A stretch of DNA of 42,000 nt. Origin: a virus. Shown piece by piece: positions 1-42,000 of this stretch; within the stretch, counting starts at the first letter, position 1, and every line of letters starts with the position of its first letter. The notes under the pieces were generated by a model, which did no database searches, was not told the origin of the DNA, and saw only the letters and a list, made by a program, of their open reading frames with translations. The stretch covers positions 1 to 42,000 of IMG/VR virus record IMGVR_UViG_3300040810_000096, one strand, 5' to 3'. Both the position numbers and the translations under genes were made by a program.

Positions 1-78
1 ATTCATGCCCAAGTAGTACTCGCCTGGCTCATAATCCCAAACTTTTCCATGATGACCTCTTATGTCAGCCCAAAGCAT
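1..78 (-). CDS. Partial unknown protein, N-terminal 26 residues only
   Basis: An open frame begins at an ATG at 78 and stays open to the window edge. It reads MLWADIRGHHGKVWDYEP and continues to GMN. It starts 22 bases after the stop of the preceding gene and has only a weak purine-rich stretch as ribosome site. In T4 the gene after 44 is 62, the small clamp-loader subunit, but these residues do not resemble gp62 as I know it. I do not recognise the protein. Confidence 0.35.
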   Translation of the reverse strand, partial: MLWADIRGHHGKVWDYEPGEYYLGMN

Positions 79-100
79 TCTCAATTTTACTAAACACACT

Positions 101-766
101 CTAAACAGCGTTCTTTTTGCCATATTTCTTCTCAAATTCTTCTTGTTGTTTTTGTTTTTCTCTTTCGTTTGCTTGCACAACTTGTATTATATCCCAAGCA
201 TAGTTGCTAATCGGTACTCGCTGTTCTTGCTTTAATTCTATAAGGCGTCTGCCTTTTTTCTGGTATTTAGTTAAATAAGTTCTTGAGCGTTCTGTAGTAT
301 ATTTTTTACCTCTAGCATAGACACCAGCTCTAGTGACTATCATAGCCACTTGTCCTGGAATAAAAGTACAAGGTTTTCTCAAATCTCTGATATCTTTCAC
401 ACCATCAATAGTACCATATTCATACGTGATATCTTTAACATCATTACTTTTAGTTTTGACCTTGTCCATCACTTTTAATAATATCTTCTCTGCTTTTTGT
501 ACATCTTCTATTGTAGTACCTATCTCAAACTGTTCGGTAGAGGTCTTCCACAATTTATAGTATTTCTTTAAGTGTTCTAAAAGCTCGCCTTCAGCTTTGG
601 TTAAGAAGTTAGGTTTAACTTCTTTTAAGTATTCAAAAGTAATATTGGCGTTTGTAGTTTTATAATTATCTACTCGTTCTTTTTTATCTTTCGTTTTACC
701 TACTGTCAGGAAATATATTCCTGATTTCATGTCTAACTGAAAGAAACCGTATAACCAAGCAATCAT
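101..766 (-). CDS. GIY-YIG-like (T5orf172/MUG113-type) protein next to clamp loader
   Basis: The 221-residue product has, in its first 85 residues, the outline of a T5orf172-type GIY-YIG domain: GIY, then VGKTKDKKERV (the YIG-like strand plus the conserved Arg), a helix with AEGELLEHLKKY that would supply the catalytic Glu, and a closing EQFEIG strand. Such domains are single-metal nucleases in homing enzymes and in some phage proteins. The second half is basic and rich in Lys, Arg and Gln, with a charged tail, and could bind nucleic acid. Its start overlaps the gp44 stop by 4 bases (ATGA), so the two are translationally coupled. T4 has gene 62 at this place, but the sequence does not look like gp62. 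Family assignment is moderate; activity is unproven because the Tyr of the second motif is missing. Confidence 0.5.
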   Translation of the reverse strand: MIAWLYGFFQLDMKSGIYFLTVGKTKDKKERVDNYKTTNANITFEYLKEVKPNFLTKAEGELLEHLKKYYKLWKTSTEQFEIGTTIEDVQKAEKILLKVMDKVKTKSNDVKDITYEYGTIDGVKDIRDLRKPCTFIPGQVAMIVTRAGVYARGKKYTTERSRTYLTKYQKKGRRLIELKQEQRVPISNYAWDIIQVVQANEREKQKQQEEFEKKYGKKNAV

Positions 767-1707
767 TTGAATTTACAGTTGGCCATGATTTCAGTTAAGC
801 AAGCTATTGTATTGATCTCATGGTCTGCTACAAAAGCCGCCTTATACTGATATCCGGCGATGATCAGTATTGCTTGTGGTACGGATTTAGGTTCTAGGGT
901 TTCATATAAAATATCATAGACACCTCTGAATAAATCAGTAGCGTCCATATCTAAATGTTGAATTACCCACTTTCTCATACTATCAAACTCTTTTTTCTTC
1001 AAATGAATCATAAGATTTTTGTAGTCGGTCTCTTTTAAATTGAATAGAATACCACTGTCAATCTTACCACGTACAGAATACCTTTGAAGTTCGTTTATAG
1101 TTCTTCTAAAGTCTGGATAATGTTTCTCAATTAACTGAGCCAATGTCTTCTTATCATACTCAATCTCTTGTTCTTTTAAGATACCCTCCATACGTTGCAT
1201 AAATGCTATAGCTGTCTTCTTAACTTGACCATTAGTGACCTTAAAGTCAATAACAGTACAACGACTATGTAAAGCTGGTATGATTTTGTTCTTATAGTTA
1301 CAAGTAAATATGAATCTACAGTTGTTATAAAAACTTTCTATGAAGTTTCTTAAAGCAGGCTGTACAGACTCGGCGTTCATATAATCTGCCTCGTCAATTA
1401 TGACTACTTTATGTTTTGATTCTGTATTGAAAGATACAGTTGTTGCAAAGTTTTTAATCTTATACCTCAAGGTATCTATTTGACGACCCTCATCTGAACC
1501 ATTGATTATAATATAATCAAGATTTAATTCTTCACACAAGGCTCGTGCTACAGTTGTTTTACCAGTACCGGCAGTACCAGTTAATAACATGTTTGGTAGT
1601 TCTTTTTTAGATAGAAACTCTAGAAATGTTTTCTTTGTTTCCTCTGGTAAGATACAATCGTTTATTGTTTTAGGTCGGTATTGTTCAACCCATAAAAAAT
1701 CTGTCAT
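763..1707 (-). CDS. 44: gp44 sliding-clamp loader ATPase subunit
   Basis: This is the AAA+ subunit of the T4-type clamp loader, which opens gp45 and places it on primed DNA. In the 314 residues one sees Walker A (GTAGTGKT, about 44-51), Walker B (VVIIDEAD, about 101-108) and an SRC motif near residue 147 that carries the trans-acting arginine finger, followed by the helical collar domain. The N-terminal WVEQYRPKTINDC is the usual opening of this family. Length equals that of T4 gp44 within a few residues. A GGAG ribosome site precedes the ATG. It follows gp45 by 11 bases and overlaps the next gene by 4, forming one replication operon. Confidence 0.95.
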   Translation of the reverse strand: MTDFLWVEQYRPKTINDCILPEETKKTFLEFLSKKELPNMLLTGTAGTGKTTVARALCEELNLDYIIINGSDEGRQIDTLRYKIKNFATTVSFNTESKHKVVIIDEADYMNAESVQPALRNFIESFYNNCRFIFTCNYKNKIIPALHSRCTVIDFKVTNGQVKKTAIAFMQRMEGILKEQEIEYDKKTLAQLIEKHYPDFRRTINELQRYSVRGKIDSGILFNLKETDYKNLMIHLKKKEFDSMRKWVIQHLDMDATDLFRGVYDILYETLEPKSVPQAILIIAGYQYKAAFVADHEINTIACLTEIMANCKFK

Positions 1708-1718
1708 TGTCTAACTCC

Positions 1719-2381
1719 TTAAAATTCAGAGTCAGGTTCTAATGCGATCCAATATTGTACGTTCTTACCTCTAGAAATAAAACTAGATATTTTTGCTTTT
1801 GAGATTGCTACATCGTAATCATCTGGTATCATTTTAAAGTTTTCTGATTTAAAGTAAGCAGTAAACTTAATATCTGATTCGCCAATTACAGTAGATACTT
1901 CGTTAGAAGATTTATTCTTTTTATCTGTTGCAACAAGTTTAATGTTTTTACCATCACCTATTACAGATACATCTGGTAAATTTAAAGTTGTAACACCTTT
2001 GTGTAATTCTACCAAGTCATCATTCTTTAATGTAAATGTGACATGATTATCTGGCATGTTAATCTTGTTAGGTGTAAATATAGTAGATTTATCAGAAAAG
2101 AAATACTTAACTGATTTACTAGATTTAGCCTCACTGATTGTCATGCTAGCACCACCATTAAATTTAAGTTCAGGACTTTTAAATAAGTCTAGTGATCTTA
2201 AAAATTGTGGTAGATCATAGATAGCAAATTCGCTATCAAATTTTTCTTTTATTTCAGCTTCTGCTAAAATATTTCTCATATTGGAAATAGTTTGTATTTT
2301 ATTTCCTGGCTTAATTAAAATATTCTGATTAATATCAGAAAAGTTTTTTAACATAGCAATTGTTTCTGTTGACAAGTTCAT
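1719..2381 (-). CDS. 45: gp45 sliding clamp (processivity factor)
   Basis: The product of 220 residues corresponds to the trimeric T4 sliding clamp, which tethers the DNA polymerase and also activates late transcription with gp55. The opening MNLSTETIAMLKNFSDIN and the ending IALEPDSEF are typical. I use the ATG at 2381 and not the upstream in-frame ATG at 2402, because AAAGGTG lies 7 bases before 2381, and those bases would be coding in the longer form. It is the first protein gene after a promoter at 2491-2519 and lies just downstream of a tRNA-like gene in the same transcript. gp44 follows directly. Confidence 0.92.
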   Translation of the reverse strand: MNLSTETIAMLKNFSDINQNILIKPGNKIQTISNMRNILAEAEIKEKFDSEFAIYDLPQFLRSLDLFKSPELKFNGGASMTISEAKSSKSVKYFFSDKSTIFTPNKINMPDNHVTFTLKNDDLVELHKGVTTLNLPDVSVIGDGKNIKLVATDKKNKSSNEVSTVIGESDIKFTAYFKSENFKMIPDDYDVAISKAKISSFISRGKNVQYWIALEPDSEF

Positions 2382-2409
2382 TATATATTCACCTTTTTTC
2401 ATTGTTTAA

Positions 2410-2483
2410 TGGAGCGGATACTTGGTACTGCCCCAAGTTCTAAAGATTGGAAATCTCTCATAATACTTTTATACTATATCCGC
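2410..2483 (-). tRNA. tRNA-Gly(UCC), unusual elbow, CCA encoded
   Basis: The 74 bases fold as a cloverleaf. Acceptor stem is GCGGATA/TATCCGC (7 bp), discriminator T, then CCA. D-stem is GTA/TAT. Anticodon arm is AGAGA/TCTTT (one G-U pair) around loop TTTCCAA, giving T33, anticodon TCC and A37. The variable loop has 4 bases and the T-stem is CTTGG/CCAAG. Part lengths match those of bacterial tRNA-Gly(UCC) apart from one base in the D-loop, and U73 fits glycine identity. Odd points: the T-loop is GGCAGTA with no TTC, and the D-loop has no GG pair, so the normal elbow contact is absent. The 5' end falls about 8 bases after a -10 box. It could be a working non-standard tRNA, a decayed one, or a tRNA-like leader of gp45. 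Confidence 0.72.
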
Positions 2484-2490
2484 ATTATTG

Positions 2491-2519
2491 ATCCTACTAC
2501 AGATCAAATAAAAAGTCAA
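2491..2519 (-). promoter_or_regulatory. Early promoter for tRNA-Gly and gp45-gp44
   Basis: Read on the minus strand, GGCTTGACT supplies a -35 box (TTGACT, 2514-2519), then 17 bases, then TAGGAT (2491-2496). Predicted initiation is at about 2484, one base before the tRNA 5' end. Two more promoters in the window share the GGCTTG and TAGGAT boxes with the same spacing. Confidence 0.6.
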
Positions 2520-2522
2520 GCC

Positions 2523-3071
2523 TTAAACTGACCTCTTAATTTCTTCACTTTGTAAGTAAGATAAAACATTTTCTGGAGAAGAAACACCATATGGATCCGA
2601 AGGATCATTGATATCTCTACCAGGTTCTACAAACATTTTCTCTATCTCACCGTCATTTATTATAGCTGCATATCTCCAAGAACGATAACCAAAACCAATG
2701 GCTTCTTTGTTAACTAACATATCTAATGCCTTTGTTAGTTCTCCGTTACCATCTGGTATCATCTTAACGTTTTTTATATTTGAAGCATGAGCCCACGCAT
2801 TCATCACAAACGAATCATTTACTGAAACACAATAAACTTCATCTATGTTGTGAGAAATCTTAAAAGCTTTTGTACTTGATTCAAAACCAGGTAGTTGTTG
2901 TGATGTACATGTAGGTGTAAAAGCACCTGGTAAACTAAACAAAACAACTCTTTTATTGTCAAAGAGATTAGCTGATGTTACATCAACCCATTTGCCGTCT
3001 TCAAAGTTACATTCTCCTGATTCGGTCAGGTCACCAACTCTAGTCTTAAATGTTATATTTGGTATTTTCAT
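2523..3071 (-). CDS. Peroxiredoxin, Prx5/AhpC-TSA type
   Basis: The 182-residue protein has the Prx5-family active-site motif PGAFTPTC, with the peroxidatic Cys at residue 55 and the conserved Thr and Pro before it. The closing DPYGVSSPENVLSYL is typical of the same branch. Enzymes of this family reduce hydrogen peroxide and organic hydroperoxides in the cytoplasm, using thiols from glutaredoxin or thioredoxin. Another Cys lies near residue 80, but I cannot assign a resolving role. The gene stands alone behind its own strong promoter (3083-3111). Early expression and the lack of virion features suggest protection of the infected cell from oxidative stress. The start is the ATG at 3071, with at most a 5-base leader. 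Confidence 0.9.
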   Translation of the reverse strand: MKIPNITFKTRVGDLTESGECNFEDGKWVDVTSANLFDNKRVVLFSLPGAFTPTCTSQQLPGFESSTKAFKISHNIDEVYCVSVNDSFVMNAWAHASNIKNVKMIPDGNGELTKALDMLVNKEAIGFGYRSWRYAAIINDGEIEKMFVEPGRDINDPSDPYGVSSPENVLSYLQSEEIKRSV

Positions 3072-3082
3072 AATATACTCTC

Positions 3083-3111
3083 ATTATATAATAAAAGAGG
3101 AAGGAAGTCAA
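3083..3111 (-). promoter_or_regulatory. Sigma70-like promoter for peroxiredoxin
   Basis: TTGACT (3106-3111), 17-base spacer and a perfect TATAAT (3083-3088) on the minus strand. Predicted +1 is near 3076, only about 5 bases before the ATG. The -35 box sits in the loop of the hsp20 terminator hairpin. Confidence 0.75.
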
Positions 3112-3122
3112 TGCTCCCTTCC
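3091..3122 (-). terminator. Hairpin ending the hsp20 transcript
   Basis: On the minus strand GGAAGG (3117-3122) and CCTTCC (3099-3104) form a 6-bp stem followed by TCTTTTAT. It begins 14 bases after the hsp20 stop and shares its bases with the peroxiredoxin promoter. The 12-base loop makes it a weak terminator. Confidence 0.5.
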
Positions 3123-3135
3123 ACTTTTTTTTAGT

Positions 3136-3585
3136 TTATTTTATCTGTATTTTTCTAGCCTTTTTGTTCTCTGGTATGATTCGTTCCATAGAAACACTTA
3201 AAAGACCATCTTTTAGTTCAGCACCTTTGATTTCTACATCATCGGCAATAGTAAAAGATTTAGTAAACATACGTTTGGCAATACCTTTGTGTAGTATACC
3301 ATCGTTTTCCTCAACCTCTTTTTCTGATTCGTCTTTAACAGATTTAATAGTTAAGATGTTATTTTCAAAAGACACATCTACGTCCTTCTTACCATAGCCT
3401 GCAAGAGCAACCTGAATATCATAGGTATATTTACCTGTCTTAATGATATTATATGGTGGATAGTTTGAAGTATTTATAGAATCATATTGGTGATCAAACA
3501 TTCCTTGGAAATGGTCAAACACATCATCAAATCCTACTGATAGTGGTCTTAATTGATTGAAAATTGAAATTGCTTTATTAGTCAT
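3136..3585 (-). CDS. hsp20: Small heat-shock protein Hsp20 (IbpA type)
   Basis: The protein has 149 residues from the chosen start. An alpha-crystallin domain runs from PPYNIIKTGKYTYDIQVAL to VSMERIIPENK, with the HKGIAKRMFTKSF strand and the GAELKDGLLSV motif, and the C-terminal IQI motif that links oligomers. This matches bacterial IbpA and the Hsp20 carried by nearly all T4-like cyanophages. It is an ATP-independent holdase, probably protecting nascent virion proteins or host enzymes. The ATG at 3585 is used because AAAGGAG lies 6 bases upstream; the in-frame ATG at 3606 would bury this site. A combined early/late promoter precedes it. Confidence 0.95.
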   Translation of the reverse strand: MTNKAISIFNQLRPLSVGFDDVFDHFQGMFDHQYDSINTSNYPPYNIIKTGKYTYDIQVALAGYGKKDVDVSFENNILTIKSVKDESEKEVEENDGILHKGIAKRMFTKSFTIADDVEIKGAELKDGLLSVSMERIIPENKKARKIQIK

Positions 3586-3616
3586 ATTATCTCCTTTGTT
3601 AAGCAAGTTAATTTAA

Positions 3617-3638
3617 GTAGACCCATTATGGCGTCTAC
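3617..3638 (-). promoter_or_regulatory. 5'-terminal hairpin in hsp20 leader
   Basis: GTAGAC and GTCTAC pair around a 10-base loop that can add two more C-G pairs. The stem begins at about the predicted transcription start, some 30 bases before the hsp20 ribosome site. It does not enclose the Shine-Dalgarno, so it is not a classical RNA thermometer; a role in mRNA stability is possible. Confidence 0.4.
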
Positions 3639-3641
3639 AGT

Positions 3642-3673
3642 TATTTATATAAGTACGATATTTTATTTGTCAA
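3642..3673 (-). promoter_or_regulatory. Dual early/late promoter of hsp20
   Basis: A -35 box TTGACA (3668-3673) is followed after 18 bases by TATAAA, and these last bases belong to a perfect T4-type late element TATAAATA (3642-3649). The same site could serve the host sigma factor early and gp55 late. Confidence 0.6.
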
Positions 3674-3677
3674 CCCT

Positions 3678-3876
3678 ACTTATAGAAATTCACTAGGCTG
3701 AGGATCCCTACCAGTTCCCTAGTGAATATCAATAAGTGGTGTTTTCGTTTATTTAAGGACCATAAAAACACCAAAAACGTTAGTCCATATCCGAAGCTTA
3801 TAAGCTTCCTTTAACGCTGTCAAAAGGACTTACGAGCAGCCTTGACCATAATATATATATCAAATGTAGCGTTAAA
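3678..3876 (-). other. Highly structured intergenic region with four inverted repeats
   Basis: No protein gene fits between the bS21 stop (3878) and the hsp20 promoter. The region holds, in plus coordinates: 3688-3697 with 3718-3727 (10 bp, extended by ACTTAT/ATAAGT at 3678-3683 and 3732-3737), 3738-3745 with 3765-3772 (8 bp), a 16-bp perfect palindrome at 3793-3808, and 3810-3818 with 3868-3876 (9 bp). Together they cover almost the whole stretch. It could be a structured RNA at the 3' side of the bS21 transcript, a processing or stabilising element, or a DNA-level site such as a replication origin. I do not recognise a known RNA family. Confidence 0.55.
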
Positions 3877-3877
3877 T

Positions 3878-4084
3878 CTATAAATTTCTTTCACGTAACT
3901 TCTTAGCTTTCCTGCTATTAGCAGTCATTTCTTTTTTCTTCCTTCGTTTTTTTTCTGAAGGCTTTTCAAAATACATTTTTTCTTTATATGTTTTAAGGAA
4001 ATTATCTTTAAGGTGCTTACGTTTTAATACACGTAATGCTTGTTCCACATTTCCATTTCTAACATCAATTTTAATTCCTGACAT
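3878..4084 (-). CDS. rpsU: Ribosomal protein bS21
   Basis: The 68 residues match the whole bS21 family: IDVRNGNVEQALRVLKRKH, then YFEKPSEKKRRKKKE, and a basic C-terminal helix ending KAKKLRERN. bS21 sits on the 30S platform beside the 3' end of 16S rRNA and aids mRNA binding at initiation. Phage-coded bS21 is known from pelagiphages and many metagenomic phages and is thought to replace host bS21 on ribosomes and favour phage messages. AAAGGA lies 4 bases before the ATG. A pseudoknot fills the 74-base leader after the cobS-like gene, which suggests controlled translation. Confidence 0.95.
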   Translation of the reverse strand: MSGIKIDVRNGNVEQALRVLKRKHLKDNFLKTYKEKMYFEKPSEKKRRKKKEMTANSRKAKKLRERNL

Positions 4085-4088
4085 CTAT

Positions 4089-4139
4089 TCCTTTCTGTAG
4101 TGATTGCCTTATAACGTGGGTGGCCACTACACCACCCAC
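4089..4139 (-). promoter_or_regulatory. H-type pseudoknot in the bS21 leader, abutting the SD
   Basis: In the minus-strand RNA, stem 1 is GTGGGTGG (4132-4139) with CCACCCAC (4116-4123), 8 bp and fully paired. Its 8-base loop holds GTAGTG (4125-4130), which pairs with CACTAC (4097-4102) downstream: stem 2, 6 bp. The joining loops are 1, 1 and 13 bases, fitting ideal pseudoknot geometry. Stem 2 ends two bases before AAAGGA (4089-4094), the bS21 ribosome site, so folding should hinder 30S binding. Autoregulation by bS21 or a ligand switch are both possible. Confidence 0.7.
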
Positions 4140-4158
4140 AAGGATTACACTAAACGAT

Positions 4159-5373
4159 TTAGATATTGTCAGAATCTTCCGACTCATCTTTATCCTCGTC
4201 AGTATCCGATTGAGCAGCTAAATCCTGTTGTCTATTTTGTTCCATAATGTCTTCAACACTTGAACCAGAATCGACTTTAGTATATAACTCTACAAACGAA
4301 TTTTTTGTATCATCATCAAATCTATTAGTACACATTTGAATAGCTTTAACTTTATTATTAAATATAGCATAAGCTTGTGTTATGTGGACTAATCTTCTTG
4401 TTGAGATAATCTCGTCTACACCACCGTCAAAATAAGTTTTTCTGATAACATCAGCCCATGTAGTCAACTTCTCAATGAAGCCTTTGTCTGATTTACCAGC
4501 CGCTTTTAACGTATTGGTTAATATTTTTTTCTCAATAGCCGTACTTGGATATTTCTGTTCTAATGTAACAGGAAATCTTTCAAGAAAAGCTTCGTTAAGA
4601 ATGTTAGTTCCGATAAACTTACCGTCTTCACTACCTTGACCTTTAGTATTGGCAGTAGCAACGATGTTGAAACCTGAAGCAGGTTTAACAAACTTGTTTA
4701 TCTTTTTAACGTACACACCTGATCCTTCAAGTATTGGTTGTAGACACATGATTTTATTAGAAGCTAAATCAACTTCATCTAATAATAAAAGAGCGCCTCT
4801 TTCCATTGCCTCAATAACAGGACCGTTTTGCCAAACAGTTTGGCCATCTTTAAGTCTATAACCACCTAATAGATCGTCCTCATCGGTTTCAATTGTTACG
4901 TTAACTCTGATTAATTCTTTTTTGGCCTCAGCACAAGATTGAATTACACCCATAGTTTTACCATTACCAGATAAACCAGTTATGAATATAGGGTAGAATC
5001 TACCAGATTTTATGATAGATTTTATATCTGTATAGTTACCAAAAGGAACGAATATAGGATCCTTTTTAGGAACAATATCGCCAACTAAAGATGAAACAAT
5101 ATAAGCAGCCTCACTTTTAGTTTCTTCAGCAACTGCTGTGGTCTTTTTACTTTTAACTACAGATTTTGTGGGTACTGAAACGTCCTCACCATCTACAGGT
5201 AATTTGAACAAAGATTTACCTAACTTGTAATCTTTATTTTTAATCAACCATTGTGGAGCATACTTACAACCAAATTTTACATTGGCTTTCTTTAACTGCT
5301 CTACAGTTAATTCTTTTTTGTTAAACATAGCATAAGCATGTTCAACAAATTGTGTTTGTTTAGTGTTTAACAT
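4159..5373 (-). CDS. cobS: CobS-like MoxR-family AAA+ ATPase
   Basis: The 404-residue protein has Walker A (GLSGNGKT, about 133-140), Walker B (GALLLLDEVDLA, about 193-204), a sensor-1 strand (FNIVATANTKGQG) and the ISTRRL stretch with sensor arginines. An N-terminal domain with KFGCKYAPQWLIKNKDY precedes the ATPase, and the C-terminus is very acidic. This is the protein called CobS in T4-like cyanophages. In bacteria CobS forms a hexameric motor with CobT that drives cobalt insertion by CobN. The next upstream gene codes a CobT-like partner, so the pair probably acts together. No cobN is seen here, and cobalt chelation is doubtful. The promoter lies at 5410-5438, with AAAAAGGAT as ribosome site. 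Confidence 0.85.
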   Translation of the reverse strand: MLNTKQTQFVEHAYAMFNKKELTVEQLKKANVKFGCKYAPQWLIKNKDYKLGKSLFKLPVDGEDVSVPTKSVVKSKKTTAVAEETKSEAAYIVSSLVGDIVPKKDPIFVPFGNYTDIKSIIKSGRFYPIFITGLSGNGKTMGVIQSCAEAKKELIRVNVTIETDEDDLLGGYRLKDGQTVWQNGPVIEAMERGALLLLDEVDLASNKIMCLQPILEGSGVYVKKINKFVKPASGFNIVATANTKGQGSEDGKFIGTNILNEAFLERFPVTLEQKYPSTAIEKKILTNTLKAAGKSDKGFIEKLTTWADVIRKTYFDGGVDEIISTRRLVHITQAYAIFNNKVKAIQMCTNRFDDDTKNSFVELYTKVDSGSSVEDIMEQNRQQDLAAQSDTDEDKDESEDSDNI

Positions 5374-5409
5374 AGTGTTATCCTTTTTGTTACGTTGTTT
5401 TTATCCTTT

Positions 5410-5438
5410 ATCCTATCAGGTTTTACCATAGAAAGCAA
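5410..5438 (-). promoter_or_regulatory. Early promoter for cobS-like gene and bS21
   Basis: GGCTTGCTT gives a -35-like box (TTGCTT, 5433-5438), followed by 17 bases and TAGGAT (5410-5415). Predicted initiation leaves a leader of about 30 bases with a ribosome site. It shares the GGCTTG start and TAGGAT box with the sites at 2491 and 7763. Confidence 0.5.
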
Positions 5439-5468
5439 GCCTAAAATAACTGTTGATACCAGTACCAT

Positions 5469-7754
5469 CTAGGCAACCTCCTCTATGAATTTGTTTAAAA
5501 GTGTTCTAGAAGTGATTCGTCCTTTCATACTTTTACTAAATACGTTTTTAATCTGACCTGGTTTGGCGTCATCTTTAATTGTAGAAAGATCAGTATTCTC
5601 AACTTTCATAGTCTTACCATTAAGTAAGAAATATCTATTGTAACCTTTATGAGTTACAACGGCACACTTCTCTTTAAGAAATTTCTTCTTAATATCAGCC
5701 ATAGCTTTTTCTCTTTGCTCATATGTTTTACAATGTCTAACATAGTCACCAATTGTCCACCATTTAATTTGTTTTAATACAAAGAAACCAATTGTCTTAA
5801 TGTTATGTTCTTTTTGAATCATACGTAACAACTGATTAGTTAATTGTGATCTGCCATCTTCGTTAACATATTGTTTTTTACCAACTTTAATAACAGTTCT
5901 AACTGGTATATACGGCTCATTAGTATTTAAAGAACCTCTTAAATCATCTTTATGTTTTTTAGTAAGTTTACCATCAACATCAACTAGTTTACTATCACCA
6001 CTGTAATTGGCACCACCGTCTGTTAAGGTAATAAAAGTCATCTTTTCAATATTGTATTTTTTCTTAAACAAAGGTACTAGTTTTAAACAACTAACTAAAG
6101 CTTCGTTAAGTGGAGTAGTACCTAAACTGTATTGACTAGGCATATGAAATCTACTACCCTCGTATTGTGGTTTAGTATCCCAATATGAAGCTCTAGTGTG
6201 ATTATCATAACATAAACCCATGTTGTAAAGATACATAAGAGACTCTTCTAAATCTTTCTTTTTAAGAGTATGATCTGCCATTTCAATTAAATTATAATTT
6301 TCTAGATACATATCATTTGCTTTGTATTTCCAACTAGACTTTGTTGGATCCGTATCTCTATGATCCATACCTTGTTTATTGCAATATTCAGTTGTAAATG
6401 CATATACTTTAAAAGGTATATTAATTTTTCTACAAAACATTACTAGATTAATTAATTGATCAATAGTTTTTTTAAGATCAGCACACATACTACCAGACCA
6501 ATCTAACAACATCATCATACCATGGTTTTTTTCTGTAGGTAGTACAGTTAATCTTTTGAATATATCATCACTGAATCTATAATCTTTTAATTTAAGAGGA
6601 TCAATAGTACCTGTTTTATCAGTACTTGCTCTTTTGTAAGCAGTAGCAGATTTTTTCATTTCAAACTCTTTAACAAGATAGTTAACAGTTTTCATGTTAT
6701 CACTTTGATACTTTTTAAAATCATTTCTTAACCAGTTTAGATATTGAATTGTACTAGAATAACTGTAAGTTTCTGTTTTGATATAATCTCTCATTTCTTT
6801 TAAGAAAGTTTTATTTCTAACAACAATTTTTTCTAGATTAGAATCTGGTAAAGTAACATAACTGTAATCGTATTTTGTCTCTGTAATATTTGCTGTGTTT
6901 TCTTGATACTTCTTATCAGTAATAGCAATAAATTTTCTAGAGTCTAGACCTGAACCATCTACTGTAGCTGCACCATCACCATGAGTAGTTGATTGTTGCG
7001 ACTCGTTGTTACCATCTTCTTGATCACCGTCTTGCTTTTCATCATCTTGTTTTTCAGCAGACTCTTGATCTTCATTTTGTTCTTCACTATCTGACTCATC
7101 AGGTTTTTGATGGTCATCTGGTTGTTTGTAAAGTTTATCTAGATTACTACCAGAAAAGTCACTATTTTTTTCTTGTTTTTTAGTTTCTTTTTTCTGCCAA
7201 TCTAACATCTTCTTGGCTAACTCAACAACATCTTTAAATGATTTTAAAGCATTAACTTTATTAATCCAGATATTATCTAAAGTAGAGAAAAATATTGGTA
7301 GTCTTTTTGAAGACTTATAAAACATATTGATCTTATCAATTAACATGTAGTCTTTATTAATATCTTTGTCTTTAGTACCAAAGAAATTTGCTTTGTTAAG
7401 AATATCAAAACCATTAATGTAGTTTCTAACTACACCAGGATATTGTGTTTGTATTTTTTTATCTATTCTACAATCTTCTAGAACATTTACATAAGCACGT
7501 AGCTCATCATCTTGAATTTTTGCCCACGACTTATAAGGAGTAAAGAGAGCATGAGCACACTCGTGGGCGATAAGCATGTCATAAACATCTGGCGATTTTG
7601 TTTTGAATATTGGTAATGTAAGTACTCTGTTTTTTACATCAAACGAAGCAGTACGTACATTGTTATGTTGAATAGTTATATTTTCTGTAGCGATAAGTTT
7701 AGCTAGTTGACTTTTTTGGTCAAGGCTAATATTTGTAGTGGTATTTTTTTTCAT
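5469..7754 (-). CDS. cobT: CobT-like VWA protein with HExxH motif
   Basis: The 761-residue product has three parts. The N-terminal part carries HECAH (about 64-68) and NVLEDCRIDKK (about 90-100), the pattern of a zinc-binding HExxH fold, and the second motif recalls the ALEQVRVE stretch of bacterial CobT. A linker of Glu, Asp and Gln (about 210-255) is very acidic, as in CobT. The C-terminal half is a von Willebrand A domain with the metal site DWSGSM (418-423). MoxR ATPases and VWA proteins form paired remodelling complexes, and the CobS-like ATPase is encoded just downstream. I choose the ATG at 7754; the GTG at 7760 is the alternative. The substrate is unknown. Confidence 0.8.
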   Translation of the reverse strand: MKKNTTTNISLDQKSQLAKLIATENITIQHNNVRTASFDVKNRVLTLPIFKTKSPDVYDMLIAHECAHALFTPYKSWAKIQDDELRAYVNVLEDCRIDKKIQTQYPGVVRNYINGFDILNKANFFGTKDKDINKDYMLIDKINMFYKSSKRLPIFFSTLDNIWINKVNALKSFKDVVELAKKMLDWQKKETKKQEKNSDFSGSNLDKLYKQPDDHQKPDESDSEEQNEDQESAEKQDDEKQDGDQEDGNNESQQSTTHGDGAATVDGSGLDSRKFIAITDKKYQENTANITETKYDYSYVTLPDSNLEKIVVRNKTFLKEMRDYIKTETYSYSSTIQYLNWLRNDFKKYQSDNMKTVNYLVKEFEMKKSATAYKRASTDKTGTIDPLKLKDYRFSDDIFKRLTVLPTEKNHGMMMLLDWSGSMCADLKKTIDQLINLVMFCRKINIPFKVYAFTTEYCNKQGMDHRDTDPTKSSWKYKANDMYLENYNLIEMADHTLKKKDLEESLMYLYNMGLCYDNHTRASYWDTKPQYEGSRFHMPSQYSLGTTPLNEALVSCLKLVPLFKKKYNIEKMTFITLTDGGANYSGDSKLVDVDGKLTKKHKDDLRGSLNTNEPYIPVRTVIKVGKKQYVNEDGRSQLTNQLLRMIQKEHNIKTIGFFVLKQIKWWTIGDYVRHCKTYEQREKAMADIKKKFLKEKCAVVTHKGYNRYFLLNGKTMKVENTDLSTIKDDAKPGQIKNVFSKSMKGRITSRTLLNKFIEEVA

Positions 7755-7762
7755 ATACACTT

Positions 7763-7791
7763 ATCCTATATGGAAAATACAGAAAAGTCAA
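7763..7791 (-). promoter_or_regulatory. Early promoter at the cobT-like start codon
   Basis: TTGACT (7786-7791), 17 bases and TAGGAT (7763-7768), preceded by GGC. The -10 box ends 8 bases before the ATG at 7754, so the mRNA would have almost no leader. AGGAT could instead act as ribosome site for a longer transcript. Confidence 0.5.
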
Positions 7792-7867
7792 GCCATTAAA
7801 TATCGTTGATTTTACTTACTTTTTGAAAGAACACAACCAGAACATTATATTTTTCATGGTAGATTCG

Positions 7868-9208
7868 TTATCTCCCTACCTGATTCAAGTACTTTTCCTT
7901 GCACTGTTCCCAATCAAGGTATATTAAATCATCATAGAAGTGTGATTCTTTAGAGAATCTATCGGTTGCTAGTAAGTTTTTAATTCTTTTAGAGGCATGT
8001 TTATCTTTCCATACTTTAACTAATGCTTCGGTAGACGAATCAAATCTAGATATTAGACCGTCATCTTTTACTTCGCCTCTTAAATACTCATAAGTGTTTT
8101 CATATAATCTTGCAAAATAGATACCTCTAGCGTGATCTGTTTTAATTAGTTTTTTATCTATACCCATTTTAGAATAGGTAAACATATATGATCTATTCTT
8201 ATGATCTCTCTTTAATGGTTGGCCGTTGGCTCTTGTTGCCTCATACCACTCAAAGTATTTTTTAGTATGATTTTTCTTTAACCATTGTTTAATTAGTTTT
8301 TTAGTTTCTGGTTGTGGTTCATATGATACTGACCCCATAGTAAAACCCATACGTTTCCAGTATTTTAAACCATCATATTGACTTAATGTATTTGCTTTTG
8401 CTTTACCATATAAAGATGTTGTGGTAACACCAACTAGTTTGTCACCATACTTTTCTTGCCATATTCTTTGTACGTCATCTGATAAACATAGATATGCTAA
8501 TAGTTTACCACCTGTGTAACTATAACCTAGTGGTTGTGTTGGTACAATAGAAGAACCAATTGCTGTATGATTAATCATACCACCAAAAGTTTTACTCTGT
8601 CTATCCCAGCCAATAGCACTGTCTCTAGGTGTTAAATCCATAAAGTCACCAGATATACAAATGACACCTAGATGTTTACCTGATCTATTGTCATTTACAT
8701 TAAAGAATAACTGTCTACCAATATTACTATTGTTTTTCATAGTAGATAAGAAAGTTCTTAATGTATTCCAGTTCTCTGATAATTGTTGAGTTCTTACTGC
8801 TTTGCCTTTAAAATTTTTAGTACTATCATCTGTAAATTCTAATACAGGTTCTAGTTTATCATAATCTTCAGGTGATTCTGGTATCCAGATATTTTTTCTA
8901 ACTGATTCTATTTGATGTTTTTGTTCGGGAGATTTAAGTAATCTTTCAGTACCATATAAGGTAGTAGTTTCTACCGTAGGATATTTTCTATGTACTTCTT
9001 GCCACTTTTGAAATAGTGTATACTCTTGTACTGTCATTTTAGACACGTAACCAAGGTCTTTTTCTATAGCTTCTTTAAGTACTTTCTCATCTATATCTTC
9101 TAAATTAGATATATCATTTTCGTCTTGAAACTGTTGCCACTTTTTTTCAACGCCTTCTAAATCTTGTTTTGCGTGTATATCAAATTCGTCTTTTTGTACT
9201 GCTGTCAT
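7868..9208 (-). CDS. DruA/DUF4338-like protein
   Basis: The 446-residue protein has a central block typical, as far as I can judge, of DUF4338, the DruA family: GVICISGDF, then PRDSAIGWDR, a following SIVPTQPLGY, GGKLLAYL, WQEKYGDKLVGVTT and finally YWKRMGFTMGS. DruA is the defining protein of the Druantia anti-phage system, and free relatives occur in phages; no biochemical activity is securely known. Here it stands alone with its own early promoter between the cobT-like and deformylase genes. No other Druantia component (DruE helicase or others) is nearby. It could be an anti-rival defence, a decoy against host Druantia, or a nucleic-acid enzyme. Family call is from remembered motifs only. 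Confidence 0.5.
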   Translation of the reverse strand: MTAVQKDEFDIHAKQDLEGVEKKWQQFQDENDISNLEDIDEKVLKEAIEKDLGYVSKMTVQEYTLFQKWQEVHRKYPTVETTTLYGTERLLKSPEQKHQIESVRKNIWIPESPEDYDKLEPVLEFTDDSTKNFKGKAVRTQQLSENWNTLRTFLSTMKNNSNIGRQLFFNVNDNRSGKHLGVICISGDFMDLTPRDSAIGWDRQSKTFGGMINHTAIGSSIVPTQPLGYSYTGGKLLAYLCLSDDVQRIWQEKYGDKLVGVTTTSLYGKAKANTLSQYDGLKYWKRMGFTMGSVSYEPQPETKKLIKQWLKKNHTKKYFEWYEATRANGQPLKRDHKNRSYMFTYSKMGIDKKLIKTDHARGIYFARLYENTYEYLRGEVKDDGLISRFDSSTEALVKVWKDKHASKRIKNLLATDRFSKESHFYDDLIYLDWEQCKEKYLNQVGR

Positions 9209-9214
9209 AATATA

Positions 9215-9243
9215 AAGGTATCATAAAGTATCCTGATTGTCAA
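9215..9243 (-). promoter_or_regulatory. Possible early promoter of the DruA-like gene
   Basis: GGCTTGACA supplies an excellent -35 box (9238-9243). At 17 bases the -10 would be TACCTT (9215-9220), which is poor; +1 would then coincide with the ATG at 9208. There is no clear ribosome site near the start codon. Confidence 0.4.
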
Positions 9244-9245
9244 GC

Positions 9246-9968
9246 CTAGGCTTTTTCCATCTCCGCCTTGTGTTTTTGATAGGCTTTCATTTGTTTTCCT
9301 GCCTTTTTGTATGCCATATCTAGTTTCATTTTAGATACACCATCTATAAAAGTCTTGCCTAACGTGTGTTCATACTCATGTTGGAATACTCTACTAACAA
9401 CACCATCAAGGTGGCCTTCTTGTAAGGCACCGTTCTCGTCTTCATACTTAACTACCACTTTTCTAGGTCTAGTTTTTGATATGAATACAAAAGGAAAGGT
9501 TAAACAACCCTCTTTCATTACTACTTCTTCCTCACTTTTAGTAACTATAAATGGATTAAAACATGCCATTTTTAAACCTTTTTCTATATGATCGTGGGCA
9601 CCTAAAACAAACATGTTAAAAGGTAATCCTACTTGATTTGCTGTAAGACCTATACCACCATACTTTAACATTGTTTTAAACATTCTATCTGTTAGTTCTT
9701 GTCTATCTTTGATACCATGTTCTTCTAACATGTCATCTGAAAAAGGTGCTATTGCTGATTGTATTCTAGGGTCTCTTGGTGGTACTAGTTTAAAAGTACC
9801 ATCATCTACGTTATCTTTTGGCGTAAGAAAACCTGTCTCTGATTCTTTATTTATTTTTTCTGTAGTCTTATTTGTATAAGATTTAGGACTCTGTTTATTT
9901 GCATTAGCAGAAAGTTTATTCATCTGCACCTTTGGCTTCTTCATTACATTTTTTTGTGTGCTTCCCAT
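9246..9968 (-). CDS. def: Peptide deformylase with N-terminal extension
   Basis: All three deformylase motifs are present in the 240 residues: GIGLTANQ (about 105-112; the usual GxGxAAxQ with one Ala changed to Thr), EGCLT (153-157) with the metal-binding Cys, and QHEYEH (196-201) with the two zinc/iron His residues. The enzyme removes the formyl group from nascent proteins. Deformylases are common in marine T4-like phages, and a phage form is known to act on photosystem D1 in cyanophages. Unlike short phage enzymes, this one has some 60 extra residues at the N-terminus rich in Lys, Asn and Ser, of unknown role. AGGAG precedes the ATG. Confidence 0.93.
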   Translation of the reverse strand: MGSTQKNVMKKPKVQMNKLSANANKQSPKSYTNKTTEKINKESETGFLTPKDNVDDGTFKLVPPRDPRIQSAIAPFSDDMLEEHGIKDRQELTDRMFKTMLKYGGIGLTANQVGLPFNMFVLGAHDHIEKGLKMACFNPFIVTKSEEEVVMKEGCLTFPFVFISKTRPRKVVVKYEDENGALQEGHLDGVVSRVFQHEYEHTLGKTFIDGVSKMKLDMAYKKAGKQMKAYQKHKAEMEKA

Positions 9969-9979
9969 AATACTCCTAT

Positions 9980-11695
9980 TTATGTTGCTTGTAATCTAGT
10001 GAAATTTTTGTACTTTTCATACTTGATTATATTTGTAAATTTATCAAACATTATATCGCCTTTATGTGATATTATAAAAATGTTTTCTTTTGTAAGTTGT
10101 GTTATTATCTTAAAGAAATCATCTGTACCTTGGCCATCTAAACTGCCATCAAATATCTCATCTAATATTAATAGATTGGTATTTGTACTGTTTTTCATTT
10201 TTGCGATATGTCGCCACGTAAATAACAATGCAAGGTCTATTCTCATTTTTTCACCCTCACTAAAGTTATTGTAATTAAAAGTATCTCTAAATCTACTTTT
10301 TACTGTCTCATTAAACTCCTCATCTAAATGAAACGATACAAAGAAATCCATGGCCTGTAAATGTTGATTAATTAAGTTGTTCATTATTGGAACATACTTA
10401 CGTATAATCTGTGCCTTGGCACCTTTGTCATTTAGTATTTCTCTTAATATATCTACGTAATCTTTTTGTTCAACTATTCTATCTCTTTCAATTCTAGTTT
10501 CTTCTAATTGTTTATTAAGTTCTTCTAGTTGTGACTCAATCTCTTTACCATCAACTTGTTTGTTTTCTAACAATCTTATTTCTTCATGTATTCTATTGCT
10601 AAACTTATTTATCTCATCTAAAGAAGTTTCAAATTTGGATATATCAATATTTAGTTCATGTATCTTTTGTGATACTTTATTCATTTCTGATAGTTTTAAT
10701 TCTGTATTAGCTATCTCATTTAGTATTTCTTTCATACCATCTGATAAAGTTTTTACTTTTTGTTTAGTTGATTCTATTTTTTTTGTTTTAAATTCTTGAT
10801 CTATAGGTTGTGTACACGTAGGACAGTTATTATTATTCTCAAAAAACTCTAATGTCTTTTGGTGGGTAGATAGATTAGTTTCTATTTTAGCTTCTAGTTT
10901 AGATAGTTGACCTACCTTTGTTTGTACCTTGTCCTTGTTTTCTATGTCTTTTTTCTTATAACCTATTTGTTCGTTTAATTCTTCTATCTTTTTAATATAG
11001 TTTTTACTATCTTCTTTGTTTTTGTTAACCAGCTGTTTCTTACCATCTAGGTCGTTCATATTAAGGTCGGAGATAGCATTGAAGTGATTTAACTCTGTTT
11101 CGTACTTGGTTTGTATTAAATCAGCACGGTGTTTCATTTCTACAACCTTTTTAGCCAAGTCTGATTGTTGACTTCTTAATATTAAATCCATAAGTCCGAA
11201 TACTCTAATGTCTAATATTTCTTCCACAACCTCTCGTCTGTATCTAGGTTTCATTTTCATAAATGGTTCGTATGATGAAGCACCTAATAACACTACTTGT
11301 AAAAAAGACCTGTAATTAAGTCTCATTATATTTTGTTCTAGATATTTTTGATAGTCTATACTATTGGCGTCTTGATTTAAAAGAGTACCATCGCAATAGA
11401 TTTCAAATATGTTAGGTTTTATGCCACGTATAATTTTGTATTGTTTTTGTCCTACAGTAAATTCTATTTCTACAATACAATCAGCATTGTTTATTGAGTT
11501 TACTATCTGATCTTTTTTTATAATTCTAAATGGTTTGTTAAATAAAACAAAACATAATGCGTCAAGTAAAGTAGATTTACCTGATCCGTTTTGACCTACT
11601 ATTAGTGTTGTGTGTGATTTATCTAGTTCAACTTCTATAGGTATATTACCTGTAGATAGGAAGTTTTTATACATTATCTTTTTAAATACTATCAT
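9980..11695 (-). CDS. 46: gp46 recombination nuclease subunit (Rad50/SbcC-like)
   Basis: The SMC-like ATPase has Walker A (GQNGSGKST, about 34-42), two long coiled-coil arms with a zinc hook CPTC (Cys 291 and 294), an ABC signature (FSEGEKMRIDLAL) and Walker B (LLILDEIFDGSLD). Its 571 residues agree with T4 gp46. With gp47 it resects DNA ends for recombination-dependent replication and takes part in host DNA breakdown. The start overlaps the stop of the small gene before it by 4 bases. Confidence 0.95.
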   Translation of the reverse strand: MIVFKKIMYKNFLSTGNIPIEVELDKSHTTLIVGQNGSGKSTLLDALCFVLFNKPFRIIKKDQIVNSINNADCIVEIEFTVGQKQYKIIRGIKPNIFEIYCDGTLLNQDANSIDYQKYLEQNIMRLNYRSFLQVVLLGASSYEPFMKMKPRYRREVVEEILDIRVFGLMDLILRSQQSDLAKKVVEMKHRADLIQTKYETELNHFNAISDLNMNDLDGKKQLVNKNKEDSKNYIKKIEELNEQIGYKKKDIENKDKVQTKVGQLSKLEAKIETNLSTHQKTLEFFENNNNCPTCTQPIDQEFKTKKIESTKQKVKTLSDGMKEILNEIANTELKLSEMNKVSQKIHELNIDISKFETSLDEINKFSNRIHEEIRLLENKQVDGKEIESQLEELNKQLEETRIERDRIVEQKDYVDILREILNDKGAKAQIIRKYVPIMNNLINQHLQAMDFFVSFHLDEEFNETVKSRFRDTFNYNNFSEGEKMRIDLALLFTWRHIAKMKNSTNTNLLILDEIFDGSLDGQGTDDFFKIITQLTKENIFIISHKGDIMFDKFTNIIKYEKYKNFTRLQAT

Positions 11696-12051
11696 TTAAT
11701 CACCTCTATCTCTGATTCTGTTTCTATCACAACTCTCGCACCACAGCTCAATATGGGTTTGTCGTTGCCCCCGTATAGCATACGACTTGGTCCTTTGATC
11801 TCAACTTCATGGCAGTAGGTGTTCTTATTACCTTGCTTGATTGTTATCACAGGATCGTTGTCATTGTTTTTCTTGTTCGCTCTGATCACATGTTGATTCA
11901 CATGTATGTATATTTTCTTTTTTCTTTTCTCATTAAGTAAATTGTTAGGTAAAGGTTTTGAACTGTAGGCACTTTTTCTTTTTACAATTTTAATTTTTTT
12001 ACCTTTAGTTACTTTAAAAGGTCCTTCAAATGGATTTTTATATTTACTCAC
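11692..12051 (-). CDS. Conserved unknown protein between gp47 and gp46
   Basis: I place the start at the GTG at 12051, since GGAGG lies 3 bases upstream; this gives 119 residues. The N-terminal half is strongly basic (KVTKGKKIKIVKRKS, then NEKRKKKIYIHVN), the rest is beta-like and ends EIEVIK. The gene overlaps gp47 by 8 bases and gp46 by 4, so it is made together with the nuclease subunits. A small gene at this place is common in T4-like marine phages. I do not recognise a domain; a nucleic-acid or gp46/gp47 accessory role is only a guess from position and charge. Confidence 0.7.
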   Translation of the reverse strand: MSKYKNPFEGPFKVTKGKKIKIVKRKSAYSSKPLPNNLLNEKRKKKIYIHVNQHVIRANKKNNDNDPVITIKQGNKNTYCHEVEIKGPSRMLYGGNDKPILSCGARVVIETESEIEVIK

Positions 12052-13090
12052 TGGCCTCCGTATATAATTCTTTTGCAAATTCTTTTAGTTTGTGTTTATC
12101 TAAATCAGTATCTACCTGTTCAATATAATTACCTAAAAATGTCAGTGTATCTTCTCCTTGATCTATAGTATCAACTCTAACTGTTTGTGTTATGTCATTT
12201 GTATCTTCATTTATAATTAACTCATGTATATTTGTATTGTTGTAAAACCTTTCTATTAGATTACCATACATTTCTGGATTAGTTTTTCTATTAACAAACA
12301 GTTTTACAAAACAATTTTCATAAGAAGATAAATCTAAATTGTCATAGTTTTCTTTAGTATCGTCATATGATAATTTTTTAAATATAGGTAAAGTGTTCTC
12401 TATTCGTTCTAGTTCTCTAGTATCTGTATCAAATATATGAAAACCTTTAGGACAGTTATAGTCTGACCACATAATTTGATATTGTGTACCTAGATAAAAG
12501 ATATGTCCGTCATCTGATTTCTTATGAAAGTGACCAGAAAATACTTTTTCAAATCTTCTAAAATTTTGTTTCTCTAGACCATGTTCATTCATAACTCCTT
12601 TATGCATTTCAAAACCTTTTACTTCTAAATGACCAAAGGCAATTTGTGATGTAGAGTTATCTAATTTATATAGAGTATCTTCCATATTGTCTTCACATAT
12701 CCATGGTATTAACAATACATCTAAACCATCTAAAGTTATTTCGGTGGCTTTAGTGTATATCTTAACTTCGTTACCTATATTAAGATTTTCCAAAGCATTA
12801 ACTTCATTTGTATTCTTGTAATATGTATCGTGATTACCTAGTATAACGTGAGTTTCTATATCTAGTTCTTTTAATCTATCCCAAAATACTTTTTTAAAGT
12901 TGTGGGCTGTATTATGATTAATAAATTTTCGTCTATCAACTACGTCACCTAAATGTATTAAACATTTAATATTATTCTTAATAAGATAAGGAAAAAACTG
13001 TTCCTCATAAAACTTATTCTGATAATTTATAAAATGTGGAGAATCATTACGGCAACCAAAGTGTGTATCATTTAGTAGGGCTATCTTCAT
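12044..13090 (-). CDS. 47: gp47 recombination nuclease subunit (Mre11/SbcD-like)
   Basis: The 348 residues carry the calcineurin-like phosphoesterase motifs: LLNDTHFG (Asp8, His10), GDVVDRR (from 48), GNHD (85-88), GHLE (153-156) and GHFHKK (186-191). It is the metal-dependent nuclease that works with the gp46 ATPase. The ATG at 13090 is preferred over a TTG at 13099. Its first 23 bases overlap the end of the gp55 gene. Confidence 0.94.
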   Translation of the reverse strand: MKIALLNDTHFGCRNDSPHFINYQNKFYEEQFFPYLIKNNIKCLIHLGDVVDRRKFINHNTAHNFKKVFWDRLKELDIETHVILGNHDTYYKNTNEVNALENLNIGNEVKIYTKATEITLDGLDVLLIPWICEDNMEDTLYKLDNSTSQIAFGHLEVKGFEMHKGVMNEHGLEKQNFRRFEKVFSGHFHKKSDDGHIFYLGTQYQIMWSDYNCPKGFHIFDTDTRELERIENTLPIFKKLSYDDTKENYDNLDLSSYENCFVKLFVNRKTNPEMYGNLIERFYNNTNIHELIINEDTNDITQTVRVDTIDQGEDTLTFLGNYIEQVDTDLDKHKLKEFAKELYTEASE

Positions 13091-13649
13091 AATTTTCAAA
13101 AAAATAATCTAAACTATTCTTACTTGTTCTTTTCTTACGTTTCTTTTTACTATTTTTAACTTCTTCAGCAATCTTTTCTTGTGCGTCTATTGGTAAATTT
13201 TTCTGTAGATATTCAGTCATTTGATTCTTAAACTCTCTATCATCACCTGGTTGCAAAGCAAAGTCATCTAAATTAGAATTGCTGATTAATTTGTGTTTAA
13301 TAGTCACTTGCTTTTTCTCTTTTTGTATTCTACGTATAAATGCATAATAGATTATTTGAGTGAAGTAAGCAAACGGATTATTTGATTTTTTACCATCAAA
13401 GTTGTCAAGGTATTGTAGACAGTTTTCTATACCATCTGATATCATGTCATCTTTAAAAGTATAATTTATAAAATTAGGTCTGTATGACAAATGATTAGCA
13501 ATCTTTAAAAAACATGATCCAAGATAGTCTCCTACCAGTGGTTTATCTTGTTTTAATCTGGCCGCTCTTCGTACAGCTTTTCTGTACTTATTCATTGCCT
13601 CTAAAAACTCTTTGTTATTAACATAGTGTTCTTTTTTTGTTTTACTCAT
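13068..13649 (-). CDS. 55: gp55 late-promoter sigma factor
   Basis: The 193 residues show the divergent sigma-like core of gp55: KDDMISDGIENCLQYLDNFD, then NPFAYFTQIIYYAFIRRIQKEKKQ. The protein directs RNA polymerase to TATAAATA late promoters, of which many copies lie in this window. A basic stretch is followed by the C-terminal end SLDYFFENYED, which resembles the clamp-binding epitope by which T4 gp55 contacts gp45. Its own promoter (13656-13684) is of early type, and its predicted +1 falls on the A of the ATG; no ribosome site is visible, so the mRNA may be leaderless. Confidence 0.92.
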   Translation of the reverse strand: MSKTKKEHYVNNKEFLEAMNKYRKAVRRAARLKQDKPLVGDYLGSCFLKIANHLSYRPNFINYTFKDDMISDGIENCLQYLDNFDGKKSNNPFAYFTQIIYYAFIRRIQKEKKQVTIKHKLISNSNLDDFALQPGDDREFKNQMTEYLQKNLPIDAQEKIAEEVKNSKKKRKKRTSKNSLDYFFENYEDSPTK

Positions 13650-13655
13650 ATTCTT

Positions 13656-13684
13656 AATATAACATCTTTCAGTTTAAATGTCAA
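13656..13684 (-). promoter_or_regulatory. Early promoter of gp55, predicted leaderless
   Basis: TTGACA (13679-13684), 17-base spacer and TATATT (13656-13661). Six bases separate the -10 box from the ATG at 13649, so +1 lies on or beside the start codon. Confidence 0.7.
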
Positions 13685-13698
13685 TGTTTTAAGCATTT

Positions 13699-13773
13699 TG
13701 GAGCGGGTGATCGGGGTCGGACCGACGGCCTTCTCGTTGGCAACGAGACGCTCTACCACTGAGCTACACCCGC
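13699..13773 (-). tRNA. tRNA-Gly(GCC), CCA encoded
   Basis: The 75 bases form a normal cloverleaf: acceptor GCGGGTG/CACCCGC, D-arm GCTC-AGTGGTA-GAGC with the GG pair, anticodon arm TCTCG-TTGCCAA-CGAGA (anticodon GCC), 5-base variable loop, T-arm GTCGG-TCCGACC-CCGAT, discriminator T and CCA. It would read GGC and GGU. The T-loop has TCC where TTC is usual. A terminator hairpin ends 3 bases before its 5' end, and the gp55 promoter lies just after its 3' end. Confidence 0.95.
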
Positions 13774-13776
13774 TTG

Positions 13777-13801
13777 AAAAAATTTCGGTTTGTGCCGAAA
13801 T
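13777..13801 (-). terminator. Intrinsic terminator before tRNA-Gly(GCC)
   Basis: On the minus strand ATTTCGG (13795-13801) pairs with CCGAAAT (13782-13788) around a 6-base loop, followed by a run of T. It would end the transcript of the unknown gene at 13880. Read-through or processing must supply the tRNA, since no promoter is seen in the 3 bases between. Confidence 0.75.
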
Positions 13802-13806
13802 CAGCA

Positions 13807-13834
13807 TTGACTTTTTGATAATTTTATGTATAAT
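13807..13834 (+). promoter_or_regulatory. Plus-strand sigma70-like promoter, antisense to neighbours
   Basis: TTGACT (13807-13812), 16-base spacer and a perfect TATAAT (13829-13834) on the plus strand. It points away from the tRNA, into the 3' end of the unknown gene at 13880-14308, and no plus-strand gene follows. Confidence 0.5.
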
Positions 13835-13835
13835 G

Positions 13836-13880
13836 AACGGTGTAGCCGTTTGGGGAGAAGCTCCAGGTACTGGTCTCCTC
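13836..13880. other. Two adjacent hairpins after the plus-strand promoter
   Basis: AACGG (13836-13840) pairs with CCGTT (13846-13850). Next, GGGGAGA (13852-13858) pairs with TCTCCTC (13874-13880), enclosing a 4-base bulge and CCAG-GTA-CTGG. The second hairpin touches the stop codon of the minus-strand gene. They may be the 3' end of that mRNA, part of a short plus-strand RNA, or an operator for the promoter. Confidence 0.45.
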
Positions 13881-14308
13881 TAATGCAAAGTTCCTTCATC
13901 ATCGTCATCATATATTGAATCATCAAAGATTCTATTAATTTCTTTATTCTCTGTGGTGGTAAATTTAACTTGCGACTTTTTTACATCTTTGTCCGCCAGA
14001 GGAATATCTTCGTATGTATCAACAACACCAAGATAACTTTTACTCATACTATCATTAGCATTTGTAATTGTCATTATCTTATCTTTTGGTATAGTAATTT
14101 GTTCATCGTTAGTATAGGCCGTCCAACGAATCAATGCAATGTAGTCCTTAAAACCTTGCACTGTTATTTGTGGCACGTATTTTATTTGTAAAGGCTTTTC
14201 TATATTGATTGTTTTGTTTTTTGGATCTAATTGTCTTTTAGTAAAGTCAACTACGCAAACGATATCGTCTCCGTTCACCAACTTAATAATCTTAATGTTA
14301 TTTTCCAT
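13880..14308 (-). CDS. Unknown acidic-tailed protein, possible Sm-like fold
   Basis: The 142 residues open with IKIIKLVNGDDIVCVVDF and contain ITIPKDKIMTI. Such NG-D-I strands with a bent-sheet look recall Sm/Hfq-like small proteins found in many marine phages, but this is weak. The C-terminus is acidic (SIYDDDDEGTLH). A late-type GATAAATA lies exactly 5 bases before the ATG, so it may be late-expressed without leader; AAGGAT further up could also serve as ribosome site. I do not know its function. Confidence 0.6.
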   Translation of the reverse strand: MENNIKIIKLVNGDDIVCVVDFTKRQLDPKNKTINIEKPLQIKYVPQITVQGFKDYIALIRWTAYTNDEQITIPKDKIMTITNANDSMSKSYLGVVDTYEDIPLADKDVKKSQVKFTTTENKEINRIFDDSIYDDDDEGTLH

Positions 14309-14312
14309 ATGA

Positions 14313-14789
14313 TTATTTATCCTTCTTTAGCTCTGCCAATACACAATGAGTACCACCAGTTTTTGTTATTATATCATAAGTTAATAATGAAGTTTCTTTA
14401 AAAACTTTCATATTATACCAACCTTTATTTTTTCCAGGATATTTTTCTTCGTTAGGTAAATAATCATGGAAAACAATTTTAAAATTATCCTTAGTTCTTT
14501 TTAATATTTCTTCGCAATCATAAACGCCGATTGATCCGTCAACAAACACAAAATCAAAATCAAAATGACCATACTCTTTCCAATAATCAACACTTGTACA
14601 ATGAAATCTGTTTATGTTATCTTCAATACCAACATATTCAAATATATCGTCTTTGTCAATAGTATATACCTCTGCTCTGTTTGCCACTAAAGCAGTTGTA
14701 CTTTTACCTGTGCCAGTACCTATTTCTAATATCTTTTTGGCGTACCGACTTTCTTCTAACAAAAATCTAAAATCTTCATCTGATATCAT
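14313..14789 (-). CDS. SAM-dependent class I methyltransferase
   Basis: The 158-residue protein has the Rossmann methyltransferase motifs: KILEIGTGTGKST (motif I, about 19-31), an acidic residue after strand 2 (YTIDKDD, about 42-48) and FDFVFVDGS (about 78-86). The layout fits the Methyltransf_24 group of small class I enzymes. The substrate cannot be read from sequence. The gene overlaps uvsW by 4 bases (ATGA), so the two are coupled. Confidence 0.85.
   Translation of the reverse strand: MISDEDFRFLLEESRYAKKILEIGTGTGKSTTALVANRAEVYTIDKDDIFEYVGIEDNINRFHCTSVDYWKEYGHFDFDFVFVDGSIGVYDCEEILKRTKDNFKIVFHDYLPNEEKYPGKNKGWYNMKVFKETSLLTYDIITKTGGTHCVLAELKKDK
14314..14321 (-). promoter_or_regulatory. Late-type element 5 nt before the 14308 start codon
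   Basis: GATAAATA, then 5 bases, then ATG. It lies inside the end of the methyltransferase gene. With T4 geometry +1 falls on the start codon. Confidence 0.5.
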
Positions 14790-16261
14790 TTCAAATCTAT
14801 ATTGTGTATCTCATAATTAAAATCTTCACCATTGTAAATATTTATCCGTTCACGAAAATGTGCTAACGTGTAATTTTCTTTGTCTTTATAACTTATGTCG
14901 TCTGCTATATCATATAAAGTCGCAGCTGAATCATTGTCCTTTAATCTTAAACCTCTACCAATACTTTGTAAATTTCTTATACGAGATTTAGAAGGACTAG
15001 CAAAAATAATGTTATGCAAATTCCGTATATTAATTCCGGTTGAAAAAGTGCCGTAACTAGCAACAATAATGGCGTTATCACTTTTCTCCGTAATTTCTCT
15101 AATCTTTTCTCTATCATCTGTTTCTACTCCTCCGTGTACATAGAATACATTTTTATCCTCTGCCTTTTCTTTTATCATTTTTACAAGTTCATCACCGTGT
15201 TTTTCAACATACTGAAATAAACATAAAGTATTTCCTTGTAAACTAGAGGCCAAGTTTCTAATGTATTTGTTTCTTTTTTCATTTCGTACCAAGTAATCCA
15301 TCTCCTCTTGGTAGTTCTTATCTTTCATCATATGTCTTACTTCTTTGTCATGTTGTAATACTAAACATATAATTTTTAATTCGGCTAATTGTTTGTTCTC
15401 TTGCAATTCACTTGTAGATATAACCTTATTAACAACACCAAATAATCCTTCTAACACCAACTTGTGTGTTTTAGTACCATCTAAAGTACCTGTAAGACCT
15501 ATTCTATACTTACATTTTTCTAGTTTGGTCATTATCTTTGTGAGTGAAACTGCCTTAAATAAGTGTGCTTCGTCACCTATGACCATACCAAACTGTTTAA
15601 ACCATACTTTTGGTTGATTGTATATTGATTGCCATGTAGATATAATAACATTTTTATTAGTATCTTTATCATGTCCTTGATATATTTTGTGTACGTTTTT
15701 GTCTGGATTCCAACCATAATCTTTGAAGTCTTTGAATAGTTGTTCTACTAATGATGTTGTTGGTACTATAATAAGTATCTTTTTCTTTTCTTCTTTTAGT
15801 CTTAACATATTAAATCTTACTAATAGATATACTATAAGTGATTTACCAGAGGCTGTTGGAGATAACAATAAACATCTACTCTTTGTTGTTGCATGAATAA
15901 ATGCCTCTTTTTGATAATCTCTTACTTCAAAAGGTATCTTTAATGCTTTTGTAAATGCCTCTACTAATTTTAAATCAACTTTAGTATCAACTGTTTTAGT
16001 ACCATCTACTACTTGTATTTTATTATCTTCACACCATTTAAGTATATAAGGATATAAACCGGCATATATTTGACCAGTTGCATAAGAAAATAATCTTATT
16101 TTTCCGTCCCATACTCTGTTCCTATATGCAGGAACAAACTTATAACCTGGCACCTCAAAACAAAAATACTCTGATAACTCTCTACGTATAGAGGCGTCAG
16201 CGTCTACTTTTAAATAGACATCGTTTATCTTGTCAACTATGATGTATCTTATATCGGGCAT
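14786..16261 (-). CDS. uvsW: UvsW DNA/RNA helicase
   Basis: This 491-residue superfamily 2 helicase matches T4 UvsW in length and plan. The N-terminal domain has FCFEVPGYKF and WDGKIRLF as in UvsW. The motor has motif I (SPTASGKS, about 134-141), DEAH (230-233), TGT (motif III, about 257-259), and QSIGRGLR (motif VI). UvsW unwinds R-loops and recombination intermediates and helps switch from origin-dependent to recombination-dependent replication. I use the ATG at 16261, which overlaps the previous stop as TAATG; a TTG 27 bases upstream is unlikely. Confidence 0.95.
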   Translation of the reverse strand: MPDIRYIIVDKINDVYLKVDADASIRRELSEYFCFEVPGYKFVPAYRNRVWDGKIRLFSYATGQIYAGLYPYILKWCEDNKIQVVDGTKTVDTKVDLKLVEAFTKALKIPFEVRDYQKEAFIHATTKSRCLLLSPTASGKSLIVYLLVRFNMLRLKEEKKKILIIVPTTSLVEQLFKDFKDYGWNPDKNVHKIYQGHDKDTNKNVIISTWQSIYNQPKVWFKQFGMVIGDEAHLFKAVSLTKIMTKLEKCKYRIGLTGTLDGTKTHKLVLEGLFGVVNKVISTSELQENKQLAELKIICLVLQHDKEVRHMMKDKNYQEEMDYLVRNEKRNKYIRNLASSLQGNTLCLFQYVEKHGDELVKMIKEKAEDKNVFYVHGGVETDDREKIREITEKSDNAIIVASYGTFSTGINIRNLHNIIFASPSKSRIRNLQSIGRGLRLKDNDSAATLYDIADDISYKDKENYTLAHFRERINIYNGEDFNYEIHNIDLK

Positions 16262-16821
16262 TACACGAAAGAAGGACCTACAATCCAACCTACTAAAACC
16301 TTTCTTGTTCCTTTGGTTACCGGATGTACCTTATGCCAACTAAATGAGGGAAAGGATATCAATGTACCTGTCGTAAATTTATCTTTAAACTTTATATTTT
16401 GATTAACTCCTTTAGGATTTAAACTTGCAATTTCAAATTCTCCTCCTTCATAATCTTCATTTAAACATAAAGTAAAACTTATCTTTCTAATAAAACCATT
16501 AGGGTAAGGCTTAGTGTGTGAATCTATGTGCCAATCATAGTGGTCTCCTTCTTCATATATTGTATACTGAAAAGGTTCAAATTCTTTTAAATCAAAATTC
16601 CATTCTGCTTTTACATTATGATTAAAAATTACTTCTTCTATAGATTGATATAACTCATCATTTTGTTTAACCCACGCAACACTACTACTACGATTTTTAC
16701 CATTGCCGTCTTGTATAGTTGCTTCTTCCAGTTTTAAAGTATCACACAATGCAATTAGTTTGTTACAATAATCTGGTTCAAACTTTGATACGGAAATACA
16801 ATTGTTGTTAGTTAAATACAC
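16261..16821 (-). CDS. 2OG-Fe(II) oxygenase (prolyl-hydroxylase-like)
   Basis: The 186-residue protein has the double-stranded beta-helix iron site: HID (His98, Asp100), GGEFE, and FSWHKVHPVTKGTRK, with the distal His at 163 and the oxoglutarate-binding Arg at 173. This is the PKHD/PiuC-like branch frequent in marine T4-like phages. It uses oxoglutarate and oxygen to hydroxylate a protein or nucleic-acid target that is unknown here. It starts with GTG, overlapping the uvsY stop by one base (TAGTG), so it is translated with uvsY and uvsW. Collagen-like fibres in the same genome are possible substrates; that is an inference. Confidence 0.9.
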   Translation of the reverse strand: MYLTNNNCISVSKFEPDYCNKLIALCDTLKLEEATIQDGNGKNRSSSVAWVKQNDELYQSIEEVIFNHNVKAEWNFDLKEFEPFQYTIYEEGDHYDWHIDSHTKPYPNGFIRKISFTLCLNEDYEGGEFEIASLNPKGVNQNIKFKDKFTTGTLISFPSFSWHKVHPVTKGTRKVLVGWIVGPSFV

Positions 16822-17249
16822 TATACAGCTCCACTGGTAAATCTTTTCCAGTCTATTGCGTTCTTAATAGTAAAAGTTCTATTAGTTATTTGTCTTAAAG
16901 TTCTATCTAAAAAGTCAACAACCGTCTCTAAATATTTTACTTTTTGATTTAACTTTTGTACTTCGGGATCGGAATCAATATATTGTGGTACATCTACCTT
17001 TAATAGTTTAAAATTAAAAGGTCTATCTACGTATACTTGTTGATCGGCTTTGCCTGTATAGTATTCCCATTTTACTCTTTTAACAATTCTGTACTCATCT
17101 TCAGCACGTGTTAATAGTAATTTAAATTTTGTTAAATATTTTAAATACTTGTTATGTAGCGCTGGTGTTTTTAAAGATTCAATATCTAATTCAATATCGT
17201 TGATCTTTAAATCTTTATCTGCTTCTGTTTGTAATTGTTCTAGGTCCAT
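16821..17249 (-). CDS. uvsY: UvsY recombination mediator
   Basis: The 142 residues resemble T4 UvsY (137 residues) in length, charge and motifs such as KVKWEYY-like RVKWEYYTGKAD, the helical centre, and the closing FTIKNAIDWKRFTSG. UvsY loads the UvsX recombinase on gp32-covered single strands. It is followed directly by the oxygenase and uvsW. An ATAAATA element lies about 35 bases upstream of the ATG, and GTGGAG provides a ribosome site. Confidence 0.88.
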   Translation of the reverse strand: MDLEQLQTEADKDLKINDIELDIESLKTPALHNKYLKYLTKFKLLLTRAEDEYRIVKRVKWEYYTGKADQQVYVDRPFNFKLLKVDVPQYIDSDPEVQKLNQKVKYLETVVDFLDRTLRQITNRTFTIKNAIDWKRFTSGAV

Positions 17250-17291
17250 TATATCTCCACTTTTCTTTCATTTTGTTACTAGTCTTATTTA

Positions 17292-17912
17292 TTAAGATGT
17301 TGTAACTGTTGTCCGACTTGCACCTTTAGTAGCAAAATCGTATATCTTATAATCAAATGTAACAGTTGCCGTAAGATAATCAACATCTGTTGCTTGTTGG
17401 TTGTAAGAGAGGCCAGTTAGAGAAATAGGAAATACGTCTCTAAATCTAACTTCTATTACGGAATTATTTTTATTTGATAACACATTTAACGTAGCATCTG
17501 AAAAAAGACCACCTGTTTTTGGTGGTGCATATTTTGTTCGGCCTGCTTCACCTAATACACTGCTTGTACTACCAGGAAATCTATCGTTACCACTTACTAA
17601 AAGATTTTGATGTTCTTTGTTATCTTCGGGAAAACCTAAACCTCTTAACCAACCGTGTATCTCTTGATAATTTTCTAAATTTTCATCTACCAAAAACGTA
17701 CAAACAAGTTTTTCATAATCTAACTTATCACCAGGTAGAGGTATATCTTTAAGTGGTGTTACTTGTGCTGGCGTATTGGCTAATGATATTCCAGGTACTG
17801 TTGCAGCTGTACAAAAATATTCTACTTTTGGCAATTTAACTATACTAAATTTAAATTGTGTTGGACTTGCATAGTCTAATTTTGTAGGCTGTCTGTTTTT
17901 TAGTGTTGTCAT
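17292..17912 (-). CDS. Second tail-tube-like (gp19 family) protein
   Basis: The 206-residue protein shares the tube-protein signature with gp19 of this window: FKFSIVKLPKVEYFCTAATV then PGISLAN corresponds to gp19 FLCTATSIPGMTVAN, and both end in beta strands of similar kind. T4 tail tube, tube-initiator and related baseplate proteins share this fold. Placed after gp23 and before uvsY, it may be a tube initiator or terminator. I cannot choose between these. AATAAATA lies 5 bases before its ATG and there is no ribosome site, so late leaderless translation is likely. Confidence 0.7.
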   Translation of the reverse strand: MTTLKNRQPTKLDYASPTQFKFSIVKLPKVEYFCTAATVPGISLANTPAQVTPLKDIPLPGDKLDYEKLVCTFLVDENLENYQEIHGWLRGLGFPEDNKEHQNLLVSGNDRFPGSTSSVLGEAGRTKYAPPKTGGLFSDATLNVLSNKNNSVIEVRFRDVFPISLTGLSYNQQATDVDYLTATVTFDYKIYDFATKGASRTTVTTS

Positions 17913-17916
17913 AATA

Positions 17917-18168
17917 CTATTTATTACGTTCCTTATCTACTTCATCCCAGTCTTTTTCTGTAGATTTCTTCTCTAATTCTTTTTCGTTTTCAGTTAAAAC
18001 ACGTTCTTTTTTCTCAACCTGTTCTATTTTATCTTCAATACTTTCTAGAGGATTTGGTGATTCGGGTACAAAAAAACCAATATAACATAAGAATACGAAT
18101 AAAGCAAAAACTTTAATACATACTATTACTACTAATATACCTAATATTGATCTTAATAAATTTTTCAT
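17917..18168 (-). CDS. Small membrane-anchored protein with charged coiled coil
   Basis: The 83 residues begin with a long hydrophobic segment (about 5-34, with ILGILVVIVCIKVFALFVFL) and continue with a very charged helix (ESIEDKIEQVEKKERVLTE and onward). The plan is that of a type II anchored protein with an outer coiled coil, like inner-membrane spanins, but there is no further evidence for a lysis role. TATAAATA lies exactly 5 bases before the ATG. It lies between the radical SAM pair and the tube-like gene. Function unknown. Confidence 0.65.
   Translation of the reverse strand: MKNLLRSILGILVVIVCIKVFALFVFLCYIGFFVPESPNPLESIEDKIEQVEKKERVLTENEKELEKKSTEKDWDEVDKERNK
17918..17925 (-). promoter_or_regulatory. 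Late-type element 5 nt before the tube-like gene
   Basis: AATAAATA, 5 bases (GTATT), ATG. One mismatch to the T4 consensus. No Shine-Dalgarno is present. Confidence 0.55.
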
Positions 18169-18173
18169 ACTAC

Positions 18174-18181
18174 TATTTATA
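18174..18181 (-). promoter_or_regulatory. Perfect late element 5 nt before the 18168 start
   Basis: TATAAATA, 5 bases (GTAGT), ATG. It is a perfect match, and the mRNA would start at the A of the start codon. No Shine-Dalgarno is present. Confidence 0.7.
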
Positions 18182-18652
18182 TTATTTTCTTTCCCATATT
18201 TTTAATTCACCTTTTACGGCTACTGTCATTTCTTGTCTACCTTTTTCTTTATTAGTTCTACAAAGATCCCAACAAGCAAAAGGACCTCTATTGCGTTCTA
18301 ATGACTCTTGAAAGGCTTTGTAATAATCATTATTCAATAGGTCATTTACACTATCATAATCTGTAAGATAACTATTATCCACTAATTTTTTAAACTCCGG
18401 ATCTTTCATCATTCTATGAGTATCACATTTACAACAAGGTAATAATTGACCTCTATTAGTTACGGCCAAGTTCATGTTTCCTCTAATGCACATAGGTTTT
18501 ATTCCAACATTGCTTTTGATACCATTTTCTTCATCTGATATTATATTACCGTCATCATCATATAGTTTAGTATGATTAGTTCCTATTTTTCCTTTTTCTT
18601 CATATTCGCTTACGTGTGGAAAATTAAATTTAATTTTATTTTTCATATTCAT
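18182..18652 (-). CDS. SPASM-domain iron-sulfur partner of radical SAM protein
   Basis: The 156 residues hold six Cys: 55, 73, 74, 76, 127 and 131, in the settings KPMCIRG, LPCCKC and FACWDLC. This is the layout of a SPASM/auxiliary cluster domain, normally fused behind a radical SAM barrel; it has no CxxxCxxC of its own. Its reading frame starts inside the end of the radical SAM gene (17-base overlap), so the pair looks like a split enzyme. Residues YDDDGNIISD near 31-40 echo VIIDDNGNEITD at the start of the partner. The substrate is not known. Confidence 0.75.
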   Translation of the reverse strand: MNMKNKIKFNFPHVSEYEEKGKIGTNHTKLYDDDGNIISDEENGIKSNVGIKPMCIRGNMNLAVTNRGQLLPCCKCDTHRMMKDPEFKKLVDNSYLTDYDSVNDLLNNDYYKAFQESLERNRGPFACWDLCRTNKEKGRQEMTVAVKGELKIWERK

Positions 18653-19397
18653 TTGCTTTAATTCCTTTTCCGTTTGTAGGAGCTAGTTTATCTGGACCTT
18701 TGTTGTCCCACCTACCACTGTTTATGACACTAAAAATAACATCTATATCTTCAGCCATTTTCATAGCCTTTTCTATATCATGTTGATTGTAACTAAAAAC
18801 AATATATTGCCATATAGGTTTTCTAGTTAATATCTGTCTTGCCATTTTTAATCTTTTAAAATGCATTTCACCATCTTGATTTATTCTATACTTGTGACTA
18901 TCTTTAGGTAATCCATCTATACCAAACCACCATTGTGCTTCAGGACAGGCCTCAAATGCTTCTTTAAACCATTCGTCTGATTTATAATTAGAGGCACAAT
19001 GTACTTGACTTCTTAAACCTTTTCTTTTTATCATTTTTAACATATCAATAAAATGTGGATGATGTATAGGATCAGAATATTGTCCACAAAATTGTATCGT
19101 AGCAAAATAATCTGTAATTTTATCAAATTCTTCCATTGTTATATCTCTGCCTGGTACTGGTTTCTTTTTTAGACCTTCTTTTTTTAATTCACCTCTATAT
19201 TGAATTTTACCTTTATAATCATACGTTTGTCTAGGACAACGTAAACACTCTAAAGGACATCTATGTGATAAATCTAAATTAACTTTTGTTGATTTATATA
19301 CTTTATTTTTATTAGGTAAAAGATTCCATTCTGATCTTTTAATTTTCATACCATCAGTTATTTCATTACCATTATCATCTATAATTACTTTTTCCAT
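18636..19397 (-). CDS. Radical SAM enzyme
   Basis: The 253-residue protein carries CPLECLRC, a CxxxCxxC cluster motif (Cys47, 51, 54), followed by barrel strands with FCGQYSDPIHHPHF (the glycine-rich SAM-binding region) and WWFGIDG. It lacks an auxiliary-cluster domain, which lies in the next gene. Radical SAM/SPASM enzymes modify peptides or proteins or mature other enzymes. The gene lies right after gp23 and its terminator, has a late-type element 5 bases before the ATG, and so is probably made with virion proteins. Modification of a virion protein is possible but unproved. Confidence 0.85.
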   Translation of the reverse strand: MEKVIIDDNGNEITDGMKIKRSEWNLLPNKNKVYKSTKVNLDLSHRCPLECLRCPRQTYDYKGKIQYRGELKKEGLKKKPVPGRDITMEEFDKITDYFATIQFCGQYSDPIHHPHFIDMLKMIKRKGLRSQVHCASNYKSDEWFKEAFEACPEAQWWFGIDGLPKDSHKYRINQDGEMHFKRLKMARQILTRKPIWQYIVFSYNQHDIEKAMKMAEDIDVIFSVINSGRWDNKGPDKLAPTNGKGIKANEYEK

Positions 19398-19402
19398 ACT
19401 TT

Positions 19403-19410
19403 TATTTATC
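19403..19410 (-). promoter_or_regulatory. Late-type element 5 nt before the radical SAM start
   Basis: GATAAATA, 5 bases (AAAGT), ATG. It lies just after the gp23 terminator, so the radical SAM pair needs a start of its own. Confidence 0.6.
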
Positions 19411-19424
19411 CCATTATTAGGACC

Positions 19425-19449
19425 AAAAAAAAAGGGGACCGAAGCCCCC
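19425..19449 (-). terminator. gp23 intrinsic terminator with TTCG tetraloop
   Basis: On the minus strand GGGGGC-TTCG-GTCCCC (19434-19449; one G-T pair) is followed by nine T. The C(UUCG)G loop is exceptionally stable. It ends 28 bases after the gp23 stop. Confidence 0.92.
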
Positions 19450-19477
19450 TTTTTTAATAAAACGTCTAAACAACGTA

Positions 19478-20812
19478 TTACATGATGTTTGCTACTTTAA
19501 CTTTTTGGTAGTATCTGTTTGAGTTAGGTGTACCTGAATCAGTGATTCCTGTAACCGCACCCGAAGCAGCACCAGTTTCCGCAAAAGGATTCGCAACTAA
19601 ACCGTATCTAGTTTTGAAACCAATTTTTGGTTGGAAAGTATCTTGACCAACTGCTCTCACCATTTGTAGTGGAACATATGGACAATAGAACATACCAGCG
19701 TCATAAGGTGAAGTACCTTTGTAACCAACAACGTAGTATTGGTTAGCGCTTGAGTTTGCACTATATGGATCAATGTATACTTTGAATCTACCGTTTAATA
19801 CACCAGCGAATGTTGAACCAGTGTCATCAACGTTTAGATTGTTGTTTAAAGCAGGCGTGTAATCTAAAACACCAGCCATTTGTAGAGCAGAAGCGACATC
19901 AGCAGAACAAATAATCATGTTCCCTTTACCTCTTCTTGTTCTTTGAGCGATTCTGTTTGCGTCTCTTTCCAATTGGAACATAAGACCTTTAAATCTCTCA
20001 ACTGACCATCTACCGTTAGAGTCTGTATCTAAATCAAATACACCAGCAGTAGTTGTGTTTGTAGCAGCGCCTTTTTCTGAATTGATGTAAACTGATCTAA
20101 CAACTTCTCTGTTGATTTCCGCAAGGATTTCAGCAGATAGAATGTTTGCTAATTCAGTTTCAGCGTCTAAACCGTGGATTGCTTTTAAATCTTGAGCAAG
20201 TTCCATAGTGTATTCTGCTTTAAGAGCTCTGCTTCTTGCAGTCACTGTAGTTTTCTCAATTGAGAAAGCCATTTCAGCAAACTGATTAGCAGAAGCGTCG
20301 CCTAAAGCCTCAGCTTCAGCAGTTGTCATACCTTGACCTCTAGTGTATTCGCCAGCAGGTGAGTCATTAAGTACAGATGGATTAGATCCTCTGTGCTCAG
20401 TTACTCCGTCATATGCGTTTGAATCACCAGCAGCATTTCTAGATGAGTAATCAGTATCAGCTTCGTCAAATAGAGCTTCTGCTCCAGTTGCTGAAGTATA
20501 TCTTGATCTCATTGCGAAAATAAGTCCAGTTGGACCAGTCATTGGTTGAACACCAGCAATATCGTAAGCGATAAGGTTTGGCATTGCTCTTCTTACTAAT
20601 GAAATTAAAATTGGATCCCAATTTGAAGTTCCACCAGTATTGTTTGTAGGAGCAGCTTCAGTCATAAATGCGCTGTCTTCCTTCATAGCTCTTTCTTGGT
20701 TTTCCAAGATCGTAGCAGTAACGGCACGTTTGTAAGAATCACCGATTTTTGGTAAATCAGGATGCTCTAAAACTGGCTGCCATTTTTTTTCGTATTGTTC
20801 TGATAAATACAT
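19478..20812 (-). CDS. 23: gp23 major capsid protein
   Basis: The 444-residue protein has the T4-type major capsid features: YEKKWQPVLEHPDLPKI at the start, then SNWDPILISLVRRAMPNLIAYDI and VQPMTGPTGLIFAMRSRY, with an HK97 fold known for the family. A prohead protease site probably lies at MTE/AAPTN, between Glu52 and Ala53, which fits the (L/I/M)xE rule of gp21. It is the last gene of the capsid block before a strong terminator; GGGAG precedes the ATG. It is shorter than T4 gp23 (521 residues), as in other marine relatives. Confidence 0.97.
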   Translation of the reverse strand: MYLSEQYEKKWQPVLEHPDLPKIGDSYKRAVTATILENQERAMKEDSAFMTEAAPTNNTGGTSNWDPILISLVRRAMPNLIAYDIAGVQPMTGPTGLIFAMRSRYTSATGAEALFDEADTDYSSRNAAGDSNAYDGVTEHRGSNPSVLNDSPAGEYTRGQGMTTAEAEALGDASANQFAEMAFSIEKTTVTARSRALKAEYTMELAQDLKAIHGLDAETELANILSAEILAEINREVVRSVYINSEKGAATNTTTAGVFDLDTDSNGRWSVERFKGLMFQLERDANRIAQRTRRGKGNMIICSADVASALQMAGVLDYTPALNNNLNVDDTGSTFAGVLNGRFKVYIDPYSANSSANQYYVVGYKGTSPYDAGMFYCPYVPLQMVRAVGQDTFQPKIGFKTRYGLVANPFAETGAASGAVTGITDSGTPNSNRYYQKVKVANIM

Positions 20813-20834
20813 GTTTTTTATCTCCCTATTATTA

Positions 20835-22025
20835 TTATTTGTTAGACAATTTAATGTCTTTTGTTTGACTTATAGCGGCACTATAAGCAGCCATCGCATT
20901 GCTTAGGTCCTCGTTAGGAGTTCCTTCGCCAGCCGCTACTTCATCTATACCGTCACCAGAAACGTCTTTGGATTTAAAGTAAGACTCTTTAATTGTCTTA
21001 ACTTTTTCTCTGTAATCTGCTTCTGTTGAATAATCTACTTCTTCAGCAAGTTTGTTGAATTTTTCTTTTGCAGTTTCAGTTAAGTCTTTAGAAGCTTCAT
21101 CTAAAATTTCAGCTGCTTTGTACTTATTACCTAACTTACTTAATTCAACATTCTTCTCTATTGACTCGTTAAGTTTTTTTTCTAACGTTTCAATTTTTGA
21201 AGCTTGATCTTCTAACACATTATATTTTTCGTCTGGAACATCAATGTAGTGATCTTCAAATAGTTTTTTCAAACCACTTATGAAGTCCTCAGCGATTTCG
21301 CCTTTGATTCCTCTTTCTAAAGCAAGTTCGTTTTCTTTCATCCATTCTTCTACCACGTATGATAGGTAAGAATCAACTTTTTCCACTAACTCAGCTTTTG
21401 CTGTAGAGGTTTCTTCCTCGAATCTTTTATTGTAATCCGTTTCCATTTCTTCAGCGATTTCTTTTACTTTAGATTTAATTGCTGTTTCAAAAATAGTTGC
21501 GGCTTTGTCTTTAAATTCTTCCGATAAGTCAGCATTTCCAGCAACAAGAGCTTCAACATGTTCTTTTACGTCTATGTCTTTCTCTTTGTTCTCTGCCTTC
21601 TCGTCTTCTTTTTTCGCTTCAACTTCTTCTTTTTTAGTATCAGCTTCCTTGTCATTTTTCTTGTCAAGGTATTTTTTCAGACCAGCTGGCATTTCGCCTT
21701 CTTTAACTGTTTCTTTATCGTCAGCTTTTGTTTCTGTAGACTCTAATTTCGTATTGTGTCCTGCTAATTTTGGCATAGCTTCGGGAGCACCTTCAGATTT
21801 TTGAGGAGCCTGACCAGAAACTTCTTTAGTTGATTTTGAAGCATCCGGATTGCTATCTGTAGGTTTAACTACAGCTGCACCTAAATCCTCAGCATCGTTT
21901 TTCAGATGAGTTGGTTCAGACGCTACAGCGTTCTTTTTCGGTAGATCAGCATTCGGGTTAGCATTTTCAGCTACTGCCGTATTTTGATCTGTTGTTGCTT
22001 CAATGTTCTTTAAGTTTTCTGACAT
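20835..22025 (-). CDS. 22: gp22 prohead scaffold core protein
   Basis: The 396-residue product is acidic and almost wholly helical, with a low-complexity N-terminal third (Asn, Ala, Asp, Pro, Lys) and long Glu/Lys-rich coiled-coil stretches. Position between protease gp21 and capsid gp23 is that of the T4 scaffold, which is digested after head assembly. It is longer than T4 gp22 (269), the extra length lying in the N-terminal region. AAGGAG precedes the ATG, and a perfect late promoter lies 58 bases upstream. Confidence 0.85.
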   Translation of the reverse strand: MSENLKNIEATTDQNTAVAENANPNADLPKKNAVASEPTHLKNDAEDLGAAVVKPTDSNPDASKSTKEVSGQAPQKSEGAPEAMPKLAGHNTKLESTETKADDKETVKEGEMPAGLKKYLDKKNDKEADTKKEEVEAKKEDEKAENKEKDIDVKEHVEALVAGNADLSEEFKDKAATIFETAIKSKVKEIAEEMETDYNKRFEEETSTAKAELVEKVDSYLSYVVEEWMKENELALERGIKGEIAEDFISGLKKLFEDHYIDVPDEKYNVLEDQASKIETLEKKLNESIEKNVELSKLGNKYKAAEILDEASKDLTETAKEKFNKLAEEVDYSTEADYREKVKTIKESYFKSKDVSGDGIDEVAAGEGTPNEDLSNAMAAYSAAISQTKDIKLSNK

Positions 22026-22082
22026 TGAGATATCTCCTTATTATTTATTTTATTCTTTAACTAGTTATAAATTCTCGTGTTA

Positions 22083-22090
22083 TATTTATA
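22083..22090 (-). promoter_or_regulatory. Late promoter of gp22-gp23
   Basis: Perfect TATAAATA on the minus strand, 58 bases before the gp22 ATG, just upstream of the end of the gp21 gene. Confidence 0.75.
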
Positions 22091-22093
22091 AAA

Positions 22094-22738
22094 CTAGAGT
22101 TTTTTAAGAAAGTCCTTAAAGACTTTTGCTTTAGCTTCTGCTAAGGCAATACTTTTAGCTCTTTCAATACTTGTCTTCCAGTCACTAATGTCCTTTTCAA
22201 CAAGAACGCCATTGTCCCATACCCAGTTTTTGTTCTCCATTATGCCTTCTACGAAAGCGTCTGGAGCGCTTGGATCTGCAACAATGTCAGCGGCTGTAGC
22301 TAAATAAAAATCTCTACCTACATAATTAACACCACCTCTTTGTGATAAAGAACCCATACCTCTAGATGATACACCCAATTGAGCGCCTTCGTCAATAAGA
22401 CCTTTTACAATCTTACCGTAAGGTGTGTTCATTATCTTAGCTTCACCAATAAAATTAGTACCATCTGGATAAAGAGTAGTAATCATATGTGACACTCTCT
22501 CTAAATTTACTGTTGGACTGTCTGGATGTCCAAGTTCACCAAATGCTCTTTTTTTATTAATAAATTCTGCGTTATATCTTCTTACTTCTTTCTCTAAAAT
22601 CTCTTTTTCATATACTCGTCCATTTCTATTTTTGATTTCAGATTGTAAGAAGATTCCTCTAATTTTGTAATTCTTTTTACCGTTGTTTTCTTCAACGATA
22701 TATTCTGCGTTTGTTACTTCTTCAGATATTAATTTCAT
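22094..22738 (-). CDS. 21: gp21 prohead core protease
   Basis: The 214-residue protein has the U9/S80 protease marks of the T4/HK97 group: KKRAFGELGHP with the catalytic His71, and LGVSSRGMG with the catalytic Ser (124 or 125), plus the following DIVADPSAPDAFVEG. It degrades the scaffold and trims capsid proteins after Glu. It has its own late promoter 30 bases upstream. Confidence 0.95.
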   Translation of the reverse strand: MKLISEEVTNAEYIVEENNGKKNYKIRGIFLQSEIKNRNGRVYEKEILEKEVRRYNAEFINKKRAFGELGHPDSPTVNLERVSHMITTLYPDGTNFIGEAKIMNTPYGKIVKGLIDEGAQLGVSSRGMGSLSQRGGVNYVGRDFYLATAADIVADPSAPDAFVEGIMENKNWVWDNGVLVEKDISDWKTSIERAKSIALAEAKAKVFKDFLKKL

Positions 22739-22767
22739 AAATTCCCTCTATGTTTAAAACTTCCTTA

Positions 22768-22775
22768 TATTTATA
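22768..22775 (-). promoter_or_regulatory. Late promoter of gp21
   Basis: Perfect TATAAATA on the minus strand, 30 bases before the gp21 ATG, with AGAGGG in the leader. Confidence 0.75.
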
Positions 22776-22782
22776 ATAATTT

Positions 22783-23175
22783 TTATCTAAACTCTAGTAA
22801 AATCGTATAATTATCTCCAGCTGCAAAATTTTTAGTGGATAACAACACGTCACCTGTAGGCGTTGTAGAATTGTTACCAATCTCATTTCCAGAAGTTCTT
22901 AAATCCCAATGACCATTTCCAGATAAAAAAACAATTGTAGAATTTACAGTACCGTCCCATAACAACTCAACTGCTGATTTATTATTGTTAGTATTTACTG
23001 AATACCATATCTTACTTAACTTTCTATTACCATCTTCGGTCATAAAAGTTAACGCTGAAGCGTCTATTTTTTTTACTAAAGTTTCTCCAGTACCATCTGA
23101 TATGTTAGTCAATTTAACTACATACTTTATACCAGATGTATCTGATATGGTTTGAGTTGTAACTGTATCTGCCAT
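22783..23175 (-). CDS. Unknown virion-region protein, beta-rich
   Basis: The 130 residues look like a single beta-sandwich: SGIKYVVKLTNISDG at the start, LSKIWYSVNTNNNKS in the middle and NYTILLEFR at the end. It contains no Cys and no enzyme motif. It lies between head-core genes and gp21, and its ATG overlaps the stop of the gene before (TAATG). A virion structural or head decoration role is suggested only by position and fold-like pattern. Confidence 0.6.
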   Translation of the reverse strand: MADTVTTQTISDTSGIKYVVKLTNISDGTGETLVKKIDASALTFMTEDGNRKLSKIWYSVNTNNNKSAVELLWDGTVNSTIVFLSGNGHWDLRTSGNEIGNNSTTPTGDVLLSTKNFAAGDNYTILLEFR

Positions 23176-23441
23176 TATTCTTCTCCTAATTTCTCTAATT
23201 GTTCAGTTATTTCATCATCAAAATAACCCTCTAATTGTTCTTTTTCTATCGTGTTAATAGTAGCAACATTATCTACAGCAAGTTCAAATTTTTCTGCCAA
23301 ATTATCAACAGTAATATTTTCGTCTTCTTCTATAGTTTTGTATATTTGTTTAACAGCGTCTTGTAAAACAGGAGTTAATTGTTTAAATGCATTACTATTA
23401 AATAGTTTTTGTTCTTCTACAATGTCACTTACTCTTAACAT
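23175..23441 (-). CDS. Small helical prohead-core-like protein
   Basis: The 88 residues are acidic and helical (LTPVLQDAVKQIYKTIEED, then KEQLEGYFDDEITEQLEK). In T4 the genes between portal and protease are 67 and 68, which code prohead core proteins. This one occupies the place of 68, but the similarity is not clear. It may be a core component or partner of gp67. It begins 4 bases after the end of the gp67-like gene. Confidence 0.55.
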   Translation of the reverse strand: MLRVSDIVEEQKLFNSNAFKQLTPVLQDAVKQIYKTIEEDENITVDNLAEKFELAVDNVATINTIEKEQLEGYFDDEITEQLEKLGEE

Positions 23442-23445
23442 TTAA

Positions 23446-23781
23446 TTATACCTCTGGTGTATCAACTGCTGGTGTTTCTGGCGCTAAATCAACAGATGGT
23501 TCTGTTACTTCAGGAGCCGTAGCTGCTGACATTTCTGCACCTGTTTGACCTGGTGTACCATCGGCATTTGTAATTGTTCCGTCTTGATTGAATTGTCCTG
23601 GAGTTGCTACTTCAGGTTTTTTATCACCAATTGCGTTAAACATATTGCCAGCAACATCTTGTCTTTTCTGGTCTAATGCGTCACCTACTTTTGTTCTTAA
23701 TGCGTCTTTAAAAGCGTCACCGGCTTCTGCGTTTTTACCGGCACTTAATTTATCTATAAAGTTTTTTACTTCACTACTCAT
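23446..23781 (-). CDS. 67: gp67-like prohead core protein
   Basis: The 111 residues begin with helices containing AEAGDAFKDALRTKVGDAL and then QKRQDVAGNMFNAIGD, like the core-protein repeat of T4 gp67 (helix with Phe, Ala and a following KRxxxA). The second half is low-complexity Pro, Thr, Glu and Ala. Position directly after the portal gene is as in T4. Such proteins are cleaved out of the prohead by gp21. GGAG precedes the ATG. Confidence 0.6.
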   Translation of the reverse strand: MSSEVKNFIDKLSAGKNAEAGDAFKDALRTKVGDALDQKRQDVAGNMFNAIGDKKPEVATPGQFNQDGTITNADGTPGQTGAEMSAATAPEVTEPSVDLAPETPAVDTPEV

Positions 23782-23801
23782 AATTGTTCTCCATTAATTT
23801 A

Positions 23802-25322
23802 TTAATTGAACGAATCCTCACTATCAACAACCTGATCTTGTGGTGATGATATAATTCCATCGTCAATTTCTTTTTTGATTTGACTATCAATCTTCTCTAT
23901 ATCTTGATCAGATTGTTTTAGTATATTTTTTCTAACATACTCAACTGAAAAATACTTACCAACATAATCTCTTACATCGTTAGCCAGTTGTATTCTATCT
24001 TTTAACATTTCAGCCTGCTTTAATTCTGCAAAGTGACCGTCTTGTAAAAAATCATAAAAAATATTATCTCTAATCATTGGCCATTCTTCTTCAGCAATGA
24101 TTCCTTTTAATATTAATTGTGTTTTTAAAATATCATTAAATAGTTCAATAAATTTTTTTCTTAATTTTTGAACAAATTTAGTAAATTTTAATTCGTCTCT
24201 TGTTATTTCTGTTGATCTTCCTAAATTAAAACCTGTTGAAGCTTCTAATCTACTTGAAGGTACATTCAATGATCTATAAAGTTTTGCTCTAAAGTATTCT
24301 ATGTCTGTAATCTCACCTAAATTCTGACCACCTGGTAAAGTAGTAATATCTGTACCTCTACCACCCTCTCTGCTTGGTAACCAAAAGTCTTCTAACATTG
24401 ACATATAATTTCTATCGTCTCTGATTTCACCAGTAGCTGCGTCATATACAAGTTTGTTTCTGTATCTTGCCATAACGTCTCTTAAATATTGTTCAGCTTT
24501 CATTTTAGGCAAATTACCAACATCAATTTTGAATATACGTCTTTCAGGCGCTCTTGCTATTCTGTAAATAACAGCAGCGTCTTCAATCATTCTTAATTGA
24601 TTAACTGGTTTAATTGCTTTATGTAAAAACGATAAAATTAAATTTTTGTTTTGATCTATTAATCCTGATGGACAAAATGCGATAGTGTCTACGGCAATTT
24701 TAATACCTTGTAAACTAGCACCACCTACACCTCTTTCATTATACAAAAAGTATTCCATAGTTTCGTCTACTAAATTCGTAGCCGATGGAGCAACTCCGTC
24801 AGGTCTTCTCTTTCTTACTTCTCTGATTTTTTTGATTTTCCGAGGATCAAGATATTTTAATTCTGTAATACCTTTCTTACCTGATTCTGTATCAATTATC
24901 TTTTGAAAGTATATTCTACCATCAACATACCAACGTCTAAACAACTCGTGGCCTCTACTGTTGAATTGTAGTAATCTTAATATCTCTGTAAATTCTTCTT
25001 CAAGTCTTCTCTTAATATCCCTACTGTAAGGAACATTATCTGTCATTAATCTAACAGCCTGTTTATTTTCGTTTGAAACTATTGCCTCATTGACAATATC
25101 CTCAATCGCCATATCACATTCTGGATGTATTGAAATTTCTCTGTATCTTCTTATTAGATCCGCTTCAGTCTTTGCGTTTCCTTCCATGTCAAGGTGAGAC
25201 GCAAAATACCCTCCAGCAGCGACTACTTGTGTACCGTCCTCTGCTTGTGGTGTACTAAAGTTTTGTTTTGGATCGGATTTAGGTTTATCTCGTGTAATCT
25301 TAAATCCAAAAAACTCTGCCAT
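23802..25322 (-). CDS. 20: gp20 portal vertex protein
   Basis: The 506-residue product corresponds to the dodecameric T4 portal (524). Typical stretches are RYREISIHPECDMAIEDIVNEAIV, YFLYNERG, FCPSGLIDQNKNLILSFLHK, LRMIEDAAVIYRIARAPERR and EDFWLPSREGGRGTDI. It forms the unique capsid vertex and the entry for the packaging motor. It follows the gp19 terminator and has AGGAG as ribosome site; I see no perfect late element between the terminator and the ATG. Confidence 0.96.
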   Translation of the reverse strand: MAEFFGFKITRDKPKSDPKQNFSTPQAEDGTQVVAAGGYFASHLDMEGNAKTEADLIRRYREISIHPECDMAIEDIVNEAIVSNENKQAVRLMTDNVPYSRDIKRRLEEEFTEILRLLQFNSRGHELFRRWYVDGRIYFQKIIDTESGKKGITELKYLDPRKIKKIREVRKRRPDGVAPSATNLVDETMEYFLYNERGVGGASLQGIKIAVDTIAFCPSGLIDQNKNLILSFLHKAIKPVNQLRMIEDAAVIYRIARAPERRIFKIDVGNLPKMKAEQYLRDVMARYRNKLVYDAATGEIRDDRNYMSMLEDFWLPSREGGRGTDITTLPGGQNLGEITDIEYFRAKLYRSLNVPSSRLEASTGFNLGRSTEITRDELKFTKFVQKLRKKFIELFNDILKTQLILKGIIAEEEWPMIRDNIFYDFLQDGHFAELKQAEMLKDRIQLANDVRDYVGKYFSVEYVRKNILKQSDQDIEKIDSQIKKEIDDGIISSPQDQVVDSEDSFN

Positions 25323-25367
25323 AATATTATCTCCTGTTTGTTCTACTACTACTTATAATAGTTTTAA

Positions 25368-25391
25368 GAAGGCGGTTTTTAGGCCGCCTCC
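25368..25391 (-). terminator. Terminator after gp19
   Basis: Minus-strand AGGCGG (25384-25389) and CCGCCT (25370-25375) pair around a short A-rich loop, extended by a G-T pair, and are followed by TCTTAAAA. The T-run is short, so partial termination is likely. Confidence 0.6.
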
Positions 25392-25401
25392 TAATTTTGT
25401 A

Positions 25402-25929
25402 TTACGTTGTAGTATTTGTTTCAAAGTATTGATATTCAAACGTCACACCAAAAGTTTCTATTTCTGTTGCTTCGCCCATACTTAAATCAATACCACCGAT
25501 CTCTGTAGGAAACAGTCCTCTCAAAGTATACGATTTAACGTTATTACCATTTCTGTCAAGATGATCAACAAAAGCGTCTACTTGGTAGTCAACTGGATTA
25601 GTTAACCCCTCGTTATCAGTCATATTATTGATACCATTCTGCCATCTTTCAAAAGCATTTCTGATTTTGAAATTTGTATCGTTTAGTACCGTAATTGACC
25701 ATGACGGAATTGTTCTATCACCTGCAATTTTAATTGCTCTACCTCTAAATGGAACGTTGATATTAGCAACGGTCATACCTGGTATAGATGTAGCTGTACA
25801 TAAAAATGCTAAGTCTTCTATTTCTCCACCAACCTGTGCATAACCAGGAAAAGGCATTGTAACCTTAAACTGATTGGCTCTTGCGCCACCGCCTGCAAGT
25901 TTAGCTTTGAAGTCATTAATGTTTGCCAT
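25402..25929 (-). CDS. 19: gp19 tail tube protein
   Basis: The 175 residues match T4 gp19 (163): INDFKAKLAGGGARANQFKV at the start, AFLCTATSIPGMTVANINVPFRG, and TVLNDTNFKIRNAFERWQNG. It stacks in hexamers to form the inner tail tube through which DNA passes. It follows gp18 by 21 bases with AGAGGAG as ribosome site and is probably cotranscribed with it. Confidence 0.97.
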   Translation of the reverse strand: MANINDFKAKLAGGGARANQFKVTMPFPGYAQVGGEIEDLAFLCTATSIPGMTVANINVPFRGRAIKIAGDRTIPSWSITVLNDTNFKIRNAFERWQNGINNMTDNEGLTNPVDYQVDAFVDHLDRNGNNVKSYTLRGLFPTEIGGIDLSMGEATEIETFGVTFEYQYFETNTTT

Positions 25930-25950
25930 TTTTTATTTCTCCTCTACTAA

Positions 25951-27876
25951 TTAACCGCCTGCGACTTCTTCAAAAGAAACGCCGGTTCGTGTTGCGATGA
26001 ATTGTAATGTAATAAAGTTGATACTTCTTGCTGGTTTAATAAATATCTCAGCAATAAATTCATTTCTATCAATTACTTCACCTGTGTTATTTGTTTCATC
26101 ACATACTACTAAAAAGTCTGTGATACCTCGTCTACCTTGTACTTCTCTTAAAAAAGGTTCTACAATGTTTCTGAAATTCGCTCTTGTAAATTCATCATTG
26201 AATTCAAAAAGTTGGAATTTAGAAGCAGTTGATATTGCCTTCTCTAAAACAATGAACAATCTTCTAACGTTGATTCTATCAAATGCGCTAGGAGCAGATA
26301 AACCAGTTTTATCTCCAAACAATACTGTACCTTGGCCTGGGAATGTAACCACTGGGTTAATTCTTGCTTTGTACAATTCGTCTCTTTGAGATTTACTTGG
26401 ATTATATGCTAACTTAACAGCACCTCTGATAACACCTCTGTTTAATCCTGCTGGAGAAAACCAGCTATCTGCGATTAAGTCAGTTCTAGCTGCTAGGCCT
26501 GCAATGTCACCGTTTAATGGAACAAATCTATATACGTCATTATATCTGTCGTACATGTATTTGTAACCACTATCTAACATAACGTAAGATGAAGAACGAA
26601 TACCGTTCATAAATGCTAATACGTTTTGTGTTTGAGTGATTGAAGAAGTGATACCAGCAACATCTGATCTCTCTGGAGATACGAATGCGATAGCGTCTTT
26701 TCTTTTTTCTGCAATTGTTATTAGATCGTCTACATGTGTAGCGTTACAAGATCCACCGATGATTAAACCTACATCAACTGTTTCTGCGTCTTCAAACAAC
26801 TCGTAAGCAGTTTTGATTTCGCCAGCTGTTGCTGCTGAACCATCTGCACCGTTAACTAAAGAATCAGTTTTTGGTGTATCAACTGCTGTGAAAGTTATTC
26901 CTGCAGCTGCTGAACCATGGTTTGATCCTGAAGCGTGATGATCCATCCAGTAAATGTAATTTGATTTATTATAAATTACGTCTCTTACATAGTTTGAATC
27001 GCCTTGTGGTGATTTAGCGTCTGAAGCTTTTGATACTCTATCGTAAACTTCAATTACTTCGCCAGTTTTTCCTGTGATATTACCGTCTTCGTCTACAACG
27101 ACAACGTGCATTTCATCATTTACTCCGCTTTTTGAAGCAGCGTAAGGAGATGTTCCTGGAGCACCTGAAACAAATTCATGGAACTCCCAAAATCTTCTTA
27201 CGTTTGCACCATCAGCTGGTACTTGATGTAAACCACCTTGTAGTGTATCCGCTCTAACAAAAGTTATGTCGTTAGTGTTAACACCTGTTATTTTATATTT
27301 TCTGCCATCATAATCTGTTCCAGCAGCACTCGTTGAAAACTCAACGATATCGCCGACTGCAAAACCAGTTGCGTCATCTAATGTTACTGTTGTGTGACCA
27401 ACAGACATAGCAGAATCACTTATTGTTGTTTTTGCATCCTCTTGGAAAGCTGTTGCGCTGTGACAAGCAGAAACTTTAAGGCCGTTGCCCCATGCTCCCG
27501 CTGTTCTAGCTGCCCATTCTCCGACAGACGCCTGACCAGTATTGTAATTATCCTGGTAGTCTTGTGTATTTTTGATAGCAATTGCTGAGCCTGAAACGGC
27601 TGCGTTTGCTAAACCAGTATTTTGTACTCGTACTACTCTTAATGCGTTAGAGTATTGTAAAAAGTTTGCAGCTGAAAAGAATGATTCAAAATTTGAATTA
27701 TCCGGTTTGCCGAAAACATTTACTAACTCTTGTTCACTAGAGATTGATGTAATCTCATCTAAAGGACCTTTTCTGAACTCGCCAGCAAAAGCGCCTATTG
27801 AAGTTGATACAGCAGGAATGATTCTAGTTAAGTCTCTTTCCTGTACAAGAACACCTGGTGATACTTGAAATGCCAT
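25951..27876 (-). CDS. 18: gp18 contractile tail sheath
   Basis: The 641-residue protein has the family start (MAFQVSPGVLVQERDLTRIIP, shortened here, then STSIGAFAGEFRKGP) and the conserved C-terminal core (INVRRLFIVLEKAIS, then FEFNDEFTRANFRN and FIATRTGVSFEEV). The central protruding domains are the variable part. The sheath contracts to drive the tube through the cell envelope. A perfect late promoter lies about 93 bases upstream and GAGGAG precedes the ATG. Confidence 0.97.
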   Translation of the reverse strand: MAFQVSPGVLVQERDLTRIIPAVSTSIGAFAGEFRKGPLDEITSISSEQELVNVFGKPDNSNFESFFSAANFLQYSNALRVVRVQNTGLANAAVSGSAIAIKNTQDYQDNYNTGQASVGEWAARTAGAWGNGLKVSACHSATAFQEDAKTTISDSAMSVGHTTVTLDDATGFAVGDIVEFSTSAAGTDYDGRKYKITGVNTNDITFVRADTLQGGLHQVPADGANVRRFWEFHEFVSGAPGTSPYAASKSGVNDEMHVVVVDEDGNITGKTGEVIEVYDRVSKASDAKSPQGDSNYVRDVIYNKSNYIYWMDHHASGSNHGSAAAGITFTAVDTPKTDSLVNGADGSAATAGEIKTAYELFEDAETVDVGLIIGGSCNATHVDDLITIAEKRKDAIAFVSPERSDVAGITSSITQTQNVLAFMNGIRSSSYVMLDSGYKYMYDRYNDVYRFVPLNGDIAGLAARTDLIADSWFSPAGLNRGVIRGAVKLAYNPSKSQRDELYKARINPVVTFPGQGTVLFGDKTGLSAPSAFDRINVRRLFIVLEKAISTASKFQLFEFNDEFTRANFRNIVEPFLREVQGRRGITDFLVVCDETNNTGEVIDRNEFIAEIFIKPARSINFITLQFIATRTGVSFEEVAGG

Positions 27877-27968
27877 AGGTTATTCTCCTCTTAATTAGCT
27901 AATTATTAATATATTATAATTCACATCTTTGTAAGTTTTCTTACATCCATATTTAAAGCCAGTACTGA

Positions 27969-27976
27969 TATTTATA
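27969..27976 (-). promoter_or_regulatory. Late promoter of gp18-gp19
   Basis: Perfect TATAAATA on the minus strand between gp17 and gp18, about 93 bases before the gp18 ATG. The leader has no further gene but includes a palindrome AATTAGCTAATT near the start codon. Confidence 0.75.
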
Positions 27977-27992
27977 ATAACCTAGAAATAGA

Positions 27993-29624
27993 CTATTGTC
28001 CCTTTCTAGAAACAGGAAACCATCTGGTACCGTACTCATCAACTACTTCCTCGTCTTCAGGATCAGTCACTCCATCGTCTACAAAACCAAATGGTGCCAT
28101 GTCCTGTTCTATCAAATTCTTTTGTTCCTCATACATTTTTAAACGTGCATTGGTATTTGTCAACTCCTTAAAATAAGGTTGATTAGATAACCAACCAAAA
28201 ATGACTAAACACATCATTAAATCATCATTGGAACCGTCTTCGGCCTGCCAACTTTGACCTCTTTTAGTAAATGTTGACATCTCCTGTATGATATTGAAAT
28301 CATTAACAACAACTTTGTCTCCCTCAATTAATGTTTTTAAGTTTGAACAACCTACTTTTTTAATAGATTTTGTCATACGAACACCCATAGATGAACCACG
28401 ACCACTATACATAGCACCTAATATTTGACCAGCACGACCTTTTTGTGTTGTCATTAATAAATTAGGGTACTCAATTTCAAATTGTAAGGCTTCAGCCACT
28501 TGTTGGCCTATATCATTTACCTCTGTTAATATATGTGCTTGATTATATGCTAAGCAAACTCTAGATATTATATTAGGAAATACAAAAGGTTTAATTTCGT
28601 TACTTCTATATTTTGCTACAACTTTATAAGGCATACTAGTTACATCAAATACTAAAAAGGCAGAATAATCTTTATCTACACCACGTGATACATCAACAGC
28701 AGCCACATAAGTGTGTCCTTCTTTTTTATCTTCATATATGTCAACGCCTTGAGCAGACTTTATAGGTGTTATATAAGGCGTTGCCTTAATTTTAGAAGCT
28801 GATATTAAAGTATTTACAGAACCTAAAAACTCACACTCAAACTCTTGTTGGAATTGTTCTTCACTTGTGTTACGTATTGTTTGTATTTTCCAATCTTCAT
28901 CACGGCCTGGCACCTCACTCCAATGTACCTCTATAGGAATGTAATCATTTTTTTTATTGATAGCGTCCATCCAAATCTTATAGTACATGTTCATACCATA
29001 AGGTGTAGATACTATAATCATTTTAGTTCTTGTACCAGCAGATATTGTAGGATAAACTGAACTAAAAAACATTTCAGCAATGTTAGTAGGTACGAAAGCA
29101 AACTCATCAAGAAAGATAATATTAAATGAACCACCCCGAATAGCACTTGAAGAAGTGGCAGCCGCAACAATGGTAGATTTATTTTCTAATTCTATATTAC
29201 CTTTGTTCCAGTTTATTACACCTTGTTGTAACCATTTTGGTAAATTTTCATATGCAAGTTGCAGTCTACCCAATATATCTCTAGCAGTAGAACTTTTGTT
29301 TGCAAGTATGGCTATGTTAGAGTTTGGATTAAATAATGCATAATGCAATAGATAAGAAATAGTTGTTGTAGATTTTCCTGATTGTCTTGGTAGTTTACAT
29401 ATAGTAAATCTATTATCGTGAATTTTTTGAACAATATCTTTTTGAAATCCATACATTTTAAAAGGCACAAGACCCTCATCAAGAGATACAATACGGATAT
29501 ATTTTTCCATAAAGTATATTGGATTGCCAGCACATTTCTGGTATTCTACTATTTGATCTTGTGAGTATTCAACAGGAGTATTAACCTTTTTAAGGTTAGG
29601 ATTCCCTAAATATGCTTCACTCAT
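27993..29624 (-). CDS. 17: gp17 large terminase (packaging ATPase-nuclease)
   Basis: The 543-residue protein has the Walker A variant PRQSGKST (about 79-86), Walker B IIFLDEFAFV (about 169-178) and a C-terminal RNase H-like nuclease with VDVSRGVDKDYSA and NDDLMMCL acid residues. It cuts concatemeric DNA and drives it into the prohead. It is somewhat shorter than T4 gp17 (610), lacking mainly terminal extensions. It follows the small terminase by 3 bases. Confidence 0.97.
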   Translation of the reverse strand: MSEAYLGNPNLKKVNTPVEYSQDQIVEYQKCAGNPIYFMEKYIRIVSLDEGLVPFKMYGFQKDIVQKIHDNRFTICKLPRQSGKSTTTISYLLHYALFNPNSNIAILANKSSTARDILGRLQLAYENLPKWLQQGVINWNKGNIELENKSTIVAAATSSSAIRGGSFNIIFLDEFAFVPTNIAEMFFSSVYPTISAGTRTKMIIVSTPYGMNMYYKIWMDAINKKNDYIPIEVHWSEVPGRDEDWKIQTIRNTSEEQFQQEFECEFLGSVNTLISASKIKATPYITPIKSAQGVDIYEDKKEGHTYVAAVDVSRGVDKDYSAFLVFDVTSMPYKVVAKYRSNEIKPFVFPNIISRVCLAYNQAHILTEVNDIGQQVAEALQFEIEYPNLLMTTQKGRAGQILGAMYSGRGSSMGVRMTKSIKKVGCSNLKTLIEGDKVVVNDFNIIQEMSTFTKRGQSWQAEDGSNDDLMMCLVIFGWLSNQPYFKELTNTNARLKMYEEQKNLIEQDMAPFGFVDDGVTDPEDEEVVDEYGTRWFPVSRKGQ

Positions 29625-29627
29625 TTT

Positions 29628-30092
29628 CTACTCCTTTTTGGGAGTAATATTTTTTTCAATTGTATCATCATCTTTCCTATTTAACATTTTCTGTAACTCG
29701 GCAGTTGATCCAACAAAAAGAGCATTTTTTACATTTGTACTAGCAGACTTTGGTACTTCTTTTAAATCTTTTAATTTTTTTTGTAAGTCTTGTAACTTAT
29801 CAACTGTAGTTGCAACTTGTCCTAACAATTGACCTGCAACCTCATATGCTCTAGGGTGTTGGCCTTCTTTTGCTATCTCTAATATTCCATCAATGGCTTC
29901 TTGACCTTTATCTATTAGATTGTAATAACTATCTCTACTATAAGCGTAATCTTGATTGATATCTTTTTCTGTTTTTATTTCTACATCACCTTTTGGTCTT
30001 TCCACAGGTGGTTTAAATTCTTTTGGTTGTGTAGCTTCAGGTATACTTTCAATACCTAGAATTTCATTTACCTTGTCTTCTAGTTTGGCCAT
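29628..30092 (-). CDS. 16: gp16 small terminase
   Basis: The 154 residues carry the conserved segment DYAYSRDSYYNLIDKGQEAI and then ILEIAKEGQHPRAYEVAGQL, followed by a coiled coil, as in T4 gp16 (164). It forms a ring that recognises DNA and regulates gp17. The gene sits directly before gp17 and only 2 bases after gp15. Confidence 0.92.
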   Translation of the reverse strand: MAKLEDKVNEILGIESIPEATQPKEFKPPVERPKGDVEIKTEKDINQDYAYSRDSYYNLIDKGQEAIDGILEIAKEGQHPRAYEVAGQLLGQVATTVDKLQDLQKKLKDLKEVPKSASTNVKNALFVGSTAELQKMLNRKDDDTIEKNITPKKE

Positions 30093-30094
30093 AA

Positions 30095-31039
30095 TTATTC
30101 ATCACTTCCTGTCTTCACGTTATATTTTTTACCGTCAGTAAAATTTTCTATTGTTGTTGTAAATCCAAAATCATCATTCACATCAGCTGATACTGGATCT
30201 GGTACAACTGTAATTCTTTCTTCTCTTGGCGGAGAGTTTTCCGTATCAGCATATAAATCTGCTTGTACTTTTTTAATAACACCTTGATTAGTTGTAGGCC
30301 CAAATAGATATGTTTTAGCAGTGAAATTCATTGAGTATATTACTGCTCTTCTATTTGTAAATGCACCATCATAGCTGTCTTCATAGTTTACACTGTTTAG
30401 AATAATAGGTACGTCTCTTTTTATATTCATATCAGGCATAACATTTACTGTTACTGTATAATCTGGTTGAAAGAAAGGTAATATTTGTTCTACAATTTGT
30501 AAACCATTTTCAGCAGTTGCTGTAAAAGCATAAACATTTAAACTTATGTTATATGGTACAGGTGTATAATTAAAACTTTGTTTTTTTGAATCTTCAAAAT
30601 CTGTTGGCGATGTTTCTAATAATGGATATTCAGCATATCCTGTTGTAACATTTGCTTTTTCAAACTGAATATGACCACTATCATCTTCCATATATACTCT
30701 GTCCATTTTAGCAACAGATTGATCTCTTGTCAATGGTGTTTTTTCCGTTCTATATTTTTGAACCCTTGTTAATTTTCTACTAGGGTCATATGATAATCCT
30801 GATATTTCAAAACCTATTCTAGGTAAAGTTAATGCCATTGATCTATCATCTAAATCTTTTTGTTCATCTAAACGGACTAAAAACTTTTCTTTAGGAGCAT
30901 ATGCTAAAGGAACTTTTATTCTTTTTAGTACAGCACCAGTATCCTTATTAGTACTTTCAATAACTATATTATTAAATAGTTGTCCGAAAGCAATAATAAT
31001 CTTTCTTAATCCTTCATTGTAAAACGGTGTTCCAAACAT
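30095..31039 (-). CDS. 15: gp15 tail terminator / sheath stabiliser
   Basis: The 314 residues begin MFGTPFYNEGLRKIIIAFGQLF, the shortened gp15 opening, and contain VPLAYAPKEKFLVRLD and AEYPLLETSPTDFEDS-like strands typical of the family. It caps the tail and joins it to the neck. T4 gp15 has 272 residues; the extra part lies at the C-terminus. The ATG overlaps the stop of the small gene before it as TAATG. Confidence 0.93.
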   Translation of the reverse strand: MFGTPFYNEGLRKIIIAFGQLFNNIVIESTNKDTGAVLKRIKVPLAYAPKEKFLVRLDEQKDLDDRSMALTLPRIGFEISGLSYDPSRKLTRVQKYRTEKTPLTRDQSVAKMDRVYMEDDSGHIQFEKANVTTGYAEYPLLETSPTDFEDSKKQSFNYTPVPYNISLNVYAFTATAENGLQIVEQILPFFQPDYTVTVNVMPDMNIKRDVPIILNSVNYEDSYDGAFTNRRAVIYSMNFTAKTYLFGPTTNQGVIKKVQADLYADTENSPPREERITVVPDPVSADVNDDFGFTTTIENFTDGKKYNVKTGSDE

Positions 31040-31218
31040 TATTGTCCTTTATTGGCTATCTTACCTTTGTTAATTCCTTCTTTAATTACATATTTTTGTG
31101 TGCCGTTTGCACCGGTATTTACTTCTTTTTTTAAATTTTTTGATAGTTCCATTTGTTTTTTTTGTTTTAAAGTTTTATTATGAAACTCATGTAATTGTCT
31201 ATGTCTATCTCTTTCCAT
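31039..31218 (-). CDS. Small basic protein of 59 residues between gp14 and gp15
   Basis: This short frame starts at the ATG at 31218, which overlaps the gp14 stop (TAATG), and ends in a TAA overlapping the gp15 ATG in the same way. Such exact coupling on both sides shows that it is a real gene. The protein is very basic and Gln/Lys-rich, with a helix (HRQLHEFHNKTLKQKKQ) and a tail ending KYVIKEGINKGKIANKGQ. I do not recognise it. Its place suggests a neck or tail-completion role, or a chaperone for these proteins. Confidence 0.85.
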   Translation of the reverse strand: MERDRHRQLHEFHNKTLKQKKQMELSKNLKKEVNTGANGTQKYVIKEGINKGKIANKGQ

Positions 31219-32024
31219 TAAATGTCTACCTCCCCAAATGGATTTCTTTCTGTAAAGTCTAGTACGTCATCTGCTACAGAAGCAGTATCAAAACCGGCCG
31301 CTGTATCTAAATCTAAATTTTGTGCATAATCTGATTGAGTTTCTACTGTAGTTTCTGTGGCGTCATATTCTTCGTTTAATAAGAAGTTAGCATTACCAGA
31401 TGATTCATCATCTTGTTCTAGTTGCATACTACCAGCTTCGTTTTCTAAACGCACTCTGTCTACTAATAGATTAACTGAATTTTCTCTTTCTCTTTTATCA
31501 ATGTCATTTATTCCGACATCTATTTCTTCGTTTGAATATTCCCAACGTGTAACTCTTAATTTGTAAACAGGTAAGTTACCTAATTGAAAAAAAGGTTCCT
31601 GATCTTCTACAAATTGAATTTCAAAGAAACTGTTCATCAAAGGAAAAAATAATATATCTCCTTCGTTTGGTCTACCTTTTACATTTAATTCTGTTTTAAT
31701 GTCTATCTTATTATGAAAACGTCTTTTAGATACCATCAATGTAGTATCTTCTCTAATTTCTAATCCAAACTTATTGATTAATTCTTGTTGACCAGCAAAT
31801 CCTTCAGTAGTTTCAAAATACATTTCAATAGGAAAAGCATTTTTAAATTTACTATTAACGTCTTCACCTAATACTAAATCTCTGTTTACAATTTCTCTCG
31901 GCATATAGTAAATTAAATTACCATATATTTTTAATCCTTCTATGATTAAATCTTCGTATAGATATTTTTCGGATGCATTTCCGATGCCATCTCCGTGCTG
32001 AAAGTATGGATTCATTATTACCAT
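31218..32024 (-). CDS. 14: gp14 neck protein
   Basis: The 268 residues match T4 gp14 (256): NPYFQHGDG, then LIIEGLKIYGNLIYYMPREI, GEDVNSKFKNAFPIEMYFE and GDILFFPLMNSFFEIQFVED. Together with gp13 it closes the filled head and makes the site for tail joining. AGGAT lies 8 bases before the ATG at 32024; a second ATG 9 bases on is possible. It follows gp13 by 5 bases. Confidence 0.93.
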   Translation of the reverse strand: MVIMNPYFQHGDGIGNASEKYLYEDLIIEGLKIYGNLIYYMPREIVNRDLVLGEDVNSKFKNAFPIEMYFETTEGFAGQQELINKFGLEIREDTTLMVSKRRFHNKIDIKTELNVKGRPNEGDILFFPLMNSFFEIQFVEDQEPFFQLGNLPVYKLRVTRWEYSNEEIDVGINDIDKRERENSVNLLVDRVRLENEAGSMQLEQDDESSGNANFLLNEEYDATETTVETQSDYAQNLDLDTAAGFDTASVADDVLDFTERNPFGEVDI

Positions 32025-32029
32025 AGTTT

Positions 32030-32842
32030 TTATCCTATTAGAAAGTTATGAGGCTCTTCAAACGTTGTACGTATTTCTGTTTCTAATTTTTCACACTCTT
32101 GTAGTGATTCAGAATATATTTGACCTCCGTTAAGAGTCACACCACCCACCATAGCAACGCCATTGAATTTAGATAGGTTTGCTCCCCATTGTTTTTTAAA
32201 TAGTGTTGTGACATATCTTTTTAACCATTGGTCATTATATACATCTGTAAATGTTTCTGGATCTAATTTTCTAAAACAATCTATTACTAAAAATTCACCT
32301 ACTTGTAAATCTTCTTTCCAATCCATATCAATGAATAATTTATTATCGTTTTGATTAAATCTTAATGGTTTTTCACCAACTAAAATGTGATCTAAAAAGT
32401 CTAACTGTCTCATCACAAGATCATAGTTAACTACCGATGTTGAAGAAAAATCATAGAGATCATTTAGTCTCATCTGATATCTTACATCAAATAAATTCAA
32501 ACTTCCTTTACTTGAAAAAGGAAATAAATTAGTGACAGATATAACTGATTCAGGAACTACTATAAAATTTTGATTTTCTTTCCATGTTGTAGTTACCGAA
32601 TTTTTAGTTTGTGATTCTGCTACGTCTCCGTTAGTAACAATTCTATCATAATCAGCTTGTGTATACTCATATTTTAAGTAACATCTTCTTATTGCATTCA
32701 TATGATATTGAGAATAATATTGTAAAGCTTCATCTAATCTATCCTCTAATTGATCATTGTCAACGTTAATTTCTATAACAGGTTGACCTAATGCTCTTAA
32801 AGCGTAGTCTTTTAATTCTTCTCTTGTTGTTGGAGTTGCCAT
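32030..32842 (-). CDS. 13: gp13 neck protein
   Basis: The 270-residue protein has the usual opening (REELKDYALRALGQPVIEIN), DEALQYYSQYHMNAIRRCY, and FDVRYQMRLNDLYDFSS. It forms the head-neck ring with gp14. A late-type GATAAATA lies exactly 5 bases before the ATG; an AAGGAT also overlaps this element, so either a leaderless late mRNA or a normal ribosome site could be used. Confidence 0.94.
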   Translation of the reverse strand: MATPTTREELKDYALRALGQPVIEINVDNDQLEDRLDEALQYYSQYHMNAIRRCYLKYEYTQADYDRIVTNGDVAESQTKNSVTTTWKENQNFIVVPESVISVTNLFPFSSKGSLNLFDVRYQMRLNDLYDFSSTSVVNYDLVMRQLDFLDHILVGEKPLRFNQNDNKLFIDMDWKEDLQVGEFLVIDCFRKLDPETFTDVYNDQWLKRYVTTLFKKQWGANLSKFNGVAMVGGVTLNGGQIYSESLQECEKLETEIRTTFEEPHNFLIG

Positions 32843-32847
32843 GTTTA

Positions 32848-32855
32848 TATTTATC
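32848..32855 (-). promoter_or_regulatory. Late-type element 5 nt before the gp13 start
   Basis: GATAAATA, 5 bases (TAAAC), ATG. It lies in the short gap after the gene at 32876-33253 and may start the neck-terminase transcript. Confidence 0.5.
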
Positions 32856-32875
32856 CTTTTTTTTAATCCTTTATA

Positions 32876-33253
32876 CTATTCAACTAAATCCCAAGTTTGT
32901 GTTGATTCATTCCAAGTATAGTCGTTATCATCATCTGGATAAGCAACTGGTGCTTCCCAAAGACAAGTTGTTTCATTTAATATCCAACTATTAAAAGGTT
33001 TAGGTGATATGAAAGCGTCTCTAGTTTGGTCATAAGAATAACCAACTCCAGCATAATTTTTTCTAAATGGTGTTCCACCTAATCTATGTTCTCCACCATA
33101 AGTATTATAAGAAGTCTGTTTCCAAACATCTCTTGAATTATATAAATTATTTAAAAAATCTATTCCTGCTTGTTCAGTTGTTGCAATATCATTTGATACT
33201 ACTTCAACTCTTTCAATTATATTACCAACTCCTAATTTTGCGAAATGTGCCAT
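32876..33253 (-). CDS. Conserved marine phage virion protein (MAHFAK family)
   Basis: The 125 residues have the recurrent marine-phage pattern: MAHFAKLGVGN at the start, then VWKQTSYNTYGGEH, FRKNYAGVGYSYDQTRDAFI, PKPFNSWILNETTCLWEAP and a final YTWNESTQTWDLVE. Such proteins occur beside tail genes of many cyanophages and pelagiphages and are found as virion or fibre-associated parts; their exact role is not known to me. Its ATG overlaps the stop of the glycine-rich fibre gene by one base (TAATG), so the two are coupled. Confidence 0.75.
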   Translation of the reverse strand: MAHFAKLGVGNIIERVEVVSNDIATTEQAGIDFLNNLYNSRDVWKQTSYNTYGGEHRLGGTPFRKNYAGVGYSYDQTRDAFISPKPFNSWILNETTCLWEAPVAYPDDDNDYTWNESTQTWDLVE

Positions 33254-35724
33254 TATGCTGTGTAACTCCCACTTGCGTTATAAATTAATATTGTGTCTGT
33301 TCCATCTGTTGTAACAGTTGGAGAACCTGTTGTTGTGCCAGAATATTGTGATGTTGGTAATCTTAAAATTACGACACCTGAACCTCCTGCTCCTCCTGAA
33401 TGACTACCTGAATTGCCTGTATATGCACCACCTCCACCACTACCAGTATTTGTTGTTCCAGCAGTACCATTACCAGCTCCAGATGAATTTTTTCCATCAC
33501 CACCTCCACCAGTTCCTCCACTACTTGATACGTTTCCAGCACCTCCACCACCAGCACCTCTAGATACTGACGAACCAGTTATAGAAGAAGATAATCCATC
33601 TCCTCCATGACCAGCACCATCTGTACCTCCAGCTTCAGAAGCTCCACCTCCTCCACCAGCTATTTGACCTGAATTTTGTCCTTGAGAAGAAGTAGTTTGA
33701 CCAGAAAAACCTTGATTAGATGTTCCACTTCCACCTGTTTGAGCAGTAAAAGCACCTCCACCACCACCAGAACCACCAGCAATACCACCATCATAATATG
33801 TTCCACCTCCACCACCACCTGATGAAGTAATTGTTGTAATATCAGAACCAGATATAATAGAATTAGAACCAGTAGCACCTTGATTCCAAACTGAGCCAGC
33901 AGCTCCTCCTGCACCACCTCCACCACCAGCACCAACTGTTATTGTATAAGTTGTTCCAGTAGTTAAATTTAAAGATGTTTCAGAAGAACCACCTCCACCA
34001 GAACTTTCTGTGGAATAAGAATTTCTGTAACCACCAGCACCTCCACCACCACCAGCTGTATCAACTTGACCACTTGAGCCACCCCCACCACCTCCAGCAA
34101 TAACTAAAAAGTCTGCTATAATAGCTGAATTAGTTGGGTCTATTCCTTGGTCGCCTGAATTAACTCCAGATGTTGCAACCCAACCTTGAGTAGCATCTGC
34201 GTAAGTTATGGTTACGCCTTCTCTGTTGGTAGTTAAAAATTTATCACTTGTTCCACCTTCTATATTTAAACTAGAAGTTAATGTAATATTGTTTGTGGCA
34301 AAAGTACCTGCGTAATCTACTATTTGAATTGAATCTCCAACACTTGCTGAAGCAGGAAGTGTAACAGTACAAGCATTTGATGTTGTGTTAATCCAATAAC
34401 CATTTCCAGCTACTGCTGTTAAAGTTGTTCCTGTTACGATAGTTGATTGCCAAGAAGTTCCACCAGATCCACCAGAAACATCTGTAAAAGATAAATTTCC
34501 TGAACCATCTGTTTTTAAAACTTGATTAGCGTTACCATCAATTGTTGGAAACTTGTATGCGTTGTTGAATGTAATAGCACCACTATCATTACCATCAATC
34601 TTAAATTGTGTTTTACTTGCGATATTAGGATCCGCTGATGTACCATCTGTGTTAACTGAAACAGCAAACTGTGTTCTATTGGCATTGTTAGTGTTATCAA
34701 AAGCAAAACTACCACCGACAATAAGTGATGAACCATTATAGTATTCGTGGTTACTTCTAAATAGATAATCGCCTGATGATACGGCACTTGGTGAGGCAAT
34801 TGTACCTCTGTATCTTCTTGTTCTTACATCTGGAGCGTCAGCACTATCATTGTACTGTTCCATACGAATTTGTGCTGTTTGAGCATCTTCGCCTGTCATA
34901 TGTAATGTTACTTCAGGTGAGGATTGATTGATACCTAATCTATTATTGCTAGTATCAACTGCTAAAGTGCTATCGCTTGCAATACTAGAACCATCACTAC
35001 CAACAACAAGTAATTCGTTAGCAGTACCTAATGTAATACCAGTAACACCATCCAAATAGTTAAGTTCCGTAGCAGTAGCAGTCAACGCAACTGCTTCGTT
35101 TATGTTTGGACTAGTAAGTGTTTTATTTGTTAATGTGTCAGTAGTGTCTGCTAGTACAACTGTACCACTTGAGTCAGGTAATGTTATATTTCTGTCTGCT
35201 GTTGGGTCAGTAACCGTTAGTGTTGTTTCAAAATCGTTTGCTGTTGATCCTTCAAAGATTATATCTGTACCTGCTTTTAATTCTAAGTCACCAGCATATG
35301 TTACAGCAACTCTTTCAGCACCGGCAGAATACATTCTAACTCCACGTCCTGCCGCTCCGTTAAATAACAAAATTCCACCATTTTCTGAAATATACGATTG
35401 ATTATCTCTGAATTGTAATTGTCCACTACTAACCATTTTCAATGATGTATTAACATCTGGTGTTGTAAGTGTTTTATTTGTTAAAGTTTGTGTTTCGTCT
35501 AATAAAACAATATTAGATCCTGTATAACCTGATGAACCAGTGTAACCTATACCAACTGATCCTGTATAACCTATACCAACTGATCCTGTATAACCTTGTG
35601 ATCCTGTAAATCCACCTGTTAATGGTTCTAAAGCCCATGCGTCCCCATTCCATTTCCATGTACGTAAACCTAAATTATATGTATCGTTTAGAGACGGACC
35701 TGATGGAAAGTTTATTGTTGGCAT
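33253..35724 (-). CDS. Tail fibre with collagen-like start and polyglycine tip
   Basis: The 823-residue protein has four parts. An N-terminal module (INFPSGPSLNDTYNLG, then WKWNGDAWALEPL) is shared with the fibre at 36826. A short run of GYTGSVGI triplets follows. The middle has repeated LTNKTLTTP and LNYLDGVTG units common in phage fibres. From about residue 545 there is a glycine-rich domain beginning DFLVIAGGGGGG with many GGGGG runs, ending SGVVILRLP and a small closing domain. Polyglycine sandwiches form the receptor-binding tip of T-even gp38 adhesins, so this may be the host-recognition protein. Two late promoters lie upstream. Confidence 0.85.
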   Translation of the reverse strand: MPTINFPSGPSLNDTYNLGLRTWKWNGDAWALEPLTGGFTGSQGYTGSVGIGYTGSVGIGYTGSSGYTGSNIVLLDETQTLTNKTLTTPDVNTSLKMVSSGQLQFRDNQSYISENGGILLFNGAAGRGVRMYSAGAERVAVTYAGDLELKAGTDIIFEGSTANDFETTLTVTDPTADRNITLPDSSGTVVLADTTDTLTNKTLTSPNINEAVALTATATELNYLDGVTGITLGTANELLVVGSDGSSIASDSTLAVDTSNNRLGINQSSPEVTLHMTGEDAQTAQIRMEQYNDSADAPDVRTRRYRGTIASPSAVSSGDYLFRSNHEYYNGSSLIVGGSFAFDNTNNANRTQFAVSVNTDGTSADPNIASKTQFKIDGNDSGAITFNNAYKFPTIDGNANQVLKTDGSGNLSFTDVSGGSGGTSWQSTIVTGTTLTAVAGNGYWINTTSNACTVTLPASASVGDSIQIVDYAGTFATNNITLTSSLNIEGGTSDKFLTTNREGVTITYADATQGWVATSGVNSGDQGIDPTNSAIIADFLVIAGGGGGGSSGQVDTAGGGGGAGGYRNSYSTESSGGGGSSETSLNLTTGTTYTITVGAGGGGGAGGAAGSVWNQGATGSNSIISGSDITTITSSGGGGGGTYYDGGIAGGSGGGGGAFTAQTGGSGTSNQGFSGQTTSSQGQNSGQIAGGGGGASEAGGTDGAGHGGDGLSSSITGSSVSRGAGGGGAGNVSSSGGTGGGGDGKNSSGAGNGTAGTTNTGSGGGGAYTGNSGSHSGGAGGSGVVILRLPTSQYSGTTTGSPTVTTDGTDTILIYNASGSYTA
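35515..35615 (-). repeat. Short collagen-like repeat of the polyglycine fibre
   Basis: A few copies of a codon block for GYTGSVGI and GYTGSSGYTGS, with near-identical bases in neighbouring copies. Confidence 0.8.
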
Positions 35725-35758
35725 TTAAATTTTGTTCCTTCTATTTGTTCTATCACCA

Positions 35759-35775
35759 TATTTATAATATTTATA
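35759..35775 (-). promoter_or_regulatory. Tandem late promoters of the polyglycine fibre
   Basis: Two perfect TATAAATA elements (35759-35766 and 35768-35775) lie one base apart, 34-50 bases before the ATG, just after the previous terminator. Confidence 0.78.
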
Positions 35776-35801
35776 ACATTTTAAACAAGTTATTTTCCAA
35801 T

Positions 35802-35833
35802 AAAAAACCCCCGAAACCTAGGCTCCGGGGGTT
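35802..35833 (-). terminator. Terminator after the 35863-36792 gene
   Basis: Minus-strand CCCCC (35827-35831) pairs with GGGGG (35808-35812) around a 14-base loop, flanked by AA/TT pairs and followed by a run of six T. Confidence 0.85.
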
Positions 35834-35862
35834 AATTTTGCACCTTTGATTACTATAGATTA

Positions 35863-36792
35863 TTATGCTTTAACAATCTTTAGCGTGTGAGTTGCAGCTG
35901 TCGTTACCGAACCTGCTGGAAACTCTTGCGCTCTATAGTCATCACCAACTTGTCTAGTATTGTAACTAGAGCCATCAAGTATAGTGTTAGCCATACCTGT
36001 ACCTCTTGTAGTACCTGAACCATTAAAGTTGTATCTAATCGTATATCCGTCTACTGAAGCACTTGCAGTCGCTCTAATCCACTCTTGACACAAAGTATCA
36101 AAAGATGAACCAGTTTGTTGTAAGTGAGTTGTACCGTCTATATTTAATAGATTTTCGTAAGATGACGTAGCACCATTTACTCTCTGTAAATAGTAACTAG
36201 TAATCGTAGTTGGGTTATCTTGTGCGTGGTCACCTATAGATCCAGCAGCATAAGCGCCAGTGTTGGCTCTTGTGTCAATGAATATAGGTGTGTTTGAACC
36301 ACTAACTTCAGTAGCACCACTAACAGACGCTGAAGATGATACAAAATATGTACCACCTTGTTGCGTTGTAGTTGTACTTGCTGTAAGTAAATCAATAGCA
36401 GGATGTAAGAACGTATCCTTAATATCTGCTAAAGGCATAGCATGAATTTCACCACCACTTGTGTAGTATACCGGCCATGTTGTACCTGTATCAGTTGTCG
36501 GCGTAACCGAAGCAACTGTTTGACTTACTTTATCATAGTTTGTTGTTACAGTTTGAGGGTCTTGTGTTGTACCTGATCCTGGAAAACTAGTAGAACTATT
36601 AGAAATAGCACCTGCTTGTAATCTTGTATCAGAAATTGCTCCTAAAGAGCCACTTGAACCTACTACTGATAACGTAACTGACGGCGATAAAGAATATTGA
36701 TAAACAATATTATCTATAACTGCGTCAACTTGAGCTGAAGTCATTTCAACTAGATTTCCACTGCTGTATACTAATGGGTTTCTTGTTGCCAT
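35863..36792 (-). CDS. Virion structural protein, beta-rich, function unknown
   Basis: The 309 residues are rich in Ser, Thr, Gly and Ala, and end in a tight beta strand (THTLKIVKA). The protein starts MATRNPLVYSSGNLVEM and has segments such as WPVYYTSGGEIHAMPLADIK and FDTLCQEWIRATAS. Similar proteins occur among tail or fibre genes of marine T4-like phages. It contains no collagen-like repeat, unlike its neighbours. It could be a fibre tip, connector or baseplate spike part. AAAGGAG precedes the ATG and a terminator follows the stop. Confidence 0.7.
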   Translation of the reverse strand: MATRNPLVYSSGNLVEMTSAQVDAVIDNIVYQYSLSPSVTLSVVGSSGSLGAISDTRLQAGAISNSSTSFPGSGTTQDPQTVTTNYDKVSQTVASVTPTTDTGTTWPVYYTSGGEIHAMPLADIKDTFLHPAIDLLTASTTTTQQGGTYFVSSSASVSGATEVSGSNTPIFIDTRANTGAYAAGSIGDHAQDNPTTITSYYLQRVNGATSSYENLLNIDGTTHLQQTGSSFDTLCQEWIRATASASVDGYTIRYNFNGSGTTRGTGMANTILDGSSYNTRQVGDDYRAQEFPAGSVTTAATHTLKIVKA

Positions 36793-36825
36793 AATTTATT
36801 TTCTCCTTTTAATTTGCTCTACTTA

Positions 36826-37839
36826 TTATGTAGCGTTACCTATGATTGTTTTTAATGTAGTACCTGAACTATTTTTGATTAGTAAAGTTACAGCTGAGCT
36901 GAAGTTACTTGAATCAACAGTGTCTACTTGAGCACCTTGTGATCCTGTAAATCCAACAACACCTTGGTTAGAAAGCTCTACCCATTGTGTACTGTTACCA
37001 TCGTTGTAGTAAAAGTATTGTACACCAGTTGCGCTGTCTACCCAAATATCACCTTCGCCTACGCCAGATGTTGGCGGAGTAGATGAAGTTGTGATATCAA
37101 GATTACCTTCAGATCCAGTGTAACCAATGTCACCTTTTGATCCTGTGTAACCTATATCACCTTTTGATCCTGTGAAACCTAAAGATCCAGTGTAACCAAT
37201 GTCACCTTTTGATCCAGTGTAACCAATGTCACCTTGTGATCCTGTGAAACCTTTAGAACCAGTGTAACCAATGTCACCTTTTGATCCTGTGTAACCTATA
37301 TCACCTTGATCCCCTTTAGAACCAGTGTAACCAATGTCACCTTTTGATCCTGTGAAACCTTTAGAACCAGTGTAACCTATAACACCTTGATCCCCTTTAG
37401 AACCAGTGTAACCTATAACACCTTGATCCCCTTTAGATCCAGTGTAACCAAAAGATCCTGTGAAACCAATTGTACCTGAAAGGTCAGATACGAATGAGTA
37501 TGCTGAACCGTTCCATAGGTATAATCTAGAATTTTCGGCGTCTGTTAAAGAGCCGTTTTCAATGATAGCAAATTCACCAGTATTAATGCCTGATGGACTT
37601 GTATCCGCTGTTAAGTTAGCGACACTAGTGTATGTCTTCGCAATGTTGAAGCCTAAACCAGTATCCCCTTTAGAACCTGTATACCCGATATCACCTTTAG
37701 AACCAGTATAACCGATTGATCCAGTGAAACCCGCTGTAAGAGGTTGTAGAGCCCAGCCATTACCATTCCATTTCCACTGTCTTGTACCGAGAGTGTATAT
37801 GTCATTTAATGCGGGACTACTTGGAAAGTTAATTGCCAT
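36826..37839 (-). CDS. Collagen-like tail fibre 1
   Basis: The 337 residues start with the same module as the polyglycine fibre (INFPSSPALNDIYTLG, WKWNGNGWALQPL). Two Gly-X-Y blocks follow, built from units GYTGSKGDI and GYTGSKGDQ, separated by a small domain with LYLWNGSAYSFV. Then comes TPPTSGVGEGDIWVDSATG and a module QYFYYNDGNSTQWVEL shared with the next fibre, and a short closing end. The triplet runs should form a trimeric collagen-like shaft. Most Y positions before Gly are Lys or Thr, not Pro. A late promoter lies about 100 bases upstream. Confidence 0.88.
   Translation of the reverse strand: MAINFPSSPALNDIYTLGTRQWKWNGNGWALQPLTAGFTGSIGYTGSKGDIGYTGSKGDTGLGFNIAKTYTSVANLTADTSPSGINTGEFAIIENGSLTDAENSRLYLWNGSAYSFVSDLSGTIGFTGSFGYTGSKGDQGVIGYTGSKGDQGVIGYTGSKGFTGSKGDIGYTGSKGDQGDIGYTGSKGDIGYTGSKGFTGSQGDIGYTGSKGDIGYTGSLGFTGSKGDIGYTGSKGDIGYTGSEGNLDITTSSTPPTSGVGEGDIWVDSATGVQYFYYNDGNSTQWVELSNQGVVGFTGSQGAQVDTVDSSNFSSAVTLLIKNSSGTTLKTIIGNAT
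37105..37470 (-). repeat. Collagen-coding tandem repeat in fibre 1
   Basis: Near-identical 27-base units code for GYTGSKGDI or GYTGSKGDQ. Copy boundaries differ in phase (GFTGSKG inserts), showing duplication and slippage within the block. Confidence 0.85.
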
Positions 37840-37940
37840 TTTTGTTGTCTCCTAATTTATTATTGTTTTTTTAAATTTAAAAATTCAATTCTTTATCATA
37901 TAATTCTTGCAAGAAAAGTCTTTTTTTTCTTTTCTACATC

Positions 37941-37948
37941 TATTTATA
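37941..37948 (-). promoter_or_regulatory. Late promoter of collagen-like fibre 1
   Basis: Perfect TATAAATA about 100 bases before the ATG. The 150-base gap that holds it also has a weak hairpin (AGAAAAG with CTTTTCT) and a palindrome TTCTTGCAAGAA, but no gene. Confidence 0.72.
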
Positions 37949-37992
37949 ATATAATTCTTCTTCAAATCTGTTAATAATACAATAGTTTTTAA

Positions 37993-39486
37993 TTAAACTA
38001 TAGTAATTGTTCCTACCATAGAACCATGCGATGAACATTGATAGTATAATGTCGCAGGAGCACTCATAGGAACATGAAATATAACTACACCTGTTGATCC
38101 TGAGGCGTTATTATCAGTAACACCTGTATCATATACTGTTCCACCTGTACCTGTAGTAGATTGTATTCTAAATGGATGTCCACTAGTTGTATTTCTAAAG
38201 TAATATGTTTGACCTTTTTTAAGGTAGATAGTAGGATTATCGCCACTCGTACTAGGGAATCCTGCACCATCAAATCTGTATGCACTTGAACCATTGGCTG
38301 TTACAACAAATTGTGAAATTGGAGTTTGTGTTTGTACCCAACCTGAACCATCATAAACTAAAGTATGGCCTTTTTGTGGTGTACTAATAGTTACGTCTGT
38401 AAGAGAAGATAACGTACTAGCACCAGCTGAACCTGTAAATCCTACAACACCTTGGTTACTTAATTCTACCCATTGATTACTGTTACCATCGTTCATGTAG
38501 AAGTATTGAATACCTGTTGCGTCATCAATCCAAACATCACCAATACCTGCTGAAACTGGAGGAGTTGAAGCAACTGCTATATCTAAATTTCCCTCTGAAC
38601 CTGTATAACCAATTATACCTTGATCACCTTTTGATCCTGAAAAACCTATTGAACCTGTGTAACCAATAACACCTTGATCACCTTGATCACCTTTTGAACC
38701 TGTATAACCAATTATACCTTGATCACCTTTTGATCCTGAATATCCTATATCTCCTTTTGAACCTGAAAAACCTACAGCACCATCTAAACCATCAGCACCT
38801 GTTGTTCCAGTATCTCCTTTTGATCCTGAATATCCTATATCTCCTTTTGATCCTGAAAAACCTATTGAACCTGTGTAACCAATAACACCTTGATCACCTT
38901 TTGATCCTGAATATCCTATAGCGCCTGCTGTACCAGTATCTCCTTTTGATCCTGAATATCCTATAGCGCCTGCTGTACCAGTATCTCCTTTTGATCCTGA
39001 ATATCCTATATCTCCTTTTGAACCTGAAAAACCTACAGTACCTTGATCACCTTTTGATCCTGAATATCCTATAGCGCCTGCTGATCCTGTAAAACCTACA
39101 GCACCTGCTGATCCTGTAAAACCTATAGCGCCGGCTGATCCTGTATAACCTGATCCACCACCAACACTGAATAATGACCAGTTGGCGTCGGCATTTGGCA
39201 CTGCACCTGTAACACTACTACGTACTTCACTACCTTGAAGTTTGTAAGTATAATATTTGTCTGCTGTGTATGTAGTTGAACCTGAAGTATATCCGTTTTT
39301 AACATATACTAACATACCCTCTGTTATTCTTGCACCTGGAATATCTGTTAATCTATCTCCACTATCACCAGAAATACTTTGAAGTGTACCTCTAACTTCC
39401 GTATCTATAACGATAGGCGAGTTAGTGCCGGTACTCCATGTTCCTGGCCAGACGTTTCGTGTTAGACCATCGTAATTTGTAGCCAT
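37993..39486 (-). CDS. Collagen-like tail fibre 2 with cupredoxin-like C-terminal domain
   Basis: The 497-residue protein has an N-terminal beta module, a long Gly-X-Y shaft of units such as GYSGSKGDT and GFSGSKGD, a module QYFYMNDGNSNQWVEL shared with fibre 1, and a distinct C-terminal domain of about 105 residues. The last shows a cupredoxin pattern: YRFDGAGF, NPTIYLKKGQTYYFRN, then SGHPFRI with His437, and LYYQCSSHGSM with Cys484, His487 and Met490. These are the four ligands of a type-1 copper site, with the C-x2-H-x2-M spacing of amicyanin. Whether copper binds is unknown; the fold may just be an adhesin head. AGGAG precedes the ATG. Confidence 0.85.
   Translation of the reverse strand: MATNYDGLTRNVWPGTWSTGTNSPIVIDTEVRGTLQSISGDSGDRLTDIPGARITEGMLVYVKNGYTSGSTTYTADKYYTYKLQGSEVRSSVTGAVPNADANWSLFSVGGGSGYTGSAGAIGFTGSAGAVGFTGSAGAIGYSGSKGDQGTVGFSGSKGDIGYSGSKGDTGTAGAIGYSGSKGDTGTAGAIGYSGSKGDQGVIGYTGSIGFSGSKGDIGYSGSKGDTGTTGADGLDGAVGFSGSKGDIGYSGSKGDQGIIGYTGSKGDQGDQGVIGYTGSIGFSGSKGDQGIIGYTGSEGNLDIAVASTPPVSAGIGDVWIDDATGIQYFYMNDGNSNQWVELSNQGVVGFTGSAGASTLSSLTDVTISTPQKGHTLVYDGSGWVQTQTPISQFVVTANGSSAYRFDGAGFPSTSGDNPTIYLKKGQTYYFRNTTSGHPFRIQSTTGTGGTVYDTGVTDNNASGSTGVVIFHVPMSAPATLYYQCSSHGSMVGTITIV
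38600..39160 (-). repeat. Collagen-coding tandem repeat in fibre 2
   Basis: Units code for GYSGSKGDTGTAGAI, GYTGSKGDQGVI and related triplet blocks. Several copies are identical at base level over more than 40 bases, a sign of recent duplication. Confidence 0.85.
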
Positions 39487-39487
39487 A

Positions 39488-41539
39488 CTATGCTCCTATC
39501 TCCACGTAAGTTGTTCCTGGTTGTAAAGTAAATCCATATAAATGATAACTTTCTCCTGTTTGTCCTGATAATGGTGAATCAGGTACTAGTGTAATTGTTC
39601 CACCATCTGTTGTACTAACATCACTTAATAATCCTGCACTTGCACCTGTTTTAAATGTACCAGGTTGAGACGCTGAATTTCTAACAGCAAACCAAAATGC
39701 CCTAGGATTAGAATCTGAATTAGTAACTGATTGTACTGAAAATGTTCTTGTTTGATCTGACAACTGATTAACTGCCGATTCAAAACCTGTAGATGTTGAA
39801 TCATCTATTATATCGGAGAGTGTTGGAGTAGTTCCTACTCCTGTTGTCCAGATCCAGAAAGACGGATACGTAAATGAAGCAGATATGTTGCTTGTTGTTG
39901 ACGACTGATCTGTCGTATATGAGGAACCTGTTACATCAACAGGTCTTGTAAACGTACACGTATTTGAGATAGTACGTGTATCGCTTGTATTGTCTTTGTG
40001 TATAGGTGATGTAAATGTAAATGTCCCACTCACATATCCGCTTCCTGAATTTGTACTCAAAGAACCACCACTTGCTGTTAAAGCATGTGAAGTGTTACTT
40101 GAATTTGATATACCACTTGTGCTAGTAGAGTACGATGTACTAGCATAAGATTTTAAAAATGTTTTTCCGCTAACATTAGTTTTAGATAAACTCATAGACG
40201 CTGTTGACCAGTTTACAGAAAAACTTGTATTTGAATCTGTATATTCTGATTCACTGCCGTCATTATGATTAAATTTAATTGTTGCACCAGCCGAACCTCC
40301 AGTACGACTAGTTGATATTGGTCTAATATATGAACTTGAATTGTCTACAGTAAAAGTTTGATTCCAATCTACACCACCTGCTGGTGTTTGTGAATAACTA
40401 CCTGCTGAATAATTACTTAAAGTACCGTTAACACTTCCACTTGATTGAGTGATAGAGTAAACTGAACTTATAAAATCGTTTGTGACATCACTAGGGTTAT
40501 CTACTGATACAGAAAATCCTGTACAAGGAACATCCCAATTTAATGATGAACTTGGAGTTGATGAAGCTGAAAATGTAGGAGTAAAAGTTGCTAAAGTTAA
40601 TCTTAAAAGATCACCTGAAAATTCTGCTGTTCTAACTGTACTTGTTACACCACTTTCTATATAACCTGTAAGTGTTCTATAATCTCCTGAAGTTGTAAAT
40701 ACAAAAGGAGAATCTCCTCCTGATCCTGCTGATCCTGTAAAACCTACGGCACCTGCTGAACCAGTATAACCACCACCTGGACCTTGAGGACCTGTGGCAC
40801 CTGCTGAACCAGTGTAACCTATACCAACTGATCCTGTAAAACCTACGGCACCATCTGAACCATCAGCACCTGCTGTTCCTGTATCTCCTTTTGAACCTGA
40901 AAAACCTATTACACCTTGATCACCTTTTGATCCTGTAAAACCTACGGCACCATCTGAGCCTGCGTCACCTTTTGATCCTGAAAAACCTGTTACACCTTGT
41001 ATACCTTGTGAACCTGTATCTCCTTTTGATCCTGAATATCCTATAGCGCCTGCTGTACCAGTATCTCCTTTTGATCCTGAAAAACCTGTTACACCTTGTA
41101 TACCTTGTGAACCTGTATCTCCTTTTGATCCTGAAAAACCTACGGCACCATCTGAGCCTGCGTCACCTTTTGATCCTGTATATCCTGCTCCGGTAGAACC
41201 AGTAAAACCAACAGCACCATCTGATCCGTCAGCACCTTTTGATCCTGTATAACCTACTCCTGTTGAGCCAGTGAAACCAACTGTACCAGATGAACCTGTG
41301 TACCCTAAACCTCCTGAGGATCCTGTAAAACCTACAGCACCTACTGAACCAGTGTAACCACCACCTGGACCTTGTTCACCACGTGATCCTGTGAAACCTT
41401 GTGAACCTGAATAACCACCTGGTGATCCGGCAGCCCCTGGATCCCCTTTGGAACCTGTAAAACCTGTTGGACCTCCTGATCCTGTATAACCTATACGTCC
41501 TAGGCCGACACGAACACTAGCGTTTTGAATTACTGGCAT
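39488..41539 (-). CDS. Collagen-like tail fibre 3 with large beta C-terminal part
   Basis: The 683-residue protein starts MPVIQNASVRVGLGRIGYTG and goes at once into a Gly-X-Y shaft of some 260 residues (GFTGSKGD, GVTGFSGSKGD, GPQGPGGGYTG units; more Pro than the other fibres). The rest is Ser/Thr/Gly-rich and beta-like, with DLLRLTLATFTPTF, SFWIWTTGVGTTPTL and a final TTYVEIGA. The end region is probably the adhesive head; I do not recognise its family. It is the first gene of the fibre group, behind the late half of the divergent promoter. Confidence 0.85.
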   Translation of the reverse strand: MPVIQNASVRVGLGRIGYTGSGGPTGFTGSKGDPGAAGSPGGYSGSQGFTGSRGEQGPGGGYTGSVGAVGFTGSSGGLGYTGSSGTVGFTGSTGVGYTGSKGADGSDGAVGFTGSTGAGYTGSKGDAGSDGAVGFSGSKGDTGSQGIQGVTGFSGSKGDTGTAGAIGYSGSKGDTGSQGIQGVTGFSGSKGDAGSDGAVGFTGSKGDQGVIGFSGSKGDTGTAGADGSDGAVGFTGSVGIGYTGSAGATGPQGPGGGYTGSAGAVGFTGSAGSGGDSPFVFTTSGDYRTLTGYIESGVTSTVRTAEFSGDLLRLTLATFTPTFSASSTPSSSLNWDVPCTGFSVSVDNPSDVTNDFISSVYSITQSSGSVNGTLSNYSAGSYSQTPAGGVDWNQTFTVDNSSSYIRPISTSRTGGSAGATIKFNHNDGSESEYTDSNTSFSVNWSTASMSLSKTNVSGKTFLKSYASTSYSTSTSGISNSSNTSHALTASGGSLSTNSGSGYVSGTFTFTSPIHKDNTSDTRTISNTCTFTRPVDVTGSSYTTDQSSTTSNISASFTYPSFWIWTTGVGTTPTLSDIIDDSTSTGFESAVNQLSDQTRTFSVQSVTNSDSNPRAFWFAVRNSASQPGTFKTGASAGLLSDVSTTDGGTITLVPDSPLSGQTGESYHLYGFTLQPGTTYVEIGA
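40715..41500 (-). repeat. Collagen-coding tandem repeat in fibre 3
   Basis: Imperfect 9-base-multiple units coding for G-x-T/S-G-S triplets. A long copy coding GSQGIQGVTGFSGSKGD is present twice, about 100 bases apart. Confidence 0.85.
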
Positions 41540-41585
41540 ATTGCGATACTTATTTCCCTCATATTTTTATTTTAATGTCCAAGCA

Positions 41586-41614
41586 TTGACATTTTTTTAA
41601 TATTCTGTTATAGT
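41586..41614 (+). promoter_or_regulatory. Early promoter of the glycosyltransferase gene
   Basis: TTGACA (41586-41591), 17-base spacer, TATAGT (41609-41614). The leader of about 35 bases has no strong ribosome site. Confidence 0.65.
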
Positions 41615-41615
41615 A

Positions 41616-41627
41616 TATTTATAAATA
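41616..41627. promoter_or_regulatory. Bidirectional late promoter
   Basis: The 12-base palindrome TATTTATAAATA contains TATAAATA on both strands. Leftward it serves collagen-like fibre 3 (ATG 77 bases away); rightward it could serve the glycosyltransferase. Confidence 0.7.
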
Positions 41628-41655
41628 AACTGTAGTGAGTTGATAATTTAAATAA

Positions 41656-42000
41656 ATGATTTCTATTGCATTTTTAGATATAATTGGTCTTCCGTATGAC
41701 GGAGATACATTAAAGAAAAGAGGCCTTGGTGGTAGCGAGTCTGCGACTATCTTGATGGCCAAAGAACTAACAAAGTTAGGTTTCAAAGTAACTATTTTCA
41801 ACAACTGTAATAAAGACTCAAAACTCGCAAGAGAAGGCACTTATGATGGTGTACAATATTTTGACAATACTATTTTAGATTATAAAAGTGATTTCAAATT
41901 TGATATTGTAATTTCATTAAGAACTATAATTCCTTTCATAACACCTAACTTATATAAACAGTTTGAAGGATATAATCCTCAAAGATATTCAGCAATCACA
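41656..42000 (+). CDS. Glycosyltransferase (GT-B, GT4-like), N-terminal part
   Basis: The only plus-strand gene begins at the ATG at 41656 and stays open to the window end, giving 115 residues. It opens ISIAFLDIIGLPYDGDTLKK and has GGSESATILMAKELTKLGF followed by KVTIFNNC, the glycine-rich donor loop and helix at the start of GT-B glycosyltransferases of the GT4 type. Later come DIVISLRTIIPFI. The catalytic C-terminal half lies outside. Likely targets are the virion fibres, host glycans or DNA; adjacency to fibre genes favours the first only weakly. It has both early and late promoter elements. Confidence 0.8.
   Translation, partial: MISIAFLDIIGLPYDGDTLKKRGLGGSESATILMAKELTKLGFKVTIFNNCNKDSKLAREGTYDGVQYFDNTILDYKSDFKFDIVISLRTIIPFITPNLYKQFEGYNPQRYSAIT

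Follow-up and report, generated by a model that had tools for sequence, protein, structure and literature searches.

A phage tRNA-Gly(UCC) upstream of the sliding clamp gene gp45, and a class of tRNAs with a rewired elbow

Known departures from the standard tRNA elbow

The tRNA elbow, in which G18 contacts U55 and G19 contacts C56, is treated as a near-universal feature, with mitochondrial tRNAs and tRNAPyl as the exceptions, and it is touched by RNase P, by the ribosome and by modification enzymes. Can such an elbow be replaced? Suppressor tRNAs with altered D/T-loop contacts, selected in the laboratory by the Steinberg group, reportedly stay active, and the elbow contacts are said on this ground to be replaceable. 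These suppressors are artificial, and their double-helix form requires pairing of 20 with 55 beside that of 19 with 56. The staphylococcal cell-wall tRNA-Gly, host-encoded, of one isotype and tied to Fem transferases, also has an altered elbow sequence; its likeness to the tRNA studied here is that glycine and an altered elbow are common to both. In phage T5, tRNA-Ile1 (AY543070; locus L428, 4211-4287) has A19-U56, and its record states conversion to an amber suppressor. Therefore a re-paired elbow works in E. coli, in the form of a 19-56 swap and not of A18/G55: T5 tRNA-Ile1 is, like ours, a phage tRNA with a re-paired elbow, but it keeps G18/U55 and swaps 19-56 instead.

Natural tRNAs without G18G19 and TPsiC are found in tRNAPyl and metazoan mitochondrial tRNAs (reviewed in PMC7609411). 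Their loops are shortened or the contact is missing, whereas the rewired class described below has normal loop lengths, a re-paired contact and many isotypes. Phage tRNAs evading tRNA-targeting defences have been described with anticodon-loop changes (PMC10264068) and in connection with a retron (PMC11555353). In the available parts of these two texts the purpose is the one proposed below, that phage tRNAs are spared unlike those of the host, but the tRNA features are others, and no mention of T-loop, D-loop or elbow was found there. Literature searches turned up no account of phage tRNAs with rewired elbows; papers behind subscriptions lay outside the search, and an earlier description may exist.

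The tRNA-Gly(UCC) directly upstream of gp45

The window, i.e. the whole stretch of 42,000 nucleotides that was analysed, comes from a T4-like marine phage whose nearest relative is Pelagibacter phage Mosig EXVC030M, with SAR11-type hosts. The features concerned are as follows.

2410..2483, minus strand: tRNA-Gly(UCC) with rewired elbow (A18/G55, G19/C56, G54/G58) and encoded CCA, 74 nt; from sequence, RF00005 and covariation
2463..2471, minus strand: D-loop TAAAAGTAT (positions 13-22; A18, G19); from sequence and numbering
2447..2453, minus strand: anticodon loop TTTCCAA, anticodon UCC (ACC in the Mosig clade); from sequence and homologues
2426..2432, minus strand: T-loop GGCAGTA (positions 54-60: G54 G55 C56 A57 G58 T59 A60); from sequence and numbering
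1719..2402, minus strand: gp45 sliding clamp gene, directly downstream, likely true start ATG 2381 preceded by AAAGGTGA; from the ORF list and homologues
2491..2519, minus strand: candidate sigma70-type promoter TTGACT-N17-TAGGAT; from a consensus scan, 9/12

Read on the minus strand from 2483 to 2410, the element is GCGGATA-TA-GTA-TAAAAGTAT-TAT-G-AGAGA-TTTCCAA-TCTTT-AGAA-CTTGG-GGCAGTA-CCAAG-TATCCGC-T-CCA. All stems are present, with U8, A14, A21, U33, U73 and an encoded CCA, and the D-loop has no GG. With its anticodon UCC and the pairs G1-C72, C2-G71 and G3-C70, this cloverleaf is that of a canonical bacterial tRNA-Gly(UCC), from which it differs by A18/G55 for G18/U55 and G54/G58 for U54/A58, and thus by the lack of a U55 for pseudouridylation. 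Within the elbow pairs 18-55 and 19-56 only G18 and U55 are replaced; the outer pair G19-C56 is retained. A canonical elbow reads G18 G19 and U54 U55 C56, while this tRNA has A18 G19 and G54 G55 C56 and is therefore not filed as a canonical-elbow tRNA.

The Rfam model RF00005 matches 2413-2483 (minus strand) with 43.4 bits, above the cut-off of 29, and the minimum-energy fold consists of the tRNA stems (-21.4 kcal/mol; z -3.5; equalled by none of 200 shuffles). The original prediction, made from the letters of the window, was of a complete bacterial-type tRNA-Gly(UCC) with U73 and CCA, and this is upheld by sequence, RF00005 and covariation; the minus-strand sequence likewise bears out the T-loop GGCAGTA and the D-loop without GG. 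It had also warned that standard finders may miss the tRNA. This holds for ARAGORN, whose sole call in the window is a tRNA-Gly(GCC) at 13699-13773, but not for Infernal, which finds the copy at 2410-2483. ARAGORN recovers 747 of 751 canonical tRNAs and only 77 of 205 rewired ones. Low recovery of this kind would explain why the class has gone unnoticed, since ARAGORN was also the tool behind a worldwide survey of viral tRNAs (PMC6409571); phage tRNA counts based on that program are too low.

In about 50 contigs of pelagimyophages (IMG/VR loci), and in the cultured phage Mosig, gp45 is directly preceded by the element. Among 36 distinct homologues, pairing holds in 98.9% of the 720 base-pair cells, two-sided changes occur in 13 of the 20 stem pairs, and the stem covariation score is 0.641, compared with 0.176 +/- 0.014 when shuffled and at most 0.098 when slid. 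Broken stems in related phages had been named as the sign against the prediction; the stems of the homologues are intact and covary, and their compensatory changes agree with its argument that intact stems speak against decay. While neighbouring pairs vary, G1-C72, C2-G71, G3-C70, C35, C36 and U73 are invariant in the 36 homologues. These are the known identity positions of bacterial GlyRS, and the window copy carries them together with the anticodon UCC. The window tRNA-Gly is under selection and has not decayed.

Anticodon position 34 is not fixed: the window has U and the Mosig clade has A, a base that is uncommon there in bacterial tRNA-Gly. Rewired tRNA-Gly with the anticodon ACC, rare in bacteria, is seen at Mosig-clade loci (L001, L045-L052 and others); these phages have a relative that encodes glycine mainly by GGT. 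In the Mosig record, the tRNA copy is overlapped by a 96-bp hypothetical CDS, Mosig_000011 (QOI68975.1), at 7774-7869 (L001 3506-3601), which is probably not a protein gene.

The gap from the tRNA to gp45 is about 28 nt, on the same strand. From the candidate promoter, transcription would begin at G1 of the tRNA or slightly ahead of it; its score of 9/12 is one that is reached in the region as a whole no more commonly than by chance. A TTGAC..TATAAT-like promoter precedes 53 of the 58 gp45-linked copies.

Coupled changes and extent of the rewired class

Has the contact between the D-loop and the T-loop been lost, as had been claimed? A loop-blind scanner was used as a guard against circularity: it required the stems, U8, U33 and CCA and left both loops free. 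In 322 loci, whose class frequencies are biased because they were gathered through patterns of rewired tRNAs but whose couplings are informative, U55C56 occurred 790 times with GG and 5 times without, and G55C56 occurred 216 times without GG (86 of them matched by no search pattern) and 8 times with it. Couplings were then calculated for 257 representative tRNAs, less than 80% identical to one another, from phages and from tRNA arrays of Verrucomicrobiota; the numbering was fixed, the D-loops were of 9 nt, and every tRNA that matched a search pattern had been taken out. The pair 18-55 was G-U in 159, A-G in 84, G-G in 6, G-C in 4, C-G in 3, U-G in 1 and A-U in none, with a mutual information of 0.80, the largest of 2000 shuffles giving 0.065. 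For 19-56 there were 232 G-C, 9 A-U, 4 U-A, 1 C-G and 11 non-Watson-Crick combinations, and for 54-58 there were 208 U-A, 25 A-U and 18 G-G; the mutual information was 0.30 and 0.77 respectively, and shuffles reached no more than about 0.06. As a control, 20-55 gave 0.041, inside the range of 2000 shuffles, and the pairing of 20 with 55 that defines the D/T-loop double helix is thus not seen in the class. An antiparallel Y20-G55 mini-helix was rejected as well, Y20 being equally common in both classes and 20-55 without association.

The same separation appears among 104 tRNAs located by the Rfam model in five virus records: 45 were rewired, 43 canonical and 16 other, and a mixed elbow (GG with G55C56, or AG with U55C56) was found in none of the 104. 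The claim of a lost contact is not supported. The loops change as matched pairs, A18 going with G55 and G18 with U55, and G19-C56 is kept in the window tRNA; most likely the elbow is rebuilt, not lost. As judged from these sequence couplings, the data support the presence of the contacts 18-55, 19-56 and 54-58 in the rewired class.

The elbow type also switches between orthologous tRNA genes. The tRNA-Gly(GCC) of the window (13699-13773, minus strand) has a GG D-loop and the T-loop TCCGACC (C55). Its orthologues at the same place have 3-kb flanks that are 83-95% identical, and their elbows are canonical in L412 (GTGG/TTCGACC), the same in L419 as in the window (GTGG/TCCGACC), and rewired in L417 and L420 (AAAAG/TGCGAAA). 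A series of tRNA-Phe runs from T5 (GATGGATT/TTCAATT) through EscoHU1 and Proteus phage Stubb (GATGGATT/ATCGTTA) to L257 (GATAGATT/AGCGTTA). The tRNA-Phe of Stubb (L427, 8001-8075), with its A54-U58 swap, is unannotated, and the annotation is missing in most of the listed Proteus relatives too.

How far does the rewired form extend? A pattern search for both loops returned many tRNAs beyond glycine, and the loci collected hold 413 distinct rewired tRNAs, which fall into 18 isotypes and 196 clusters. In five virus records, the non-canonical tRNAs are as intact as their canonical neighbours: U8 is present in 50/56 (89%) versus 42/46 (91%), U33 in 50/56 (89%) versus 42/46 (91%), and CCA in 46/56 (82%) versus 35/46 (76%). 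Since the same swap recurs across 18 amino acids, in tRNAs of phages and mobile arrays that number in the hundreds, the near-universal elbow apparently can be, and repeatedly has been, rebuilt. Nature has thereby run, in hundreds of intact tRNAs, a double-mutant experiment on the requirements of the elbow.

Several candidates at the margin of the class were also looked at. The tRNA-Gly of crAss-like phage cr112_1, a weak blastn match, has a canonical elbow and was rejected. BLAST of rewired tRNA-Ile and tRNA-Asp against isolate phages gave partial matches to annotated tRNA-Ile genes, or none. Loci fetched by an fMet search have nearly all canonical tRNAs, with a few re-paired at 19-56. Natural 19-56 swaps (G18 A19 / U55 U56) occur in tRNA-Gln and tRNA-Cys of mycobacteriophage Cosmo (L430; 3821 and 4518). 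A tRNA with the anticodon CUA and an A-U swap at 19-56 lies at record positions 20564-20636 of L408 (contig of L257), possibly an amber suppressor; elbow types are mixed in this phage.

Proposed function and alternative explanations

What does the tRNA-Gly(UCC) do? We consider it quite probable that it is a functional phage tRNA at the 5' end of the gp45 transcript, with an elbow rebuilt by compensating changes, and that it reads GGA and GGG. Transcription from its own sigma70-type promoter would run through the tRNA into gp45, and the tRNA would then be cut free; the host glycyl-tRNA synthetase would charge the released tRNA, and the charged tRNA would decode GGA and GGG codons. These steps of transcription, release, charging and translational use are likely. 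The glycine codons of the window are mainly GGT and GGA (58 and 22 per 1000), and this usage fits the anticodons UCC, GCC and ACC of the phage group. From this codon fit and the T5 suppressor record, the element is taken as a working tRNA from the gp45 transcript.

One alternative is a tRNA-like cis-regulatory leader, i.e. a 5' structure by which the gp45 mRNA would be stabilised or its translation controlled, RNase P cleavage and the binding of a synthetase being conceivable means, with no part in decoding. A non-translational or gp45-regulatory role had been thought possible in the original prediction, and it receives some slight backing: of the 128 distinct contexts of rewired tRNA-Gly, 58 have it at the head of the gp45 transcript, usually directly behind a promoter, with a short spacer to the gp45 start and a steady linkage to the gp45 leader, and anticodon position 34 varies. 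However, the linkage is not exclusive. The same promoter-tRNA cassette stands before a peroxiredoxin-like gene in 19 contexts and elsewhere in the rest, before other genes, while the element is absent at gp45 of more distant phages and at locus L044. The charging and anticodon positions are conserved past the needs of a leader, and tRNAs of 18 isotypes share this elbow, many of them sitting in arrays distant from gp45, which points to translation. A gp45-specific element is ruled out by the other gene contexts and the many isotypes, a gp45-specific regulatory role is not needed, and we regard the leader as unlikely. Still less probable is a non-ribosomal glycine donor or decoy that avoids EF-Tu like the staphylococcal cell-wall tRNA-Gly. 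The altered elbow does sit in a glycine isoacceptor, and glycine is the commonest rewired isotype in the data, though the search patterns favour glycine; against this, the class spans 18 amino acids and includes an initiator-like tRNA-Met. A decaying tRNA or pseudogene with drifting loops, which the loss of two near-universal bases and the low recovery by ARAGORN might suggest, is hardly credible given compensatory stem changes, fixed loops, coupled loop changes and an intactness that matches canonical neighbours.

If the element is a translational tRNA, why was its elbow rewired? One explanation, which we offer tentatively, is escape from a putative host factor that reads the standard elbow, e.g. 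a tRNA-damaging effector. It is suggested by the several pairing-preserving departures from the standard sequence and by RNA-repair neighbours in Verrucomicrobiota. In a scan of bacterial genomes the rewired form was found mostly in Verrucomicrobiota, in arrays where nearly every tRNA is rewired. The cultured Chthoniobacter flavus has such an array (L402, C52:138000-157900), which includes a Ro60/TROVE protein (15135-16169) and a Lon-like protein, and an ordinary tRNA set elsewhere. An RtcB RNA ligase adjoins five of the Verrucomicrobiota arrays; loci with this neighbourhood are L402, L353, L361, L359, L335 and L387. RtcB was rejected as a general companion in phages, since no more than 4 of 35 virus records carry it.

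A wider form of this reading is more doubtful still: phages and mobile or chromosomal arrays may hold a stand-by tRNA set that is invisible to elbow-reading tRNA inactivators of hosts or rivals. The elbow would then have been rewritten in several independent ways (A18/G55; A19-U56; U19-A56; C19-G56; A54-U58; G54/G58), and in Verrucomicrobiota the stand-by set would lie beside the RNA-repair genes RtcB and Ro60/TROVE. The rewired tRNAs point to a selective pressure on the elbow that is testable in Mosig, T5 and Chthoniobacter flavus.

A separate observation concerns the anticodon loop. U33 is near-universal in tRNAs, and Verrucomicrobiota loci (L322, L328, L336 and others) hold many rewired tRNA-Ile(GAU) with C33, in the loop CCGATAA.
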